Of a stretch of DNA of 64,000 nt, positions 1-64,000 are shown in pieces (position 1 is the stretch's first letter; every line of letters begins with the position of its first letter). The stretch is from Paracoccus sp. MKU1 (GTDB lineage Bacteria > Pseudomonadota > Alphaproteobacteria > Rhodobacterales > Rhodobacteraceae), in assembly GCF_001447385.1 (NCBI RefSeq), contig NZ_LLWQ01000225.1, positions 1 through 64,000 of the forward strand, written 5' to 3'. The translations under genes were made by a program, and so were the position numbers. Below the pieces are notes generated by a model, which worked only from the letters and a program-made list of their open reading frames with translations, was not told where the DNA came from and ran no database searches.

Positions 1-817
1 GGTTGGGGCAGGCATCGATGCAGCCGCCGCAATTGAGGCAGTCGCCCGCCAGGATCAGCGGGCTGCCCTCGCCCTTCAGCGCCGGCAGGATGACATGCGG
101 TTCGGGGCAGGTGCCGAAGCAGGCGCCGCAATCGTCGCAGCCCGCCCGCCCCCGCGCCGAGACCCGCACCAGGGAAAACCGACCCAAAAGCCCGTAAAAC
201 GCCCCGACAGGGCAAAGGTGACTGCACCAACAGCGGCGCGAGACGAACAGGTCCAGCAGGAAGACCAGCAGCACGATGCCCCAGCCGAGGCCGGCGCCGA
301 AGATCAGCCCGCGCTGCATCATGCTGACCGGGTTCACATATTCCCAGGCAATGGTCCCGGTCAGCGCCGCCGCCAGCAGCGTGCCCAGGAAAAGCCACAA
401 TCGCGTGCGCCGGTCCAGCTTGCGGTCCCGCGTCAGCCCGGTCTTTTCGCGCAGCCAATGCGCGCTGTCGGTGACGATATTGACCGGGCAGACGAAGCTG
501 CAATAGACCCGCCCGCCGACCAGCAGGTAGAACAGCACGATCAGCAGCGCGCCGACCAGCGCCGGCGCGGCCACCGGCCAGCCGGCGAAGACGGATTGCA
601 GCAGGATATAGGGGTCCGAGAGGCTCAGCACGCCCAGCATCTCGCTCGACGCGAAATTGCCGCGCATGATCCAGTATCCGGCCAGCGGCCCGGACATGAA
701 GGCCGCCAGCACGGCAATCTGGCAGCAGCGGCGCAGGAGCCACCATTTATGCGCCGAAAGCCATCCCCGGCGGGCGACCGCCTGCTGCCGGCTGGACAGG
801 GTCAGCCAGCGGATCAT
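1..817 (-). CDS. mauN: MauN, NapH-like ferredoxin-type membrane protein (partial)
   Basis: The 3' end lies outside the window. The start is an ATG at 817 that overlaps the mauM stop as ATGA, so the two genes are translationally coupled. The protein begins MIRWLTLSSRQQ and has several hydrophobic segments, then cysteine-rich motifs: CSFVCPVN, CSHLCPVG and a C-terminal CDDCGACFGTCP / CLNCGGCIDACP pair typical of two [4Fe-4S] clusters. This is the polytopic NapH/MauN family, which passes electrons at the cytoplasmic membrane. In Paracoccus mau clusters mauM-mauN sit last and are dispensable for methylamine dehydrogenase activity, so their role is accessory. Identification rests on motif pattern and gene order. 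Confidence 0.9.
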   Translation of the reverse strand, partial: MIRWLTLSSRQQAVARRGWLSAHKWWLLRRCCQIAVLAAFMSGPLAGYWIMRGNFASSEMLGVLSLSDPYILLQSVFAGWPVAAPALVGALLIVLFYLLVGGRVYCSFVCPVNIVTDSAHWLREKTGLTRDRKLDRRTRLWLFLGTLLAAALTGTIAWEYVNPVSMMQRGLIFGAGLGWGIVLLVFLLDLFVSRRCWCSHLCPVGAFYGLLGRFSLVRVSARGRAGCDDCGACFGTCPEPHVILPALKGEGSPLILAGDCLNCGGCIDACPN

Positions 818-1476
818 GCCTTGCGCCCCGCCCGGTTGCGTCCCGGCCCGCCAAGGCCGAGGTCGCGCGGCAGCACGCGGATCGCCGCATGGCCCAGCAC
901 GCATTGCTTTTCGCAGGTGCCGCAGCCGGTGCAGCTTGCGGAATGCACCACCGGGATCATCACCTGCCGCCCGCCGATCTCTTGCGGCTCCAGCGAGATC
1001 GCCTCGCCCCGGATCGGGCAGACCCGGACGCAGATGCTGCAATTCAGCCCCTTGTAGTTCAGGCAGGTCTCATGCCCGACCAGCACGGCGACGCCCATGT
1101 CGGCGTCGCGGATCGAGGGGATGTCGCGGTCCAGCGCCCCGGTCGGGCAGGCCCGCGCGCAAGGCACGTCCTTGCACATGTAGCAGGGCACCTCGCGCGG
1201 GGTGAAGAAGGGGGTGCCCAGTTCCGCCTCGTCATCCCATTCGGCCAGCGACAGCGTGCCGTAGGGACAGGCCTGCACGCAGAGCCCGCAATGCACGCAG
1301 GCGGCCAGGAAGTCGGGTTCCGGCAGCGCGCCGGGCGGGCGGATGGCGCGGGCATCGACGGGGCTTGCCGTCTTGACCAGCGCCGCCAGCGAAAACCCGC
1401 CCAGGCAAGCCACGCCCACGGCGCGGGCGGCATCGGCAATCGCGCTTCGTCTTGTCACCTTGCGTCGGCCGGTCAT
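814..1476 (-). CDS. mauM: MauM, NapG-like polyferredoxin
   Basis: About 220 residues. I place the start at the ATG at 1476 (MTGRRKVTRR) because GGAGG lies 5 nt upstream; an ATG at 1488 would overlap that ribosome site. The N-terminus has twin arginines followed by a hydrophobic stretch (TRRSAIADAARAVG), a Tat-like signal, so export is likely. Four cysteine clusters follow (CVHCGLCVQACP, CYMCKDVPCARACP, CSICVRVCP, CTGCGTCEKQC), enough for about four [4Fe-4S] centres, as in NapG. It pairs with MauN. It lies 40 nt downstream of mauG. The likely job is electron transfer between the quinone pool and the periplasm; that role is inferred from the NapGH family. Confidence 0.9.
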   Translation of the reverse strand: MTGRRKVTRRSAIADAARAVGVACLGGFSLAALVKTASPVDARAIRPPGALPEPDFLAACVHCGLCVQACPYGTLSLAEWDDEAELGTPFFTPREVPCYMCKDVPCARACPTGALDRDIPSIRDADMGVAVLVGHETCLNYKGLNCSICVRVCPIRGEAISLEPQEIGGRQVMIPVVHSASCTGCGTCEKQCVLGHAAIRVLPRDLGLGGPGRNRAGRKA

Positions 1477-1516
1477 GCGGGCCTCCATTCCCTGGCGGCC
1501 CCGCCGGGGCCCTTGG

Positions 1517-2680
1517 TCAGTCCTGTCGTGCCGCGCGGCTTTCCTCCAGCAGCGGCTCATAGCGTCGGTCGGTCAGCGTTTCGAGAAAGGCGACCAGTGC
1601 ATCGACGCGGCCGTCGTCCAGCATCAGCCCCGATTGCAGCTCGGTCAGCGACAGGTTCTCGGCCACCTCGGGCTCGCCCCAGGGCGTGCCGGTTTCAGGG
1701 TTGATCTTCGCCTCGGGCCGGCGGCTGGTATATTTGTTATAGAACAGGACCGCCGTGCGCAGGTCCTTGAAGATGCCGTTGTGCATATAGGGGCCGGTCA
1801 CCGCGACATTGCGCAGGCTGGGCACCTTGAACCGGCCCGATTGCGCCGGATCCTCGATGCCCGGCCGCGCCAGCAGCCCGTGATCGACATGGTCCGGGCC
1901 CAGGCCGCTGGCCGCGCGCGCCGTCTCGTTCACCGGCAGGCCGATATTGTGATATTCGAAATTGGTGAAGGTCTCGCGCTCGGTCACGCCCTGCTTGCGC
2001 TGCATGTGGCAAAGCCGGCAGTTCCAGGTGATGAAGACGGTATAGCCGAACTCCTCGAGCGGCGTGAACCTCTCCTCGCCGCGCATGACGCGGTCGTATT
2101 TCGAATCGAAGGGCGAAAACTCCTCGGTCGCCTGATAGGCGGCCAGCGCCTCGGCGGCGGCGTCGAAGGCGCGCTGGGGATCGTCCAGCACGCCCTTGCC
2201 GAACAGCGCCTCGAACCCGGTCCGATAGGCCGGATCGCCGCGCAGCCGGGCGGCCACCGCCTCACGGTCGGGCATCGCCATCTCGACCGGGTTCAGCATG
2301 GGCTGGCCGGCCTGCGCCTTCAGGTCGTCGGCCCGGCCGTCCCAGAACTGGCCGCCCTTGTATTTGCCGTTCGCATCGCGGTGGAAGGCGGGTGCGAGCG
2401 CGGCATAGCCCAGCGTCGGCGTGTTGCGGTCGCCATGCGACTGCCCGTCATCGCCGACCGAGACGGCCAGCCCCGCCTTGCCCTCGCGCGGGTCGGTAAA
2501 GGCGCGGGCGGGGTCGTGGCAGGTGGCGCAGGATTGCGTCGCATTGCGCGACAGCGCCGGGTCCACGAAAAGCTGCGCGCCCAGTTCCGCCAGGGCATCA
2601 TCGGCGGGCGGCGCCTGTTCCGCCGCACCCGCGGCCAGGGTCAGGATCGCCAGCGGCGCGAGGCAGGCCAGCCGCAGCAT
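1517..2680 (-). CDS. mauG: MauG, di-haem enzyme for TTQ biosynthesis
   Basis: 387 residues, the usual length. After a signal peptide there are two c-haem sites, CATCH at residues 51-55 and CRLCH at 221-225, in the bacterial cytochrome c peroxidase fold. Tyr314 in LFYNKY matches the unusual tyrosine axial ligand of the six-coordinate haem in Paracoccus MauG (Tyr294 in mature numbering; both haem histidines show the same offset of 20). MauG oxidises the MauA precursor in the periplasm to finish the tryptophan tryptophylquinone cofactor. The start ATG at 2680 overlaps the mauJ stop (TGATG). A GTG one codon earlier is possible. Confidence 0.96.
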   Translation of the reverse strand: MLRLACLAPLAILTLAAGAAEQAPPADDALAELGAQLFVDPALSRNATQSCATCHDPARAFTDPREGKAGLAVSVGDDGQSHGDRNTPTLGYAALAPAFHRDANGKYKGGQFWDGRADDLKAQAGQPMLNPVEMAMPDREAVAARLRGDPAYRTGFEALFGKGVLDDPQRAFDAAAEALAAYQATEEFSPFDSKYDRVMRGEERFTPLEEFGYTVFITWNCRLCHMQRKQGVTERETFTNFEYHNIGLPVNETARAASGLGPDHVDHGLLARPGIEDPAQSGRFKVPSLRNVAVTGPYMHNGIFKDLRTAVLFYNKYTSRRPEAKINPETGTPWGEPEVAENLSLTELQSGLMLDDGRVDALVAFLETLTDRRYEPLLEESRAARQD

Positions 2681-3543
2681 CACGCGGCCCCCATCGGTTC
2701 GGGCGCGGCGGCGCGGGCGCGGATCTGGGCCAGAAGCAGGCGATGCGCGGCCAGGTCGGCCAGGTTGGCCAGCCGCGCCAGCCGCTGCTGCGCGGCCAGG
2801 TCGTCCGAAAGCGCGGCCAGCAGCCCGCCCGGCGCGACCAGCCGGTCATGTTCGGGCCGCAGCGCCGCGATCAGCGCGGCCAGATCGAGCCCCTGCAAGC
2901 CGGCCTGATGCTCCATCGCCCCGGCATGGATCAGCATTTCCTGCGTGACCCGGAAATCGTTCGCGGCGGGGCGGTCGCGCAGGCCGCACAGCACGGCATA
3001 GGCCGCCAGCATCCGGCTGGCCGCGTCGGGCGCATTGCGCGCGCGCTGGAACAGCTCGGCCAGGGGCAGCAGATCCGGGACCAGCGGCGCCTGCGCGCCG
3101 AAATCGGGGGCCATGGCGCTGGGGCGAAAGGGCGTGCAGCGCCAGCGCGCCTCATGCGCGGTATCGGCGATGCGCCAGCCGGCGATGGCCATGCCGCGGC
3201 CGGTCTCGACCACCTGGCGCAAGAGCCAGGCTTGCAGCGCCCCGTGCGCCTGCGCCAATGCCGCCTCGGCCGAGGCGGCGGTGACGCGCAGGATGGCCTC
3301 GGCCAGCTTGCCGGCCTCGTTGCCGTAAAGCCGCAGGGGCAGGGGGCCGCCGGGTCCGGGCAGGGTGAGCTCCAGCCCCGAGGCGGGGATGGCGATGTCC
3401 AGCTCCCACGCCTGGGTGACGGGGTTGCGCAGGAAAAAGCCGACCAGGAATTCGCGCGGGCTGGTATCGGTCCGCGACAGGCGGATCGTCCCGGCTGGCG
3501 ATTCAGGCTTCAGCGAGCCGCGAATGTCATAGGGAATCCACAT
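2680..3543 (-). CDS. mauJ: MauJ, methylamine utilisation protein of unknown function
   Basis: 287 residues, beginning MWIPYDIRGSLK. No signal peptide or membrane segment is visible, so it is probably cytoplasmic. It sits between mauC and mauG, with its stop overlapping the mauG start, exactly where mauJ lies in Paracoccus. The sequence is rich in Ala and Leu and shows no catalytic motif that I recognise. Genetic work in P. denitrificans found mauJ not essential for growth on methylamine; its biochemical role is unknown. Identity rests on position and length. Confidence 0.85.
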   Translation of the reverse strand: MWIPYDIRGSLKPESPAGTIRLSRTDTSPREFLVGFFLRNPVTQAWELDIAIPASGLELTLPGPGGPLPLRLYGNEAGKLAEAILRVTAASAEAALAQAHGALQAWLLRQVVETGRGMAIAGWRIADTAHEARWRCTPFRPSAMAPDFGAQAPLVPDLLPLAELFQRARNAPDAASRMLAAYAVLCGLRDRPAANDFRVTQEMLIHAGAMEHQAGLQGLDLAALIAALRPEHDRLVAPGGLLAALSDDLAAQQRLARLANLADLAAHRLLLAQIRARAAAPEPMGAA

Positions 3544-3560
3544 GGCCGGCCTTTCACATG

Positions 3561-3956
3561 CTACTCGACGACGACCTTGCCGCGCATGAAGGGATGCGGG
3601 GTGCAGTGATAGTCATAGGTGCCGGCCTCGGTGAAGGTCAGGGAATAGGCCTGCTCCTTCTTCAGCATCGGGCCTTTCAGGGCTTGCTCGTCCAGCACGC
3701 CGGCGACGAAATGGACATTGTGCGGCATTGCCTCGCGGTTGATCCAGGTGACGGTGTCGCCGACCTTCACATGGATCTCGGGGGTGGCGTATTTCATCTT
3801 GGTGATGTCGACGACGATGGCATCCTTGGCCACCTCGGCGGCGGGAAGGGGGGTTTCGGACGGGGCCGTCGCCTTGCCGGCCAGGGCGCCCGTGGCGCCG
3901 AACGCCGCCAGCGCGCAGGCCGCCAGGCATGAGCGGATCTTGATCGCAGAAATCAT
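3561..3956 (-). CDS. mauC: Amicyanin (type I blue copper protein)
   Basis: 131 residues: a signal peptide ending near ALA at residue 26, then the cupredoxin domain. The copper ligands are visible as His in MPHNVHF and Cys, His and Met in CTPHPFM, the type I order. The mature sequence closely resembles P. denitrificans amicyanin (for example KMKY, VKVGDTVTWINREAMPHN). It accepts electrons from the TTQ of methylamine dehydrogenase in the periplasm and passes them to c-type cytochromes. A ribosome site (AAGGAGAA) precedes the ATG. Confidence 0.97.
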   Translation of the reverse strand: MISAIKIRSCLAACALAAFGATGALAGKATAPSETPLPAAEVAKDAIVVDITKMKYATPEIHVKVGDTVTWINREAMPHNVHFVAGVLDEQALKGPMLKKEQAYSLTFTEAGTYDYHCTPHPFMRGKVVVE

Positions 3957-4010
3957 TTGCTTCTCCTTGCAGGATGAAGGCCGGGCGCGGGCAGGCGCGC
4001 CCGGCCGCCG

Positions 4011-4577
4011 TCAGCTTGCCTTGCCCACGATGGGCGAGATCGTGCAGTGATAGGTCATGGCATCGTCCTCGGCGCCGAAGCACCAGATGATGTCGTTGGC
4101 GAATTCGGGGCGATAGACCGGCAGCTCGCCCTCGGTATTCAGGCAGGGGCAGCGGCCCGAGACGTTGTAGCCGCAGCAGTCGCGATAGGCGATCAGGTAG
4201 CTTTGGCCGTCGGTCGGGTTATAGCAGCTGGCCACCCAGCTTGCCGTCGCCAGCTTGGTCCCCGGCGGGCAATTGGTCAGCGAACCGCCCGAGCAGTCGC
4301 AGATATTGCCGTCGATCGAGCAGTGCCGCCAATAGTCGCAGGCCTGGATGTCGTTGTCCTGCGGCACCCATTTGGCGCGCGGATCGGTGCCGGCGGGCGC
4401 ATCGGCGGCATTCGCGCGGCTGACGCGCCCGCGGCGGTCCACAGGCAGAAGCGGCACCAGCCCGATCCCCAGCATCGCCGTTCCCAGCTTGCCGATCACG
4501 CTGCGCCGGCTGGTCTGGCCAGCTACGCGCCGCGACAGCTTTTCGACCATGTCGTCGAATCTGAAATTCCCCAGCAT
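4011..4577 (-). CDS. mauA: Methylamine dehydrogenase light (beta) subunit, TTQ precursor
   Basis: 188 residues. The long N-terminus carries a twin-arginine signal (SRRVAG...TSRRSVIGKLG); the mature chain probably starts near residue 58. Trp114 (ATASWVASC) and Trp165 (DIIWCFGAED) are 51 apart and correspond to Trp57 and Trp108, which are crosslinked to form tryptophan tryptophylquinone. Twelve cysteines follow the signal region, which fits the six disulfides known for this subunit and explains the need for MauD and MauE. AGGAGAG lies just before the ATG. The mature protein pairs with MauB in the periplasm as the alpha2-beta2 enzyme that converts methylamine to formaldehyde and ammonia. Confidence 0.98.
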   Translation of the reverse strand: MLGNFRFDDMVEKLSRRVAGQTSRRSVIGKLGTAMLGIGLVPLLPVDRRGRVSRANAADAPAGTDPRAKWVPQDNDIQACDYWRHCSIDGNICDCSGGSLTNCPPGTKLATASWVASCYNPTDGQSYLIAYRDCCGYNVSGRCPCLNTEGELPVYRPEFANDIIWCFGAEDDAMTYHCTISPIVGKAS

Positions 4578-4619
4578 GGAACTCTCCTTCCTGTCTTTCG
4601 GGGGTTCACATCGCGGCGG

Positions 4620-5222
4620 TCAGGCCGCCTGCTTCTTCCGGCTGGCCATGTATTGCTGCAACGAGGCGAAGCCGGTCTTGTCGGCCTCGAGCAGGCTTTC
4701 CAGGTGTTCGCGCGTATTGGTCAGGCCCTTGGCGCGGATGATGCCCTGGCCGTCCAGCAGCACGCCGTAGGGGATCTTGCCGACCTGGAAGGCCATGCCC
4801 GCCTCGGCCGAGACGACATAGCGCATCTCGCCCAGCTCGTGGCTGTCGAGAAAGCGGCGATGCTCCTCGGGGGCGCCGTCCGAGATCATCACCACGTTGA
4901 TGCCCTCGGCCCGGCCGATGGACTTGATGATCGGGAACAGCTTGTCGCAGACCGGGCAGCTGGGGGCGGTGAACATCAGAAGCGTCTGGCGCCCCTGCGG
5001 CTCGGCCCCGCCGATGCGGACCGGGCGGCCGAAGAAATCCGGCAGCTCGAACTCGGGCGCGGCATCGCCGATATCGGGGCCGTGATCGGTGATCATCGCG
5101 CCCATGGGCGACGAGCGTTCGTGCAGCAGCCCGACCTGGCGCATCAGCCCCAGCATCACCACGGTCACGCCCAGGAACGCCAGCCACAACAGGATGTTGG
5201 AAGCGATCAGGAAGGAAGTCAT
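4620..5222 (-). CDS. mauD: MauD, thiol-disulfide protein for MauA folding
   Basis: 200 residues. I choose the ATG at 5222 (MTSFLIASNILLW), 1 nt after the mauE stop; earlier in-frame starts lie inside mauE and lack an N-terminal membrane anchor. The first 25 residues form one membrane segment, followed by a periplasmic thioredoxin-like domain with CPVC. In Paracoccus, mauD mutants lose the small subunit, so it is thought to form or isomerise the six disulfides of MauA together with MauE. Confidence 0.95.
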   Translation of the reverse strand: MTSFLIASNILLWLAFLGVTVVMLGLMRQVGLLHERSSPMGAMITDHGPDIGDAAPEFELPDFFGRPVRIGGAEPQGRQTLLMFTAPSCPVCDKLFPIIKSIGRAEGINVVMISDGAPEEHRRFLDSHELGEMRYVVSAEAGMAFQVGKIPYGVLLDGQGIIRAKGLTNTREHLESLLEADKTGFASLQQYMASRKKQAA

Positions 5223-5223
5223 G

Positions 5224-5784
5224 TCAGCGTCCTTTCGCAGTCTTGTTTGCCGTCTGCGCGGCGGAAAGCCCGCCAAGCAGCGATGCGCTCAGATAGATCA
5301 GCATGGCGGTGGCGCCGGCCAGCAGGCCCGTCGCGCCCTCGACCGGCGAGGCGGGGGCAGCGGCCGGCAGGCCGGCGGCGACGGCCAGCGCCAGCCCGGT
5401 CAGCACCAGGTTGCGCAGCACCAGCAGCCAGCTGACCGGTTGCTTCAGCCCGTTGCGGAAACAGCCGCAATCGATCTGGGTCCGGCCGCGCAGCACGTTG
5501 ATGGCCAGCGCCGCGGCAAAGACCAGCAGCAGCCCCGCCGCCGTGATCGCCGCGGGAGCCGCCAGCGGCGTCACCACCAGGCCGGCGGCCACCGCGGCCT
5601 CGACCACCGGCAGGACCAGCGCCACGGCGCGGCTGGCCCCGTCGGGCAGCAGGCGGAAATTGCGCACCACGCCATAGAACTCTTCGACATGGCGCAGCTT
5701 GGACAGCGCCGCCGTGACGAAAAGCAGCGCCAGGAAGATGCGCAGCGCCCACAGCACCATGGGTTGGATCAGGAAATCCGCCAT
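5224..5784 (-). CDS. mauE: MauE, integral membrane protein for MauA maturation
   Basis: 186 residues with about four to five hydrophobic segments and a conserved CGCF motif in the middle (DCGCFRN). It belongs to the DoxX/MauE membrane family. It lies 4 nt downstream of mauB and 1 nt upstream of mauD, so the three are co-translated. Known mutants in this gene fail to accumulate stable small subunit. The likely role is to relay thiol redox equivalents across the membrane to MauD; that mechanism is inferred. Confidence 0.95.
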   Translation of the reverse strand: MADFLIQPMVLWALRIFLALLFVTAALSKLRHVEEFYGVVRNFRLLPDGASRAVALVLPVVEAAVAAGLVVTPLAAPAAITAAGLLLVFAAALAINVLRGRTQIDCGCFRNGLKQPVSWLLVLRNLVLTGLALAVAAGLPAAAPASPVEGATGLLAGATAMLIYLSASLLGGLSAAQTANKTAKGR

Positions 5785-5787
5785 GAC

Positions 5788-7041
5788 TTAGCCCATGTCC
5801 GCCGTGGTGATGACCTGCGGGCCGTGGCCCAGCTGGTTCACGCTGCGCAGTTCCTCGCCGCTTTCGGCGTCATGGATGTAAAGCGTCTTGTCCCCGGTCG
5901 AGAGCGCATAGAGCAGCGGCTTTTCGTCCTGGCTGACATTGATCGAGTCGATCTCGTGGCCCATCTCGAACTTTGCGATGCGCGCGCCGGTCTTGGCATC
6001 CAGCACCACCACGAAGCGGCTGGCGGTCTTGTGGCGCCATTCGTCGCGCTGATCGACCAGCAGATAGATGCGGTCCAGCGCCCGGTGATAGGCGACCTGC
6101 TGCCAGCCGCCGGGACGCCAGCCCTCGGCCCGCTCCTCCTCGGTCAGCGCCTCGACGGCGGGCAGGAACTTCGCCTCGCCCGAGGACAGGTCGATCTGGT
6201 GGATCTTGCCGGTATAGGTCGGCCAGACCAGCCGCCCGGATTTGCTCGAATAGGCGGGGTGGTTGATGAGGAATTCGTCCTCGGGGTGGAACACCTCGCT
6301 ATGGCTGATCTCGGGCGCGCCCTCGGCGCCGAACTTCACCTTGGCGAGGCTGCCGTCGCGGCAATGCATGAAGAAGGTGTCGGGCGCGGTCGGGAAGATG
6401 TGATAGCAGTCCGGCACGTCCAGCATGCGCTTGAACGCCTTGCCCTCCAGATCGACCACGCCCACGGCCGGGGCGGGCGAGAACTGATAGAACAGCAGCG
6501 TTTTGTTGTCCGGCGTCAGCGAGGTCATCCAGGGATAGGTGCCGACCAGGAAGCGCGGCGCGTCCGGCAGCTCGATATCCGCCGTGGGCAGCAGCGTGAC
6601 GGGGTCGAAGACCTCGACGTAATCGGTGCGCTCGCCCCGCGCGATGCGGGAAAACACCGTGCTGGCATGGGCGATGAACGAGCCGTCATCGGCCACCACC
6701 GGATTGGGCAGGAAGCCGCCATCGATCATGCCGATCACCCGGCCCGCCTCGCCGTCGATGACGAATTGCTGGGTGACCGCGGCGAAATGCGCCGGGTCGT
6801 TGACATAGACGCGGCGCGCGTCGGGCGCGGGCGCTTCCAGGATGCGCGGCTCGTCGTCCTGGCCGGCGGCAAGGTCCGCCGCGGCGGCGCGGGCGGCGGC
6901 CTGGCCCTGGGTTTCCTGGGCCGGAGCCTCGGCCTCGGGCGCGTCCTGGGCGCTGGCCGCCAGCGCAAGCGCCGAGCAGCCCAGCCCAAGCCCGATCAGC
7001 GAAGCCCGGAACAGCGGCATGAAATTGGGTGGAAGGGCCAT
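5788..7041 (-). CDS. mauB: Methylamine dehydrogenase heavy (alpha) subunit
   Basis: 417 residues: a signal peptide ([17 protein letters not shown]...ASAQ), an Ala/Glu-rich linker, then a seven-bladed beta-propeller seen as repeated strands with motifs such as [21 protein letters not shown] and [10 protein letters not shown]. It forms the scaffold and substrate channel around MauA in the periplasm. AGGAGGAG lies just before the start. Length and sequence fit the Paracoccus MADH large subunit without gaps. Confidence 0.98.
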
Positions 7042-7120
7042 CGTCTCCTCCTGTGATGGCAGCAGGACACCCGCGACCCGCGGGCATCGCCGAATGAAAA
7101 ACGTCGAGAGTCGGGGTGGT

Positions 7121-7954
7121 TCAGATCAGCGCCAGCACCGTGAAGCCCGCGCCAAGCGCGGTCAGGATCGCGCCGTCGGCCAGCACGGCGTTTTCCTGGT
7201 GCCGGGCCAGCCAGGCCTGCACCCGGTAATCGGGGATCGGCAGCGCGTTGACCGCGACCGGCAGGAACCGGCCCAGGTTGAACAGCGCGACGATGGCGAT
7301 GGCCTCGGGGATATTGCCGGTAAAGACCGCCGCCAGCGTCATCATATACAGCAGCGGCGTCTGCACATAGGTCAGGTAGTCGAGCCCCAGCGACAGCCCG
7401 TAAAGCCCGCCGATGACCCATTTCGGGAAACGCTGGCGCGCGTCATGCGGCACCTGCGCCCGGCGCTGCGGATAGGGCACGCGCAGGAAATCCAGCTGAT
7501 GCGCGCCGTAAGCCAGGCCGATCAGCCCCAGCACCAGCAGCGCCGCGGTGCCGAAACCGGCAGAGCCCGCCGCCATGCCGATGCCGCCCAGCAGGCCGCC
7601 CAGCATCAGCGCGCCAAGGCCGTAGCCCGCGCCATGCATGGCGAAGGTCGGCAGCCAGCGGACCACCGCGCCGATCCCGCGCCCGTCCGGCCGCAGAAGC
7701 GAGATCGACGAATAGCCGCAGGGCGACCAGGTGGACAAAAGCCCGCCCGCCACCGCCGCCGCGCCGATCACCGTCCACAGCGCCTGCGGGCCGGTGGCGG
7801 ATGACAGCGCCGCGCCCCCCGCCGCCCCGGCAAGCGCCGCGGCCAGCAGCACCGCCACACGCAGGGCGGGAGAATGGGATTGCGGGAACAAGGTGCAGTC
7901 CGGCACCGATGCAAGGCCTCCAGACCGGCCGTGCAAATCTTCGACAGAAACCAT
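7121..7954 (-). CDS. mauF: MauF, membrane protein required for methylamine dehydrogenase synthesis
   Basis: 277 residues. GGAGG 6 nt before the ATG at 7954 ([13 protein letters not shown]) supports this start over a TTG at 7975. The protein has about six to seven membrane segments and resembles the CcdA/DsbD-type membrane fold, though I see no paired CXXC of a typical CcdA. It is the first gene of the mau operon and is transcribed away from mauR. MauF is required in Paracoccus for a stable enzyme; the precise function is not established. Confidence 0.94.
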
Positions 7955-8136
7955 GTCACGCCTCCTCTCGCTCAATGGTTCTTGCGCGGACCCGCCCGGA
8001 AGCGATTGAAACTAAGACGAAAGTCTGATGATTCAATCGGCCGGGCAAATCCCTGGCAGATTGATGCGCCAAGGCCGCTCTGGTAACCCCGAGGATTTGC
8101 AGCCGGTGCCTGCATGCGTGCAGCGGAGACGAAAGT
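7955..8136. promoter_or_regulatory. mauF-mauR divergent control region with nested dyad
   Basis: The 182 bp between mauF and mauR hold a perfect inverted repeat CGATTGAA (8003-8010) and TTCAATCG (8032-8039). Nearly concentric with it is a smaller dyad, AGAC (8015-8018) GAAA GTCT (8023-8026). The midpoints of the two dyads differ by about half a base. LysR activators usually bind such dyads between divergent promoters, so this is the best MauR operator candidate. I cannot fix the -35 and -10 boxes with confidence. Confidence 0.6.
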
Positions 8137-8988
8137 ATGAATTGGGACGACCTTCGCGTGGTGGCCGCCGTCAATCGGTGCGGGTCCTTCAACCGGGCCG
8201 CGAAAATGCTGAATGTCGAGGAGACCACCATCGCCCGCCGCCTGGCCCGGCTGGAAAGCAGCCTGGGCCGCGCGCTGTTCGAGGCGGTGGACGGGCAGCG
8301 CCGGCCGACCGAGCAATGCCGCGCCCTGCTGCAACCGCTGCTGCTGATGGAGCAGGCGGCCGAGGCGATCGCCCACCAGCTCGAACGTCAGGAGCGCCTG
8401 CTTCGCAATTTCCGGCTGACCACGATCGACGCCCTTGCGCAGCACTACCTTGCCCCGGCGCTGGCGGATCTGCTGATGGTCGAGCCGGAGCTGTCGCTGC
8501 AACTGGAGACCTCGGACGAGAATGTGGACATGGCACGCTGGCAGGCCGATATCGCGATCCGGCTTGGCCGCCCCCGGCGCGGCAATTTCACCATGCGCCG
8601 CATCGGCGAGATGCGTTTCGGCCTGGTCCGGCCGGTCGGCGCCGCGGCCGAGGATCTGGTGCTGGCCGCCTATCCCGACCCGCTGATGGAAACGCCCGAG
8701 ATGCAGGATCTGCAACAGCATTTCCCCGACCGGCAGGTCCGGCTGCGCAGCGCGCATCTTCAGGCGATCCGGGTCCTGATCGACAGCGGCCGGGTGGCGG
8801 CGGTGCTGCCGGATTTCCTGATCGGCGACCTGGCTGCGGACGGGCGGTTCGATATCCACCGCCTGCCGGCCCGGCGCGAGATCTGGCTGCTGGCGCAACC
8901 GCATCTGCGCGACGATCCGCTGGCGCGGCGCGTGACCAACTGGTGCGTCGAGCTGTTTGCGGAGACCCTGGCCGGCGCCGCAACCTAA
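8137..8988 (+). CDS. mauR: MauR, LysR-family activator of mau genes
   Basis: 283 residues. An N-terminal winged helix-turn-helix (MNWDDLRVVAAVNRCGSF, then AAKMLNVEETTIARRLARLE) is followed by a LysR effector domain. It is divergent from mauF as in P. denitrificans, where MauR activates the mau operon in response to methylamine. The nested inverted repeat in the shared intergenic region is the likely binding site. There is no operon partner downstream; the next 450 bp hold only gene debris. Confidence 0.94.
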   Translation: MNWDDLRVVAAVNRCGSFNRAAKMLNVEETTIARRLARLESSLGRALFEAVDGQRRPTEQCRALLQPLLLMEQAAEAIAHQLERQERLLRNFRLTTIDALAQHYLAPALADLLMVEPELSLQLETSDENVDMARWQADIAIRLGRPRRGNFTMRRIGEMRFGLVRPVGAAAEDLVLAAYPDPLMETPEMQDLQQHFPDRQVRLRSAHLQAIRVLIDSGRVAAVLPDFLIGDLAADGRFDIHRLPARREIWLLAQPHLRDDPLARRVTNWCVELFAETLAGAAT

Positions 8989-9008
8989 GCCGCCGCCCCG
9001 ACCGGGCG

Positions 9009-9200
9009 TCATCGCGGATCGTCGCGCTCCATCACCCGCGCCATGATCTCGGCGCTCATGGCCAGGCCGGGCAGGGGGGCCGAGATGCCTTGCCCGCACC
9101 CGGTCCCCTCGGTCGAACAGCATCAGGGTCGGCGTGCCCTCCAGCCCCATTCCCGCATGGCGGGCGGCTTTCGGCCAATCCGGGCCTGCCCCGGGTGGGG
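9009..9200 (-). pseudogene. Remnant of a DsbA/DsbG-like thioredoxin-fold gene
   Basis: Read on the minus strand, one frame gives AARHAGMGLEGTPTLMLFDRGDR, which resembles the cis-proline strand (GTPT) of Dsb-type thioredoxin folds. About 20 codons later the sense continues in another frame as GISAPLPGLAMSAEIMAR and ends at a TGA at 9009-9011. No start, CXXC motif or N-terminal half can be recognised upstream. I read this as a frameshifted 3' fragment of a thiol-disulfide protein. The family call rests on a short motif and is weak. The rest of the 8989-9439 gap shows nothing I can support. Confidence 0.35.
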
Positions 9201-9439
9201 CGGCCTCGTCCGCCGTTGCGAAGGGCTTGAAACCAAAGAAACAATGGCCATCTTGTCTGGCGGGGCCACGGTCCCTCGGGATTTGCGCAAAGGGTGTCGT
9301 CTTGGAAAGCTTCGGCTTGGACCGATTCGTCCTGCGTCTTGAACAGGCGCATGGCTTGCCCCGGCCCCGTTGACGCGCCAGGCGCGGACGGCAGGCCGGG
9401 GTAAGGTGAATCCGGCCCGTTTCCTCAAGAGGTTCCGTC

Positions 9440-9616
9440 ATGCTGCGCGCCTTCCTGCCGGCGGTTTGTCCGCATTGCGGCGAAGACGTTCCCCGGGCTG
9501 CGGCCCGGCGATGTCCGATCTGCCGTTCTCCGTTCCAAGTGCCGTTCTCGGTGCCCGAGCCTCGCCGCCTTCCGCGGCGCAAAGGAGCAAAGGGGGGCGA
9601 CGATGGCGAAAGATGA
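9440..9616 (+). CDS. Small zinc-ribbon protein (58 aa)
   Basis: A 58-codon frame begins MLRAFLPAVCPHCGEDVPRA and continues with CPICRSPFQVP, so two cysteine pairs (CPHC at residues 10-13 and CPIC at 25-28) are set 11 residues apart in the pattern of a zinc ribbon. The tail is basic (RRLPRRKGAKGG). A ribosome site (AGAGG) lies about 7 nt before the ATG. The last 14 nt overlap the start of the MscS channel gene, suggesting translational coupling. No function can be assigned; small zinc ribbons often bind nucleic acid or regulate a partner. Confidence 0.6.
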   Translation: MLRAFLPAVCPHCGEDVPRAAARRCPICRSPFQVPFSVPEPRRLPRRKGAKGGDDGER

Positions 9617-10577
9617 AATCCCCGCCCCCGGCTTGCTGTGGCGGCTGGCGGCGGCCATCGCCGTCGCGCTGGCCATCGCCACGCTGGCCGAGCCGCTGGC
9701 GCGCCGCCATCCCGACCTGTCCGCCTTGCAGCTTTGGGCAGGACCGCTGCGCAATGCCGGCTTTTCGGTGGCCTGCTTTGCCGGCGCGCGCCTGGCGCAT
9801 GGGCTGGCCGCCCGGCGGCTCTTGCGGCGCAGGAAGGGCCGTCGCCCGGTGCCCAAGGTGCTGCTGGATCTGTTCTGGTTCGGGCTGCTGGCCGTCGCCA
9901 CGCTGGCCAGCCTGTCGCTGTTCTTCCGTCAGGACCTGTCCGGGATCCTGACCGGCTCGGGGCTGGTCCTGGCGGTGCTGGGCTTTGCCGTCCGCAATGC
10001 GGTCGCCGATGTGTTCTCGGGGCTGGCGATGGGGATCGAGGCGCCGTTCCGCATCGGCGACTGGGTGCGCATCGAGACCCTGGCCGAGGGCAAGGTGCAG
10101 GAGATCGGCTGGCGCACCACGCGGCTGGTCAGCCGCGACAGCACCTATGTCATCCTGCCCAACAGCCAGATCTCGGCGCGGCGGATCACCAATTTCAGCG
10201 CGCCGCGGCAGGAATACCGCGACCATGCCGAACTGACCCTGCCCGCCGAGCTGCCGGTGGCCGAGGCCGGCCGGCTGATCGCCGGGGCGGCGGTGGCGGC
10301 GCGGTCGATCTCGGCCGGCAAGCCGCCCGAGGTGCAGGTGACGCATTACGGCCCCGCCGGCATCAGCTATCGGGTGAAATACTGGGTGCCGCAGCACGAC
10401 CGCGAACTGGCCTGCCGCAACGAGGTGCTGAGCCTGATCGACGCCGCGCTGCGCGAACAGGGCATCCGGCTGGCGGCCGAGCGGATGCCCTGCGGCGAGG
10501 GTCAGGACAGCGCCAGCGCGGGCAGCACGGCCGGCCGGTGCGAGGCGATCAGCCCGGCCTCGGCCGCGGCCAGATAG
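9603..10577 (+). CDS. MscS-family mechanosensitive ion channel
   Basis: 324 residues. Three or more hydrophobic helices in the first 120 residues lead into the MscS core: a Gly/Ala-rich pore helix region (LTGSGLVLAVLGFAVRNAVAD), then the beta domain with FSGLAMGIEAPFRIGDWV and ILPNSQISARRITNFSAP. Such channels open when membrane tension rises and release solutes during hypo-osmotic shock. GGGGGG lies just before the ATG, inside the upstream small gene. The last 76 nt run into the 3' end of the convergent gene at 10502, and the last 25 or so residues look non-conserved. Confidence 0.9.
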   Translation: MAKDEIPAPGLLWRLAAAIAVALAIATLAEPLARRHPDLSALQLWAGPLRNAGFSVACFAGARLAHGLAARRLLRRRKGRRPVPKVLLDLFWFGLLAVATLASLSLFFRQDLSGILTGSGLVLAVLGFAVRNAVADVFSGLAMGIEAPFRIGDWVRIETLAEGKVQEIGWRTTRLVSRDSTYVILPNSQISARRITNFSAPRQEYRDHAELTLPAELPVAEAGRLIAGAAVAARSISAGKPPEVQVTHYGPAGISYRVKYWVPQHDRELACRNEVLSLIDAALREQGIRLAAERMPCGEGQDSASAGSTAGRCEAISPASAAAR

Positions 10578-11224
10578 ATGTGGTGGAAGGCATCGACCCG
10601 CCCGCCGATCAGCTGGATGTCGTCGCGCCGCCAATGCCAGGGCTGGGCGTCCAGCACCCGCTCGAACGGGTCCGAGGCGGTGGCCGACCAGAAGGCGGCG
10701 ATGCCGTCGGGCCGCAGCGCCTTGCGCAGCACCGCCAACCCGTGATCGCCGTAAAGCCGGCCGTTCGCCTGGCGCACGGTGAAATCCGGCCCGTTGTCGG
10801 TATCCATCAGGATCACGTCGAAACCGGCGCGGTGTTCCAGCAGCACCTCCATCACATCCGCGATCCGCAGGGTGACGCGCGGATCGCGCAGCGGATGGCC
10901 GGCCAGATGACCGATGCGGTCGCGGTTCCAGCCGGCGATCTCGGGGACAAGCTCGCAGACCGTGACCCGCGCGGCCGGCCCCAGCAATTCCAGCGCCGCG
11001 CGCAGGGTGAAGCCCATGCCGAGCCCGCCGATCAGCACGCGGGCGTCGCTGCGGCCATGCAGGCGCAGGCTGCGCTCGGCCAGCACGGTCTCGGACTGGT
11101 GGTTGAGGTTCGACATCAGCTCCAGGCCGTTGAAGCGGATCTCGTAAAGGGCGCCGCGCTGGCGCAGCAGGATTTCGTCGCCCGCCGCGGTATCGGCGCG
11201 GGCCAGGGTATTCCAGATGGGCAT
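10502..11224 (-). CDS. Spermidine-synthase-like methyltransferase-fold protein
   Basis: 240 residues of the SpeE-like Rossmann fold. The SAM or decarboxy-SAM loop is LIGGLGMGFTLRAALELLG, followed by VCELVPEI and the acidic strand VILMDTDNGPDF. True spermidine synthases carry a D-x-TDP-x-GP loop and two catalytic aspartates here; this protein has DTDNGPDF, so polyamine synthesis is doubtful and a methyltransferase role is possible. It stands alone, convergent with the mechanosensitive channel gene, and the two overlap by 76 nt. Confidence 0.75.
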   Translation of the reverse strand: MPIWNTLARADTAAGDEILLRQRGALYEIRFNGLELMSNLNHQSETVLAERSLRLHGRSDARVLIGGLGMGFTLRAALELLGPAARVTVCELVPEIAGWNRDRIGHLAGHPLRDPRVTLRIADVMEVLLEHRAGFDVILMDTDNGPDFTVRQANGRLYGDHGLAVLRKALRPDGIAAFWSATASDPFERVLDAQPWHWRRDDIQLIGGRVDAFHHIYLAAAEAGLIASHRPAVLPALALS

Positions 11225-11447
11225 GATCGATCCCCGACATCGGGCAGGCCGTGGGCCTCCCGGTGGTTGCGTGACGGTTTCGGAAAATGGCCTCGGGTTG
11301 CCCGGCGTTCAGCGCGCGGACAACCCCGGCACATTGTTGGCCCTGAAACCGATCAGCAGCGGAAAGATCGCCGAAGGATGCGAGAGGCCGTTCCGCGGCG
11401 CGGGGCCGCGATCCCGGCGCAACCGATCCAGTCGCATGGCAACGCCC

Positions 11448-11861
11448 CTATGCCGCCGGGGTCACCGGATCGGCCCCGCCGACCGACAGCACGGTCAGTT
11501 CGCGCGTCTCGCCCGCCCGGGTGTCCCAGGTAAAGCGCGCGCCCGCCCGCAGGCCGATCAGCGCCACCCCGATCGGCGTCAGCACCGAGGCGCGGCCGGC
11601 GGCGATGTCGGCATCCTCGGGCCAGGCCAGCACGACGGTCTGCTCGCGCCCGGTGGTTTCGTCGCGGAAGGTGACGGCGCTGCCGATGCTGGCGACATCA
11701 TCGGGCATCCGCGCGGGCGGCAGGACGCGGGCGCGGGCCAGTTCGGCCAGCAGCCGGTCGGCAAGATCGGGATTGCGCGCCATCGCCCCCTCGGCAAGAC
11801 GTTCGAGCCGGTCGAGCGTGTCGCTGGCGATGGTGACCGGCGGTCGCGGTGTTCTGGCCAT
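11448..11861 (-). CDS. Rnk/GreA C-terminal-domain protein
   Basis: 137 residues. The C-terminal part (IGSAVTFRDETTGREQTVVLAWPEDAD, then VLTPIGVALIGLRAGARF) matches the GreA/GreB C-terminal domain, which binds near the RNA polymerase secondary channel. The N-terminal part is a short helix pair, too short for a GreA coiled coil, which is the Rnk arrangement. E. coli Rnk binds RNA polymerase and affects nucleoside diphosphate kinase levels. It is a single gene, divergent from the tyrA leader. Confidence 0.8.
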   Translation of the reverse strand: MARTPRPPVTIASDTLDRLERLAEGAMARNPDLADRLLAELARARVLPPARMPDDVASIGSAVTFRDETTGREQTVVLAWPEDADIAAGRASVLTPIGVALIGLRAGARFTWDTRAGETRELTVLSVGGADPVTPAA

Positions 11862-12190
11862 GTCGGCTCCTTCAAGTCGTGTCGTGCCCTGCCATGGCCG
11901 CGATGCGGCCGGCCGGGCGGTGGGTTGGCTGGATCAGGGAACCCCGGGCGCGAGGTCAGCGCAAGGACGCCTCTGCCCGGGGCAGAGAGCGCGTCAGCAG
12001 CAAACCGGTGCAGAACCGGCCTCTGCAAGGGGAAAGGCGCGTGGTCATGGCATCAGTCTAGCCGCGCCGCCGCGCCGAGTCGAGAGACCGGAGCCGCGCC
12101 CCTGCGGATGCCGCCCCTCCCGGCCGACCCAGCGGCGGGCCCGGCCCTTTCCGCCCATCACCGCCGGCCGGCATGCTGCCCTCGCGGGGC
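11862..12190. other. Intergenic stretch with two small palindromes
   Basis: No coding region is convincing between the Rnk-like gene and the tyrA promoter. It holds CTCTGCCC (11971-11978) and GGGCAGAG (11980-11987), a palindrome with almost no loop, and TGCAGA (12009-12014) with TCTGCA (12022-12027). Either could act as a binding site or transcript end; neither is followed by a T run. Confidence 0.4.
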
Positions 12191-12225
12191 TTGACCCCCG
12201 GCAGCGGCGGGGTTATCTGCGCGCC
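12191..12225 (+). promoter_or_regulatory. Candidate leaderless promoter for the tyrA leader
   Basis: TTGACC (12191-12196) and TTATCT (12213-12218, or TATCTG one base on with a 17 bp spacer) form a sigma-70-like pair. The A of the following ATG is 8 nt after the -10 hexamer, so the predicted transcript would start at or near the start codon. The same TTATCTGCG...GCATGA arrangement, with the same spacing, precedes the DUF4186 gene at 56079. Confidence 0.55.
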
Positions 12226-12276
12226 ATGATCTGCAAGGCCCAAGCTTTCGCGAAACGCTATTATCCGCTGCCCTGA
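12226..12276 (+). CDS. Putative tyrA leader peptide with tandem Tyr codons
   Basis: A 16-codon frame reads MICKAQAFAKRYYPLP and stops. Codons 12 and 13 are TAT TAT (12259-12264), directly before the first arm of a set of alternating inverted repeats, and the next gene is tyrA for tyrosine synthesis. That layout is the signature of amino-acid attenuation. No ribosome site is visible; the ATG appears to lie at the 5' end of the transcript. Paired Tyr codons in so short a peptide could be chance, so the call rests on the combined context. Confidence 0.5.
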   Translation: MICKAQAFAKRYYPLP

Positions 12277-12321
12277 GCAGCGGAGCGCCTTGCCATGCCG
12301 CCGCTGCCCTGTCGCCAGCGG
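12265..12321 (+). promoter_or_regulatory. Candidate tyrA attenuator (alternating stems)
   Basis: Four arms alternate: CCGCTG (12265-12270), CAGCGG (12278-12283), CCGCTG (12301-12306), CAGCGG (12316-12321). Arms 1-2 and 3-4 make short hairpins with loops of 7 and 9 nt; arms 2-3 can pair instead with one extra G-C. Arm 1 begins directly after the Tyr codons. The last arm is not followed by a T run; the only one nearby is five Ts at 12359-12363, so the output could be Rho-dependent or act on translation. Confidence 0.45.
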
Positions 12322-12378
12322 TCGCGCATCGGAACCCTCCTGACCTCTGGCGTCGCCCTTTTTCCGAAGGATCGTCCC

Positions 12379-13155
12379 ATGTCACCCCATCCCTCCGTGC
12401 TGATCTTCGGCTTTGGCGCCTTTGGCCGGCTGATCGCCCGCGCGCTTGCGCCGCACTTGCCCGTGGCGGTCAGCGACCCCGACCCTGCCGCGCGGGCCGA
12501 GGCGCGCCGGCTGGGCCTTGCCGTGGTCGGGCCGCGGCAGGCGGGACGGTTCGGCGTGGTGGTGCTGGCGGTCCCGGTCCCGGGCCTGGGCGATTGCCTG
12601 CGCCGGTTGGCGCCGCATCTGCGCCCCGGCCAGGTCGTCGCCGATGTCTGCTCGGTCAAGCAGGGTCCGGCCGGGCTGATGCGGCAGATCCTGCCCGCCG
12701 GGGTCGAGATCCTTGCCTCGCATCCGCTGTTCGGGCCGCAAAGCCTGCCCGGACCGCTGGCCGGCGGCCGCGTGGTGCTGTGCCCGGTGCGCGGCAGGGG
12801 CTGGCGCCGCATCGCCGCTTTCCTGCGCCGGGTGCTGGGGCTGGAGATCATCCTCGCCACGCCCGAGGAACACGACCGCCATGCCGCGCTGACCCAGGGC
12901 CTGACCCATCTTCTGGCCCATGCCCTGGCCGGGTTTCAGCCGCATCCGCGGATCCGCACCCGCAGCTTCGACCTGCTGGCCCGGGCGCTGGCGATGGTGG
13001 GCGCCGATGCGCCCGAGGTCTTTGCGGCGGTGACGCAGGACAATCCGCATGTCGCCGCCATCCGGGACAGGTTCGTGCAACGGCTGCTGGCGGCTCCGGC
13101 GGCGGCGACCGGCGCCACGGGGCAGGGGCAGCAGGGGCGCGATGCCGCGGCTTGA
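12379..13155 (+). CDS. tyrA: Prephenate dehydrogenase (TyrA family)
   Basis: 258 residues from the ATG at 12379, which has AAGGAT upstream and places the Rossmann motif (VLIFGFGAFGRLIARAL) at the N-terminus; an ATG at 12295 would add an unstructured tail. The pattern DVCSVKQGPAGLMRQILP, then ASHPLFGPQS, is typical of the TyrA substrate site, and the C-terminal helical half (ALTQGLTHLLAH) fits. It oxidatively decarboxylates prephenate (or arogenate) on the tyrosine route in the cytoplasm. There is no fused chorismate mutase or ACT domain, so feedback by an ACT domain is absent. It is preceded by a candidate leader peptide. Confidence 0.85.
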   Translation: MSPHPSVLIFGFGAFGRLIARALAPHLPVAVSDPDPAARAEARRLGLAVVGPRQAGRFGVVVLAVPVPGLGDCLRRLAPHLRPGQVVADVCSVKQGPAGLMRQILPAGVEILASHPLFGPQSLPGPLAGGRVVLCPVRGRGWRRIAAFLRRVLGLEIILATPEEHDRHAALTQGLTHLLAHALAGFQPHPRIRTRSFDLLARALAMVGADAPEVFAAVTQDNPHVAAIRDRFVQRLLAAPAAATGATGQGQQGRDAAA

Positions 13156-13167
13156 GGGGCGCGCGCC

Positions 13168-13195
13168 CTATCTCGCCTCGATGGTCGCGAGATAG
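13168..13195. terminator. Stem-loop at the tyrA/napC convergent ends
   Basis: CTATCTCGC (13168-13176) and GCGAGATAG (13187-13195) are perfect 9-bp arms around a 10-nt loop, 12 bp after tyrA and covering the last codons of napC. It could end both convergent transcripts. There is no clear T run on either side. Confidence 0.5.
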
Positions 13196-13881
13196 CGGTG
13201 GACAGCCTCGTCTCCGCCGCCCAGCCAAGCCTGTTCGTCGCCGCGCAGGGCGGGCGGCTCCAGCCAGCCGGGCTCGATGCCGGTCATGTCGGGCAGTTGA
13301 TGCGCGATGCCCTTGTGGCAGTCGATGCAGGTCTTTTCGCCCGAGATCAGATAGCGTTCGTGGATCTCGGCCGCGCGGCGGGTCTGCTTGGTGAAGTCCA
13401 TCGCCACCGCCGCATGGCAGTTGCGGCATTCCAGGGAATCGTTGGCCTTGAGCCGCGCCCATTCGTGCTTGGCCAGCTCCAGCCGCTTTTCCAGGAATTT
13501 CTCGCGCGTGCTGATGGTGCCGAAGATCTTGCCCCAGACCTCCTTGGAGGCCTGCATCTTGCGGGCGATCTTGTCGGTCCATTGATGCGGCACATGGCAG
13601 TCGGGACAGCTGGCCCTGACGCCCGAGCGGTTCGAGAAATGCACCGTCGGCATCAGCTCCTGATAGACGTTGTCGCGCATCTCGTGGCAGCTGGTGCAGA
13701 ATTTCTCGGTATTGGTGACCTCCAGCGCGGTGTTGAACCCGCCCCAGAAAATCACCCCGCAGATGAAGCCGCCCAGGGTCAGGAAGCCGATGCTGAGAAA
13801 GCTGCTGGGCCGGCTGATGACGCGCCAGAACCAGGTGACCCGGCCCCGTACCCAGCGGATGCTCGCCTTGATCCAGCCCAT
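13168..13881 (-). CDS. napC: NapC, membrane-anchored tetrahaem c-type cytochrome
   Basis: 237 residues. One N-terminal membrane helix ([21 protein letters not shown]) anchors a periplasmic domain with four haem sites: CTSCH, CPDCH, CRNCH and CIDCH. This is the NapC/NirT family. It oxidises ubiquinol and feeds electrons to NapB-NapA. It is the last gene of the nap operon, 1 nt after napB. Confidence 0.97.
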
Positions 13882-13882
13882 G

Positions 13883-14368
13883 TCACGGGCCCCCGGCGTG
13901 GCGATAGCCGTCGCGGAACTCGTTCGGCACCAGCGGCCTCACATCGGCCTGCTGGACATGGCAGGCGGTGCAGAAATAGCGCCGCGGCGTCACGTCGGTC
14001 AGGATCTGCCCGTCGCGGTCCATGAAATGCGTGACGCTGATCATCGGCGCGCCCGAGCCTTCGGTGAATTGCGGCTTGTGGCAATCCATGCAGCGGTTGG
14101 TGTTCACGGTCAGCTGGTAGCCGTCGATGGAATGCGGGATCACCGGCGGCTGTCCGGGATAGTTGCGCATCCGGCGCACATCGTCGGTGATCGGCCGGCC
14201 GAGCGGCGGGATCTGCCCCTCGGACATCGGCTCGGCCCAGCCGGTCAGCGGCGGGACGATCTGCACCGCTGGCTCGGCCTGCGGCAGGGCGGCGCCGACC
14301 AGGGCGAACAGGGTCAGCCCGGCCATGGCGACGGGCCGGATCAGACGGAAAGGAGCTTGACCGCGCAT
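13883..14368 (-). CDS. napB: NapB, di-haem small subunit of periplasmic nitrate reductase
   Basis: 161 residues from the ATG at 14368, which gives a clean signal peptide ([20 protein letters not shown]) and overlaps the end of napA by 28 nt; upstream in-frame starts lie inside napA and give no signal. Two haem motifs are present, CMDCH and CTACH, as in NapB. It accepts electrons from NapC and passes them to the NapA iron-sulfur cluster in the periplasm. Confidence 0.97.
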
Positions 14369-16836
14369 TTCTTGAAATCCGTCTGTTTGGAAATGGGATC
14401 CGTGGCGTCCAGCGTCACCTTGTTGATCAGCTGGCTGGCGTCGAACCACGGCACGAAGATCACCCCGCGCGGCATCCGGTTCCTGCCGCGCGTCTCGACG
14501 CGCGAGCGGATCTCGCCGCGGCGTGAGACGATGCGCACCTCGGCGCCCTGGTTGAAGCCCATGTCGCGGGCATCCTCGGGGTTCATGAAGCAGCGGGCGC
14601 CGGGGAAGGCCCGGTAGAGCTCGGGCACGCGCATGGTCATCGATCCGGAATGCCAATGCTCCAGCACCCGGCCGGTCACCAGCCAGATGTTGTATTCCTC
14701 GTCGGGCGGCTCGGCCGGCGGCTCATAGGGCACGGCGATGATCTTGGCCTTGCCGTCCGGGTTGCCATAGAACTGCACGCCGGCGCCCGGCTCGACATAG
14801 GGGTCCAGCCCCTCGCGATAGCGCCACAGCGTTTCCTTGCCGTCCACCACCGGCCAGCGCAGGCCGCGGACTTCGTGATAGGTGTCATAGGGGGCAAGGT
14901 CGTGGCCATGGCCGCGGCCGAAGGCGGCATATTCCTCGAACAGGCCCTTCTGGACGTAGAAGCCGAAATGCTTGGCCTCCTGGTTGGCGTAATCGGGGTT
15001 CAACTCGGAGATGTCGAAGCGGTCCACGCTGCCGTTGCGGAACAGCACGTCGAACAGGCTCTGGCCGCGATAGTTCGGGTTGGCGGCCAGGATCTCCTCG
15101 GGCCAGACCTCGTCGGTGGTGAAGCGCTTCGAGAACTCCATCATCTGCCACAGGTCCGAGCGCGCCTCGCCCGGCGCCTCGACCAGCTGGTGCCAGACAT
15201 GGGTGCGCCGCTCGGCATTGCCATAGGCGCCTTCCTTCTCGACCCACATGGCGGCGGGCAGGATCAGGTCGGCGGCCAAGGCGGTGACCGTGGGATAGGC
15301 GTCCGAGACGACGATGAAGTTTTCTGGGTTGCGATAGCCCGGCCAGGCCTCGTTGCTGTTGTTGGGCGAGGCTTGCAGGTTGTTGTTCACCTGGATCCAG
15401 TAGAAGTTCAGCGTGCCGTCATGCAGCGCCCGGTCCTGGGCCACCGCATGCAGCCCGGGCTTGTCGGGGATCAGGCCTTCGGGGATGCGCCAGATCTCCT
15501 CGGCATGCTTGCGGTGTTCGGGATTGGTCACGGTCATGTCGGCCGGCAGGCGATGGGCGAAGGTGCCCACCTCGCGCGCCGTGCCGCAGGCCGAGGGCTG
15601 GCCGGTCAGCGAGAACGGGCTGTTGCCCGGCTCGGAGATCTTCCCGGTCAGCAGGTGGAGGTTATAGACCATCTGGTTGGCCCAGACGCCGCGCACATGC
15701 TGGTTGAAGCCCATGGTCCACAAGGACATGACCTTGCGGTCGGGATCGGCGTAAAGCTCGGCCAGCTGCTCCAGGAAGCCCGGCTCCACCCCGCTGAGTT
15801 CCGAGACCTTCTCCAGCGTGTATTCGCTGACCAGTTCGGCGAATTCCTCGAATGTCGAGGGCGTGGTCGCCGCCGGGTCCTCGGCCGTGCGCGCGGCCAC
15901 CTCGCGCGGGTCGTCGTCGCGCAGCCCGTAGCCGATGCCGGTCGCGCCGGCGACGAAGGTGGTGTGGCGATCCACGAAATCGCGGTTCACCCGGCCGGTC
16001 TGGATGATGTGGTTGGCGATGTAGTTCAGGATCGCCAGGTCGGTGCCGGGCTTGAAGACGATGGGAATGTCCGCCAGGTCCGAGCTGCGATGGGTAAAGG
16101 TGGACAGCACCGCCACCTTGACATGCGGGTGGCCCAGCCGCCGGTCCGCGACCCGCGTCCACAGGATCGGATGCATCTCGGCCATGTTCGAGCCCCAGAG
16201 CACGAAGGCATCCGCCGCCTCGAAATCGTCATAGCAGCCCATCGGTTCGTCCATGCCGAAGGTCCGCATGAAGGCATAGGCCGCCGAGGCCATGCAATGC
16301 CGCGCGTTGGGGTCGAGGTTGTTCGACCGGAACCCCGCCCGCATCAGCTTGGTCGCGGCATAGCCCTCGAAGATCGTCCATTGGCCCGAGCCGAACATGC
16401 CGACGGCGGTCGGCCCCTTGTCCTTCAGCACCCGCTTGGCCTGGGCGGCCATGGTGTCGAAGGCTTCCTCCCAGCTGACCGGGGTGAACTCGCCGTCCTT
16501 GGCATAGATGCCGTCCCTCTTGCGCAGCAGCGGCTGGGTCAGGCGGTCCTGGCCATACATGATCTTGGACAGGAAATAGCCCTTGACGCAGTTCAGGCCG
16601 CGGTTCACCTCGGCCAGCAGGTCGCCATGGGTGGCGACCACGCGGCCCTCCTTGACGCCCACCATGACGCCGCAGCCGGTGCCGCAAAAGCGGCAGGGTG
16701 CCTTGGACCAGGTGATCTGGAGGGATTCGACCCCGCCGGGCACTGGCTGCGCCTGCGAGGACAGCGGGATATTGGCGGCCATGGCGGCGATCCCCGCCGC
16801 CTGCGCCTTGAGCAGATCGCGTCGGGAAATGGTCAT
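14341..16836 (-). CDS. napA: NapA, periplasmic nitrate reductase catalytic subunit
   Basis: 831 residues, full length. A Tat signal ([12 protein letters not shown]) exports the folded enzyme. The [4Fe-4S] ligands are C48, C51, C55 and C83 (CRFCGTGC ... LNCVKG), and the molybdenum ligand is C181 in [11 protein letters not shown], the position known for Paracoccus NapA. It binds Mo-bis-MGD and reduces nitrate to nitrite. The start overlaps the napD stop (ATGA). In Paracoccus this system disposes of excess reductant during aerobic growth on reduced carbon. Confidence 0.98.
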
Positions 16837-17171
16837 GCCAGCGCCTCCTTCTCATCGGCGGGAAGGATCTGCTCGAAGACCAGGTTGGCCGAGAACACGC
16901 CCTCCATGACCGAGATCTCGGCCATGCGGCCGCCGATCTCACCCACCGAGGCGCCCTCCAGCACCAGGACGATCTTGGCGCCCTCGACGGCATGGACCTC
17001 GGTCCCGGGCAGGGTGGCGAAATGCCGGGCCAGCTCGGCAGCGCGATCCGGCCGGGCCGTGACGACGGCGCTGGAGATGTGGAGGAATCGCGATTCCGTG
17101 CCGCTGTCCTGTTTCAGCTTTCCGGTCAGGATGTCGCGTCGCTGGATGGGGGTCCTGTCTGGCTCGCGCAT
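16833..17171 (-). CDS. napD: NapD, chaperone for NapA export
   Basis: 112 residues. The central ferredoxin-like region ([20 protein letters not shown], then [20 protein letters not shown]) matches NapD, which binds the Tat signal of NapA so that export waits for cofactor insertion. The first 25 residues are polar and extra; a later start is possible but no better ATG is visible. Overlap with napA by ATGA fits a partner made in equal amount. Confidence 0.93.
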
Positions 17172-17180
17172 GGCCGCTCT

Positions 17181-17360
17181 CTAATGCATGGGTCCGGGGG
17201 GTCCGAAGATGATCTGAGACATCCAGACCAGGAAGCCGTAGCCGCCGACGATCGCGACCGACAGGATCGGCCAGATCACCACGGCAAGAATCAGGAAGGC
17301 GATGATTTCATCCCGCTTCCGGTGCTGGGGACGATCGGTTTCTTTCGCGGAATCGATCAT
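17181..17360 (-). CDS. napE: NapE, small membrane subunit
   Basis: A 59-codon gene read from the ATG at 17360. It begins MIDSAKETDRPQHRKRDE and has one hydrophobic helix (IIAFLILAVVIWPILSVAIV), then ends GPPGPMH. This is the NapE profile: a charged cytoplasmic N-terminus and a single membrane span. It is the first gene of the operon, 9 nt before napD. Its function is unknown; it is common in Paracoccus and Rhodobacter nap operons. Confidence 0.92.
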   Translation of the reverse strand: MIDSAKETDRPQHRKRDEIIAFLILAVVIWPILSVAIVGGYGFLVWMSQIIFGPPGPMH

Positions 17361-17784
17361 TTCTGGGCAACCCGTGCGTCAAAATGCCTCAGTTCAATCT
17401 TCCACAGAACTGTGAAGAATCAAAGAAGGTTCCCATGAAAATGCAGCCCGGTCCAGCATCCAGCCGGCCAAGCCGTCGACGCCCGGTTCAAACCGGGCGC
17501 TGTGCCGCGCCTGAAACGCCTTGCTTTTCAGCAAGATAGCCGGGGCGTGCGGCGAGAGCCCCGGTCCCTGGGCTTAACGTCAGCGGAGCGCCCCGGACAG
17601 GGGCAGGCCGATGACAAGCGGCGGTGCGATCAGCCCGGCGGTACCCTGCGGATCGGATTTCGGCCTCGCTCGATTCCTGCGCATGGGCTGTCTCCCCCGC
17701 CTCATTCGTTATGCATGTTCAAACATAACGAATGGCAAGTCAAGCCGGAATCGGCCCTTGCGGGCCGACTGCGGCATGAGGGTG
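17361..17784. promoter_or_regulatory. nap upstream region with three palindromes
   Basis: These 424 bp between napE and the TRAP operon carry no convincing gene. Three dyads stand out. CACAG-AA-CTGTG (17403-17414) lies about 45 bp upstream of napE and is the best nap operator candidate. GCCCGGTT-CA-AACCGGGC (17481-17498) follows. CATTCGTTATG (17703-17713) and CATAACGAATG (17724-17734) are perfect 11-bp arms with an inner dyad ATGTT-CA-AACAT, close to the 3' end of the TRAP genes. Confidence 0.55.
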
Positions 17785-19074
17785 CTAACGGGCGAAGCCG
17801 CTGATCCGCGGCAGCCAGGTGGAGAGGGCCGGCACGAAGGTCAGGATCAGCAGCGAGGCCAGCGCCGCCAGGAAGAAGGGCGGCAGTTCCCGGATCAGCG
17901 CCGAGGGCTTCTGCTTGGTCGCCGAGGCCACGACGAAGATCAGCCCGCCCACCGGCGGCGTCATCAGCCCGAAGGTCAGGTTCACGATGACGATGATGGC
18001 GAAATGATCCGCGGCGATGCCAAGGTTATGGGCGATGGGGGCCAGGATCGGCACCAGGATCATCACCCCCGGCAGCGGGTCCATGAACATGCCGAAAGCC
18101 AGCAAAAGCAGGTTCACCATCAGCAGGAAGGCGATGGGCGACAGATCCATGGCGATCACCGCATCGGCCATGGCCTGTGGCACGCCCTCGATGATCAGCA
18201 CCCAGGCAAAGGCGCGGGCGGCGGCCAGGATCATCAGCACCGCCACCGACATGATGGCCGAGCGCAGGAACGCCCCCCACAGATCCGCAAGCGTGAAGCC
18301 GCGATAGACGAAGGCGCTGGTGATGATGGCATAGAACACCGCCACGACCGAGGCTTCGGTGGGGGTGAAGACGCCGCCGCGGATGCCGCCGACGATCAGC
18401 ACGATCAGCAGCAGCGCGGGCAGGGCGGCAAAGCTGTTGCGGACCATCTGGCCCACCGGCGGGCGCGGCTCCAGGCTGCGATAGTTGCGCTTGCGGCTGA
18501 TCCACCAGTTCACCGCGGCCAGCAGCGCCGCGATCAGGATGCCGGGCAGGATCCCGGCCATGAACAGCGAGCCGACCGAGGTGTTGCGGTCTTGCAGCGC
18601 ATAGATGATCATGGTGATCGAGGGCGGGATGATCGGGTCGATCACCGCCACGGAAATCGTCAGCGCCCCGGCATAGGCCTTGGAATAGCCGCTGCGCTCC
18701 ATCATCCGCGCCATCATCGCGCCCGGCCCCGCCGCCGAGGCCAGCGCCGAGCCCGAGATCCCGGCGAACAGCGTGCCGGTCAGCACGTTGGCATAGCCCA
18801 GCCCGCCGCGCAGGTGGCCGACGAATTGCGAGGCGAAGCGCAAGAGCATGCGCGAGATCGCCCCGGTGGACATGATCTCGGCCGCCAGGATGAAGAAGGG
18901 CACGGCCAGCAGCGGGAAGCTGTCGAGGCCGGTGAACATCTCCTTGACCACCACGACCAGCGGGTAGCGGCCGGACAGGCCGACCGCCGCGAAAGCCGCC
19001 ATCGCCAGCGCGAAGGCGATGGGCACCCCCATGACCATCAGGATCAGGAAGGCGGCGATCAGGATCTCAACCAA
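17785..19074 (-). CDS. dctM: TRAP transporter large membrane subunit (DctM)
   Basis: 429 residues, about 12 hydrophobic segments, opening MVEILIAAFLILMVMGVPIAFALA. The family marker GISGSALASAAGPGAMM and the sequence IDPIIPPSITMI identify the DctM subunit, which forms the sodium-driven transport path. The start overlaps the dctQ end by 8 nt. Substrate cannot be told from sequence. Confidence 0.92.
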   Translation of the reverse strand: MVEILIAAFLILMVMGVPIAFALAMAAFAAVGLSGRYPLVVVVKEMFTGLDSFPLLAVPFFILAAEIMSTGAISRMLLRFASQFVGHLRGGLGYANVLTGTLFAGISGSALASAAGPGAMMARMMERSGYSKAYAGALTISVAVIDPIIPPSITMIIYALQDRNTSVGSLFMAGILPGILIAALLAAVNWWISRKRNYRSLEPRPPVGQMVRNSFAALPALLLIVLIVGGIRGGVFTPTEASVVAVFYAIITSAFVYRGFTLADLWGAFLRSAIMSVAVLMILAAARAFAWVLIIEGVPQAMADAVIAMDLSPIAFLLMVNLLLLAFGMFMDPLPGVMILVPILAPIAHNLGIAADHFAIIVIVNLTFGLMTPPVGGLIFVVASATKQKPSALIRELPPFFLAALASLLILTFVPALSTWLPRISGFAR

Positions 19075-19561
19075 GGGGGGCCTCGTCGGAATGCTGCAAC
19101 CCGGCGCGCAGGTAGAGCGGCGCGATCAGCGCCAGATGGGCGATCATCAGCGCGAAACCGGCGGGCATCGCGGCATAGATCCATTTCATCGGCACCTGCA
19201 ACGCCGCCGATTTCTGGATCGCCATGCGGTTCATGTAGTCGATGCCGACCCAGACCATGAAGCCGAAAAAGGAAAACAGGACCAGCAGGATCACCAGCCG
19301 CAGGATGCGCTGGCCCCTGCCGGGCAGCGCATCCTGGGCATTGGTGATGGCGGCATGGGCGCCATGGCGCAGGGCCAGCCCGCTGCCCAGGAAGGTCAGC
19401 CAGATCATCGAATAGCGCGCGACCTCGTCGGCCCAGGTCAGCGAATTGCCGGTCAGGTAGCGGCCGGCGACGTTCCAGCCGACGATGACCGACATCGCCG
19501 CCAGCCCCAGCACGAGGACGGCACCGTTCAGCGTGACGAAGGCGCGTTCGATCTGGCGCAT
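19067..19561 (-). CDS. dctQ: TRAP transporter small membrane subunit (DctQ)
   Basis: 164 residues with four hydrophobic segments and the DctQ motif WADEVARYSMIWLTFLGSGLALR. It pairs with DctM in the inner membrane. It lies 7 nt after dctP and overlaps dctM, so the three genes form one operon on the minus strand. Confidence 0.9.
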   Translation of the reverse strand: MRQIERAFVTLNGAVLVLGLAAMSVIVGWNVAGRYLTGNSLTWADEVARYSMIWLTFLGSGLALRHGAHAAITNAQDALPGRGQRILRLVILLVLFSFFGFMVWVGIDYMNRMAIQKSAALQVPMKWIYAAMPAGFALMIAHLALIAPLYLRAGLQHSDEAPLG

Positions 19562-19568
19562 CGCTGGG

Positions 19569-20537
19569 CTACTCGACCGCCTGGATGCGGTCCATCAGCT
19601 CCTTGCCGAACTGGGCCTCATATTGCTGATAGGGTCCGGCCAGCGCCTCGCGGAAGGCGGCCTTCTGCTCGGGCGAAAGCTCGTTCACCTGCATCCCGGC
19701 CTCTTGCATCGCGGCGACGCCCGAGCTGTCAACATCGTCGACATAGGCCCGCATCGCCGTCACGGCGTCCTTCGCCGCCTTCTCGAAGGCCGCTTTCTGC
19801 GCATCGTCCAGCCCGTTCCACAGCGTGGGTGAGACCAGGATGATGGTCGAGGAATAGACGTGGCCGTCCAGCGTCAGGAATTTCTGCACCTCGTTCAGCT
19901 TGGCCGAGACGATCACCGACAGCGGGTTTTCCTGTCCGTCGATGGCGCCCTGTTCCAGCGCGCCGATCACCTCGGGCCAGGCCATGGGCGTGGGGGCGGC
20001 GCCGAGCGCGCGGAAGGCCTCGATATGCACCGGGTTCTCCATGGTGCGGATCTTCAGCCCGTTCAGGTCCGAGGGCGCCTCGACCGCGCCGCGATTGCTG
20101 GTGATGTGGCGGAAGCCCTGCTCGCCCCAGGCCAGCGCGTGCAGGCCGGCGGCGTCGAATTTCGCCAACATCTCCCGGCCGATCTCGCCGTCCAGCACCT
20201 TGCGGGCATGGTCCTTGTCGCGCAGCAGGAAGGGTACGCCCAAGACGCCGACCTCGGGGACGAAATTGGTCAGCGTGCCGTCCGAGGCGATGGTCATCTC
20301 GACGCTGCCGAGTTGCAGCCCCTCCAGCACCTCGCGCTCGCCGCCCAGGCCCGAGGAGGGGAAGTGGCGGAAGGTGAACTGGTCGCCCAGGCTTTCCTTG
20401 AGCGAGGCCTCGAAGGCCTTGGCGCCGGCACCGTAATGGCTGTCCTCGGCCAGCGCGTAGCCGATCTTGATTTCCTGCGCGAACGAAGGCGCGGCGACGG
20501 CGGCGCAGAGAAGCGCCGCGGCAAAGACGTGTTTCAT
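19569..20537 (-). CDS. dctP: TRAP transporter substrate-binding protein (DctP)
   Basis: 322 residues: a signal peptide (MKHVFAAALLCAAVAAPSFA), then the DctP fold. Characteristic parts are NLNGLKIRTMENP-like LNGLKIRTMENPVH, with the Arg that grips a carboxylate, and EVIGALEQGAIDGQENPLSV. This suggests an organic acid ligand, probably a C4-dicarboxylate or related keto or sugar acid. It is the first gene of the dctPQM operon, with no regulator next to it. Confidence 0.88.
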   Translation of the reverse strand: MKHVFAAALLCAAVAAPSFAQEIKIGYALAEDSHYGAGAKAFEASLKESLGDQFTFRHFPSSGLGGEREVLEGLQLGSVEMTIASDGTLTNFVPEVGVLGVPFLLRDKDHARKVLDGEIGREMLAKFDAAGLHALAWGEQGFRHITSNRGAVEAPSDLNGLKIRTMENPVHIEAFRALGAAPTPMAWPEVIGALEQGAIDGQENPLSVIVSAKLNEVQKFLTLDGHVYSSTIILVSPTLWNGLDDAQKAAFEKAAKDAVTAMRAYVDDVDSSGVAAMQEAGMQVNELSPEQKAAFREALAGPYQQYEAQFGKELMDRIQAVE

Positions 20538-20627
20538 GCTGAATCCCTTCCGCTGTCCGGCAGGGATTTAGCGCCACATGACGGGAATGTGCAATCCCGC
20601 TGCCGGTCTCGGCCAGGCCGGCGAGGT

Positions 20628-21275
20628 TCAGCCCTTGCCGCGCTCGGCCTCGGCCAGCGTGCGGACCACCTCCTCGTCGCTGGTCTGGTCGAAATCGCGG
20701 TAATGCAGGCCCACCGCATGGAACGGCTCGGGTGTGCGCAGGCAGACGACCTCGTCGGCCTCGGCGCGGATCTTCTCCAGCACGTCGGGCGGGGCGACCG
20801 GCACGGCGACGATCACCCTGGCCGCGCCCGACCGCGCCAGCGCCTTGAGCGCGATGCGCATGGTCGCGCCGGTCGCGATGCCGTCATCGACCACGATCAC
20901 GGTCCGGCCCCGCGTCTCGGGCGCCGGCCGTCCGCCGCGATAGGCTTGCCGCCTGCGCTCGATCTCCCGCAGCTGAAGGGCCTTTTCGGCTGCGATATGC
21001 TCCTCTGTCGCCCGGGTTGCCGCGACGAGCTGGTCGTCCAGAAGCAATTGCGGCGGCGTGCCGTCCACGATGGCGCCGATGGCAAGCTCGGGATGCGCCG
21101 GGGCCCTGATCTTGCGGACCAGGATGACGTCCAGCGGCGCGTCCAGCACCTTCGCGACCTCGAGCCCGACCGGCACGCCGCCGCGCGGCAGCGCCAGGAC
21201 CAGGACAGGCTCCCCCTTGTGACCGGACAATGCGGCGCCAAGCTGCCGGCCAGCATCCGTGCGATTTGCGAACAT
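20628..21275 (-). CDS. Phosphoribosyltransferase-domain protein
   Basis: 215 residues. Motifs are PVLVLALPRGGVPVG near the N-terminus and the PRPP loop VIVVDDGIATGATM around residue 125. This stand-alone type I PRTase family (often predicted to act on nucleobases or in stress phosphorylation) is common in alphaproteobacteria and has no firm substrate. The start begins MFANRTDAGRQLG, typical for the family. It is divergent from minCDE with about 390 bp between. Confidence 0.85.
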   Translation of the reverse strand: MFANRTDAGRQLGAALSGHKGEPVLVLALPRGGVPVGLEVAKVLDAPLDVILVRKIRAPAHPELAIGAIVDGTPPQLLLDDQLVAATRATEEHIAAEKALQLREIERRRQAYRGGRPAPETRGRTVIVVDDGIATGATMRIALKALARSGAARVIVAVPVAPPDVLEKIRAEADEVVCLRTPEPFHAVGLHYRDFDQTSDEEVVRTLAEAERGKG

Positions 21276-21665
21276 CCCGCCCCCTTTTGATTATCCGCAA
21301 CCGAACCCCTTGGCCTTGTGGAATGTTCCCGTGCCGGTTTGCGAGCCCTGCCATGCCCCAACCCGCCTGGGCCGGCAGGAAGGCGCGGGGCCCTTCGGCA
21401 CCCCCGGACCGGTCTGGCCTTCGGTGCGCACAACCAGGAGTGGCGGGATTCGGCGCCATGATTGCCGGTCAGAGCGGCAATCGCCGCCTGGCGGCCTCGC
21501 AAGGGGCGTGCGGCAAGGGGATTTCTGCGCACGGTTCCGCCGAAGGCCGGGGCGGCGGCAGATGCCGATGGACGCTCGGGCCGGGACGTATTAGGAAGAT
21601 AGCCCAAGGCATGGGCCGGCCAGCCCACCCCAGAGACGAAGAACAGAGCAGAACCGAGCAGACAG
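21276..21665. other. Intergenic region upstream of minC
   Basis: These 390 bp lie between two divergent genes and must hold both promoters. I could not pick reliable -35 and -10 pairs and found no strong repeat or short gene. Confidence 0.3.
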
Positions 21666-22412
21666 ATGCAATCCGGCAAAAGCGCGGCCCAGACCGTCGC
21701 GACCGTGAAGCCTTTACAGATCCGCGGCCGCACCTTCACGGCCATCGCGCTGCATCTGAGCGGCTGGCCGGATCGCGCCTTTTTCGAGGCGCTGGAGGCG
21801 CGGCTGAACCAGACGCCGCTGTTCTTCGACAATGCGCCGCTGGTCATCGACCTGGAGCAGGCCGAGGGGCTGGACAGTGCCGAGGCGCTGATGCACCTGA
21901 CCGCCGAACTGCGGCGGCGCAAGCTGTCGGTCTTTGGCATCCAAAGCGGCACGCCCGCGCAGGCGCGCGCCGCGGCCGAGGCCGGGCTGATCTCGCTGCC
22001 CAGTGGGCGCGACGTGGCGCTGGAGCGCGTCTCGCGCCAGGGCAGCCGCCCGCAGCCCGCCCCGGCACCGGCGCCGAAGGAGCCGGCGAATCTCATGGTC
22101 ACCCAGCCGGTGCGCTCGGGCCAGACGGTCTTTGCCGATCGCGGCGACCTGATCGTCATCGGCTCGGTCAGTTCCGGGGCCGAGGTGATCGCGGCCGGCA
22201 ACATCCACATCTATGGCCGGCTGCGCGGCCGGGCGCTGGCGGGCGTCAACGGCGATACCGCGGCGCGGATCTTCTGCCATGCGCTCGATGCCGAGCTGCT
22301 GGCCATCGCCGGGCTCTACCGCACCAGCGAGAACCTGGGGGCCGATACGCCGCGGCAATATGTGCAGGTCTATCTTCAGGGCGAGGTGCTGCGCATCGAG
22401 TCCCTCAAATAA
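21666..22412 (+). CDS. minC: Septum site-determining protein MinC
   Basis: 248 residues. The N-terminal MinC domain (residues 15-110) is followed by a Pro/Ala linker and the C-terminal beta-helix ([21 protein letters not shown], then [22 protein letters not shown]), which carries the classic MinC signature. It inhibits FtsZ assembly away from mid-cell when recruited by MinD. It is the first gene of minCDE. Confidence 0.95.
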
Positions 22413-22435
22413 CCCATGATCGAAAGGAAACGCTC

Positions 22436-23257
22436 GTGAGCAAGGTTATCGTAGTCACCTCCGGCAAGGGCGGCGTCGGCAAGACAACCTCCTCTGCCGC
22501 CATCGGCGCAGGGCTCGCCATGCGCGGCCACAAGACTGTCGTGATCGATTTCGACGTGGGCCTGCGCAACCTGGACATGATCATGGGCTGCGAGCGGCGC
22601 GTGGTCTTCGACTTCATCAACGTCATCCAGGGCGATGCCAAGCTGAAGCAGGCGCTGATCAAGGACCGCCGGCTGGAGAACCTGCATGTCCTGCCGACCT
22701 CGCAGACCCGCGACAAGGACGCGCTGACCAAGGAAGGCGTCAAGGCGGTGCTGGACGAGCTGCGCGAGGAGTTCGACTATATCGTCTGCGACAGCCCGGC
22801 CGGCATCGAGCGCGGCGCGCATCTGGCGATGTATTACGCCGACGAGGCGGTGGTGGTTACCAACCCCGAGGTGTCCTCGGTGCGCGACAGCGACCGGGTG
22901 CTGGGCCTGCTGAACAGCAAGAGCGCGCTGGCGGAAAAGGGCGACGGCAGCGCGGTCAAGGCGCAGCTGCTGCTGACCCGGTTCGACCAGAATCGCTCGG
23001 CCAATGGCGAGATGATGAGCGTCGAGGACGTGCTGGAGATCCTGGCGATTCCGCTGCTGGGGATCATCCCGGAAAGCACCTCGGTCCTGAAGGCCTCGAA
23101 CGAGGGCACGCCGGTGTCGCTGGACGAGAGATCGCCGGCCGGCAAGGCCTATATCGACGCCGTCGGCCGGCTGGTCGGCGAGCAGATCGAGATGCGGATC
23201 AATCCGGGCGAGCAGCGCCGCGGCTTCTTCCAGCGGCTCCTGGGACGGACGGCCTGA
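22436..23257 (+). CDS. minD: Septum site-determining ATPase MinD
   Basis: 273 residues, starting at a GTG at 22436 (SKVIVVTSGKGGVGKTT) with AAGGAAA 7 nt upstream. The deviant Walker A GKGGVGKTT, the switch IDFDVGLRNLD and DYIVCDSPAGIE are diagnostic. A C-terminal amphipathic stretch (RGFFQRLLGRTA) should bind the membrane. It oscillates with MinE and recruits MinC. It lies 23 nt after minC. Confidence 0.97.
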   Translation: MSKVIVVTSGKGGVGKTTSSAAIGAGLAMRGHKTVVIDFDVGLRNLDMIMGCERRVVFDFINVIQGDAKLKQALIKDRRLENLHVLPTSQTRDKDALTKEGVKAVLDELREEFDYIVCDSPAGIERGAHLAMYYADEAVVVTNPEVSSVRDSDRVLGLLNSKSALAEKGDGSAVKAQLLLTRFDQNRSANGEMMSVEDVLEILAIPLLGIIPESTSVLKASNEGTPVSLDERSPAGKAYIDAVGRLVGEQIEMRINPGEQRRGFFQRLLGRTA

Positions 23258-23258
23258 C

Positions 23259-23537
23259 ATGTTCGGTTTCTCATTCCGCCAGCGAAAGCCCAGTTCGGCG
23301 CAGACCGCCAAGGAGCGCCTGCAAATCCTGCTTGCGCATGAGCGTTCCAGCGGCGGGTCCAACCCGGATTTCCTGCCGCTCTTGCAGCGCGACATTCTCG
23401 AGGTGGTGCGCCGGCACATGGAGATCGACGGCGACGCCGTGGACGTCAAGCTGGAGCGCAGCGACGATCTGTCGAGCCTGGAGATCAATATCGAGCTGCC
23501 CTATGCCAAGCCGCTGAAGGCGCGGACCGCCAGCTAG
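23259..23537 (+). CDS. minE: Cell division topological specificity factor MinE
   Basis: 92 residues. The N-terminal anti-MinCD segment (SSAQTAKERLQILLAHERS) is followed by the topological domain (LPLLQRDILEVVRRHMEID). It stimulates the MinD ATPase and restricts MinC to the cell poles. The start is 1 nt after the minD stop. Confidence 0.96.
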   Translation: MFGFSFRQRKPSSAQTAKERLQILLAHERSSGGSNPDFLPLLQRDILEVVRRHMEIDGDAVDVKLERSDDLSSLEINIELPYAKPLKARTAS

Positions 23538-23565
23538 GCCCGCGCCCGTCCCGGCACCGGACACA

Positions 23566-23588
23566 GCCCGCCCCGACAAAGAGCGGGC
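23566..23588. terminator. Stem-loop between minE and the convergent GMC gene
   Basis: GCCCGC (23566-23571) pairs with GCGGGC (23583-23588). An alternative, overlapping pairing is CCCCGAC (23571-23577) with GTCGGGG. It lies in the 60 bp between two converging genes, so a shared transcript end is likely, though no T run follows. Confidence 0.45.
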
Positions 23589-23597
23589 CGTCGGGGA

Positions 23598-25178
23598 TCA
23601 TAGCGCGCCCTTCTCCATCTCGGCGGCGATATGCTCGGCCTGCCGGATCGCCAGCGCGACGATGGTCAGCGTCGGGTTTTCGGCCGCCGAGGTGGTGAAG
23701 ACCGAACCGTCCGAGACGAACAGGTTCGGGACGTCATGCGCCTGGCCCCATTTGTTCACCACCCCGTCGCGGGGGTTTTCCGACATGCGGTTGGTGCCCA
23801 GATTGTGGGTCGAGGGATAGGGCGGCGTCGGCAGCACCCGCGTCGCACCCGCCGCGCGATAGATCCTCTCGCCCACGGCATAGGCATGGTTGCGCATGGC
23901 GATGTCGTTCGGATGGTCGTCGTAATGTACGTTCGGCACCGGCTGCCCGAAGCGGTCCGTCTCACCGCGGTTCAGCGTGATGCGGTTCGTCTCTTGAGGC
24001 AGATCCTCGCCCACGATCCACATGCCGGCCATGTTCTCGTAGCTGTCCAGCGCCGAGGTGAACTCGCGTCCCCAGCCGCCGGGGTCCATGAAGGCCGCCA
24101 TGAACGGGATGCCCAGGGCCAGAGTCTCCAGCTCATAGCCGCCGACAAAGCCGCGGGCGGGGTCGTGATGCGCCTCGTCCTGCACGATGCCGGCCATGGT
24201 GGTGCCGCGCCACATCCGTACCGGGCGCTCGAAGATCGCATAGACCGAGCCGGTGGTGTGGCGCATGTAGTTGCGCCCGACCTGGCCGGAACTGTTCGCC
24301 AGCCCGTCCGGGAACCGCTCCGAGGCCGAGGCCAGCAGCAGGCGCGGGCTTTCGATCGAGTTGCCGGCGACGGCGACGATGCGGGCGCGCTGGAACTGCT
24401 CGGTCCCGTCGCGGTCGATATAGCGCACGCCGGTGACCTTGCCCTCTTCGTCATGCTCGATCCGGGTGGCGTGGCTATGGTCGCGGACCTCGAGGTTGCC
24501 GGTCGCCTCGCCGCGCGGGATGTCGGTATAGGCGGCCGACCATTTCGCGCCCCATTTGCAGCCCTGGAAGCAGAAACCGGTCTGCTGGCAGGCCATGCGG
24601 TCGTCGTAATCGACCGAGTTGATCGCCATGCGCCCGGTCGAGACCTTGCTGTAGCCCGCGGCCTTGGCGCCCTTTTCAAACACCAGGTAATTGTTGTTCC
24701 CCGGCAGGCCGGGCAGGTCGTTGGTGCGGGTGACGCCCAGCTTCTTCTCGGCCAGGTCGTAATAGGGCTCCAAGTCGGCCAGCGTGATCGGCCAGTCCAG
24801 CAGGCTGGCGCCGTCCACCGGGCCATAGGTCGTCAGCGCCTTGAACTCGTGCTCCTGGAAGCGCAGCGATGCGCCGGCCCAGTGGATCGAGGTGCCGCCG
24901 ACCGCCTTGACGATCCAGGCCGGCAGGTTGGCAAAGTCCCGCGCCACCCGCCAGTCGCCCGAGGTGGTGCGCATGTCGCCCCAGCTCAGCTGCGCGAAGC
25001 TGTCCCATTCGTCGTTGATGTAATCCTCGGGCAGGTAGCGCCCGCCGGACTCCAGCGCCACGACCTTGACGCCCCTTTGCGCCAGCTCGTTGGCCAGCAC
25101 GCCGCCGCCCGAGCCGGTGCCGATCACGACCACGACCGAGGCGTCGTCATGCCCGAATTTCGCCATATTGTCAGCCAT
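23598..25178 (-). CDS. GMC-family FAD oxidoreductase (gluconate/glucoside dehydrogenase-like catalytic subunit)
   Basis: 526 residues from the ATG at 25178 (MADNMAKFGH), which has GGGAGG upstream. The FAD loop is VVVIGTGSGGGVLANELA with IHWAGASLR further on; the C-terminal GMC motif includes STHNLGTNRM and SAAENPTLTIVALA. There is no signal peptide of its own; partner export with the Tat-tagged protein encoded just upstream is the usual arrangement in this family. Likely substrates are sugars or polyols, with electrons passed to a cytochrome or quinone. The exact substrate is unknown. Confidence 0.85.
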   Translation of the reverse strand: MADNMAKFGHDDASVVVVIGTGSGGGVLANELAQRGVKVVALESGGRYLPEDYINDEWDSFAQLSWGDMRTTSGDWRVARDFANLPAWIVKAVGGTSIHWAGASLRFQEHEFKALTTYGPVDGASLLDWPITLADLEPYYDLAEKKLGVTRTNDLPGLPGNNNYLVFEKGAKAAGYSKVSTGRMAINSVDYDDRMACQQTGFCFQGCKWGAKWSAAYTDIPRGEATGNLEVRDHSHATRIEHDEEGKVTGVRYIDRDGTEQFQRARIVAVAGNSIESPRLLLASASERFPDGLANSSGQVGRNYMRHTTGSVYAIFERPVRMWRGTTMAGIVQDEAHHDPARGFVGGYELETLALGIPFMAAFMDPGGWGREFTSALDSYENMAGMWIVGEDLPQETNRITLNRGETDRFGQPVPNVHYDDHPNDIAMRNHAYAVGERIYRAAGATRVLPTPPYPSTHNLGTNRMSENPRDGVVNKWGQAHDVPNLFVSDGSVFTTSAAENPTLTIVALAIRQAEHIAAEMEKGAL

Positions 25179-25189
25179 CTCCGCCTCCC

Positions 25190-25732
25190 TCACAGCCAGT
25201 CGATGTCGTTGAAGCCGCGCTCGATATAGCCGCCCTGCGAAAAGCTCTCGCCCTCATAGCCAAAGACCGGCCAGACCTCTTTCTGGTTGTAGAGCCCGGT
25301 CACCAGCCCGGCGCGCACGGTCTGGAAGAAGGGCGTGTGCTCGATCAGGCGCAGCATGGCGACGCGGTCCTTTTCCCAGCCCGCGGCCAGATAGGTGTCG
25401 AATCCCTGCGCCTTGGCGACAAGGTTCAGCCCGGCCACACCGTCCTCGATCATCGGCGCCTGTTCGGGGGTGTCATGCGTCTTGACGGCGATGGCATAGA
25501 AGCGGTCGGCGATGCGGTCATGCGGATAGATGTCGCGCGCCATCTGGATCAGCACCGCCATGGTTTCGGGCTTCAGCGCGGCGGTCTCGACCGCCCAGGC
25601 CGCGTCGCGGGCGGCGACGAAGCCCGAGCCGACCACGAAGGTCGCCCCCGCCGCCATGGCGCGCGCCAGCAGGCCGCGCCGGGTCAGCCCCCTGACATCG
25701 CTGCCAGAGGGGGATTTGTGGATGACAGTCAT
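25190..25732 (-). CDS. Tat-exported small subunit of the GMC dehydrogenase (gluconate 2-dehydrogenase subunit 3-like)
   Basis: 180 residues. A clear Tat signal (LTRRGLLARAMAAG) is followed by a small helical domain with IQMARDIYPHDRIAD and GYIERGFNDIDWL, which is the gluconate 2-dehydrogenase subunit 3 family. It is thought to carry the flavin subunit across the membrane as a complex. Its stop lies 11 nt before the GMC start, so they are one transcript. Confidence 0.85.
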   Translation of the reverse strand: MTVIHKSPSGSDVRGLTRRGLLARAMAAGATFVVGSGFVAARDAAWAVETAALKPETMAVLIQMARDIYPHDRIADRFYAIAVKTHDTPEQAPMIEDGVAGLNLVAKAQGFDTYLAAGWEKDRVAMLRLIEHTPFFQTVRAGLVTGLYNQKEVWPVFGYEGESFSQGGYIERGFNDIDWL

Positions 25733-25781
25733 TTGCTCCTCCCTGAGTTGGTTGGCCCGCCCCTCCCGGCAGGCCGCCTGC

Positions 25782-26177
25782 CTAGAGGTACCGGCCGCCG
25801 CGTTGCAGCACCTCGATCTCGTAGCCGTCCGGGTCCTTGATGAAGAAGAAGCGCGCGATCACCTCGCCGCCGGGGGCGAAATCGACCAGCTTGCGCGGGG
25901 CCAGGCCCAGATCGGTCAGCCGCCGGTGCTCGGCCGCCACATCCTCGACCGAGACGGCCAAATGGCCGTAGCCGTCGCCCAGCTCATAGGGCTCCCCGCG
26001 GCCCTTGTTGACGGTCAGCTCCAGCTCGAAGCTGCTTTCGGCATTGGCCAGATAGACCAGCGTGAAGCTGTCGAAATCCAGCCGCTCGACGGGTTCCAGG
26101 CCGAAGGCGGCCTTGTAGAAGGCCAGCGAGCGTGCCTCGTCCATCACGCGGATCATCGAATGAATCATCTTGGCCAT
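25782..26177 (-). CDS. Glyoxalase-family protein (lactoylglutathione lyase-like)
   Basis: 131 residues from the ATG at 26177 (MAKMIHSMIRVMDEARSL), with AAAGGAAAG upstream. It has the vicinal-oxygen-chelate fold of glyoxalase I: YKAAFGLEPVERLDF, SFELELTVNKG, YGHLAVSVEDV and FFIKDPDGYEIEVLQ, with metal ligands His5, Glu56, His80 and Glu128 approximately. Methylglyoxal detoxification is the default role. Here it sits 49 nt upstream of a sugar-type dehydrogenase pair and may act on a related intermediate. Confidence 0.82.
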   Translation of the reverse strand: MAKMIHSMIRVMDEARSLAFYKAAFGLEPVERLDFDSFTLVYLANAESSFELELTVNKGRGEPYELGDGYGHLAVSVEDVAAEHRRLTDLGLAPRKLVDFAPGGEVIARFFFIKDPDGYEIEVLQRGGRYL

Positions 26178-26231
26178 GCGGGCTTTCCTTTCCGATCTTT
26201 GCACCAGTATCGGAAGGACGCCGCCCCCGCG

Positions 26232-26248
26232 GGTAGCATCATGCTACC
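26232..26248. promoter_or_regulatory. Palindrome upstream of the glyoxalase-like gene
   Basis: GGTAGCAT-C-ATGCTACC is a perfect palindrome with 8-bp arms, 55 bp upstream of the glyoxalase gene and 30 bp after the RHH gene. The near-zero loop suits a dimeric repressor site better than a terminator. The small RHH protein encoded next to it is one possible binder. Confidence 0.5.
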
Positions 26249-26277
26249 ACGCGCCGGATTTCTTGCGGAAAACCGGA

Positions 26278-26592
26278 TCAGGCAGCCTGCGCCACCCGCT
26301 GCGCCGCCCGGCGGAAATCCCCCGCGCCGCTGCCGCGCAGTTCCAGCTGCACCAGGCAGGCGCAGCGCAGAAGCGAGGTGAAGTTCACCGGCTCGCCCCC
26401 GAGTTGCAGCACCTCGGATTGCAGCGTGGACAGGAAGGCGGGGGTGGCCATGCCTTCGCCGGCGGCGATCTCGTCGAGAATGTCCCAGAAGGCCTGTTCC
26501 AGCCGGATCGAGGTGCTTTGTCCGTTCAGCCGCAGCTTGCGGGTCACCGGCTGATAGCGGCGCGGATCCTGGCGGGAGAAGACTTCGCACAT
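26278..26592 (-). CDS. Ribbon-helix-helix domain protein
   Basis: 104 residues from the ATG at 26592 (MCEVFSRQDPRRYQPVTRKL); a second in-frame ATG lies 13 codons upstream and cannot be excluded. The segment RKLRLNGQSTSIRLEQAFWDILDEIAA resembles the RHH_4 ribbon-helix-helix domain found in alphaproteobacteria. Such proteins bind DNA or partner proteins. It heads the minus-strand block with the glyoxalase and GMC genes. Confidence 0.7.
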   Translation of the reverse strand: MCEVFSRQDPRRYQPVTRKLRLNGQSTSIRLEQAFWDILDEIAAGEGMATPAFLSTLQSEVLQLGGEPVNFTSLLRCACLVQLELRGSGAGDFRRAAQRVAQAA

Positions 26593-26706
26593 GGCATGGT
26601 TCCCGAACTGGCTAGGGCTTTTTACGATCATAGCACGGGTGGCGGCCCTTGCCAGTTTCTTGCGCCAACGCGGCCCTTGCCGGACGCGCGCGAATCGCTT
26701 GACCGG

Positions 26707-26741
26707 TTTGGAACGGTCCAGTATCACTTTGGAACGATCCA
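26707..26741. promoter_or_regulatory. Tandem operators, probably for the LacI repressor at 41004
   Basis: TTTGGAACGGTCCA (26707-26720) and TTTGGAACGATCCA (26728-26741) are near-identical half-palindromic boxes whose starts are 21 bp apart, two helical turns. Each has a central CG flanked by inverted TGGA/TCCA, the usual build of LacI-family operators. They lie 35-69 bp upstream of the first gene of the plus-strand catabolic array and inside the promoter gap shared with the minus-strand block. Confidence 0.6.
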
Positions 26742-26775
26742 AAATGCGATATGCGGGCGAGCGGAGGGCGCGCAG

Positions 26776-27780
26776 GTGAAATGGGCATTGATCGGGGCAA
26801 GCACGATTGCCGCGCAATACATGGTCGCGGCCTTCCGGTCGCTTGCGGAGGGCGGGGCGATCCGCGTGGTCAGCGGCTCGGCCGACCGGGCGGCGCGGTT
26901 TGCGGCCGATCACGGCATCGCCCGCTCCGGCACCGACCTTGACGAGGCGCTGTCCGACCCGGCCGTCGATGCGGTCTATATCTCTTCGACCAACGAGAAG
27001 CATTTCCCGCAGGCCATGGCCGCCATCGCCGCCGGCAAGCATGTGCTGTGCGAAAAGCCGCTGGCGATGCGGCTGGAGGACGCGGTCGCCATGGTGCGCG
27101 CGGCAGAAGCGGCCGGGCTGGTCTTTGCCACCAACCATCACCTGCGCTGCGCGGGCAGCCATCGCGCCATTCGCGGGCTGATCGCGGCGGGGCGGGTCGG
27201 CCGGGTGCTGTCGCTGCGCATCCACCACGCCGTGCATCTGCCCGAGAACCTGCGCGGCTGGCGGATCGCCTCGGCCGAGGCGGGCGGCGGGGTCGTTCCC
27301 GACATCACCGTGCACGACGCCGACCTCGCCCGCTTCCTGCTCGGGGAGGACCCGGTCTCGGTCGTGGCGCAGATGGGGGTGTCCGGCATGGGGCAGGGGG
27401 TCGAGGATTCGGCCATGTCGGCCTGGCTCATGCCCTCGGGCGCCATGGTGCAGGCGCATGAAAGCTTTACCCATCCCTTTGCCGGCACCGCGCTGGAGGT
27501 GCATGGCACCGAGGGCTCGGTCCTTGCCCGCGGCGTGCTGACCCAGCGCCCGCTTGGCGAGATCGAGCTGGTGACCGCAGCCGGCCGCGAAACCGTGCCG
27601 TTTCCCGACCACGATCTTTACCAGCAGGCGGTGCGGCAATTCGCCGATGCGGTGGCGGGGCGGGGCCGGCCGGCGGCGACCGGCTGGGACGGGGTGAAAT
27701 CGCTGGCCGTCGCCCTGGCGGTGCGCGAGGCGGCGCGCAGCGGCATCCGCCAGCAGGTCTCCTACGGAGGGGCGCCATGA
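26776..27780 (+). CDS. Gfo/Idh/MocA-family oxidoreductase
   Basis: 334 residues from a GTG at 26776 (KWALIGASTIAAQYMVAA), with GGAGG 8 nt upstream. The NAD loop and the family marker GKHVLCEKPLAM are present, with the catalytic Lys in EKP and a conserved His near DITVHDADLARFLLG. It should oxidise or reduce a sugar, cyclitol or sugar-derivative carbonyl. It opens the operon; its stop overlaps the next start (ATGA). Confidence 0.85.
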   Translation: MKWALIGASTIAAQYMVAAFRSLAEGGAIRVVSGSADRAARFAADHGIARSGTDLDEALSDPAVDAVYISSTNEKHFPQAMAAIAAGKHVLCEKPLAMRLEDAVAMVRAAEAAGLVFATNHHLRCAGSHRAIRGLIAAGRVGRVLSLRIHHAVHLPENLRGWRIASAEAGGGVVPDITVHDADLARFLLGEDPVSVVAQMGVSGMGQGVEDSAMSAWLMPSGAMVQAHESFTHPFAGTALEVHGTEGSVLARGVLTQRPLGEIELVTAAGRETVPFPDHDLYQQAVRQFADAVAGRGRPAATGWDGVKSLAVALAVREAARSGIRQQVSYGGAP

Positions 27781-29348
27781 CCAAGATCGTGGGCGCGGCC
27801 GAGGCGGTCGCGCGCATCCCCGACCATGCCGTGGTGACGGTCTCGTCCTCCTCGTCGCTGGGCTGCCCGGATCTGGTGCTCAAGGCGCTTGGCGCGCGAT
27901 TCGCGGCCGAGGGCCATCCCCGCGACCTGACCACGCTGCACCCGATCGCGGCGGGCGACATGTATGGCGTCAAGGGCATGGACCATATCGCGCGGGACGG
28001 GCTGCTGGCCCGCGTGCTGGCGGGCTCCTATCCCTCGGGGCCGTCCAGCCTGCCGATGCCCGAGATCTGGCGCATGATCGTCGAGGATCGGGTCGCGGCC
28101 TATAACGTGCCCTCGGGCATCATGTTCGACATGCATCGCGAGGCGGCGGCGCGGCGGCCGGGCGTGCTGACCCGCATCGGCCTCGACACCTTCGCCGATC
28201 CGATCCGCGAGGGCTGCGCGATGAACGCCAGGGGCGCCGCCGCGCCCATCGTCTCCCGCGTCGAGTTCGGCGGCGAGACCTGGCTGCATTTCCCCAACAT
28301 CCATCCCGATGTCTGCATCCTGCGCGCCACCACCGCCGACGAATGGGGCAACCTGACCTATGAGCACGAGGGCGCCTATCTGGGCGGGCTGGAACAGGCC
28401 ATCGCCACCCGCAACAACCGCGGGCTGGTGATCGCGCAGGTCGAGCGGGTGACGGCGCGCGGTTCGCTGCGGCCGCATGACGTGCGGGTGCCGGGCCATC
28501 TGGTGGACCTGGTCGTCATCGACCCGGACCAGAAACAGACCTGCGAGACGCCCTATGACCCGGCGATCTCGGGCCAGATCATGCGGCCCTGGTCCAGCTT
28601 TCACCTGGCCGAGCACGGGGTCGAGAAGGTCATCGCCCGCCGCGCCGCGATGGAGTTGCGGGGCGGCATGACCGCCAATCTGGGCTTCGGCATCAGCGCG
28701 CTGGTGCCGCGCATCCTGCTGGAGGAGGGCCATCCCGATGCCGTCACCTGGGCCATCGAACAGGGCGCCGTCGGGGGGATGCCGCTGACCGATTTCGCCT
28801 TCGGCTGCGCCTCGAACGCCGATGCCTTCGTTCCCTCGCCGCAGCAGTTCATCTATTTCCAGGGCGCGGGCTTCGACATGTCCTTCCTGTCCTTTCTGGA
28901 AGTGGATGTCGAGGGCAACGTCAACGTCTCGAAACTGGGCAAGAAGCCCTATCTGACCGCCGGCTGCGGCGGCTTCGTGGACATCACCGCCCATGCCCGC
29001 AAGATCGTCTTTTCCGGCTGGTTCGAGGCCGGGGCGCGGATCGCCCTGTCCGAGACCGGCATCCGCGTCGAGCAGCCCGGCAAGTTCACCAAGATGGTGG
29101 ACAAGGTCGAGCATGTCACCTTCTCGGGGCGCCGCGCCCGCGCGCAGGGGCAGGAGGTGCTCTATGTCACCGAGCGCTGCGTCATCCGCCTGGCCGATGA
29201 CGGGCTGGTCGCGACCGAGATCATGCCCGGCATCGACCCCCAGGAGCACATCGTCGCGCCCAGCCGGGGCCGGGTGCGCATCGCCCCGGACGCCGCGGCC
29301 ATGCCGCTGTCGCTGCTGGCCGAGGGGCCGATGGGGTGGCAGCCATGA
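27777..29348 (+). CDS. Family I CoA-transferase (fused alpha-beta, propionate/acetoacetate type)
   Basis: 523 residues, the length of fused CoA-transferases. The catalytic Glu328 lies in IEQGAVGG, the EXGXXGG motif of family I, and the N-terminal oxyanion region is also seen. It moves CoA from a donor acyl-CoA to an organic acid. Its position with an enoyl-CoA hydratase suggests that an acid made from the transported compound is activated here. Substrate not predictable. Confidence 0.82.
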   Translation: MTKIVGAAEAVARIPDHAVVTVSSSSSLGCPDLVLKALGARFAAEGHPRDLTTLHPIAAGDMYGVKGMDHIARDGLLARVLAGSYPSGPSSLPMPEIWRMIVEDRVAAYNVPSGIMFDMHREAAARRPGVLTRIGLDTFADPIREGCAMNARGAAAPIVSRVEFGGETWLHFPNIHPDVCILRATTADEWGNLTYEHEGAYLGGLEQAIATRNNRGLVIAQVERVTARGSLRPHDVRVPGHLVDLVVIDPDQKQTCETPYDPAISGQIMRPWSSFHLAEHGVEKVIARRAAMELRGGMTANLGFGISALVPRILLEEGHPDAVTWAIEQGAVGGMPLTDFAFGCASNADAFVPSPQQFIYFQGAGFDMSFLSFLEVDVEGNVNVSKLGKKPYLTAGCGGFVDITAHARKIVFSGWFEAGARIALSETGIRVEQPGKFTKMVDKVEHVTFSGRRARAQGQEVLYVTERCVIRLADDGLVATEIMPGIDPQEHIVAPSRGRVRIAPDAAAMPLSLLAEGPMGWQP

Positions 29349-30112
29349 GCGCGGTGCATCTGGAGATCCGCGGCCGGCTGGCCGAGATCCGGCTGGACAA
29401 CCCCGCCAGGCTGAACGCCTTCACCGTCGGGATGCTGGACCAGCTGGCGGCGCATCTGGACCGGATCGAGCGCAGCCCGGCCCTCGCCTGCGTGCTGCTG
29501 ACCGCGACCGAGGCGCGCGCCTTCTGCGCCGGGGCCGACATCAACGGCTGGGGCGACCTGACGCCCGCCGAATTCGCCCGGCACTGGGTGCGCGACGGGC
29601 ATCGCGTCTTCGACCGCCTGGCGCGGCTGGCGCGGCCGACCATCGCCGTGCTGCATGCCCATGCCTTCGGCGGCGGGCTGGAACTGGCCGCGGCTTGCGA
29701 CCTGCGGGTGATGGCGCCGCGCGCCACCATCGCCCTGCCCGAGGCGGGCATCGGCATCGTGCCCGGCTGGTCCGGCACCCAGCGGCTTGCCCGCCTGCTG
29801 CCCGAGCCGGTGCTGAAGGAGATGGCGCTGTTCGGACGCCGCGTCCCGGCCGAACGCGCGCTGCAACTGGGCTTCGCCGCCGAGGTCTCGGACGATCCCC
29901 GCGCCGCGGCCGAGGCCATCGCCGCCGGGGTCTGCGGGCTGTCGCCCCGCGCGGTCGAGATCGCCAAGTCCATGATCCACGCCGCCCGCGGCGAGGATCG
30001 CGGCGCGATGATCGAGGCGCTCGGCAGCGCCGCCATCGCCGCCAGCGCGGACCGGGCCGAGGGCGTCGGTGCCTTCCGCGAGAAACGCAGCCCCGAATTT
30101 CCGGGAACCTGA
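29345..30112 (+). CDS. Enoyl-CoA hydratase/isomerase family protein
   Basis: 255 residues from the ATG at 29345, overlapping the CoA-transferase stop (ATGA); a GTG three codons upstream is weaker. The crotonase fold shows RLDNPARLNAF, the oxyanion-hole segment FCAGADINGWGD and HAFGGGLELAAACDLR, and PEAGIGIVPGWSGTQRL with the catalytic Glu. It probably hydrates or isomerises the CoA thioester made by the previous enzyme. Confidence 0.87.
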   Translation: MSAVHLEIRGRLAEIRLDNPARLNAFTVGMLDQLAAHLDRIERSPALACVLLTATEARAFCAGADINGWGDLTPAEFARHWVRDGHRVFDRLARLARPTIAVLHAHAFGGGLELAAACDLRVMAPRATIALPEAGIGIVPGWSGTQRLARLLPEPVLKEMALFGRRVPAERALQLGFAAEVSDDPRAAAEAIAAGVCGLSPRAVEIAKSMIHAARGEDRGAMIEALGSAAIAASADRAEGVGAFREKRSPEFPGT

Positions 30113-30113
30113 C

Positions 30114-31643
30114 ATGACCGAGCTGACCCTGATCCCCGCCTCGGATGCCGCGCTGCCGGCCGAGCCCCGTCGCGGCCGCCACCTGATCGGCGGCGCCTGG
30201 CGGGACAGCGCCGACGGCGCCACGTTCGAGCGGATCTCGCCCTCGCATGGCATCGTCGTCAGCCGCTCGGCGCAAGCCGGCGAGGCCGAGACCCTTGCCG
30301 CCATCGCCGCCGCCCGCGCCGCCTTCGACAGCGGCGCCTGGAGCCGCATCCCCGCCAGGGCCCGCGCCGCCGTGCTGCTGAAGGTCGCCGATCTGATCGA
30401 GGCGGAGGTGGAGCGGTTCGCCCTGATCGAGACGCTGGAAAGCGGCAAGCCGATCACCCAGGCCCGGGCCGAGATCGCCGGGGCGGCAGACCTGTGGCGC
30501 TATGCCGCCATGCTGGCGCGCAGCACGCATGGCGACAGCCACAACACCCTGGGCGAGGACATCCTGGGCGTGGTGCTGAAAGAGCCGGTCGGCGTGGTCT
30601 CGATCATCACGCCCTGGAACTTTCCGTTCTGGATCCTCAGCCAGAAGCTGCCCTTCGCGCTGGCGGCGGGCTGCACCTGCGTGGTGAAGCCGTCGGAAAT
30701 GACCCCCTCGACCACCGTCATGCTGGGCGAACTGCTGCTCGAGGCGGGGCTGCCGGAGGGGGTGGCGAACATCGTCCTGGGCTTTGGCCAGCCGGTCGGC
30801 AGCCTGATGGCCAGCCACCCGGACGTGGACATGGTCAGCTTCACCGGCTCGACCGCGGTGGGCAAGGCGATCGCGGCGGCCGCCTCGGCCACGCTGAAGA
30901 AGGTGGCGCTGGAGCTTGGCGGCAAGAACCCGCAGGTGATCTTTCCCGATGCCGATCTGGAGGATGCCGCCGATGCCGTGACCTTCGGCACCTGCTTCAA
31001 CGCCGGCCAGTGCTGCAACTCGGGCAGCCGGATCATCCTGCATCAGGACATTGCGGAGGCATTCACCGCCCGCGTGGTGGAACTGTCGCGCAAGGTGGCC
31101 TTCGGCGATCCGCTGGACCCGCGCAGCCAGGTCGGCGCCATCGTGACCCCGCAACACCGGCAAAGGATCGACGGCTATGTGCAGGACGCGCTGGCCGAGG
31201 GCGCGACGGCAAGCCTGGGCGGCGGGGGGCTGGAGATCCCCGGCCTGCCCGGCGATTTCTACCAGCCGACCGTGCTGACCGGCATCCGCCCCGACATGGC
31301 GATTGCACGCGAGGAGGTCTTTGGCCCGGTGCTGTCGGTGCTGACATTCCGCACGCTGGACGAGGCGGTCGCGCTGGCCAACCATGCGCATTACGGCCTC
31401 TCTGCCGGGGTCTGGAGCGAGAATGTCCATACCTGCCTTGCCTTCGCGCGCCGCGCGCAGGCCGGGACGGTCTGGACCAATACCTGGATGGACGGCTTTC
31501 CCGAACTGACCTTCGGCGGCGTCAAGCAATCCGGGCAGGGGCGCGAGATCGGCCGCCACGGCTTCGACGAATTCCTGGAGGTCAAGTCGCTGGTGATGCG
31601 GGTCGGCCGCGGCACGCGGGCGCCCTGGGTGAAGGCGGTCTGA
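30114..31643 (+). CDS. NAD(P)-dependent aldehyde dehydrogenase
   Basis: 509 residues from the ATG at 30114, 1 nt after the hydratase stop. The catalytic motifs are [14 protein letters not shown] with the general-base Glu and [12 protein letters not shown] with the nucleophile Cys; the cofactor site has [14 protein letters not shown]. The nearest family is the betaine/phenylacetaldehyde-type ALDH. It would oxidise an aldehyde intermediate to the acid used by the CoA-transferase; that link is inferred from order. Confidence 0.88.
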
Positions 31644-31693
31644 CCCGCGACGGGCCGGGCCGGAACAAGAACGATGCAACTGTGGAGGAAGAC

Positions 31694-32950
31694 ATGGCTG
31701 TGTATTTGGCGAGGAAGGGCGCGCTGACCTGCGCGCTGCTGGCTTCGACCGCGCTGGCGGCGCAGGCCGAGGATGTCGAGGTGCTGCACTGGTGGACCTC
31801 GGGCGGCGAGGCGGCGGCGCTGAACGTGCTCAAGGATGACTTGCAGGGCAAGGGCATCGGCTGGGTGGACATGCCGGTGGCCGGCGGCGGCGGCGAGGCG
31901 GCGATGACCGCGCTGCGCGCCCGCGTCACTGCCGGCAACCCGCCCACCGCCGTGCAGATGCTGGGCTTCGACATCGTCGACTGGGCGCAGGAGGGCGTGC
32001 TGGGCAACCTGGACGAGGTCGCCACGGCCGAGAACTGGGGCGAGGTGGTGCCCGACGCCTTGCAGGCCTTCTCCAAGCATGAGGACCATTGGATCGCGGC
32101 GCCGGTGAACGTGCATTCCACCAACTGGGTCTGGATCAACAAGGCGGCGCTGGATGCCGCCGGCGGCAAGGCGCCCGAGACCTGGGACGAGCTGATCGCG
32201 GTGCTGGACCAGATGAAGGCCAACGGCATCGTGCCGCTGGGCCATGGCGGCCAGCCCTGGCAGGACGCCACCATCTTCGACGCGCTGGTCTTGGCCGAGG
32301 GGACGGATTTCTACAAGGCGGCCTTCATCGACCTCGACCCCGAGACGCTGGGCGGCGAGAGGATGGCGGCGGCCTTCGACCGGCTCATCGTCCTGCGCGG
32401 CTATGTGGACGACAACTTCTCGGGCCGCGACTGGAACCTGGCCTCGGCCATGGTCATCAACGGCGAGGCCGGGATGCAGATGATGGGCGACTGGGCCAAG
32501 GGCGAGTTCCTCAAGGCCGGCAAGGTGCCCGGGCAGGATTTCGTCTGCATCCGCTTCCCCGGCACCCAGGGCGCCGTGACCTTCAACAGCGACCAGTTCG
32601 TCATGTTCGACGTGCAGGGCGAGGGCAAGAAGCAGGCGCAGGCCCAGATGGCCTCGGCGATCATGAGCCCGACCTTCCAGTCGGCCTTCAACGTGGTCAA
32701 GGGCTCGGTCCCGGCCCGCACCGACGTGCCGGATGCCGATTTCGACGATTGCGGCAAGAAGGGCATGGCGGACCTGGCCGAGGCGAACACCAACGGCACG
32801 CTGCTGGGCTCGATGGCGCATGGCCATGCCAACCCGGCCGCGGTCAAGAACGCGATCTACGACGTGGTGACCGGGGCGATGAACGGCGAATACGGCGACG
32901 GCGCCTCGGCGGCGCAGGCGCTGGCCGACGCGGTGGCGGGCGCCCAATAG
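31694..32950 (+). CDS. ABC transporter solute-binding protein, CUT1 sugar type
   Basis: 418 residues: a signal peptide ([15 protein letters not shown]), then [20 protein letters not shown], the N-terminal pattern of cluster B binding proteins for sugars and polyols. GGAGGAA precedes the ATG at 31694. It delivers the ligand to the permeases encoded next. Relatives bind glucose/mannose or glycosides, but ligand choice cannot be read from sequence. Confidence 0.88.
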
Positions 32951-32962
32951 GCCCCGCCGCGG

Positions 32963-32993
32963 GGGCCGGGGGCGGCGGGTCCGCCCCCGGCCC
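32963..32993 (+). terminator. Strong intercistronic stem-loop after the binding-protein gene
   Basis: GGGCCGGGGGCGG (32963-32975) and CCGCCCCCGGCCC (32981-32993) pair perfectly over 13 bp around a 5-nt loop, 12 bp after the binding-protein stop and 48 bp before the first permease. No T run follows. Such stems usually protect the upstream mRNA or partly stop transcription so that binding protein exceeds permease. Confidence 0.7.
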
Positions 32994-33041
32994 GGCCGCG
33001 CCACCATCTGCCGCGCCACCTCGCGCATAGGGAGAGCGACC

Positions 33042-33935
33042 ATGCCCACACCCGTTCAGGCGGATCTCCGCACACGCTTGCAGGACTGGCTGCCGCGACT
33101 GGTGCTGGCGCCGTCCTTCGCCACCACCCTGCTGTTCGTCTATGGCTTCATCCTGTTCACGCTGCTGCTGTCCTTCACCGGGTCGCGGATGCTGCCGAAC
33201 TGGACCTTCGTCGGGTTCGACAACTACCAGCGGCTGTTCGGGTTGCAGCATTGGCAGATCGCGCTGAAGAACATCGCGATCTTCGCCTCGCTCTATATCG
33301 CCATCTGCACCGCCCTGGGGCTGCTGCTGGCGATCTTCCTGGACCAGAAGATCCGGGGCGAGGGCGTGCTGCGGCCGATCTACCTCTATCCGATGGCGCT
33401 TTCCTTCATCGTGACCGGGACGGCGTGGAAATGGTTCCTCGATCCCGGCATCGGGCTGGAACGGGTCATGCACCTGTGGGGCTGGGAAAGCTTCACCTTC
33501 ACCTGGATCAAGTCGAACACGATGGCGATCTACTGCATCGTCATCGCCGCGGTCTGGCAATCCTCGGGCTTCGTCATGGCGATGTTCCTGGCCGGCCTGC
33601 GCGGCATCGACAACGAGGTGCTGAAGGCGGCGCAGATCGACGGCGCCTCGAACTGGCAGCTCTACCGCCGCATCGTCATCCCGCTGCTGCGGCCCGCCTT
33701 CCTGTCGGCCTTCGTGATCCTGGCGCATCTGGCGATCAAGAGCTACGACCTCGTCATCGCCCTGACCGGCGGCGGTCCCGGCCGCTCGACCGAGATGCCG
33801 GCGACCTTCATGTATTCCTATACCTTCACCCGCAACCAGATGGGGGTCGGCGCGGCCTCGGCGGTCATCATGCTGATGACCATCGCCGCGATCATGGTCC
33901 CCTATCTCTATGCCGAACTGAAGGAGAAGAAGTGA
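33042..33935 (+). CDS. ABC transporter permease (MalF/UgpA type)
   Basis: 297 residues with six hydrophobic helices and the EAA loop EVLKAAQIDGASNWQLYRRIVIP, which docks with the ATPase. It belongs to the CUT1 sugar importers. Its stop overlaps the second permease start (TGATG). Confidence 0.9.
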   Translation: MPTPVQADLRTRLQDWLPRLVLAPSFATTLLFVYGFILFTLLLSFTGSRMLPNWTFVGFDNYQRLFGLQHWQIALKNIAIFASLYIAICTALGLLLAIFLDQKIRGEGVLRPIYLYPMALSFIVTGTAWKWFLDPGIGLERVMHLWGWESFTFTWIKSNTMAIYCIVIAAVWQSSGFVMAMFLAGLRGIDNEVLKAAQIDGASNWQLYRRIVIPLLRPAFLSAFVILAHLAIKSYDLVIALTGGGPGRSTEMPATFMYSYTFTRNQMGVGAASAVIMLMTIAAIMVPYLYAELKEKK

Positions 33936-34813
33936 TGTCCGCCGTCACCCAGGACACCGCCGTCTCGACCGGCCGCGTGGCCCGCGCCTTCATCTACCTG
34001 TTGCTGATTCTGTTCGCGCTGTTCTACCTGCTGCCGCTTTACGTCATGGGCGTGAACTCGCTGAAGCCGCTTCAGGAGATCACCGGCGGCAACATGATGG
34101 CGCTGCCGGCGACCTGGACGCTGGAGCCCTGGCGCGCCGCCTGGTCCAGCGCGCAGATCGGCGTCCAGCCGACCGGCCTGAAGCCCTATTTCATCAACTC
34201 GATCCTGATGGTCGTGCCGGCGGTCGCCATCTCGACGGTGCTGGGGGCGCTCAATGGCTACATCCTGACCAAATGGCGCTTTCGCGGCGATACCATCGTC
34301 TATGGGCTGATGCTGTTTTCCTGCTTCATCCCGTTCCAGATCGTGCTGATCCCGATGGCGGTGGTGCTGGGCAAGCTGGGGCTGGCCGGGACCGTGCCGG
34401 GGCTGATCCTGGTCCACGTGGTCTATGGGCTCGGCTTCACGACGCTGTATTTCCGCAACTACTACGCCGCCTTCCCGACCGAGCTGGTGCGGGCGGCGAT
34501 GATGGACGGGGCCGGGTTCTTCCGCATCTTCTGGCGCATCCTGCTGCCGGTCTCGGGGCCGATCGCGGTGGTGTCGATCATCTGGCAGTTCACCAATATC
34601 TGGAACGACTTCCTGTTCGGCGTGTCCTTCGGCGGCACCTCGCAGCCGATGACGGCGGCGCTGAACAACCTCGTGCAGTCCTCGACCGGGGTCAAGGAAT
34701 ACAACGTGCATTTCGCGGCCGCGATCCTGGCCGCGCTTCCCACCCTCGTCGTCTATGTCGTCGCCGGCCGCTATTTCGTGCGCGGCCTGATGGCGGGCTC
34801 GGTAAAAGGCTGA
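33935..34813 (+). CDS. ABC transporter permease (MalG/UgpE type)
   Basis: 292 residues from the ATG at 33935 (MSAVTQDTAVSTGRVARA). Six hydrophobic segments are present, with the EAA loop ELVRAAMMDGAGFFRIFWRI. It pairs with the preceding permease in the inner membrane. The relatively long periplasmic loop near residues 45-85 is normal for the glucose/mannose-type members. Confidence 0.9.
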   Translation: MSAVTQDTAVSTGRVARAFIYLLLILFALFYLLPLYVMGVNSLKPLQEITGGNMMALPATWTLEPWRAAWSSAQIGVQPTGLKPYFINSILMVVPAVAISTVLGALNGYILTKWRFRGDTIVYGLMLFSCFIPFQIVLIPMAVVLGKLGLAGTVPGLILVHVVYGLGFTTLYFRNYYAAFPTELVRAAMMDGAGFFRIFWRILLPVSGPIAVVSIIWQFTNIWNDFLFGVSFGGTSQPMTAALNNLVQSSTGVKEYNVHFAAAILAALPTLVVYVVAGRYFVRGLMAGSVKG

Positions 34814-34817
34814 TCCC

Positions 34818-35930
34818 ATGGGTTTTCTCGACATCCGCAACGTCACCAAATCCTACGGCTCGGTCCAGGTGCTGCATGATGTGGACATCTCGGTCGCCGA
34901 GGGCGAGTTCCTGGTGCTGGTCGGCCCCTCGGGCTGCGGCAAGTCCACGCTGCTCAACATGATCGCCGGGCTGGAAAGCGTCACCTCGGGCGAGATCGCG
35001 ATCCGCGGCCGGGTCGTGAACGGCGTCCATCCCAGCAAGCGCAACATCGCCATGGTGTTCCAGAGCTATGCGCTCTACCCCAACATGACCGTGGCCCAGA
35101 ACATCACCTTCGGCCTGGAGATGCACGGCACCCCCCGGGCCGAGCGCGAGCGGGCGCTGGCCGACGTGGCGAAGCTCTTGCAGATCGACCACCTGCTGGA
35201 CCGCAAGCCGGCGCAGCTGTCGGGCGGCCAGCGCCAGCGCGTCGCCATGGGCCGGGCGCTGGTGCGCGACCCCGACGTGTTCCTGTTCGACGAGCCGCTG
35301 TCGAACCTGGACGCCAAGCTGCGCGTGGACATGCGCACCGAGATCAAGAAGCTGCACCAGAAGCTGGGCACCACCATCGTCTATGTCACCCATGACCAGA
35401 TCGAGGCGATGACGCTGTCGACCCGGATCGCGGTCATGTATCGCGGCCACGTGCAACAGCTGGGCACGCCGAGAGAGATCTACGATACGCCGGCCAATGT
35501 CTTCGTCGCGACCTTCATGGGCAGCCCGGCGATGAACATCCTGCCCGCCCGCGTCGCGCTGCGCGACGGCGTGCCCCATGCCAGGATCACCGATGCCGAG
35601 GGCGCGGAACGGCTGCTGCGCTTCAGCCAGCCGAACCTGGCCGGCTGGGACGGGCGCGACATCCTGCTGGGCATCCGCCCCGAGGCGATCACCGATCCCG
35701 AGGGCGCCGACCGCAAGTCCGGCAACATCCAGGGCCTGGCCAACCGCGTCAGCGTGACCGAGCCCGCCGGTTCGGACACTTTCGTCACCATGGTGCTTTC
35801 GGGCCGCGACGTCATCGCCCGGATGCGCGCCGATGCCTCGGTCGGGCCGGGACAGGACTTCGATTTCGCGGTGAACATGGACAAGGCCGTGGCCTTCGAC
35901 CCGCAGAGCGAAGAACGGATCGCGCCCTGA
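34818..35930 (+). CDS. ABC transporter ATPase (UgpC/MalK type)
   Basis: 370 residues: the ATPase domain with Walker A GPSGCGKST, signature LSGGQRQRVAMG and Walker B DVFLFDEPLSNLD, then a C-terminal TOBE regulatory domain. It powers import through the two permeases. The stop overlaps the GMC start (TGATG). Confidence 0.92.
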   Translation: MGFLDIRNVTKSYGSVQVLHDVDISVAEGEFLVLVGPSGCGKSTLLNMIAGLESVTSGEIAIRGRVVNGVHPSKRNIAMVFQSYALYPNMTVAQNITFGLEMHGTPRAERERALADVAKLLQIDHLLDRKPAQLSGGQRQRVAMGRALVRDPDVFLFDEPLSNLDAKLRVDMRTEIKKLHQKLGTTIVYVTHDQIEAMTLSTRIAVMYRGHVQQLGTPREIYDTPANVFVATFMGSPAMNILPARVALRDGVPHARITDAEGAERLLRFSQPNLAGWDGRDILLGIRPEAITDPEGADRKSGNIQGLANRVSVTEPAGSDTFVTMVLSGRDVIARMRADASVGPGQDFDFAVNMDKAVAFDPQSEERIAP

Positions 35931-37429
35931 TGCGGCCCGACATGCTCATCATCGGCTCGGGCATCGGCGGCGCGACGCTGGCGGCGGCGCTGGCGCCCTC
36001 GGGCCGGCGCATCGTCATCCTGGAGCGCGGCCGGTACCTGCCCGACAGTCCCGAGGCGCGCGATGCCCAGGCCATCTTCGCGTGCGGCCATTACCGCCCG
36101 GCCGAGGAATGGCTGGACGGCGAGGGGCGGCCCTTCAACCCCGGCAACTACTATTATGTCGGCGGCAATTCGAAATTCTTCGGCGCGGTGTTCCTGCGCT
36201 ATCGGGCCGAGGATTTCCGGCCGCTGCGCCATATCGGCGGCACGACGCCGGGCTGGCCCATCGGCTATGACGAGCTGGAGCCCTTCTACCAGGCCGCCGA
36301 GGCGCTTTACCAGGTGCGCGGCGCCCTGGGGCAGGACCCGACCGAGCCGCACCATTCCGGCCGCTATCCCCACCCGCCGCTGCCCGACGAGCCCGCCATC
36401 GCCGATCTGCGCCGCCGGCTGCAATCGGTCGGGCTGCACCCGGCCGCGCTGCCGCTGGGCGTCGACCTGCCGCAATGGCTGGCGGCGGGGGCGACGCCCT
36501 GGGACGCATTCCCCAACACCGGCGCGGGCAAGATGGACGCGGAAAGCGCCGCGCTGGCCCGGGCGCTGGCCCATCCCAACGTCACCCTGCTGACCGGCCA
36601 TCGGGCCACCCGGCTGATCGCGGGCGAGGACGGCCGCATCGCGGCGGTCGAGGTCGAGGCCGAGGGGCGGCGCGAGACCGTCGCGGCCGCCGGCCTGGTC
36701 GCTCTGGCGGCGGGGGCGGTGCAAAGCGCGGCGCTGCTGCTTGGTTCGGCCGATGCGCGCCATCCCGGCGGGCTGGCCAATGCGTCGGATCAGGTCGGGC
36801 GCAATTTCATGAACCACAACTGCTCGGCGGTGCTGGCGCTGCATCCGCTGCGGCGCAACCCCTCGGTCTATCAGAAGACGCTGATGGTGAACGATTTCTA
36901 CCTGACCGGCGGGCCGGGCGGCGAGCCCCTGGGCAATATCCAGCTGCTGGGCAAGATCTCGGGGCCGATCCTTGCCGCCAGTTCCTCGCTGCCGCGCGGG
37001 CTGGCGCATTGGATCGCGGCGCGCTCGGTCGATCTCTATGCCATGTCCGAGGACCTGCCGAACCCGGAAAGCCGGGTGTCGCTGAAGGGCGGGCGGATCG
37101 TGCTGGACTGGAAACGCTCGAACTGGCGGGCGCATGAGCTGCTGGTGGCGCGGCTGAAGCGGCTTTTGCGCCGCGCCGGCTATCCGGTGGTGCTGTCGCG
37201 GCCCTTCGACCGGCGCACGCCCAGCCATCAATGCGGCACCGCCCGGATGGGTGCCGACCCGCGCGGCAGCGTGGTGGACGCGTTTTGCCGCAGCCACGAC
37301 CACCGCAATCTTTTCATCGCCGACGCCTCGGTCCTGCCGACCTCGGCGGCGGTCAACCCGGCCCTGACGGTGGCCGCGCTGTCCCTGCGCGCCGCCCGCC
37401 ACATCCGGGAAACGGAGTTCGCAGCGTGA
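35930..37429 (+). CDS. GMC-family FAD oxidoreductase (first of two in the array)
   Basis: 499 residues. The FAD loop is MLIIGSGIGGATLAAALAPSG, and the C-terminal catalytic region has SHQCGTARMGADPRGS and PTSAAVNPALTVAALS. It lacks a signal peptide, so it is cytoplasmic unless carried by a partner. It is shorter than choline dehydrogenases and closer to the long-known group that includes glucose-type dehydrogenases. It probably oxidises a hydroxyl of the imported compound. Confidence 0.83.
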   Translation: MRPDMLIIGSGIGGATLAAALAPSGRRIVILERGRYLPDSPEARDAQAIFACGHYRPAEEWLDGEGRPFNPGNYYYVGGNSKFFGAVFLRYRAEDFRPLRHIGGTTPGWPIGYDELEPFYQAAEALYQVRGALGQDPTEPHHSGRYPHPPLPDEPAIADLRRRLQSVGLHPAALPLGVDLPQWLAAGATPWDAFPNTGAGKMDAESAALARALAHPNVTLLTGHRATRLIAGEDGRIAAVEVEAEGRRETVAAAGLVALAAGAVQSAALLLGSADARHPGGLANASDQVGRNFMNHNCSAVLALHPLRRNPSVYQKTLMVNDFYLTGGPGGEPLGNIQLLGKISGPILAASSSLPRGLAHWIAARSVDLYAMSEDLPNPESRVSLKGGRIVLDWKRSNWRAHELLVARLKRLLRRAGYPVVLSRPFDRRTPSHQCGTARMGADPRGSVVDAFCRSHDHRNLFIADASVLPTSAAVNPALTVAALSLRAARHIRETEFAA

Positions 37430-38187
37430 CCATGCCCATCGCCCTTGTCACCGGCGGCCAGCAGGGGATCGGCCTTGGCATCGCCGAGGCGCTGGCGGGC
37501 GCGGGTTTCGCGGTCGCGCTGGCTTCGCTGCCCGCGGCGGATGATCCGGCGGTGGTGCAGGCGCTGGGGCGGCTGGGGCCGGAGGCGCGCTATTTCCGGC
37601 ACGACGTGCAGGACATCGCCCATGCCCCGGCGCTGCTGGATGCGATCGAGGCGGGGATGGGGCCGGTCGCGGCCCATGTCTCGAACGCCGGGGTGCCGGC
37701 GCCGGTCAGGGGCGACATGCTGGCGCTGGCGCCGGACAGCTGGGATGCCGTGCTGGGCGTCAACCTGCGCGGCGCCTTCTTTCTGGCGCAGGAGGTCGCC
37801 CGGCGGATGCTGGCGCAGCCCGCGGAGCATTACCGCTCGATCACCTTCATCACCTCGGTCAGCGCGGCCATGGCCAGCATCGAACGCGCGGAATACTGCG
37901 TCTCGAAGGCGGGCGCGGCGATGATGGCGCAGCTTTTCGCGCTGCGGCTGGCGCCGCATGGCGTCGGCGTGTTCGAGCTGCGCCCCGGCATCATCGCCAC
38001 CGGGATGACCGCCGGCGTGCAGCAGCAATATACCGCGCGGATCAGCGGCGGGCTGGTGCCCGCCGGCCGCTGGGGCCAGCCGGCCGATATCGGCCAGGTG
38101 ATGGTGCCGATCGCCACCGGGCGGATGGGTTTCGCCACCGGGGCGGTGATCCCGGTCGATGGCGGCCTGTCCATCGCGCGGCTCTAG
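37426..38187 (+). CDS. Short-chain dehydrogenase/reductase
   Basis: 253 residues from a GTG at 37426, which overlaps the preceding stop and has GGAG at good spacing; an ATG two codons later (MPIALVTGGQQGIG) is the alternative. It has the TGGxxGIG cofactor loop, NAG, and the catalytic Ser...Tyr-x3-Lys (ITSVSAAMAS ... YCVSKAG). NAD(P)-linked oxidation of a sugar or polyol is typical of its closest group. Confidence 0.87.
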   Translation: MTMPIALVTGGQQGIGLGIAEALAGAGFAVALASLPAADDPAVVQALGRLGPEARYFRHDVQDIAHAPALLDAIEAGMGPVAAHVSNAGVPAPVRGDMLALAPDSWDAVLGVNLRGAFFLAQEVARRMLAQPAEHYRSITFITSVSAAMASIERAEYCVSKAGAAMMAQLFALRLAPHGVGVFELRPGIIATGMTAGVQQQYTARISGGLVPAGRWGQPADIGQVMVPIATGRMGFATGAVIPVDGGLSIARL

Positions 38188-38197
38188 GGGGGCGGTC

Positions 38198-39787
38198 ATG
38201 ACGCAAGGCTATGACTTCATCATCGTCGGCGGCGGCTCGGCCGGCTGCGTGCTGGCGGCGCGGCTGTCCGAGAACCCCTCGGCCCGGGTGCTGCTGCTCG
38301 AGGCCGGGGGCCGCGACCGGCATCCGTTCTATCACCTGCCGGCGGGTTTCGCGAAGATGACCAAGGGCATCGGCAGCTGGGGCTGGCAGACCGTGCCGCA
38401 GCGCCACATGGACGGCATGGTCATCCGTTTTACCCAGGCCCGGGTGATCGGCGGCGGTTCGTCGATCAACGCGCAGATCTATACCCGCGGCAACCCGCTC
38501 GACTATGACGAATGGCGCCAGGCGGGCTGCACCGGCTGGGGCTACGAGGACGTGCTGCCCTATTTCCGCAAGGCCGAGGACAACGACAGCTGGGACAACC
38601 GCTGGCATGGCAAGGGCGGCCCGCTGGGCGTCAGCCGGCCGGCCGCGCCGCTGCCGATCTGCGAGGCGTTCTTCGGCGCGGCCGCCGCGCTTGGCATTCC
38701 GCGCAACGAGGACATGGCCGGCGCCTCGCAGGAGGGCGTGGGCTATTACCAGCTGACCCAGCGCAGGGCGCGCCGCTCCTCGGCCTCGATCGCCTATCTG
38801 AACCCGATCCGGGGCAGGCGTCCGAACCTGACCATCCGCACCGGCGCGCAGGTGCTGCGCATCCTGGTCGAGCACGGCCGCGCCGCCGGCGTCGAACTGG
38901 CGGGCGAGGGCGTGATCCGCGCCGGGGCCGAGGTGATCCTGTCCGCAGGCGCCATCGGCTCGCCGCGGCTCTTGCAGCTTTCGGGCGTCGGCCCGGCCGA
39001 TCACCTGCGGCCACTTGGCGTGCCGGTGGTGCTGGACCAGCCCGGGGTGGGGGCGGACCTGCAAGATCACCTGGACCTGTTCGTCATCGCCGAATGCACC
39101 GGCCCGCATACCTATGACCGCTATGCCAGGCCGCATTGGTCGGCGCTGGCCGGGCTGCGCTACCTGCTGACCCGCAAGGGACCGGTGGCCTCCAGCCTGT
39201 TCGAGACCGGCGGCTTCTGGTATGCCGACCCGGACGCCCGCAGCCCCGACATCCAGTTCCACCTTGGCCTCGGCTCGGGGATCGAGGCGGGGGTGGCGGC
39301 GATGCCGGACGGCGGCGTCACGCTGAACTCGGCCTATCTGCGGCCGCGGTCGCGCGGGACGGTGCGGCTGGCCAGCGCCGATCCCCGCGCCGCGCCGCTG
39401 ATCGACCCGAACTACTGGGCCGATCCGCATGACCGCGAGATGGCGATCCGCGGCCTGAAGCTGGCGCAGGAGATCATGCGCCAGGACGCGCTGAAGCCCT
39501 ATGTCCGGGCCGAGCGCCTGCCCGGCCCCGAGGTGCGGACCGAGCAGGATTATTTCCGCTATGCCTGCCGCCACGCCAAGACCGACCACCACCCGGCCGG
39601 CACCTGCCGCATGGGCGCCGACCCGGCGGCGGTGCTGGACCCGCAGCTGCGGCTGAACGGCATCGAGGCGCTGCGGGTGATCGACAATTCCATCATGCCG
39701 GGACTGGTCTCGGCCAATACCAACGCCACCGCGATCATGATCGGCGAAAAGGGTGCCGATCTGATCCGCGCCGCGCATGGGCTCTAG
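38198..39787 (+). CDS. GMC-family FAD oxidoreductase (choline dehydrogenase-like)
   Basis: 529 residues, beginning MTQGYDFIIVGGGSAGCVLAARL. The GMC signatures are ARVIGGGSSINAQIYTRGNP and GSPRLLQLSGVGP, with the C-terminal catalytic HHPAGTCRMGAD and NTNATAIMIGEKGAD. It oxidises an alcohol to an aldehyde; the aldehyde dehydrogenase earlier in the array could take the product. No signal peptide. Substrate unknown. Confidence 0.88.
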   Translation: MTQGYDFIIVGGGSAGCVLAARLSENPSARVLLLEAGGRDRHPFYHLPAGFAKMTKGIGSWGWQTVPQRHMDGMVIRFTQARVIGGGSSINAQIYTRGNPLDYDEWRQAGCTGWGYEDVLPYFRKAEDNDSWDNRWHGKGGPLGVSRPAAPLPICEAFFGAAAALGIPRNEDMAGASQEGVGYYQLTQRRARRSSASIAYLNPIRGRRPNLTIRTGAQVLRILVEHGRAAGVELAGEGVIRAGAEVILSAGAIGSPRLLQLSGVGPADHLRPLGVPVVLDQPGVGADLQDHLDLFVIAECTGPHTYDRYARPHWSALAGLRYLLTRKGPVASSLFETGGFWYADPDARSPDIQFHLGLGSGIEAGVAAMPDGGVTLNSAYLRPRSRGTVRLASADPRAAPLIDPNYWADPHDREMAIRGLKLAQEIMRQDALKPYVRAERLPGPEVRTEQDYFRYACRHAKTDHHPAGTCRMGADPAAVLDPQLRLNGIEALRVIDNSIMPGLVSANTNATAIMIGEKGADLIRAAHGL

Positions 39788-39821
39788 CCCCGCGCGCGCC
39801 CATCCGGAACGGAGCCATGCC

Positions 39822-40988
39822 ATGCTGACCCTGCCCACCCTCGACCACCGGCTGGAGCCCTATCGCCTGACCGGCACGCCGCTGGCGCCCCGCGCGCCGC
39901 GGCTGCCGCTGACCCGGACGGCCTTTGCCGCCGCGCATGTCGTCTCGGACCCGCTGCGCGAGCGCGATCCCTGGGACGGCGGCCGCCCCGCCCTGGACTG
40001 GGAGGCGACGCTGGCCTTTCGCCAGGGCCTCTGGGACCAGGGGCTGGGCCTGGCCGAGGCGATGGACACCGCGCAGCGCGGCATGGGCCTGGACTGGCCG
40101 ACCGCGCGGGAACTGATCGAGCGCAGCATGGCCGCCGCCCGGGCGCATCCGCTGAAGCCGCGCGTCGCCTGCGGGGCGGGAACCGACCATGCCGCGCCCG
40201 GGGCGCTGAGCTCGGCCGATGCCATCGCCGGCGCCTATGAGTTGCAGATGGAGGCGATCGAGGCCGCCGGCGGCCAGATCATCCTGATGGCCAGCCGCGC
40301 CCTGCCTGCCCTCGGCGCCGATGCCGAGACCTATGTCCGGGTCTATCGCCGGCTGATCGACGGTGCGCAGCAGCCGGTGATTCTGCACTGGCTGGGCGAG
40401 ATGTTCGACCCGGCGCTGGCGGGCTATTGGGGCAGCAAGGACGTGGCGGCGGCCTCGGGACTGGTGCTGGACCTGATCGCGGCCAACCCGGCCAAGGTCG
40501 ACGGCATCAAGATCTCGCTGCTGGACCGGGCGCATGAGGAGGCGTTCCGCGCCCGCCTGCCCGCAGGGGTGCGGCTCTATACCGGCGACGACTTCAACTA
40601 TGCCGCGCTGATCGCCGGCGACGGCCGACACCATTCCCATGCCCTGCTGGGCATCTTTGCCGCCATCGCGCCCGCCGCCGCACAGGCGCTGGAGGCGCTG
40701 GCGCAGGACGACATGGACCGCTATGAGCGGCTGCTGGCCCCGACCGTGCCGCTGAGCCGCGAGATCTTTCGCGCGCCGACGCGCTTCTATAAGGCGGGCA
40801 TCGTCTTCCTGGCCTGGCTGAACGGCTGGCAGCGGCATTTCGTCATGCCCGCCGGCCTGCAATCCAGCCGCGACATCTCGCATTATGCCGAGCTGTTCCG
40901 GCTGGCCGACCGGGCGGGGCTGCTGGCCCGGCCCGAGCTGGCCGAGGCGCGGATGAGGACATTGCTGGCGCTGCACGGCATCGAATGA
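39822..40988 (+). CDS. DUF993 family protein (dihydrodipicolinate synthase-like aldolase)
   Basis: 388 residues from the ATG at 39822. The C-terminal two-thirds follow a TIM-barrel of the DapA/NanA superfamily type: KPRVACGAGTDHAAPG, PVILHWLGEMFDPALAG and VDGIKISLLD, with Lys in GIKIS as the likely Schiff-base residue. DUF993 members lack a known substrate. In this array it is the obvious candidate to cleave the oxidised carbon skeleton. Confidence 0.75.
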   Translation: MLTLPTLDHRLEPYRLTGTPLAPRAPRLPLTRTAFAAAHVVSDPLRERDPWDGGRPALDWEATLAFRQGLWDQGLGLAEAMDTAQRGMGLDWPTARELIERSMAAARAHPLKPRVACGAGTDHAAPGALSSADAIAGAYELQMEAIEAAGGQIILMASRALPALGADAETYVRVYRRLIDGAQQPVILHWLGEMFDPALAGYWGSKDVAAASGLVLDLIAANPAKVDGIKISLLDRAHEEAFRARLPAGVRLYTGDDFNYAALIAGDGRHHSHALLGIFAAIAPAAAQALEALAQDDMDRYERLLAPTVPLSREIFRAPTRFYKAGIVFLAWLNGWQRHFVMPAGLQSSRDISHYAELFRLADRAGLLARPELAEARMRTLLALHGIE

Positions 40989-41003
40989 GGGGAGAGCGCG
41001 GCG

Positions 41004-42017
41004 ATGGACCGCAGGCCGACGATCAGGGATGTGGCGCGCCGGGCGGGGGTGTCGAAATCGACCGTCAGCCTGGTGCTGCAAAACAGCCCGCAGGTCCGGG
41101 CCGAAACCCGCGAGGACGTGCGGCGGGCCATGGCCGAGCTGGGCTATGTCTACAACCGCACCGCGGCCAACCTGCGCTCGGCCAATGTCGGGCTGATCGG
41201 GCTGGTCATCAACGACCTGCGCAACCCGTTCTTTACCGAATTCGCCGCCTCGGCGCAGATGGCGCTGTCGGCGCGCGGCTATACCACCGTCATCGCCAAT
41301 ACCGACGAGGACGCCGCCTTGCAGGCGCAGGTGGTGGCCTCGATGATCGAGCACGGCGTCTCGGCGCTCATCATCTCGCCCACCTATGGCAAGGAGGCCG
41401 AGACCTTCGATCCCATCGCCCGCGCCGGCATCCCCGCGCTGCAAGTCCTGCGCAAGGTGGTGGACGACGGCGCGCAATTCCCCTTTGCCGCCCCCGATTA
41501 CGAGACCGGCGGCCGGCTTGCGGCCGAGCATCTGCTGGCCGAGGGCGCGCGCCGGATGGCCTTTTTGGGCGGGCTGGAGGGGCGGACGGCGACGGGCAAG
41601 CGCATGTCCGGCTATCTCTCGGTGCTGGCCGAGGCGGGGATGGCGCCGCTTTGCCTGCACGGCCGTCCCAGCCGGGCCTGGGGGCGCGAGATGGCGCAGG
41701 TGCTGGCCAGCGACCATCCGCAGGTCGATGCGGTGATCTGCTTCAACGATCTGGTGGCGCTCGGCCTGCTGGCCGGCTGCGCCCGGATCGGGCGCGATGT
41801 CGGGCACGGGCTGAAGATCGTGGGCTTCGACGATATCGAGGAATGCGCGCAGGTCTGGCCCGGCCTCAGTTCGGTGCGCTGCGACATCGCCGGTTTCGCC
41901 CGCGCCATGGCCGCGACCACGCTGGGCTGGCTCGAGGACGGCATCGTGCCCCCGCCCGAACGCAGCACCCCGGTCGAATTGATCGTGCGCAGCTCCAGCC
42001 ATCCCGAGGATGGCTGA
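41004..42017 (+). CDS. LacI-family transcriptional repressor
   Basis: 337 residues. The N-terminal helix-turn-helix and hinge (TIRDVARRAGVSKSTVSLVL) is followed by a periplasmic-binding-protein-like effector domain (LIGLVINDLRNPFFTEFA, VICFNDLVALGLL, VGFDDIEECAQVWPGLSSV). As the last gene of a co-directional array it is the likely local regulator, with the paired TTTGGAACGRTCCA boxes at 26707-26741 as its operators. Confidence 0.88.
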   Translation: MDRRPTIRDVARRAGVSKSTVSLVLQNSPQVRAETREDVRRAMAELGYVYNRTAANLRSANVGLIGLVINDLRNPFFTEFAASAQMALSARGYTTVIANTDEDAALQAQVVASMIEHGVSALIISPTYGKEAETFDPIARAGIPALQVLRKVVDDGAQFPFAAPDYETGGRLAAEHLLAEGARRMAFLGGLEGRTATGKRMSGYLSVLAEAGMAPLCLHGRPSRAWGREMAQVLASDHPQVDAVICFNDLVALGLLAGCARIGRDVGHGLKIVGFDDIEECAQVWPGLSSVRCDIAGFARAMAATTLGWLEDGIVPPPERSTPVELIVRSSSHPEDG

Positions 42018-42084
42018 CCCGCGCCGGCGGTGATCTCGGGGCATCGCGGACCGGGCACCGGCGGCGATGCGCGTTGCCGGCCGC

Positions 42085-42405
42085 TCAGTCCTTGGGACCG
42101 CAGAAATTGTTGTAAAGCACTTCCATCACCTTTCGCGCCGGCTGGCTTTCGATCCGATACCAGATCGTCTGGCCCTCGCGCCGGCCGGCGATGATCCTGT
42201 CGCGGCGCAAAAGCGCCAGATGCTGCGACACGGTCGAATCGCGGATGCCCAGGAAATCCGCAAGCTGGCCCACCGATTTCTCGCCCTGCACCAGTTGGCA
42301 CAGGATCAGCAGACGGTGACGATTGCCCAGCGATTTCAGGAACTCGCTGGCCTCGTCTGCGGCGGCGCGCATGCTTTCGGGATCGATGCTGGTGCTGACG
42401 CTCAT
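42085..42405 (-). CDS. ArsR-family repressor of BigR/SqrR type (persulfide sensor)
   Basis: 106 residues. The winged helix region reads SVGQLADFLGIRDSTVSQHLALLRRDRII. It lacks the ELCVCDL metal-binding motif of arsenic sensors. Instead Cys36 (LLILCQLVQG) and Cys102 (NNFCGPKD) are 66 residues apart, the same spacing as the disulfide/persulfide pair of SqrR and BigR. It is divergent from a YgaP-like and RND operon. It probably represses these and a sulfide oxidase gene until reactive sulfur crosslinks the pair. Confidence 0.82.
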   Translation of the reverse strand: MSVSTSIDPESMRAAADEASEFLKSLGNRHRLLILCQLVQGEKSVGQLADFLGIRDSTVSQHLALLRRDRIIAGRREGQTIWYRIESQPARKVMEVLYNNFCGPKD

Positions 42406-42413
42406 ATTCCATA

Positions 42414-42431
42414 ACTACATTACTGCGAATA
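42414..42431. promoter_or_regulatory. Candidate autoregulatory site of the ArsR-family repressor
   Basis: On the minus strand TATTCGCAGTAATGTAGT matches 13 of 18 positions of the consensus drawn from the two stronger sites at 42835 and 49203, mostly in one half. It lies 9 bp upstream of the repressor gene. Confidence 0.5.
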
Positions 42432-42829
42432 TACGGTCAAGGCGCGGCCGGGAACCACCCGTGCCGGCCTTTTGCGGCCGGTCTTTGCCGGGGCCGCTTC
42501 CGAGCCGGCGCGGCTTTGCCTCGCCACAATATCGCCGAGACGCCCGCGGACGAGACGCAGCTGCGCCGGCTGCGGGATCTGCCGCTGCTGCATGTCGCGG
42601 ACGTGCTGTTCCATCGCTTGTGGAAGCGCGAAACCCTGATCCGCGCCACGGTGGCCCGGGTGGAGGCGCACCCGCATCGAGCTCTACGCCGATGCGGTAT
42701 CGTCGGGGCCGGCATCATCGCCGGTCCGGGCGGTGGTTTTGCGCCCCGGCCCGGCTTGCCGGCATCAAGACGAAATGTCGCAGGGCAGGGGCGGATTTTC
42801 CGATATTGCTAAAGACTTTCTCCTTGTAA
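42432..42829. other. Gap between the repressor gene and its target promoter
   Basis: About 400 bp with no gene I can support. One plus-strand frame near 42520-42660 gives AETPADETQLRRLRDLPLLH and further gene-like sequence, then seems to shift frame, so it may be gene debris; I do not recognise the family. Confidence 0.3.
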
Positions 42830-42868
42830 CCGATTATACGTATATATGTATATACTGTTTGTAATCGG
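42830..42868. promoter_or_regulatory. AT-rich operator upstream of the YgaP-like/RND operon
   Basis: TATACGTATATATGTATA (42835-42852) is an 18-bp palindrome with ATAC-N8-GTAT spacing. It sits inside larger perfect arms CCGATTA (42830-42836) and TAATCGG (42862-42868). It is about 20 bp upstream of the first gene, where a bound repressor would block RNA polymerase. Confidence 0.65.
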
Positions 42869-42886
42869 CCATCCTGGAGTTCTCCG

Positions 42887-43087
42887 ATGACACTTGACCG
42901 TTCCGTTCTCGCCTTTGCAGGCTTCATGGTCCTGCTTTCCGTCGCGCTGACCGTCTGGGTTTCGCCCTGGTTCGTCTGGCTGACGGTCTTTGTCGGGTTG
43001 AACCTGCTGCAATCGGCCTTTACCGGCTTCTGCCCGGCGGCCATGGTTCTCCGCAAGCTCGGCATCAAGCCCGGCTGCGCCTTCTGA
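42887..43087 (+). CDS. Small YgaP-like membrane protein (DUF2892)
   Basis: 66 residues with two membrane helices (SVLAFAGFMVLLSVALTV and FVWLTVFVGLNLLQSAF) and the family ending FCPAAMVLRKLGIKPGC. This domain is the membrane part of YgaP rhodaneses and is found with sulfide-responsive genes. Here it lacks the rhodanese domain. GGAG precedes the ATG. It opens a three-gene operon under the AT-rich operator. Confidence 0.85.
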   Translation: MTLDRSVLAFAGFMVLLSVALTVWVSPWFVWLTVFVGLNLLQSAFTGFCPAAMVLRKLGIKPGCAF

Positions 43088-43098
43088 AGGTCCGATCC

Positions 43099-44058
43099 AT
43101 GCGATTGTTGCTGCTTGCTGCGCTGGTCGCCGCCGGGCCGGCTGCGGCCGGGCCGCTGGTCCTGGACTGGAGCACGGTCCCCGAGAGCAAGGCCGTCTAC
43201 GGCACCGTCGAGGCGCGCGACATCGTTCCGGCGCGGGCGCGCATCGGCGGCACGGTCGTGGAGCTGCTGGTCAACGAAGGGGACCGCGTCGAGGCCGGGG
43301 CCACGCTCGCCACGGTCCGCGACGACAAGATCGCCTTCCAGATCGCCGCCTATGCCTCGCGGATCGAGGCGCTGCGGGCGCAACTGGCCGAGGCGGAATC
43401 CGATCACGCACGCGGCCGGTCGCTGCTGGAGCGCGGGGCGGTGTCGCAGCAGCGGCTGGAGCAGTTGCGGACTGCGGTCGATGTCATCCGCGGCCAGATC
43501 GCCGCGGCCGAGGCCGAGCGCGCCGTTGTCGAGCAGCAGCAGGCCGAGGGTGTCGTGCTGGCCCCCATCTCGGGCCGGGTGCTGAGCGTGCCGGCGGTGC
43601 GCGGCTCGGTGGTGATGCCGGGCGAGGTGGTGGCGAGTCTTGGCGGCGGCGGCTTCTTCCTGCGCCTGTCGGTGCCCGAGCGCCATGCCGCCGACCTTGC
43701 CGAAGGGGCCGAGATCCAGATCGCCGCGGGCGGCAGGGCCGCCACGGGCCGGCTGGCCAAGATCTATCCGCTGATCCAGGGTGGCCGGGTGCAGGCCGAT
43801 GTCGAGGTCGAGCGGCTGCCCGACGCCTTCGTCGGTGCGCGCGTCGCGGTGGAACTGCCGGTAGGCCAGCGTCGGGCGCTTCTGGTGCCCGCTGCGGCGG
43901 TGACGACCCGCGCCGGGGTGGATTTCGTCAGCGTGGCCAGCGCCTCGGGCGAGGTGCGGCGGGCGGTGCTGACCGGCGGAACCCTTGCGCAGGACGGCAG
44001 CGACATGGTCGAGATCCTGACCGGCCTTGTCCCCGGGGAAACGGTGATCGTCCCATGA
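43099..44058 (+). CDS. RND efflux periplasmic adaptor (MFP/HlyD family)
   Basis: 319 residues: a signal peptide (LLLLAALVAAGPAAAGP), lipoyl half-motifs around a short coiled coil (residues 85-150, ASRIEALRAQLAEAE), a beta-barrel region and the membrane-proximal end. It links the inner-membrane pump to an outer-membrane channel. It overlaps the pump start (ATGA). No outer-membrane factor gene is nearby. Confidence 0.9.
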   Translation: MRLLLLAALVAAGPAAAGPLVLDWSTVPESKAVYGTVEARDIVPARARIGGTVVELLVNEGDRVEAGATLATVRDDKIAFQIAAYASRIEALRAQLAEAESDHARGRSLLERGAVSQQRLEQLRTAVDVIRGQIAAAEAERAVVEQQQAEGVVLAPISGRVLSVPAVRGSVVMPGEVVASLGGGGFFLRLSVPERHAADLAEGAEIQIAAGGRAATGRLAKIYPLIQGGRVQADVEVERLPDAFVGARVAVELPVGQRRALLVPAAAVTTRAGVDFVSVASASGEVRRAVLTGGTLAQDGSDMVEILTGLVPGETVIVP

Positions 44059-47000
44059 AGGCGGCTGGCGATACCCCCCGCAGCCCGGGCCTTGCCGGCC
44101 GGCTGACGCGCAGCTTCATCACCTCGCCCTTGACGCCGCTGTTCCTGATCGCGGCGCTGGCCTTCGGGCTGCTGGCCCTGGTCAGCCTGCCGCGCGAGGA
44201 AGAGCCGCAGATCTCGGTTCCCATGGTGGATATCCGCGTCCAGGCCCCCGGATTGCGGGCCGAGGATGCGGTCAAGCTGGTGACCGAGCCGCTGGAAACC
44301 ATCGTCAAGGGCATCGACGGGGTCGAGCATATCTATTCCCAGACCCAGGACGACGGCGTTCTGGTGACGGCGCGTTTCCTGGTCGGCACCTCGGCCGATG
44401 CGGCCGTGCTGCGGGTGCATGACAAGCTGCGCGCCAATATGGACCGCATCCCCCTGGGCATCCCCGAGCCGCAGGTGGTGGGCCGGGGCATCGACGACGT
44501 GGCCATCGTGGCGCTGACGCTTTCGGCCCGACCCGAGGCGGCCGACCGGGTGACGGCGGCCGAACTGACCCGCATCGCCCGCGAATTGCGCACCGAGCTG
44601 GCCAAGATCGACGATGTCGGCCTGACCTATCTGATCGGCGAGACGGAGGAGGCGATCCGCATCGCCCCCGATCCCGGTCGGCTGGCGCTTTACGGCATCA
44701 CGCTGCAACAGCTGGCGGGCAAGGTTCAGGGCGCCAACCGCGCCCTGCCGGCGGGATTGCTGCGCGACGGCGGCCAGCAGGTCATGCTGGTCGCGGGCGA
44801 GACCCTGCGCAGCCCCGAGGAGATCGGCAACCTGGTGCTGACCGCGCGCGACGGCCGCCCGGTCTATGTCCGCGACGTGGCCGATCTGGGCTTCGTCACC
44901 GACACGGCCGAGGCGCTGGTCGCCACCGTCACCCGCGATTCCGCCCGGCGCCCGGCGGTGACGCTGGCCCTGGCCAAGCGCGCCGGCGCCAATGCCGTGA
45001 CCGTGGCCGAGGCGATCCTGCACCGCGCCGAGGCGCTGCAAGGTACGCTGATCCCCGACGACATGCAGGTCGAGATCACCCGCGACTATGGCGAGACGGC
45101 CAACGAAAAGGCCAACGAGCTGCTTTATCACCTGGGCCTCGCCACGCTGTCGATCATCGCGCTGGTCTGGCTGGCCATCGGCCGGCGCGAGGCGCTGGTG
45201 GTGGCGGTGGTGATCCCGGTGACGATCCTGCTGACGCTGTTCGCCTCGTGGATCATGGGCTATACGCTGAACCGGGTCAGCCTGTTCGCGCTGATCTTCT
45301 CGATCGGCATCCTGGTGGACGACGCCATCGTGGTGATCGAGAACATCGCCCGGCATTGGGGCATGGGCGTGTCGGACCGGCGCGAAAGCGCCATCGAAGC
45401 GGTGATCGAGGTCGGCAACCCCACCATCGTCGCCACGCTGACCGTGGTGGTGGCCTTGCTGCCGATGCTGTTCGTGTCGGGGATGATGGGCCCCTATATG
45501 AGCCCGATCCCCTCGAACGCCTCGGTGGCGATGATCTTTTCCTTCTTCGTCGCGGTGACGGTCACGCCCTGGCTGATGCTGAAGACCGCCGGCCAAGCGC
45601 CGCTGCATCACGACGCCGAAGGGCAGGGCGGTCGCCTGGGCCGCGCCTATGCCGCCATCGCCCGGCCGGTGCTGGCGAGCAAGGGGCGCGCCTGGCTGTT
45701 CCTGGGCGGGGTGATCGTGCTGACCTTCGGCTCGCTGGCGCTGTTCTATACCCGCGACGTGACGGTCAAGCTTTTGCCCTTCGACAACAAGTCGGAGCTG
45801 TCGGTGAGCATCGACCTGCCCGAGGGCGCGGCGGTCGAGACCACGGATGCCGTGGCCCAGGCGGTGGCCGGGGCGGCGATGGAGCTGCCCGAGGTGGTCT
45901 CGGTCCAGACCCATGCCGCGGCGGCGGCACCCTACAACTTCAACGGCCTGGTGCGGCATTCCTTCTATCGCACCCAGCCGCATCAGGGCGAGGTGGCGGT
46001 CAACCTGACCCCTAAGCACGGCCGCGACCGCTCGAGCCACCAGATCGCGCTGGACCTGCGCGCGCGCATCCAGGCGCTGCCGCTGCCCCCGGGCACGGTG
46101 CTGAAGGTGGTCGAGCCGCCGCCCGGCCCGCCGGTGATGGCGACGCTGCTGGCCGAAATCTACGGCCCCGACCCCGAGACCCGCCGCGCGGTCGGCGAAA
46201 AGGTCGAGGCGGCGTTCCGCTCGGTCCCTTTCATCGTCGATGTGGACAATTCCTGGGGCGAGGCGGCGCCGCGGCTGCGGGCGCTGATCTCGCCCGACGA
46301 CCTGGACTTCTACGGCGTGGCGGAATCGGACGTCTTCGACAGCATCGCCATCCTGAACGGCTCGACCACGGTCGGCTATTCGCACTGGGGCGAGGGGCGG
46401 GCGCCGATCCCGATCCGGGTCGAGCGGCCCCGCGACCAGCGCGTGCCGGGCGAGGATTTCCTGACCACGCCGATCCCGGCCGATCTGCTGCCCGGCAATC
46501 GCGGCGTGGTCGAGCTGGGCGACGTGGTGCGGATCGAGGAGGAGCGCGCCTCGCATATCCTGTTTCGCCACAATGGCCGGCCGGCCGAGATGGTGACGGC
46601 GGAACTTGCCGGCGATTTCGAGGCGCCGCTTTACGGCATGCTCGCCGTGCGCGACGCGCTGGAGGCGCAGGACTGGACCGGCCTGCCCAAGCCCGAGATC
46701 CGGCTGCGCGGCCAGCCCGGGGACGACAGCGCCAGCACGCTGCTGTGGGACGGCGAATGGGAGGTGACCTGGGTCACCTTCCGCGACATGGGTGGGGCCT
46801 TCGCGGTGGCGCTGCTGGGCATCTATATCCTGGTCGTGGCCCAGTTCGGCTCGTTCCGGCTGCCGCTGGTGATCCTGACGCCGGTGCCCCTGACCTTCAT
46901 CGGCATCCTGGGCGGGCATTGGCTGTTCGGCGCGCCCTTCTCGGCGCCGTCGATGATCGGCTTCATCGCGCTGGCCGGGATCATCGTCAGGAACTCGATC

Positions 47001-47246
47001 CTGCTGGTGGATTTCATCCGCCACGACACCACCGGCCGCCCGCTGACCGAGGTGCTGATCGACGCCGGCGCCGTGCGCTTCCGGCCGATCCTGCTGACCG
47101 CGCTGGCGGCGATGATCGGCGCGGCGGTGATCCTGACCGATCCGATCTTCCAGGGGCTGGCGATCTCGCTGTTCTTCGGGCTGATCTCCTCGACCCTGCT
47201 GACGGTGCTGGTGATCCCGGCGGTCTATCGGGTGTTCCGCACCTGA
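44055..47246 (+). CDS. RND efflux pump, AcrB/HAE1-like
   Basis: 1063 residues, full length, with the 12-helix RND layout and large periplasmic loops. Helix 4 has the family segment FSIGILVDDAIVVIENIARH with the proton-relay aspartates. The substrate is unknown. Its operon with a YgaP-like protein beside a persulfide-type repressor points to export of a reactive-sulfur product or of a compound met under sulfide stress; that is inference. Confidence 0.92.
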   Translation: MKAAGDTPRSPGLAGRLTRSFITSPLTPLFLIAALAFGLLALVSLPREEEPQISVPMVDIRVQAPGLRAEDAVKLVTEPLETIVKGIDGVEHIYSQTQDDGVLVTARFLVGTSADAAVLRVHDKLRANMDRIPLGIPEPQVVGRGIDDVAIVALTLSARPEAADRVTAAELTRIARELRTELAKIDDVGLTYLIGETEEAIRIAPDPGRLALYGITLQQLAGKVQGANRALPAGLLRDGGQQVMLVAGETLRSPEEIGNLVLTARDGRPVYVRDVADLGFVTDTAEALVATVTRDSARRPAVTLALAKRAGANAVTVAEAILHRAEALQGTLIPDDMQVEITRDYGETANEKANELLYHLGLATLSIIALVWLAIGRREALVVAVVIPVTILLTLFASWIMGYTLNRVSLFALIFSIGILVDDAIVVIENIARHWGMGVSDRRESAIEAVIEVGNPTIVATLTVVVALLPMLFVSGMMGPYMSPIPSNASVAMIFSFFVAVTVTPWLMLKTAGQAPLHHDAEGQGGRLGRAYAAIARPVLASKGRAWLFLGGVIVLTFGSLALFYTRDVTVKLLPFDNKSELSVSIDLPEGAAVETTDAVAQAVAGAAMELPEVVSVQTHAAAAAPYNFNGLVRHSFYRTQPHQGEVAVNLTPKHGRDRSSHQIALDLRARIQALPLPPGTVLKVVEPPPGPPVMATLLAEIYGPDPETRRAVGEKVEAAFRSVPFIVDVDNSWGEAAPRLRALISPDDLDFYGVAESDVFDSIAILNGSTTVGYSHWGEGRAPIPIRVERPRDQRVPGEDFLTTPIPADLLPGNRGVVELGDVVRIEEERASHILFRHNGRPAEMVTAELAGDFEAPLYGMLAVRDALEAQDWTGLPKPEIRLRGQPGDDSASTLLWDGEWEVTWVTFRDMGGAFAVALLGIYILVVAQFGSFRLPLVILTPVPLTFIGILGGHWLFGAPFSAPSMIGFIALAGIIVRNSILLVDFIRHDTTGRPLTEVLIDAGAVRFRPILLTALAAMIGAAVILTDPIFQGLAISLFFGLISSTLLTVLVIPAVYRVFRT

Positions 47247-47295
47247 GCCGCTGCCCCGTGCCGTATTCAACCTTGCTGTGCGGGGCCGGCCCGGA

Positions 47296-47658
47296 TCAGG
47301 GTTTCTGCCGTGATCGCGGGGGCCGCATCAGCGACTGGACGGTATAGACCAGGATGGCGCTGCCCACCGCGCCCAGCACCGCGACCCCCAGAAGCACGAT
47401 CACGTCGATCGGCCCGCCGATGTCGCGCAGGCCGGAATGGGTCATGCGCTGGACGAAGACCACAGCGAGAATGGCGCCGAAGGGCATGGATAGCTGGGCC
47501 CAGAGGAACTTGCGCATCGACAGGGCGCGGTCGCGGATCAGCACATAGAGATAGGCCAGCGTGACCGCCGCCGCGACGAGGACCATGGCCCAGAACAGCC
47601 CGCGGCCGAAGATCTCCTCGAAAACCGCGATCAGCGTGCCGAATGTCAGCTCTTTCAT
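47296..47658 (-). CDS. DUF5368 membrane protein
   Basis: 120 residues with three to four hydrophobic segments (FWAMVLVAAAVTLAYLYVLI, FGAILAVVFVQ, VIVLLGVAVLGAVGSAILVY). It matches my memory of the DUF5368 family, found beside sulfide:quinone reductase-like genes in Rhodobacterales. It lies 13 nt after the flavoprotein gene and is co-transcribed. It may anchor or serve that enzyme; no function is known. Confidence 0.7.
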   Translation of the reverse strand: MKELTFGTLIAVFEEIFGRGLFWAMVLVAAAVTLAYLYVLIRDRALSMRKFLWAQLSMPFGAILAVVFVQRMTHSGLRDIGGPIDVIVLLGVAVLGAVGSAILVYTVQSLMRPPRSRQKP

Positions 47659-47671
47659 GATGCTTCCCCTG

Positions 47672-49021
47672 TCAGGCCCGGCCGCGCAGCATGGCGTTGT
47701 AGGTGGCCTTCAGCGCCACCTCCTTCATCAGCCAGCTGATCCACAGTTCCTCCAGCGGGGCGATGACCCCGGGGAACGAGGGCACCAGGTTGTTGTGATA
47801 GTCGAACTCGACCAGCATGGCCCGGCCGACGCGGGTGATGAGCGGGCAGGAGGTGTAGCCGTCATAGGTCTGGGTCCCCTCGCGCCCCTGGATGGCGGCG
47901 ACCAGATGGTCCTCGATCACCGGGACCTGCCATTTCACCGAGGCTGCGGTCTTGCCCTTGGGCACGCCCGCCACATCGCCGAGTGCGAAGACCTGGGGAT
48001 AGCGCAGGTGGCGCAGGGTCTTCATGTCGCATTCGACCCAGCCCTGGTCGGTCCATTTGTCGGCCCAGCTCAGGCCCGACTGCCGGATCACCGCGGGGGC
48101 GCGCTGCGGCGGGATGACATGCAGGTAGTCATAGGGCATCTCGGCCGCGGACTTGACGACCGTGCCGGTCGCCGGATCGGGGATCGCGGTCTCGAACCGC
48201 GCCGTCTTGCGGCCGGGATCGATGGCGGTCAGCGTATGGCCGTAATGCGAGGCGATGCCGCGCTGCCCGAACAGCATGCGCACCTTTTCCGACACGATCG
48301 GCACCGAGAACAGCACCGGCTGCGGGCAGGCGTAATGCATCTCGTACCTGCCCCGGGCGCCGCCGCGGCTGGCGATGTCCTCGATCAGGAAGGTGTGCTT
48401 CAGCGGCGCGCCGGCGCATTTCATCTCGGTCGCGGGGCGGGTGAACAGGCCGATGCCGCCCGACTCGGCGAATCTCGATGCCGCCTGCCAGGTCTTGGCG
48501 GCATAATCCGGCCCGGCATAAAGCGCCCCGATCCCGTCCCTGCCCACCAGGTCGAGCGAGAATCCCTCGATGGCATCGTGGTCGAGCACCAGGCCCGGCG
48601 CCACCACCAGGAAATCATAGCCGAGCGTCTGCCCGTTCTCGGTCGAGACGGTCCTGGTCTCCGGGTCGATGGCGGTGGCCGTCTCGGCGATCAGCGTCAC
48701 GCCCGAAGGCAGCCAGTCGGTGGTCCGGGAGACGACATAGCCGGCCGGCTTCAAGCCGGCCGCGACCAGCGACAGGCCGGGCTGGTAGTAATGCTGCGCC
48801 CGGGGGTCGATCAGCGTGATCTGCGCGCCGTCCAGCCGCTGGACCAGGCGATTCGCCAGGGCGGTGCCGCCGGCACCGGCGCCGATGATGATGATCCGCG
48901 CCTTCGTCGCGATCCTCTGGGCCTGCGCGGCGCGGGTCCCCAGGCCCCCTGTGATGGCGCCGGCAAGCGCAAATCCCAACATGCCCCTGCGAGAGGGCCG
49001 GAAATCGACTGGTCCTGCCAT
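47672..49021 (-). CDS. Tat-exported sulfide:quinone oxidoreductase-like flavoprotein
   Basis: 449 residues from the ATG at 49021, with GGAGGAGG just upstream. A twin-arginine signal (PSRRGMLGFALAGAITGG) is followed by the FAD loop RIIIIGAGAGGTALANRL. Cys202 (MKCAGAP) and Cys392 (YTSCPLIT) match the two catalytic cysteines of SQR; the third, N-terminal Cys of type I enzymes is missing, as in the mitochondrial type. Export to the periplasm resembles FccB of flavocytochrome c, but there is no fccA. It should oxidise sulfide to polysulfide or persulfide. Confidence 0.83.
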   Translation of the reverse strand: MAGPVDFRPSRRGMLGFALAGAITGGLGTRAAQAQRIATKARIIIIGAGAGGTALANRLVQRLDGAQITLIDPRAQHYYQPGLSLVAAGLKPAGYVVSRTTDWLPSGVTLIAETATAIDPETRTVSTENGQTLGYDFLVVAPGLVLDHDAIEGFSLDLVGRDGIGALYAGPDYAAKTWQAASRFAESGGIGLFTRPATEMKCAGAPLKHTFLIEDIASRGGARGRYEMHYACPQPVLFSVPIVSEKVRMLFGQRGIASHYGHTLTAIDPGRKTARFETAIPDPATGTVVKSAAEMPYDYLHVIPPQRAPAVIRQSGLSWADKWTDQGWVECDMKTLRHLRYPQVFALGDVAGVPKGKTAASVKWQVPVIEDHLVAAIQGREGTQTYDGYTSCPLITRVGRAMLVEFDYHNNLVPSFPGVIAPLEELWISWLMKEVALKATYNAMLRGRA

Positions 49022-49202
49022 GGGGCCTCCTCCGTGACCTCCTGTGCCCGAGCCCGGACTCTGGCTCCGGGCTCCTGGCCACATGCGCTGGCACCCGGCC
49101 CGTGCCCGCGGCGACCCTGAGGCCGGCCGCAACGCACAGGGTGCATCGAGGCGGTGGGGGCGGCGTTCCCCTTTTGCCGAGTCGGGTGGTTAAGATTATG
49201 TA

Positions 49203-49220
49203 TATTCGATATTATGAATA
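49203..49220. promoter_or_regulatory. AT-rich operator upstream of the SQR-like gene
   Basis: TATTCGATATTATGAATA is an 18-bp palindrome with the ATTC-N8-GAAT core that I recall for SqrR/BigR repressors. It shares 12 of 18 positions with the site at 42835 and stands out as an AT island in the 361 bp (49022-49382) between the SQR-like gene and the divergent permease. I see no other gene in that gap. Confidence 0.65.
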
Positions 49221-49382
49221 CGTCAATATACCAGACGAACCGCTCCCGGCCTGCGTGGCACTTGGTCGCAGCGGTCCGGGTGCTTGCCGGTCCGGCCGCT
49301 TGCGGCATTGCGCGGTTGGCACTGGCCTTTTTCGGCAAAGCCGCCCAAAAGCCTGCCCACGCAACCGAATCCGAGAGACGTG

Positions 49383-50660
49383 ATGGGCTATTTTCCTGAT
49401 TGGCGCCCCGCCGCGGGCGCCACGGTGCTACCCGATGAAAAGCTGCCGCTGACCCAGGCGGTGCCGATGAGCCTGCAACACCTGCTGGCGATGTCCGGCT
49501 CGACCATCCTGGCCCCGCTGATCATGGGGTTCGATCCCAATGTCGCGGTGTTCTTTTCCGGTCTCGGCACGCTGCTGTTCTTTGCCGTGACCGGCGGGCG
49601 GGTGCCCAGCTATCTCGGTTCGTCCTTCGCCTTCATCGCCGTCATCATGGCGGCGACCGGCTTTGCCGGCGGCGGGCCGAACCCGAATATCGCCGTGGCG
49701 CTTGGCGGCATCATCGCCGCCGGTTTCGTCTATGCGCTGATCGGGCTGATCGTCATGGCCATCGGCTCGGGTTGGGTCGAGAAGCTGATGCCGCCGGCGG
49801 TGACCGGGGCCATCGGCATGTCCATCGGGCTGAACCTGGCGCCAGTGGCGGTCAGGCAGCTTGCCGGCAGCCATGTCCATCTGAGCATCGCCCTGGCGAC
49901 CGTGCTGTGCATGGCGCTGGTCTCGGTCTATGGCCGGCAGGCCACCCGCCGGATCGCGGTGCTGATCGCGCTGCTGTTCGGCTATGCGCTGGTGCTGGTC
50001 CTCGGCAACGGGCTTGGCCTGGTGCCCGGCATCGACTTCGCCGCCGTCGCCGCCGCGCCCTGGTTCGGGGTGCCGAACTTTACCGCGCCGCGCTTCGAAT
50101 GGTCCGCGATCAGCCTGATCGCCCCGGTCGCCATCGTGCTGGTGGCCGAGAACCTGGGCCATATCAAGGCCCTGGGCGCGATCACCGGGCAAAGCATGGA
50201 CCGCTATATCGGCCGGGGCTTTCTGGGCGACGGGCTGGCCACCATGTTGGCCGGCACGGGCGGCGGCACCGGCGTCACCACCTATGCCGAGAATATCGGC
50301 GTCATGGCCATGACCCGGGTCTATTCCACGCTGATCTTTCCCATGGCGGCCGGCATCGCGATCTTCCTGGGCCTGTCGCCCAAGTTCGGCGCCATCCTGC
50401 AAACCATCCCGGCGCCGGTGCTGGCCGGGCTGGCGGTGTCGGTCTTTGGCCTGATCGCCTCGGCCATGGCGCGGATCTGGGTGGACAACAAGGTCGATTT
50501 CTCGGATCCGCGCAACCTGTTCACCGTGGGGGTGGCGCTGATCCTTGGCGCCGGCGATTTCACCGTCACCATCGGCGATTTCGCGCTGGGGGGCATCGGC
50601 ACCTCGACCTTTGCGGCGCTGCTGCTCTACCAGTTGCTGGGCATCGGCCGGCGGGCGTAG
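49383..50660 (+). CDS. uraA: Uracil/xanthine-type nucleobase:cation symporter
   Basis: 425 residues from the ATG at 49383 with about 14 membrane segments. The NCS2 family marks are SLQHLLAMSGSTILAPLIMG, TGAIGMSIGLNLAPVAVRQ and the carrier motif GGTGVTTYAENIGVMAMTRV. It probably imports uracil with protons. It is divergent from the SQR-like gene and may share its AT-rich operator, an odd pairing. The N-terminus (MGYFPDWRPAAGATVLPDEK) fits UraA proteins. Confidence 0.9.
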   Translation: MGYFPDWRPAAGATVLPDEKLPLTQAVPMSLQHLLAMSGSTILAPLIMGFDPNVAVFFSGLGTLLFFAVTGGRVPSYLGSSFAFIAVIMAATGFAGGGPNPNIAVALGGIIAAGFVYALIGLIVMAIGSGWVEKLMPPAVTGAIGMSIGLNLAPVAVRQLAGSHVHLSIALATVLCMALVSVYGRQATRRIAVLIALLFGYALVLVLGNGLGLVPGIDFAAVAAAPWFGVPNFTAPRFEWSAISLIAPVAIVLVAENLGHIKALGAITGQSMDRYIGRGFLGDGLATMLAGTGGGTGVTTYAENIGVMAMTRVYSTLIFPMAAGIAIFLGLSPKFGAILQTIPAPVLAGLAVSVFGLIASAMARIWVDNKVDFSDPRNLFTVGVALILGAGDFTVTIGDFALGGIGTSTFAALLLYQLLGIGRRA

Positions 50661-50688
50661 CACCCCTGCGGCGGCCGGTTCCGGGGGT

Positions 50689-50716
50689 CTTGAAACCCGG
50701 GCCGGCGCTTCTAAAT
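50689..50716 (+). promoter_or_regulatory. Candidate heat-shock (RpoH) promoter of the first hsp20 gene
   Basis: CTTGAA (50689-50694), 16 bp, then CTAAAT (50711-50716) fits the alphaproteobacterial sigma-32 pattern. It predicts a transcript start near 50723 and a 5' leader of about 90 nt. Confidence 0.55.
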
Positions 50717-50750
50717 GGCTAGGTGCGGGTGGCCGGAACCGGAACCCGTC

Positions 50751-50813
50751 TGCCGGGCATCCCCCGGCAAGATCAAATGCTTGTACCCATGTTGCTCAGA
50801 GGAGGATGTGGCT
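50751..50813 (+). promoter_or_regulatory. ROSE-like RNA thermometer in the hsp20 leader
   Basis: The leader holds a hairpin TGCCGGG (50751-50757) with CCCGGCA (50763-50769). It ends in a second stem in which TTGCTC (50792-50797) faces the ribosome site GGAGGA (50801-50806), closed by CCAT with GTGG. The TTGCTC/GGAGGA pairing with an internal G-G mismatch is the hallmark of ROSE elements, which melt with heat. Confidence 0.55.
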
Positions 50814-51326
50814 ATGAGGACCACGTTTGACTTCACCCCGCTCTTTCGGTCGAGCGTCGGATTCGACCGGCTCCTGAATGCCCTTGAAACCGCCTCGCGC
50901 GTCAATACGGCGGAAAGCTGGCCGCCCTATGACATCGCCAAGGAGGGCGAGGACAACTATCGCATCACCATGGCCGTGGCCGGTTTCAGGCAGGAAGATC
51001 TCTCGCTGACGCAGGAACGCAATCTGCTGATCGTCACCGGCCGCAAGGACGGCGGCGAGGAGGCCGAGTATCTGCATCGCGGCATCCCCGTGCGCGGTTT
51101 CGAGCGCCGCTTCGAGCTGGCCGATCACGTCAAGGTCGAAGGGGCCGAGCTGCATGACGGGCTGCTGACCATCACCTTGCAGCGCGAGATCCCCGAGGAG
51201 ATGAAGCCGCGCCGGATCGACATCGCTTCGGCCAAGGCGGCGGGCGCGGACGGGCGGAAGCGCATCACGTCCGAAAAACCTGCCGGGAAGGCGCCCGACA
51301 AGGCCGGGGAGGCGGCTGCGGCCTGA
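50814..51326 (+). CDS. Small heat-shock protein Hsp20 (IbpA type)
   Basis: 170 residues from the ATG at 50814 (MRTTFDFTPLFRSSVGFDRLL), the IbpA/HspA class A start. The alpha-crystallin domain spans about residues 35-140 (YRITMAVAGFRQEDLSLTQE ... GAELHDGLLTITLQREIPEE). It holds unfolded proteins in the cytoplasm. The tail (residues 145-170) is an Ala/Lys-rich extension longer than normal. Expression is probably set by the RpoH-like promoter and the ROSE-like leader. Confidence 0.92.
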   Translation: MRTTFDFTPLFRSSVGFDRLLNALETASRVNTAESWPPYDIAKEGEDNYRITMAVAGFRQEDLSLTQERNLLIVTGRKDGGEEAEYLHRGIPVRGFERRFELADHVKVEGAELHDGLLTITLQREIPEEMKPRRIDIASAKAAGADGRKRITSEKPAGKAPDKAGEAAAA

Positions 51327-51363
51327 TCCTCGACCGCGGGTGCCGATCGCAGCTTCGCATGAT

Positions 51364-51390
51364 CGGGCACCGGGCTTTTCTCGGTGCCCG
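51364..51390 (+). promoter_or_regulatory. Stem-loop in the leader of the second hsp20 gene
   Basis: CGGGCACCG (51364-51372) and CGGTGCCCG (51382-51390) are perfect 9-bp arms with a T-rich 9-nt loop. It lies 33 nt before the second hsp20 start and could act as a terminator of the first gene or a folded leader. Confidence 0.6.
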
Positions 51391-51423
51391 TGGAAAGCCG
51401 TTGCCGATGAATGGAGAGACAAG

Positions 51424-51951
51424 ATGAGTGTCCGTGACCTGATTCCGCAGAACCTGATCTGGTGGCGCAACCGTGACAGCCAGACGCCCACCGAATGGCG
51501 CGACGACGGCCGCGACCCTTTCACCAGTTTCCAGCGCGAGATGAACCGTCTTTTCGACGATTTCTTCCGCTCCGCCGATACCCGGCTGCCCTCGCTGGCC
51601 GGATTTGGCCCCGCCTGGGGCGGCGCGACCTGGCCGCGCGTCGAGATTGCCGAGACCGACAGGGAGATCAAGGTCAGCGCCGAGCTGCCCGGGCTTGAGG
51701 AAAAGGATGTCGAGCTGCTGCTTGAAAACGGCGGCCTGACCATCCGGGGCGAAAAGACCTCGGCCAGCGAGGACAAGGAGCGGCAGTTCTCGGAGCGGTT
51801 CTATGGCCGGTTCGAGCGGCGCATCCCCTTGCCCGACGGTATCGAGCAGGACAAGGCCGAGGCGAATTTCGCCAATGGCGTGCTGACCGTGACCCTGCCC
51901 AAATCCGAGACCGCGCAAAGCCGGGTCAGGCGCATCGAGATCCGCAGATGA
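51424..51951 (+). CDS. Small heat-shock protein Hsp20 (second copy, different class)
   Basis: 175 residues from the ATG at 51424, with GGAGAGACAAG upstream. The alpha-crystallin domain (WPRVEIAETDREIKVSAELP ... NGVLTVTLPKSET) has the class typical of plant-like bacterial Hsp20s, with FTSFQREMNRLFDDFF in front. It is not a recent duplicate of its neighbour. The pair may form mixed oligomers. Confidence 0.92.
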   Translation: MSVRDLIPQNLIWWRNRDSQTPTEWRDDGRDPFTSFQREMNRLFDDFFRSADTRLPSLAGFGPAWGGATWPRVEIAETDREIKVSAELPGLEEKDVELLLENGGLTIRGEKTSASEDKERQFSERFYGRFERRIPLPDGIEQDKAEANFANGVLTVTLPKSETAQSRVRRIEIRR

Positions 51952-52445
51952 CCCACCGGCCCGGCCAGGGGCGCGACCGGGCTGCCCTTCGGCAGCGATG
52001 GAGGGGGAAGATGCAACCGATCCGAGGGGATTTTCGCAAGACCGATCCCTTCGCCTTGGCCCTGATCCCGCGAGAGGGCAGGGCTGATTGGAACTCTGCC
52101 CCGCCGCAGGACGCCAGGCGCGCGGCGCTGATGAACCGAGCCCGGACCGAATATCTGCAAGGCCTGGCCGGCATCGAAGGCATACCAGGCCACGGCCGGC
52201 AGTCGCGCCTGGCCGGAGGTCGGGCGGGCCTTGCTGGCGCTGGAGGCGGCGGCGGGCGCGCGGCCGGAGATCGCCGCGGCGGCATGAGGGCAGGGGAGGC
52301 CGGATGCCGCCAGGCCCCGCGCGACAGGAGCGGGACCGCCGAGCGGCACCGGAGAAGGGGTATTTGTGCAACGGAGAAACGGCTGGCGGCGCGGCATCGT
52401 TGCCCTGTGGGCCGTGCCGGCTCGTACAACCACAAGGGACAGGCC
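51952..52445. other. Gap between hsp20 and degP
   Basis: About 490 bp. An ATG at 52011 has a good ribosome site (GGAGGGGG) and reads MQPIRGDFRKTDPFALALIP in the same frame as degP without a stop, but composition turns to noise after about 60 codons. It may be a decayed small gene. I see no other feature. Confidence 0.3.
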
Positions 52446-53837
52446 ATGCTTTCCACCCGTCTACCGCCACCGCGCCGCCTGCTTTGCGCCGGCCTTTGCC
52501 TGCTGGTGCTGATCGCGGCGCTTTTCATCCCCCTGCCGGGCCGCGCCCAGGCCTTTGCCACCGACGAGCGCGGCCTGCTGACCGCGGCACCGGTGCTGGA
52601 AAAGGTCACCCCCGCCGTGGTCAACATCGCCGTGCGCGCGGAAACCGCGGTGCCGATGAACCCGCTTTACAACGATCCGTTCTTTCGCCGCTTCTTCGAC
52701 CTGCCGCCCGGCACCGTCCGCCAGCCGCGGCTGAGCGCGGGGTCCGGCGTGATCGTCGATGCCGAGAAGGGCTATGTGCTGACCAACCATCACGTCATCG
52801 CCGACGGGACGGAGATCGGCGTCACGCTGAAGGATGGCCGGGCGCTGCGGGCCGAGCTGATCGGCAGCGATCCGGCGACCGACATCGCGCTGTTGCAGGT
52901 CGGGGCCGACGATCTCACCGCTGTCGAGATCGCCGATTCCGATGCGGTCAAGGTCGGCGATTACGTCATGGCCATCGGCAACCCCTTCGGCCTGGGCCAG
53001 ACCGTGACCTCGGGCATCGTCAGCGCGCTTGGCCGCAGCGGCATCAACCGCGACGGCTACGAGGATTTCATCCAGACCGATGCCTCGATCAATCCCGGCA
53101 ATTCCGGCGGGGCGCTGGTGGACAGCCAGGGGCGGCTGATCGGCGTCAATACCGCGATCCTGTCGCCCGCCGGCGGCAATATCGGCATCGGCTTTGCCGT
53201 GCCCGCCAACATGGCGATGGCGATCATGCACCAGCTCTTGCAGCATGGCGAGGTGCGGCGCGGCCTCTTGGGCGTGGCGATCCAGAACCTGACGCCGGAC
53301 CTGGCCACGGCCCTGGGGCTTGGGGACGACATCCGCAACGGCGCCGTCATCGCCAGCGTCGAGCCGGGATCGGCGGCCGAGGCGGCGGGGCTGGAGGCGG
53401 GCGACGTGGTGCGGGCCGTCGATGGCGTGCCCCTGCGGGGCGGCGCCGATCTGCACAACCGCATCGGCCTGCTGTCGGTGGGCGACCGCATGCGGCTGAC
53501 GGTGCTGCGCGACGGCCAGGAGCTGGAGCTGACCGCGACCATCCGCGACCGGGCCGAGGCCGCCAGCGCTTGGCTGGAGGGCACGCCGCTGGCCGGGCTG
53601 CACCTGCGCGAGCGGCGGTCGGAGGGTGGTCCGGGCGGGCTGGAGGTCGAAAGCGTCGCTCCGGACAGCAGCGCCGCGCGGCGCGGCTTTCGCGCCGGCG
53701 ACGTGATCCTGGCGGTCAACCGCCGCCCGGTGGCGACGCTCGATGCGCTGCGCGCGGCCCTCGGCGCCGCCCGCCTGCCGCTGGTGGTCGGGCTGATCCG
53801 CGACGGCCGCCGCGTGCTGACCATCATCGAGGGCTGA
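52446..53837 (+). CDS. DegP/DegQ-family periplasmic serine protease
   Basis: 463 residues: a signal peptide (LLCAGLCLLVLIAALFIPLP), a trypsin-like domain with the triad His116 (TNHHV), Asp146 (ATDIALL) and Ser220 (NPGNSGGAL), and two PDZ domains (about 265-350 and 375-460). It degrades or refolds damaged envelope proteins. Placement after two hsp20 genes makes a protein-quality-control block, though a 490 bp gap suggests its own promoter. Confidence 0.92.
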   Translation: MLSTRLPPPRRLLCAGLCLLVLIAALFIPLPGRAQAFATDERGLLTAAPVLEKVTPAVVNIAVRAETAVPMNPLYNDPFFRRFFDLPPGTVRQPRLSAGSGVIVDAEKGYVLTNHHVIADGTEIGVTLKDGRALRAELIGSDPATDIALLQVGADDLTAVEIADSDAVKVGDYVMAIGNPFGLGQTVTSGIVSALGRSGINRDGYEDFIQTDASINPGNSGGALVDSQGRLIGVNTAILSPAGGNIGIGFAVPANMAMAIMHQLLQHGEVRRGLLGVAIQNLTPDLATALGLGDDIRNGAVIASVEPGSAAEAAGLEAGDVVRAVDGVPLRGGADLHNRIGLLSVGDRMRLTVLRDGQELELTATIRDRAEAASAWLEGTPLAGLHLRERRSEGGPGGLEVESVAPDSSAARRGFRAGDVILAVNRRPVATLDALRAALGAARLPLVVGLIRDGRRVLTIIEG

Positions 53838-53939
53838 GCGCCCGGTCGCGTAGGGTACATGTATGGCAGGCTGCGCTATTGCGTGCCGGGCCAATCCCAT
53901 TATGACTGGCAGCGCCATTCAGCCCCGGGGGAACGCCAG

Positions 53940-54620
53940 ATGCGCATGCGCGACACTTTCATCAAGCCCATGCACCGCGAGGGCATCCGCTTCGTGGCGA
54001 TCTTCGCCGCCGTGACGCTGGTGCTGTTCCTGATCTGGGAACCCCTGGGCTGGATCGGGGTCGGCCTGACCGTCTGGTGCTATTACTTCTTCCGCGACCC
54101 CGAGCGGGTGACGCCCGCGCGCCCCGGGCTGATTGTCAGCCCGGCGGATGGCGTCGTCTCGCTGATCGAGCCGGCGGTGCCGCCGGCCGAGCTGGGCATG
54201 GCCGACATGCCCCTGACCCGGGTCAGCGTGTTCATGAGCGTCTTCAACTGCCATGTGAACCGCAGCCCCGTGGCGGGCGAGGTGGTTTCGGTCGCCTATC
54301 GGCCGGGCAAGTTCTTCAACGCCTCGCTGGACAAGGCCAGCGTGGACAATGAACGCAACGGTCTGCGCATTCGCATGGAGGACGGGCGCGACCTGGCCGT
54401 GGTGCAGATCGCCGGCCTCGTGGCCCGCCGCATCGTCTGCTTCGTGAAGCCGGGCGACCGGCTGCGCACGGGCGAGCGGTTCGGCCTGATCCGCTTCGGC
54501 TCGCGGCTGGACGTCTATCTGCCGCCGGGCGTGGCGCCCTTGGTCGAGATCGGCCAGACCATGGTCGCGGGCGAGACGGTGATCGCCGAACTGGGGCAGG
54601 CCGGGCAGGCGGAGGCGTGA
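53940..54620 (+). CDS. psd: Phosphatidylserine decarboxylase (short form)
   Basis: 226 residues from the ATG at 53940, with GGGGGAAC upstream. Membrane segments lie at residues 17-50, and the pyruvoyl-forming pair is Gly187-Ser188 in RFGSRLDV, the self-cleavage site of the short alphaproteobacterial/archaeal-type enzyme. [10 protein letters not shown] and [14 protein letters not shown] are family motifs. It makes phosphatidylethanolamine from the product of PssA. Confidence 0.94.
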
Positions 54621-55363
54621 TGGATCAACCCACTGGCCCGCAGACCGAGTTTTCTCTGGTCCAGCTCTTGCCCAACATGCTGACCATCGTCGCGGTCTGC
54701 CTTGGGCTGACCGCCATCCGCTTCGGCGTGCAGGGCGACTACATGCGGGCCGTGCTGCTGATCATTGCCGCCGGCATCCTCGACGGCATCGACGGGCGGA
54801 TCGCGCGGCTGCTGGGCTCGTCCAGCAAGATCGGGGCCGAGCTGGATTCGCTGGCCGATTTCCTGAATTTCGGCGTGGCCCCGCCGCTGATCCTGTATTT
54901 CTGGGCGCTGCGGGATTTTCGCGGCCTGGGCTGGATCTGCGTGCTGGTCTTTGCCGTCTGCTGCGTGATCCGGCTGGCGCGCTTCAACGTCTCCAGCAAA
55001 TCCGAGGAGACGCAGCGCGACAGCGCCTATTTCGAGGGCATCCCCTCGCCTGCCGGGGCGCTTCTGGTGATGCTGCCGATGTATCTGTCCTTCGCCTTCG
55101 CCGACCGGCCGGTGCTGCCGCAGATCCTGGTCTGCCTGCACATGATCCTGGTCGGGCTGCTGCTCATCAGCCGGATCCCGACCTGGTCCTTCAAGACCAC
55201 CAAGATCTCGCGCGAGAACGTCAAGTTCTTCCTTGTCGGCGTGGCCTTTGTCGGGGCGGCGCTGCTGACCTTCGCCTGGGTGACGCTGATCGCGCTTTGC
55301 CTTGGTTATATCGCCATGGTCATCTGGGCCTGGATCGATCGGGAACGTCCCTCAAGCCGATAA
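54620..55363 (+). CDS. pssA: CDP-diacylglycerol-serine O-phosphatidyltransferase
   Basis: 247 residues from the ATG at 54620, overlapping the psd stop (TGATG). The CDP-alcohol motif is complete: Asp58-Gly59, Ala62-Arg63, Gly72, Asp76 and Asp80. About six to eight membrane helices follow. It makes phosphatidylserine at the inner membrane. Order psd-pssA is typical of alphaproteobacteria. Confidence 0.95.
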   Translation: MDQPTGPQTEFSLVQLLPNMLTIVAVCLGLTAIRFGVQGDYMRAVLLIIAAGILDGIDGRIARLLGSSSKIGAELDSLADFLNFGVAPPLILYFWALRDFRGLGWICVLVFAVCCVIRLARFNVSSKSEETQRDSAYFEGIPSPAGALLVMLPMYLSFAFADRPVLPQILVCLHMILVGLLLISRIPTWSFKTTKISRENVKFFLVGVAFVGAALLTFAWVTLIALCLGYIAMVIWAWIDRERPSSR

Positions 55364-55372
55364 GGAACGGCC

Positions 55373-55993
55373 ATGGATATCGAAGCCATCCAATCCTCCT
55401 ATTCCCGCTGGGCGCCGATCTATGACCGGACCTTCGGGGCAGCGACCAATATCGGCCGGCGCCGGGCGGTGGACTACATCAACCGCCGCGGCGGCACCGT
55501 GCTGGAGGTCGGCGTCGGCACCGGGCTGTCGCTGGAACATTACGGCCCGCAGATGCAGGTGACCGGCATCGATTTCAGCCAGGACATGCTGGACAAGGCC
55601 ATCGCCAAGGTGCAGCGGCTGGGGCTGAAGCAGGTGCATGAGCTGCGCCAGATGGATGCGCGGGCGCTGGATTTCCCGGACGACCATTTCGACACGGTGA
55701 CGGCGATGCATGTCCTGTCGGTCGTGCCCGAACCCGAGCGGGTGATGGCCGAGATCGCCCGGGTCTGCAAGCCCGGCGGCAAGGTCGTCATCACCAACCA
55801 TTTCGCGCGCGAGAGCGGTGCGATGGCGGCGGTGGAGCGGGTTTTCGCACCCTTGGCCAATACCATCGGCTGGCATTCCGATTTCCGCATCGAAAGGGTG
55901 CTCGGGCAGGAATCGCTGGTGCTCGAGGAACGCCGCACCCTGCCGCCGCTGGGGATGATGACCTTTCTGGTGCTGGGCAAGGTCGCGGGCTGA
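55373..55993 (+). CDS. pmtA: Phosphatidylethanolamine N-methyltransferase
   Basis: 206 residues. The SAM loop is VLEVGVGTGLSLEHYG, then VTGIDFSQDMLDKA and FDTVTAMHVLSVVPEPERV, all as in Rhodobacter/Sinorhizobium PmtA. It methylates phosphatidylethanolamine three times to phosphatidylcholine. It lies 9 nt after pssA, so the operon covers the path from CDP-diacylglycerol to phosphatidylcholine. Confidence 0.92.
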   Translation: MDIEAIQSSYSRWAPIYDRTFGAATNIGRRRAVDYINRRGGTVLEVGVGTGLSLEHYGPQMQVTGIDFSQDMLDKAIAKVQRLGLKQVHELRQMDARALDFPDDHFDTVTAMHVLSVVPEPERVMAEIARVCKPGGKVVITNHFARESGAMAAVERVFAPLANTIGWHSDFRIERVLGQESLVLEERRTLPPLGMMTFLVLGKVAG

Positions 55994-56065
55994 GGCAGGG
56001 CAGGGCGCGGGACCTCCGCTTTTCGCCGCCGGCCATCGCGGGGTTTCCGCCGCGCGCCGGGGCGG

Positions 56066-56078
56066 TTATCTGCGGGGC
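56066..56078 (+). promoter_or_regulatory. Candidate -10 box of a leaderless DUF4186 transcript
   Basis: TTATCT (56066-56071) ends 8 nt before the A of the ATG, and the sequence to the start codon resembles that before the tyrA leader peptide at identical spacing. The -35 (TTTCCG at 56044) is weak. Confidence 0.45.
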
Positions 56079-56462
56079 ATGACCATTCAGGACGATGTTT
56101 TCGAGCGGCTGGCCCGCTCCGCCTTCCGCAGCCGCTTTCGCCTGGGCCCGAAAGAGCGCGCCTATGCCGATGCCAGGGGGCGGGGGACGATTGCCGCCCA
56201 TGCGCGCGATTTCATCGCCGCCCGGCTGGCACCGGCCGATCCGCCGAACGATGGCCGGCAGACCCCGATGCGCGGCCATCCGGTCTTTGTCGCCCAGCAT
56301 GCCACCGCCTGCTGCTGCCGCTCCTGCCTGCAAAAATGGCACCGCATCCCGCAGGGCCGGATGCTGAGCCCCGAGGAGCAGGCCTGGATCGTCGATCTGC
56401 TGATGCGCTGGATCGACCGCGAGATGGGTTTCCCTTCGCCCCGCGAAAGATCCGTCGAATAA
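56079..56462 (+). CDS. DUF4186 domain protein
   Basis: 127 residues. The family pattern is FRSRFRLGPKERAYADARG, then TPMRGHPVFVAQHATACCCRSCLQKWHRIPQGR, with Cys/His positions that suggest a metal site, and ending in a DLLMRWI helix. Its function is unknown; members are widespread and often single genes. No ribosome site is visible and the -10 box is close, so the message may be leaderless. Confidence 0.8.
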   Translation: MTIQDDVFERLARSAFRSRFRLGPKERAYADARGRGTIAAHARDFIAARLAPADPPNDGRQTPMRGHPVFVAQHATACCCRSCLQKWHRIPQGRMLSPEEQAWIVDLLMRWIDREMGFPSPRERSVE

Positions 56463-56666
56463 GCGGCGCCCATACGCTGTGCGATTCCCGTATCGGGCGA
56501 CGTGGCCTTCTGCCCGACGGCCAGGCAGAAAGCCCCGACCCTCCAGAGCGCGTTCATTCTGCTTCGGATCCGGGAGCGGGCCTCAATCGCCTGCCGTTTC
56601 ACGCCCGCGGTCCTGGGCTCCCGCCGGCTCAGAAACTGATTTCAACGAATCGGAGTTTATGTTAAT

Positions 56667-56676
56667 TGATTAATCA
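56667..56676. promoter_or_regulatory. AT-rich palindrome in a convergent gap
   Basis: TGATTAATCA is a perfect palindrome in an AT island between two converging genes (56463-56744). On the minus strand it lies in a promoter-like run, TTGACT-N16-TAAACT, that would point toward the 3' end of the DUF4186 gene. No regulator gene is next to it; it may be a leftover of a TetR-type promoter. Nothing else in this gap can be supported. Confidence 0.4.
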
Positions 56677-56744
56677 GTCAAGTTGTGGTGGTTTGACGTG
56701 TTATTGACTGCCGGGCCTTCGGGTCCGGCCTCTCTCTGTTCGCC

Positions 56745-57857
56745 TCAGGCCAGGAAGCGGCGGAACTGCCGCAACGCCAGCCAGAACAGCACGGCGCCGA
56801 TCAGCGCCAGCGCCAGAAGCTGCGGCCAGACCACGCCCAGCCCGGCCCCCCGGAACAGGATGCCCTGCGACAGGATCACGAAATGCGTGTTGGGCGCCAG
56901 CGACATGACCGCCTGGATGATGTCGGGCATGCTTTCGCGCGGCGTCATGCCGCCGGACAGCACCTGCAAGGGAAACAGCACCAGCATCAGCAGCAGCCCG
57001 AATTGCGGCATCGAGCCGGCGACCGTGGCCAGGAAGATGCCCATCGAGGTGGTCGCGAACAGCATCAGCGCCGCCGCGGCGATGAACAGCGGCACCGAAC
57101 CCGCCACCGGCACCTGCAAGGCCATCTGCACCACCACGGTGATCGCGAAGCTCGAGGCCAGCAGCACGACAAGCCCCATGGACCAGATCTTGGACAGCAT
57201 GATCTCGGCCGCCGTCACCGGCATGACCAGCAGATGCTCGACGGTGCCATGCTCTTTCTCGCGGATCAGGGCGGCGCCGGTCAGGATGATCGACAGCATG
57301 GTGACGGCATCGATGACGCTGTTGATCGCGCCGAACCAGCCTGCGTCCAGCGCCGGATTGTAGCGTGCCCGCAGCGCCAGTTCGACGGGCAGGGCGGTGT
57401 CCTCGCGATGGCCGGCCAGGAACTCCTGGACCTCGGCGCTGACGATCTGCTGGACATAGCCGCTGCCGGTGAAGGCCTGGCTCATGCGGGTGGCATCGAC
57501 GTTCAGCTGGATCGCCGGATGGCGCCCGGCCAGCAGGTCGCGCTGGAAATCGGGCGGGATGTCCAGCGCGAACGTATCCAGCCCCTCGTCCATGCGGCGG
57601 TCCATCTCGGTGGTGGAGATCAGCCGCGGCGTGCCGAAATAGGGCGGGGTGAAGGCCGAAACGATGCGCTCGGACAGGGTCGAGCGGTCCTCGTCCACCA
57701 CGGCGATGGCGGCATTGGACAGGCTTTCGGGCATCGCCTTCGATTCGGTATAGATCGACAGCGAGAAGGCATAGACGATGAGCAGCAGCATGGCCGGGTC
57801 GCGCCACAGCCCGCGCAGTTCCTTGATGCCCAGGTTCCAGACGTTGCGCAGCCTCAT
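56745..57857 (-). CDS. ABC-2 type exporter permease (YhhJ-like)
   Basis: 370 residues: one N-terminal helix, a large periplasmic domain (residues 50-180), then five to six helices with the ABC-2 sequence [13 protein letters not shown] and [17 protein letters not shown]. It overlaps the upstream ATPase gene by ATGA. It is the last gene of the yhiI-rbbA-yhhJ-type exporter. Confidence 0.88.
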
Positions 57858-60583
57858 TTCGCCTGTTTCCTCAGCAGCAGGGCGCTAAGCCCCAGGATGA
57901 CCGGGATGGCCGCCGCCAGCGCCGCGAAGGCCATGCCCAGATCGTCGAAGCCCAGCCCCTTCGAGAACGCCCCGCGCGAGGCGATGATGAAATGCGTGGT
58001 CGGATAGACCTCGCCGATGGCGCGGCCCACGCCTTGCAGCGAGGAGACCGGATCCAGCAGCCCGGAATATTGCGCGCCGGGGATCATGGTCAGCAGCACG
58101 GTCGCGAACAGCGCCGCCGCCTGGCTGCGCATGAACGAGGAAATCAGCAGCCCCATGGCCGTGGTGGCGCCGACGTAAAGCAGCGCGGCCAGCGTAAAGG
58201 CCGTCAGGCTGCCGGTGAAGGGCACGCGGAAGGCGAAGACCGCGAAAGCCGTCATCAGCGCAAAGTTCAGCATGGCCAGCGCCACATAGGGCAATTGCTT
58301 GCCGATCAGGAATTCCAGCCGCGTGACGGGCGTGACGTAGAAATTGATGATCGAGCCCAGCTCTTTCTCGCGCACGACGCTGAGCGTGGTCAGCACCGCC
58401 GGGATCAGCAGCAAGAGCAGCGGGATCACCGCCGGCACCATGGCGACCAGGCTTTTCACGTCCGGGTTGTAGCGGAACCGCGTCACCAGCTCGAAGTCGC
58501 CTTGCACCGCCTGATCGCCATGGGCCTCGCGCGTCTTGCGCATGATCCAGTCGGCATGCATGCCCTGGACATAGCCCTGCACGGTCTCGGCCCGGGTCGG
58601 GTTGGCGCCGTCGATCCAGGCGCCGACCTGCACCGGGCTGCCGCGCGCCAGGTCGCGGGCAAAGCCGGGCGGGATCTCGACGGCCAGGGCCAGCTGGCCG
58701 GTGCGCATGCGCGCGTCCATCTGCTCGTAATCCGCCAGGGGCTCGGTCTCGGTGAAATAGCGCGAGCCTGCGATGTCCAGCACATAGTCGCGCGAGGTCG
58801 TGGTCTGGTCGCGGTCGAGGACGGCGAAGCTCAGGTCCTCGACATCCATGTTGATGCCGTAGCCGATGACGAACATCAGGATCAGGCTGCCGACCAGCGC
58901 CAGGGTCAGCCGGATCGGATCGCGCCGGAGTTGCAGCGATTCCAGCCGGGAATAGCTGAGCATCCGCCGCAGGCTGAACCAGCCGCCGGGCGCCGCCGGC
59001 GCCTCGGGCGCATCGGCAAGCGGCACGGGCGGGGGCTCGTCGCCGATCGCCTCTTGCAGATAGGCGACGAAGGCGTCGTCCAGCGTGGCCGCGCCCTTGG
59101 CCCGCTTGATCGCCTCGGCCGTGTCGCTGACCAGCACCCGGCCGGCATGCATCAGCGAGATGCGGTCGCACAGTTCGGCCTCGTTCATGAAATGGGTCGA
59201 GACGAAGATCGTCACCCCGTCATGGCGCGACAGCTCGCCCAGGATACGCCAGAAGGCGTCGCGCGCCACCGGATCGACGCCCGAGGTCGGCTCGTCCAGG
59301 ATCAGGATCTCGGGGCCGTGGATCATCGCCACGGCCAGCGACAGGCGCTGGCGGATGCCCAGGGGCAGGGCGTCGGGCAATTCGTCCGCCACGCCCGCCA
59401 GCCCGAAACGCTCGATCATCTGCCCGACGCGGTCCGTGACCTGGCCGGCCTCCATGCCGAACAGCCGCGCGTGCAGGTCGAGGTTCTGCCGCACCGTCAG
59501 TTCGGAATAGAGCGAGAAGGACTGGCTCATGAAGCCGACCCGGTGGCGCACCGCCATGTCCGAGGGGTCGAGTTCGGCGCCGAACAGCCGCGCCGTGCCC
59601 TCGCTGGGCTCGAGCAGGCCGGTCAGCATCTTCATGGTGGTGGTCTTGCCGCAGCCGTTCGAGCCGAGAAAGCCGAAGATCTCGCCCTTGTCGATGCGGA
59701 AGCTGACATTATCGACGGCGGTGAAGTCGCCGAAGCGCATGGTCAGGTGCCGGGCCTCGATGGCGGTCTCGCCGTCCTCGGCCCGGCGCGGCGGGATCGA
59801 GACCGGCTCGTGCCCGCGCCTTTCGCTGTCGGGCAAGAGCGCGATGAAGGCGCGGTCCAGATCCTCGGCCCCGGTGCGGGCCAGCAATTCGGCCGGGCTG
59901 CCGGTGGCCAGCACCCGGCCCGCATCCATCGCCACCAGCCAGTCGAAGCCGGCGGCTTCCTCCATATAGGCGGTGGCGGTGATCACGCTCATGCCGGGGC
60001 GGTCGCGGCGGATGCGCGCGATCAGTTCCCAGAACTGGCGGCGCGACAGCGGATCGACGCCGGTGGTCGGCTCGTCCAGGATCAGCAGGTCCGGGTCGTG
60101 GATCAGCGCGCAGCACAGGCCCAGCTTCTGCTTCATCCCGCCGGAAAGCTTGGCGGCGGGGCGGTCGCGAAACGGCGACATGCCGGTCGCCGCCAGCAGC
60201 GCGTCGATGCGGCGCGCGCGCTCGGCCGGGCCGTGGCCGAAAAGCCGGCCGAAGAAATCCAGGTTCTCGGCCACCGACAGCGTCGGATAAAGGTTCCGGC
60301 CCAGCCCCTGCGGCATATAGGCGATGCGCGGGCAGATCTGGGCGCGGTGGTGCGCATCGGCCATGTCGCCGCCAAGGACACGGATCCGGCCCTGCTGGAT
60401 CACCCGCGCCCCGGCGATCAGCGAGAGCAGGCTGGACTTGCCGACGCCGTCGGGACCGATCAGCCCGACCATGCGCCCGGCGGGGATCGCCAGCGACACC
60501 CCGTCCAGCGCCACGACCTTGCGATAGCGCAGCGAAACGCCGGCGATCTCGGCGACCGGCGGGGGATCGGGCAGGGCGGTCAT
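57854..60583 (-). CDS. RbbA-like fused protein: two ABC ATPase domains plus ABC-2 permease
   Basis: 909 residues. Domain 1 has [19 protein letters not shown] and [10 protein letters not shown]; domain 2 has GSNGCGKTT, a changed signature [12 protein letters not shown] and [10 protein letters not shown]; the C-terminal third (from about residue 540) is an ABC-2 permease with [16 protein letters not shown]. This is the RbbA/YhiH layout. E. coli RbbA is reported to bind ribosomes, but the operon with a HlyD protein and a YhhJ permease argues for export across the envelope. Confidence 0.9.
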
Positions 60584-61650
60584 TGCACCAGGTTGGAGAG
60601 CGTGTCGGGCCAGCCCGCCTCGGCGTCGATGCGCACATAGGCGGTGCCGGGCAGGCCGGTCTTGACGTAATTGCTGTATTTGCGCAGCAGCTCGGGATCG
60701 ACCTGGGCGCGGACGCGGAACATCAGCTTTTCACGTTCCTCGGCGGTCTCGACGGTCTTGGGCGTGAACTGCGCCACATCCGCGACATAAGAGATCCGCG
60801 CCGGGATCACGTATTGCGGGGCGGCGTCCATCACCAGCCGCGCCTCGGCCCCGACCTCGACCCGGCCGGCCTGCGCGGTCGGCAGGAAGAAGGTCATGTA
60901 GACGTCCTCCAGATCGACCAGGTTGAGGATGCGCCCGCCCGCCGCGACGATCTCGCCCTCTTGCGCGATGCGGTATTGCACCCGGCCGTCGCGCGGCGAT
61001 TCCAGCGTCGCGTCACCGATCTGCACCTCGACGGCCTCGATCGCCGCCCGGGCCGCGTCCACCGCCGCCTCGGCATCGACCACCTGGGCGCGGGCGGTGC
61101 CGATCCCGGCCTCGGCGGCGGCAAGGTTCGCCTCGGCCGAGGCCAGCGCCGCCTGCGTCTCGCGTCCCGAGGCCCGCACGTCGTCCAGCACCTGCTGCGA
61201 GGCGACATTGCTGCGCGCCAGGCTTTCGGTGCGCGCCAGCCGGGCGGCGGCCGCATCCGCAGCCGCCCGCGCCTGTTCGACCGCGGCCTCGGCCGCCTTG
61301 TGCTGCGCCTCGGCCTGGGTCACCAGGCTCTGTGCGGTCTCGACCCCGATGCGGGCCCGGCGCAGCTGCGCCTCGGCCTGCCGCTTCTGCGCGTCGAGTT
61401 GCAGCGTGTCCATCTGCACCAGCACTTCGCCCTTGCGCACGAACTGGCCCTCGGCGGCCTGGATGCGGGCGATGCGCCCGGCCGACAGGGCGGAAATGTC
61501 GATCTCGGTCGCCTCGATCCGGCCATTGCCCGAGGCGATGCCGGCAAGCTGGCCGTCCCGCGACAGGTTCTGCCAGGCCAGCCAGCCGACGACGGCCAGA
61601 ACGACGGCGGCCGCAGCCCCGCCCCACCAGGATCCTGCCTTGCCTGCCAT
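60580..61650 (-). CDS. HlyD-family membrane fusion protein (YhiI-like)
   Basis: 356 residues from the ATG at 61650, with GGAGG 7 nt upstream. One N-terminal membrane helix ([17 protein letters not shown]) is followed by lipoyl halves that flank a long Ala-rich coiled coil (residues 75-200) and a beta-barrel end. It should bridge the ABC exporter to an outer-membrane channel. Its stop overlaps the RbbA-like start (TGATG). It heads the operon. Confidence 0.9.
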
Positions 61651-61970
61651 GCACGACCTCCGCAATCAATAAAGACGGCGCCGGAACGCCCCTGGCACCG
61701 GCGGCGCGAATCGCTTCGCCATGCAACAATAACCGTCCTGCGCGCGGCGCGCCTTGACGAAAATGCGCGCGGCACCCGGCGCGTTTCGGCGGCAGCATCG
61801 CCGCAACCTTATGGAAATCTTGCGGAAAGCCTGCGGGGCAGGGGGCGGGCGCCCAGCCAAAGGGATAGGTTGTCGGGTCTTGTGACGCTCGGTAATCTTT
61901 TCTCCGACGCCATGGCAACCTTTTGCAGGCCCCGTGTTCAGGCTCTCATGCTCAGGCCCCCAGTGACATC
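61651..61970. other. Divergent promoter gap
   Basis: These 320 bp lie between the exporter operon and the LuxR-type gene and must hold both promoters. I found no strong inverted repeat or short gene. Confidence 0.3.
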
Positions 61971-62771
61971 ATGCGCGAGCTGATCGAAGTCCCGCCGACC
62001 CGCAAGCGGCTCAAGGAGATCTTTCTCGATCGCGATCAGCGACAGCAGCATCCTGCCGAGATGCTGAACTGCGTCGCGCATATGATCCTGGCCATCGACG
62101 AGCCCGAGGAGATGGTCATGGTGGCACTGGAATACATGGCGCGCCGGCTGGGGGTGTGCCGGGGCGATCTGGGCTTTCCGTCGCCGCGCGACCCGATCTA
62201 TGCGCCGGTCGTCGTGCATTACAATCTCGGCACCGATCCCTTGCGCTGCGACGACGCGACCTATCGCAACCACAGCATGGTGTTCCGGCAGGCCTGGGGG
62301 CAGCCCGGGCCGGTGGCCTGCGACGACGTCGTCTCGCACCCGCTGCTGGCGGACAGCCGCGATGAGTTCCTGGCCATCGAAAGCCGGTCGATCCTGTTCC
62401 AGCGCCTGTCCTTTGCGCATCGGACCGTCGGCATGATGTGCCTGGACTATACGCATGACGCCCATGCCTGGACCGATGCCGACAAGGGCTTCGTGCGCGA
62501 GTTCACCGCCAGCTTCCTTGGCCCGCTGGCCGGGATCAGCCACCACTGGCACGGCAAGACCGGGGCGCAGGCCGACGGCCCTTCGCGCCGGCCCTCGCTG
62601 GCCGAGCTGGAGGCGATCCGGCTGGCCGCGCAGGGCCTGAGCTGTGACGAGATCGGCGAGGCGCTCGGCAAGTCCCGCCGCACCATCGAGAACCAGCTGC
62701 GCAATGCGCGCATCGGCTTGCAGGCCTCGAACCGCAGCGAACTGATCCGCAAATGCGAGGTCTGGCTCTAG
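61971..62771 (+). CDS. LuxR-type transcriptional regulator
   Basis: 266 residues from the ATG at 61971 (MRELIEVPPTRKRLKEIF); a TTG at 61923 is the alternative and no ribosome site is clear for either. A GAF-like N-terminal domain (about 45-195) is followed by a C-terminal LuxR helix-turn-helix: LAELEAIRLAAQGLSCDEIGEALGKSRRTIENQL. The effector is unknown. It is divergent from the ABC exporter operon and may control it. Confidence 0.82.
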   Translation: MRELIEVPPTRKRLKEIFLDRDQRQQHPAEMLNCVAHMILAIDEPEEMVMVALEYMARRLGVCRGDLGFPSPRDPIYAPVVVHYNLGTDPLRCDDATYRNHSMVFRQAWGQPGPVACDDVVSHPLLADSRDEFLAIESRSILFQRLSFAHRTVGMMCLDYTHDAHAWTDADKGFVREFTASFLGPLAGISHHWHGKTGAQADGPSRRPSLAELEAIRLAAQGLSCDEIGEALGKSRRTIENQLRNARIGLQASNRSELIRKCEVWL

Positions 62772-62773
62772 GC

Positions 62774-62797
62774 CCCGGGCCGGCGGACCGGCCCGGG
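62774..62797. terminator. Strong bidirectional stem-loop
   Basis: CCCGGGCCGG (62774-62783), loop CGGA, and CCGGCCCGGG (62788-62797) give a perfect 10-bp GC stem in the 46 bp between two convergent genes. It has no T run but its place makes it a shared transcript end. Confidence 0.7.
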
Positions 62798-62817
62798 TCG
62801 GGGGCGCGATCCGGGGC

Positions 62818-64000
62818 TCAGCCCGGGATCGGCCGGCAAGAGGTGCTGGGCGCCGGCGTGGCCACCCGGTATTCCTCGGACGGTGCCGGCACCTGCACGT
62901 AATCGACCGGCGGCTCTGCCGTGGGATAGGTGACGGTGATCGTTTCCGGCACGTCCATCTGCTGCGGGTTCGTTGCGCCGCGTGCCACGTTATAGGGGTC
63001 GGTGAAGGTGCCATAGGTGCCGGGCTGGACGGTGTACTGCACCTGTCTGGACCCTGTGCCGGCATTGGCCAGGTATTTGTGCGGGTCGTTCCAGTCGCGG
63101 CCGTCCAGATTGGCGTAGAACTTCAGATCGACCAGCACCGCGTCGCAAAGCGGCGTGACCTCCTCGTATTGCGTCGGCCAGCCGCTGCCGCCGCTGGTAT
63201 CGGGATAGCGGCCCCAGTCGCCGCCCTTCAGCGGGCAGGCGCCGCCGGCATTGAAGGCCGCGCGGTTCGGGTGATGCACGCCATAGAGCGGCAGGCCGAC
63301 CGCCTCGGCAGTCTCGCCGCCTTCCAGGTGGAAGCGCGGAGCGAGCGTCACCTCGGTCTTCAGCCCGTCCTTCCCGGGCAGGTCGTCCCAATAGGCGCCG
63401 CCCGGGCGGACATAGCGGAAATCCGCGTTGTCCGGGTTGTCGAACACCGCCATCAGGAACAGATAGGGCTTGTTGAAGAACGGCCGCTCGACCAGGTAAT
63501 ATTCCACCTGCGTGCGGCTGGCATCGACCGGCTTCCAATCGACATGCAGGGCGTCCTGTCCCGGCTGGCCGACATTCACCCAGGAGCGCGCATCCGGGAA
63601 CTGCGTCAGTTGCAGCACCCGGGTGTAGTTTTCCTTGATGTCCAGCCCGGCACGCTTGCCCAGCGGCCCGACCTGATCGGCACCGGGCTGCGAGAAGGCG
63701 AAATCCATGGCCAGCTTGGCATAGGGGAAATCGTTCTCGGACATGGTGCAGTAGAAATTGGGCAGGTCGATGGGCACATGCCCGGCATATTTGCCCTCGT
63801 ATTTCGGATGGGACAGCGGCAGGTCGATGAAGGTCAGCCGGCCCTCGGCATCGACCTGCTGGTCGGGATAGCGATAGCCGTCCCAGCCCTCGTCGGGCAG
63901 ATAGGAGGCATAATCCTCGCGCACGGCCTCCAGGTTTTCCGGTGCCAGCGGATCGGCGCCGGGGGCAAGGCCCTTGGCGCCGGGGCGAAGATATTCGCGG
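62818..64000 (-). CDS. Unrecognised protein (partial, 5' end outside the window)
   Basis: About 394 C-terminal residues, open to the window edge. I do not recognise the family. It is rich in aromatic residues, Asp, Gly and Pro (DLPNFYCTMSENDFPYAK, PGGAYWDDLPGKDG, WGRYPDTSGGSGWPTQYEEV), has few Lys, and ends with a Pro/Ser tail (VPAPSEEYRVATPAPSTSC), a composition common in secreted or periplasmic beta-rich proteins. Whether it has a signal peptide cannot be seen. It is convergent with the LuxR-type gene. Confidence 0.6.
   Translation of the reverse strand, partial: REYLRPGAKGLAPGADPLAPENLEAVREDYASYLPDEGWDGYRYPDQQVDAEGRLTFIDLPLSHPKYEGKYAGHVPIDLPNFYCTMSENDFPYAKLAMDFAFSQPGADQVGPLGKRAGLDIKENYTRVLQLTQFPDARSWVNVGQPGQDALHVDWKPVDASRTQVEYYLVERPFFNKPYLFLMAVFDNPDNADFRYVRPGGAYWDDLPGKDGLKTEVTLAPRFHLEGGETAEAVGLPLYGVHHPNRAAFNAGGACPLKGGDWGRYPDTSGGSGWPTQYEEVTPLCDAVLVDLKFYANLDGRDWNDPHKYLANAGTGSRQVQYTVQPGTYGTFTDPYNVARGATNPQQMDVPETITVTYPTAEPPVDYVQVPAPSEEYRVATPAPSTSCRPIPG

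Follow-up and report, generated by a model that had tools for sequence, protein, structure and literature searches.

How bacteria dispose of persulfides and polysulfides is, to our knowledge, described in terms of oxidation and reduction, and hardly in terms of export. A stretch of 64,000 nucleotides of Paracoccus sp. MKU1 (hereafter the window) raises the question of whether a single persulfide-responsive repressor switches sulfide-detoxifying enzymes together with an RND pump, and of what such a pump would carry. The pump family is best known for drug export and appears here to be co-switched with sulfide-detoxifying enzymes. In a preliminary description of the locus, a reactive-sulfur regulon under an ArsR-family repressor was proposed; its genes and coordinates agree with the sequence, and the features are listed in Table 1.

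Table 1. Genes and predicted operators of the ArsR, RND and SQR-like locus in the window
Feature	Position	Strand	Characteristics
ArsR/SmtB-family repressor, SqrR/BigR-like	42085..42405	-	HTH_5 profile; C36 and C102, 66 apart
Operator 1, ArsR promoter	42412..42433	.	TAACTACATTACTGCGAATATA; 24.9 bits, PWM trained without Paracoccus
Operator 2, YgaP-like/MFP/RND promoter	42833..42854	.	ATTATACGTATATATGTATATA; 31.2 bits, top place in window
YgaP-like transmembrane protein, 66 aa	42887..43087	+	PF11127, 51 bits (cut-off 25.3)
RND periplasmic adaptor (MFP)	43099..44058	+	TIGR01730, 126.1 bits (cut-off 94.9)
RND permease, distinct subfamily	44055..47246	+	PF00873, 486.8 bits
DUF5368 membrane protein	47296..47658	-	PF17336, 167.9 bits
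SQR-like flavoprotein, twin-arginine signal	47672..49021	-	Cysteines in KCAGAP and YDGYTSCPL
Operator 3, SQR-like/DUF5368 promoter	49201..49222	.	TATATTCGATATTATGAATACG; 26.4 bits

The RND pump and its genomic neighbourhood

YgaP consists of a rhodanese domain and a transmembrane domain; no rhodanese domain was found in the first protein of the pump unit, which is made up of the transmembrane domain alone and is not YgaP in the full sense. The permease is of the AcrB family with the proton-relay aspartates (both Asp of TM4), and together with the adaptor it has the make-up of an RND tripartite pump, with Arg at the position that we take to be equivalent to K940 of AcrB, the proton-relay Lys of TM10. 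No outer-membrane factor gene was identified within the YgaP-like/MFP/RND unit. The multidrug RND permease model NF033617 gave 410.1 bits, below its cut-off of 1250. The permease and 33 close orthologues formed one clade (support 0.98), and on sequence grounds the pump represents an RND subfamily of its own.

Sulfur-response genes were located near the permease gene in 29 of the 33 close orthologue loci and in one of 20 control RND loci (Fisher p 1.3e-9), a comparison slightly biased in favour of the orthologues because flanks of 5-7 kb were read for the controls, and of up to 8 kb for 12 of the orthologue loci, those of the first set. Operators of at least 16 bits were present in 19/33 and 0/20 loci, respectively. 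The controls were drawn from eight of the genomes, that of MKU1 included, and the sole scoring control (L251) shares a contig with orthologue L139, which is itself among the four orthologue loci (with L140, L146 and L187) lacking sulfur genes in the stretch read. A two-cysteine ArsR gene was found near just 17 of the 33.

The sulfur neighbourhood is no proof of a sulfur substrate, and that the pump removes sulfane sulfur is a guess to which we give nearly balanced prospects. It is quite possible, if somewhat short of probable, that the pump is induced by sulfur and carries a different cargo, such as a hydrophobic compound, metal-sulfide or other metal complexes, or products of lipid damage, the sensor serving as an alarm. 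The placement of the permease in the AcrB-type Pfam family is consistent with such a cargo, as are two statements in the available part of a study of Azospira suillum, in which H2S-induced pumps are read as possible metal-sulfide exporters and deletion of an RND-SQR operon left the rate of H2S oxidation unchanged (PMC5358917). However, the heavy-metal (CusA/CzcA) RND model TIGR00914 gave only 251 bits against a cut-off of 701.45, and the tie of the subfamily to SQR, YgaP-like and two-cysteine ArsR genes favours a sulfur-linked substrate.

Predicted operators in the window and the SQR-like/DUF5368 unit

The 18-bp palindromes noted earlier at three promoters were all found to be cores of a 22-bp palindrome, and the identity of 12 of 18 positions between 42835-42852 and 49203-49220 was confirmed by counting by eye. 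Training of the PWM drew on 89 promoter regions from relatives and excluded the window and every Paracoccus and Pseudogemmobacter locus; operators 1 to 3 came out as the three top-scoring separate places in the window. The maximum score away from them was 5.9 bits, and that over 20 dinucleotide shuffles of the window 11.3 bits. Motif discovery at a width of 20 gave an LLR of 899 on the real promoters (40 restarts) and 78-82 in four shuffled sets (25 restarts). Operator 1 is the most degenerate of the three, and operator 2 has an overlapping second register at 42825-42846 (21.0 bits). A consensus promoter scan found no promoter. TTGA or TTGC was present at a fixed position before the operator in 13 of 30 measurable ArsR promoters (the other 42 of the 72 had no site, or one too close to the end of the stretch). 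Promoter occlusion is a tentative suggestion for the mode of repression.

With mitochondrial SQOR as the top PDB match (E 2.1e-61), the SQR-like protein aligned at both its KCAGAP and TSCP cysteines, which are presumably the catalytic cysteines of SQOR. By its flavin fold and these cysteines it is predicted to be of SQOR type; it scored 201.9 bits on NCBIfam NF049943, below the cut-off of 525. The RR signal was present on 14/14 and 33/34 homologues in two sets with five genomes in common. DUF5368 was encoded within 1.5 kb of an SQR-like gene in all 34 loci examined. Its predicted structure is helical (mean pLDDT 80.2) and matched nothing in PDB at E<=0.001, and no paper on DUF5368 was found in the collection searched; partnership with an exported SQR-like enzyme would be a first firm context for this family.

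Operator 3 lies between the starts of the SQR-like gene (49021, minus strand) and a nucleobase permease gene (49383, plus strand), and because this intergenic region is shared, its target may be the former, the latter or both. Control of the nucleobase permease in place of the SQR-like/DUF5368 pair is unlikely: the distance from the site to the gene start is about 160 bp for the permease and 180 bp for the SQR-like gene, but in 4/4 Paracoccus promoters the SQR-like strand carries TTGA 3 or 4 bases ahead of the site, and the same operator class precedes other SQR genes elsewhere. Operator 3 was also present at the SQR-like promoter of three other loci (L007, L008 and L009), and no operator of at least 12 bits was detected for the SQR-like/DUF5368 pair in five other genomes of the class. 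Locus L008, from Paracoccus denitrificans, contains five predicted operators along with RND, SQR-like/DUF5368, ArsR and dioxygenase genes.

The repressor as a candidate persulfide sensor

The ArsR protein gave 43.1 bits on the winged-helix profile HTH_5 (PF01022; cut-off 22). In a PDB search the top chain was 13ct_A, together with 6o8l-6o8o (E 1.5e-20); the match names these chains just as ArsR family, and we take them to be SqrR of Rhodobacter capsulatus. The cysteine pair pointed out in the preliminary description, Cys36 and Cys102, comprises the sole cysteines of the protein, and both align with those of the SqrR-type chains. The protein is not classed as BigR itself, because it reached 83.8 bits on the BigR equivalog NF040642 and the cut-off is 155. 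Taken together, it is very probably a SqrR/BigR-type regulator that governs a reactive-sulfur regulon.

Membership in the ArsR/SmtB family, the missed BigR cut-off and the ArsR relatives next to the pump, none of which carries the C-66-C pair in 7 of the 24 orthologue loci with an ArsR match, could be taken to mean that the signal is a metal, arsenite or a general oxidant and that the sulfur genes are incidental. CxC and histidine-rich stretches are motifs of metal sites, but neither was seen by eye in the sequence of the protein, whose only two cysteines are positioned as in the SqrR-type chains. In addition, the C-66-C spacing was present in 80/80 ArsR relatives and in 6/6 RND-adjacent regulators of the first set from the class, and operators precede dioxygenase, SQR and TrxC-like genes, so that a signal other than persulfide appears very improbable.

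The predicted operator elsewhere in the genome and in relatives

In the genome of MKU1, predicted operators were located upstream of genes for a persulfide dioxygenase (C216:33122; 20.1 bits) and a TrxC-like thioredoxin (16.1 bits), and the operator is thus shared among SQR-like, dioxygenase and TrxC-like promoters in the manner of a SqrR/BigR-type regulon. A genome-wide motif search of the kind suggested earlier gave no clear excess: the pattern TATAYGN4TATGNATA with two mismatches matched 8 + 11 places, where its reversed control matched 11 + 6 (19 versus 17), and with no or one mismatch just two sites, both in the window. A longer pattern with three mismatches gave 78 matches per strand against 76 in the control, among the matches listed; the dioxygenase site has three mismatches to it (by eye) and was recovered solely through PWM scoring of the region. 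Since patterns alone fail to define the regulon, the PWM was used on selected stretches of the genome, and the list of regulon members is possibly incomplete.

A total of 33 held-out RND loci (512 kb), none at least 88% identical over 800 nt to any locus of the earlier set, contained 21 sites of at least 16 bits, a threshold set after the scores were seen. For 20 of these, a sulfur-cluster gene follows at a distance of no more than 350 bp downstream, and the last (L198:9594) ends 51 bp ahead of an SQR match. The threshold was passed by 9 of 10 held-out ArsR promoters of the Paracoccus group (the exception, L014, scoring 8.0 bits) and by 3/3 held-out YgaP-like promoters; in the training set, which is not independent, the counts were 68/70 and 30/34, respectively. 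The operator was present at 7/7 dioxygenase promoters of the Paracoccus group, and 16 of 2878 random 260-bp windows away from ArsR reached 16 bits. The genome is GC-rich whereas the sites are rich in AT, and the PWM yields many spurious sites in AT-rich loci (L104 and L123), but after the held-out test, the shuffles and the 21 held-out sites at promoters it is hardly conceivable that the palindromes are chance repeats or the sites of another regulator.

Proposed mechanism and its implications

The ArsR repressor would sit on the 22-bp operator at its own, the YgaP-like/MFP/RND and the SQR-like/DUF5368 promoters, and would also hold the persulfide dioxygenase/sulfur-transporter operon and the TrxC-like gene elsewhere in the genome. 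By analogy with studied relatives, accumulation of sulfane sulfur would lead to a polysulfide bridge between C36 and C102, whereupon the bridged repressor would leave the DNA and all the units would be induced. The SQR-like, dioxygenase and thioredoxin enzymes would then oxidise or reduce the sulfur, and TrxC, again as judged from studied relatives, may reset the sensor. The RND pump would expel polysulfide, thiol persulfide or S0-type products of the exported SQR-like enzyme, or else sulfur-damaged envelope molecules, with a general outer-membrane channel as the putative exit route.

At the level of sequence, it is established which genes are present, where the predicted operators lie and that these are conserved, as are the presence of the cysteines and of the twin-arginine signal; the complete explanation, from persulfide repressor through shared operator to pump, is in our judgement likely. 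One operator apparently common to the detoxifying enzymes and the pump suggests that cells may export surplus sulfur compounds, and sulfide exposure may thereby be linked to efflux. In a more specific model, which is speculative and rather doubtful, the RND subfamily with Arg for the TM10 Lys would be dedicated to exporting sulfane sulfur across the envelope. It would work with a Tat-exported SQR anchored by DUF5368, so that sulfide is oxidised and the resulting persulfides are expelled while still in the periplasm, ahead of any entry into the cytosol, with a single persulfide sensor in control of the whole. A conserved RND subfamily accompanied by a persulfide sensor and SQR, with an operator common to SQR, dioxygenase and thioredoxin genes, is a testable candidate for such an exporter.

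Comparison with known systems

The earlier interpretation stood with respect to the reactive-sulfur regulon, which has strong support in the sequence: the operator precedes persulfide dioxygenase, thioredoxin and SQR genes both here and in other genomes, and the cysteine pair is kept. The claim of a new link between sulfide stress and efflux was overstated. In the accessible text of a 2025 study, gene neighbourhoods are taken to indicate that two-cysteine ArsR regulators responsive to sulfane sulfur have RND efflux pumps as one likely kind of target, and that text gives neither operator nor subfamily for the RND case (PMC12423496). Likewise, the part of the Azospira suillum report at hand describes an operon of RND, MFP and SQR genes (Dsui_3440-3443) highly expressed under H2S, and a DUF2892 gene elsewhere that is up about 10-fold; the term ArsR is absent from its main text, and the operon is likened here by description (PMC5358917). 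The term "RND" is absent from the main text of PMC9995734, and "efflux" from that of PMC9143464.

Wording for a palindromic or inverted-repeat operator is absent from the main texts of PMC9143464, PMC9774250 and PMC5823870. "Candidate BigR operators" are mentioned without more in the available portion of PMC7315123, and SoxR binding regions were identified on sox promoter-operator segments of P. denitrificans, according to the section seen of PMC10451225; because of such reports, a related operator consensus may already be in print.

The BigR/Blh operon of Xylella and Agrobacterium is governed by a repressor of the same subfamily and, in the excerpted text of PMC5823870, has sulfur-transport neighbours as well. 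The MKU1 dioxygenase under the operator corresponds to one half of Blh, the dioxygenase (NF040641, 562 of 625 bits), but the match spans just positions 139-423 of the model, without the sulfur-transferase half. The system also differs in that the BigR cut-off was missed and the Paracoccus regulon includes an RND pump.

The SqrR regulon of R. capsulatus, of which sqr is a target, shares the two-cysteine ArsR repressor with 66-residue spacing, the identity of the Paracoccus protein to the SqrR-type chain being moderate. Thioredoxin-2 is also under this control, its transcription rising more than 20-fold with sulfide or upon disruption of sqrR, as given in the part available of PMC10044876. Compared with the SqrR regulon, Paracoccus adds the RND pump with the YgaP-like protein, and the SQR-like protein with a Tat signal together with DUF5368.

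Operators in the window

A predicted palindromic operator was identified at three promoters of the window, which is one of 242 contigs in a 5.39-Mb genome and is Paracoccus-like, the nearest named relatives of its ArsR regulator being found in P. versutus, P. denitrificans and P. thiocyanatus (87–91% identity). Palindromic EM on the upstream regions of 80 named loci plus the window (n = 123; 108 after a redundancy filter) gave the consensus TATATACGNAATTNCGTATATA, with LLRs of 1032 (width 22) and 899 (width 20), the latter against 78–82 for four shuffled sets of width 20. The preliminary description had proposed similar operators at three promoters, and these were recovered by a held-out model trained on 89 regions, with the window and the Paracoccus group left out: its best separate places in the 64 kb were the same sites, at 31.2 (operator 2), 26.4 (operator 3) and 24.9 bits (operator 1). 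The top score elsewhere in the window was 5.9 bits and the highest of 20 shuffles was 11.3. Simple patterns show no enrichment across this genome, which counts against the regulon reading.

Features of the sulfur-gene region and its surroundings (positions in the window)
Feature	Position	Strand	Remark
ArsR	42085-42405	-	oriented away from YgaP-like/MFP/RND
Operator 1	42412-42433		upstream of ArsR
Operator 2	42833-42854		upstream of YgaP-like/MFP/RND
YgaP-like/MFP/RND	42887-47246	+	MFP, RND periplasmic adaptor
DUF5368 and SQR-like gene	47296-49021	-	transcribed toward the RND gene
Operator 3	49201-49222		upstream of the SQR-like gene
Nucleobase permease	49383	+
Hsp20-like open reading frames	50715-51951		tandem pair of small frames downstream of the permease, identified by eye

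A second test set consisted of 33 loci of RND orthologues (512 kb), none used in training and none at least 88% identical over 800 nt to the named loci of the training source. Among the 21 sites of at least 16 bits in this set, 20 were located upstream of a sulfur-cluster gene at a distance of at most 350 bp, and an SQR match begins 51 bp past the end of the remaining site. Operator 3 is flanked by two divergent genes, the SQR-like gene and the permease, and this shared position counts against its assignment to the SQR-like gene.

Operator 1 ends 6 nt from the ArsR start codon (42403-42433), with similar spacing in relatives (6 nt in locus L007, 6 in the P. denitrificans locus L008, 7 in L012). 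If TTGACC/TAGTTA is the promoter, the ArsR transcript would be nearly leaderless. In the three closest Paracoccus relatives, an additional operator is located 86–107 bp upstream of the ArsR site (L007, 9878; L008, 9866; L009, 9887), of which the model scan of the window detected no counterpart.

Regulator

The top PDB chain for ArsR was 13ct_A (E = 1.5e-20), grouped with 6o8l-6o8o, which we take to be SqrR of R. capsulatus. The claim that Cys36 and Cys102 match the cysteine pair of persulfide sensors was borne out: both align with 13ct_A, and the protein contains no other cysteines. The C-66-C pair was present in all 80 relatives fetched by similarity and, within the first class set, in all six regulators next to an RND gene. 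On the NCBI BigR model ArsR scored 83.8 bits, under the cut-off of 155, and the protein is therefore termed SqrR/BigR-like, not BigR. According to the available text of PMC8269239, bigR is recurrently mutated in Achromobacter xylosoxidans of chronic lung infection and associated there with beta-lactam resistance; a connection between this sensor family and efflux is possible.

RND pump subfamily

Pump orthologues at 59–67% identity were found in 12 genomes besides this one among 142 of the class, and full-length matches among those listed next fall to 30% identity or less. The phylum search added relatives at 58–77% and a group at 37–45%, chiefly from other classes. Sulfur genes, defined as two-cysteine ArsR, YgaP-like, SQR or dioxygenase genes, were near close orthologues at 29 of 33 loci (YgaP-like 26, SQR 19, dioxygenase 3, SQR-like 1), and operators of at least 16 bits at 19. 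An ArsR match was present at 24, with C-66-C at 17. The absence of the cysteine pair from seven of these 24 counts against the proposed regulation, as do orthologous pumps without sulfur neighbours. Among 20 control RND paralogues from eight of the orthologue-bearing genomes, one had a sulfur gene, on a contig that also holds an orthologue, and none had an operator (29/33 versus 1/20 for sulfur genes, Fisher p = 1.3e-9). One locus, L181, carries the gene set of the window, ArsR, YgaP-like, MFP, RND, SQR-like and DUF5368, as a single cluster.

Of the many distant loci found, 19 (L199-L217) were examined; a sulfur gene was near 15 and an operator near 7. Since a YgaP-like gene was near 15, its pairing with the pump may predate the link to the regulator.

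In a tree of 73 sequences built with FastTree, the close set was monophyletic relative to the controls (support 0.98), as was the whole subfamily (1.0). At the TM10 relay Lys position, in what we take to be AcrB numbering, all 53 members carry Arg (controls: Lys 12, Arg 3, other 5), and both TM4 aspartates are retained in all 53. By the curated models, the pump falls outside both the heavy-metal and the multidrug RND groups.

SQR-like/DUF5368 pair

The SQR-like flavoprotein matched mitochondrial SQOR (E = 2.1e-61), with both cysteines presumed to be active-site residues included in the match. All 14 homologues carry a twin-arginine signal, as do 33 of 34 SQR-like proteins adjoining DUF5368, the 34th match being without its N terminus; five genomes are common to both sets. 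DUF5368 was within 1.5 kb of an SQR-like gene at all 34 loci examined, which come from 29 out of 37 further family genomes above cut-off (L253-L281) and all five such genomes elsewhere in the class (L099-L103). The two genes may be a conserved unit in its own right, and the pair resembles an exported SQR together with a membrane protein dedicated to it. The operator scan of L099-L103 detected no site of at least 12 bits, so the pair is not a constant member of this regulon. The AlphaFold model of DUF5368 was all-helical (mean pLDDT 80.2, pTM 0.60), with no significant structural match in the PDB.

Proposed mechanism

RND pumps take up cargo from the periplasm, which fits an exported SQR producing persulfide there. 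That this pump carries sulfane sulfur is conjecture, though with a fair chance of being right; the main rival is export of metal sulfides or other by-products. Deletion of the Azospira RND-SQR operon left the rate of H2S oxidation unchanged in the available text of PMC5358917, which counts against the sulfur reading. For the regulator, the sequence suggests that the repressor would sit on the palindrome. By analogy with SqrR, a polysulfide bridge between C36 and C102 would release it, leading to a joint rise of sulfur oxidation, reduction and transport genes, and the TrxC-like protein would reset it.

Proposed wider regulon and comparison with known systems

The link between sulfide stress and efflux, earlier regarded as new, has precedents: as far as the available texts go, sulfane-sulfur-responsive ArsR regulators acting on RND pumps were already proposed from gene neighbourhoods (PMC12423496), and the Azospira operon is strongly expressed under H2S (PMC5358917). 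In the freely accessible main texts searched, we found no shared operator linking pump to dioxygenase, SQR and thioredoxin, no defined RND subfamily of this kind and no text on DUF5368; a related operator may perhaps be described in subscription papers or supplementary files.

The operator was directly upstream of the dioxygenase at all seven Paracoccus-group loci with a dioxygenase match, P. denitrificans included. In this genome the dioxygenase (88% identity to that of P. denitrificans) is on a different contig, with a 20.1-bit site 37 bp ahead of its assumed start ATG, and a TrxC-like thioredoxin a few genes beyond (123.1 bits, cut-off 125) is preceded by a 16.1-bit site. Genes for a Sulf_transp-like protein (24.8 bits, under the cut-off of 27, with the C-terminal 139 residues alone scored), DUF6691 and SulP lie downstream of the dioxygenase. 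In R. capsulatus, thioredoxin-2 increases more than 20-fold with sulfide or SqrR loss and resets SqrR, according to the available text of PMC10044876; this control, together with the dioxygenase and TrxC-like sites, gives the strongest evidence for a persulfide regulon marked by the operator. The dioxygenase also resembles Blh of the BigR operon, matching its dioxygenase half (model positions 139–423) at 562 bits against a cut-off of 625.
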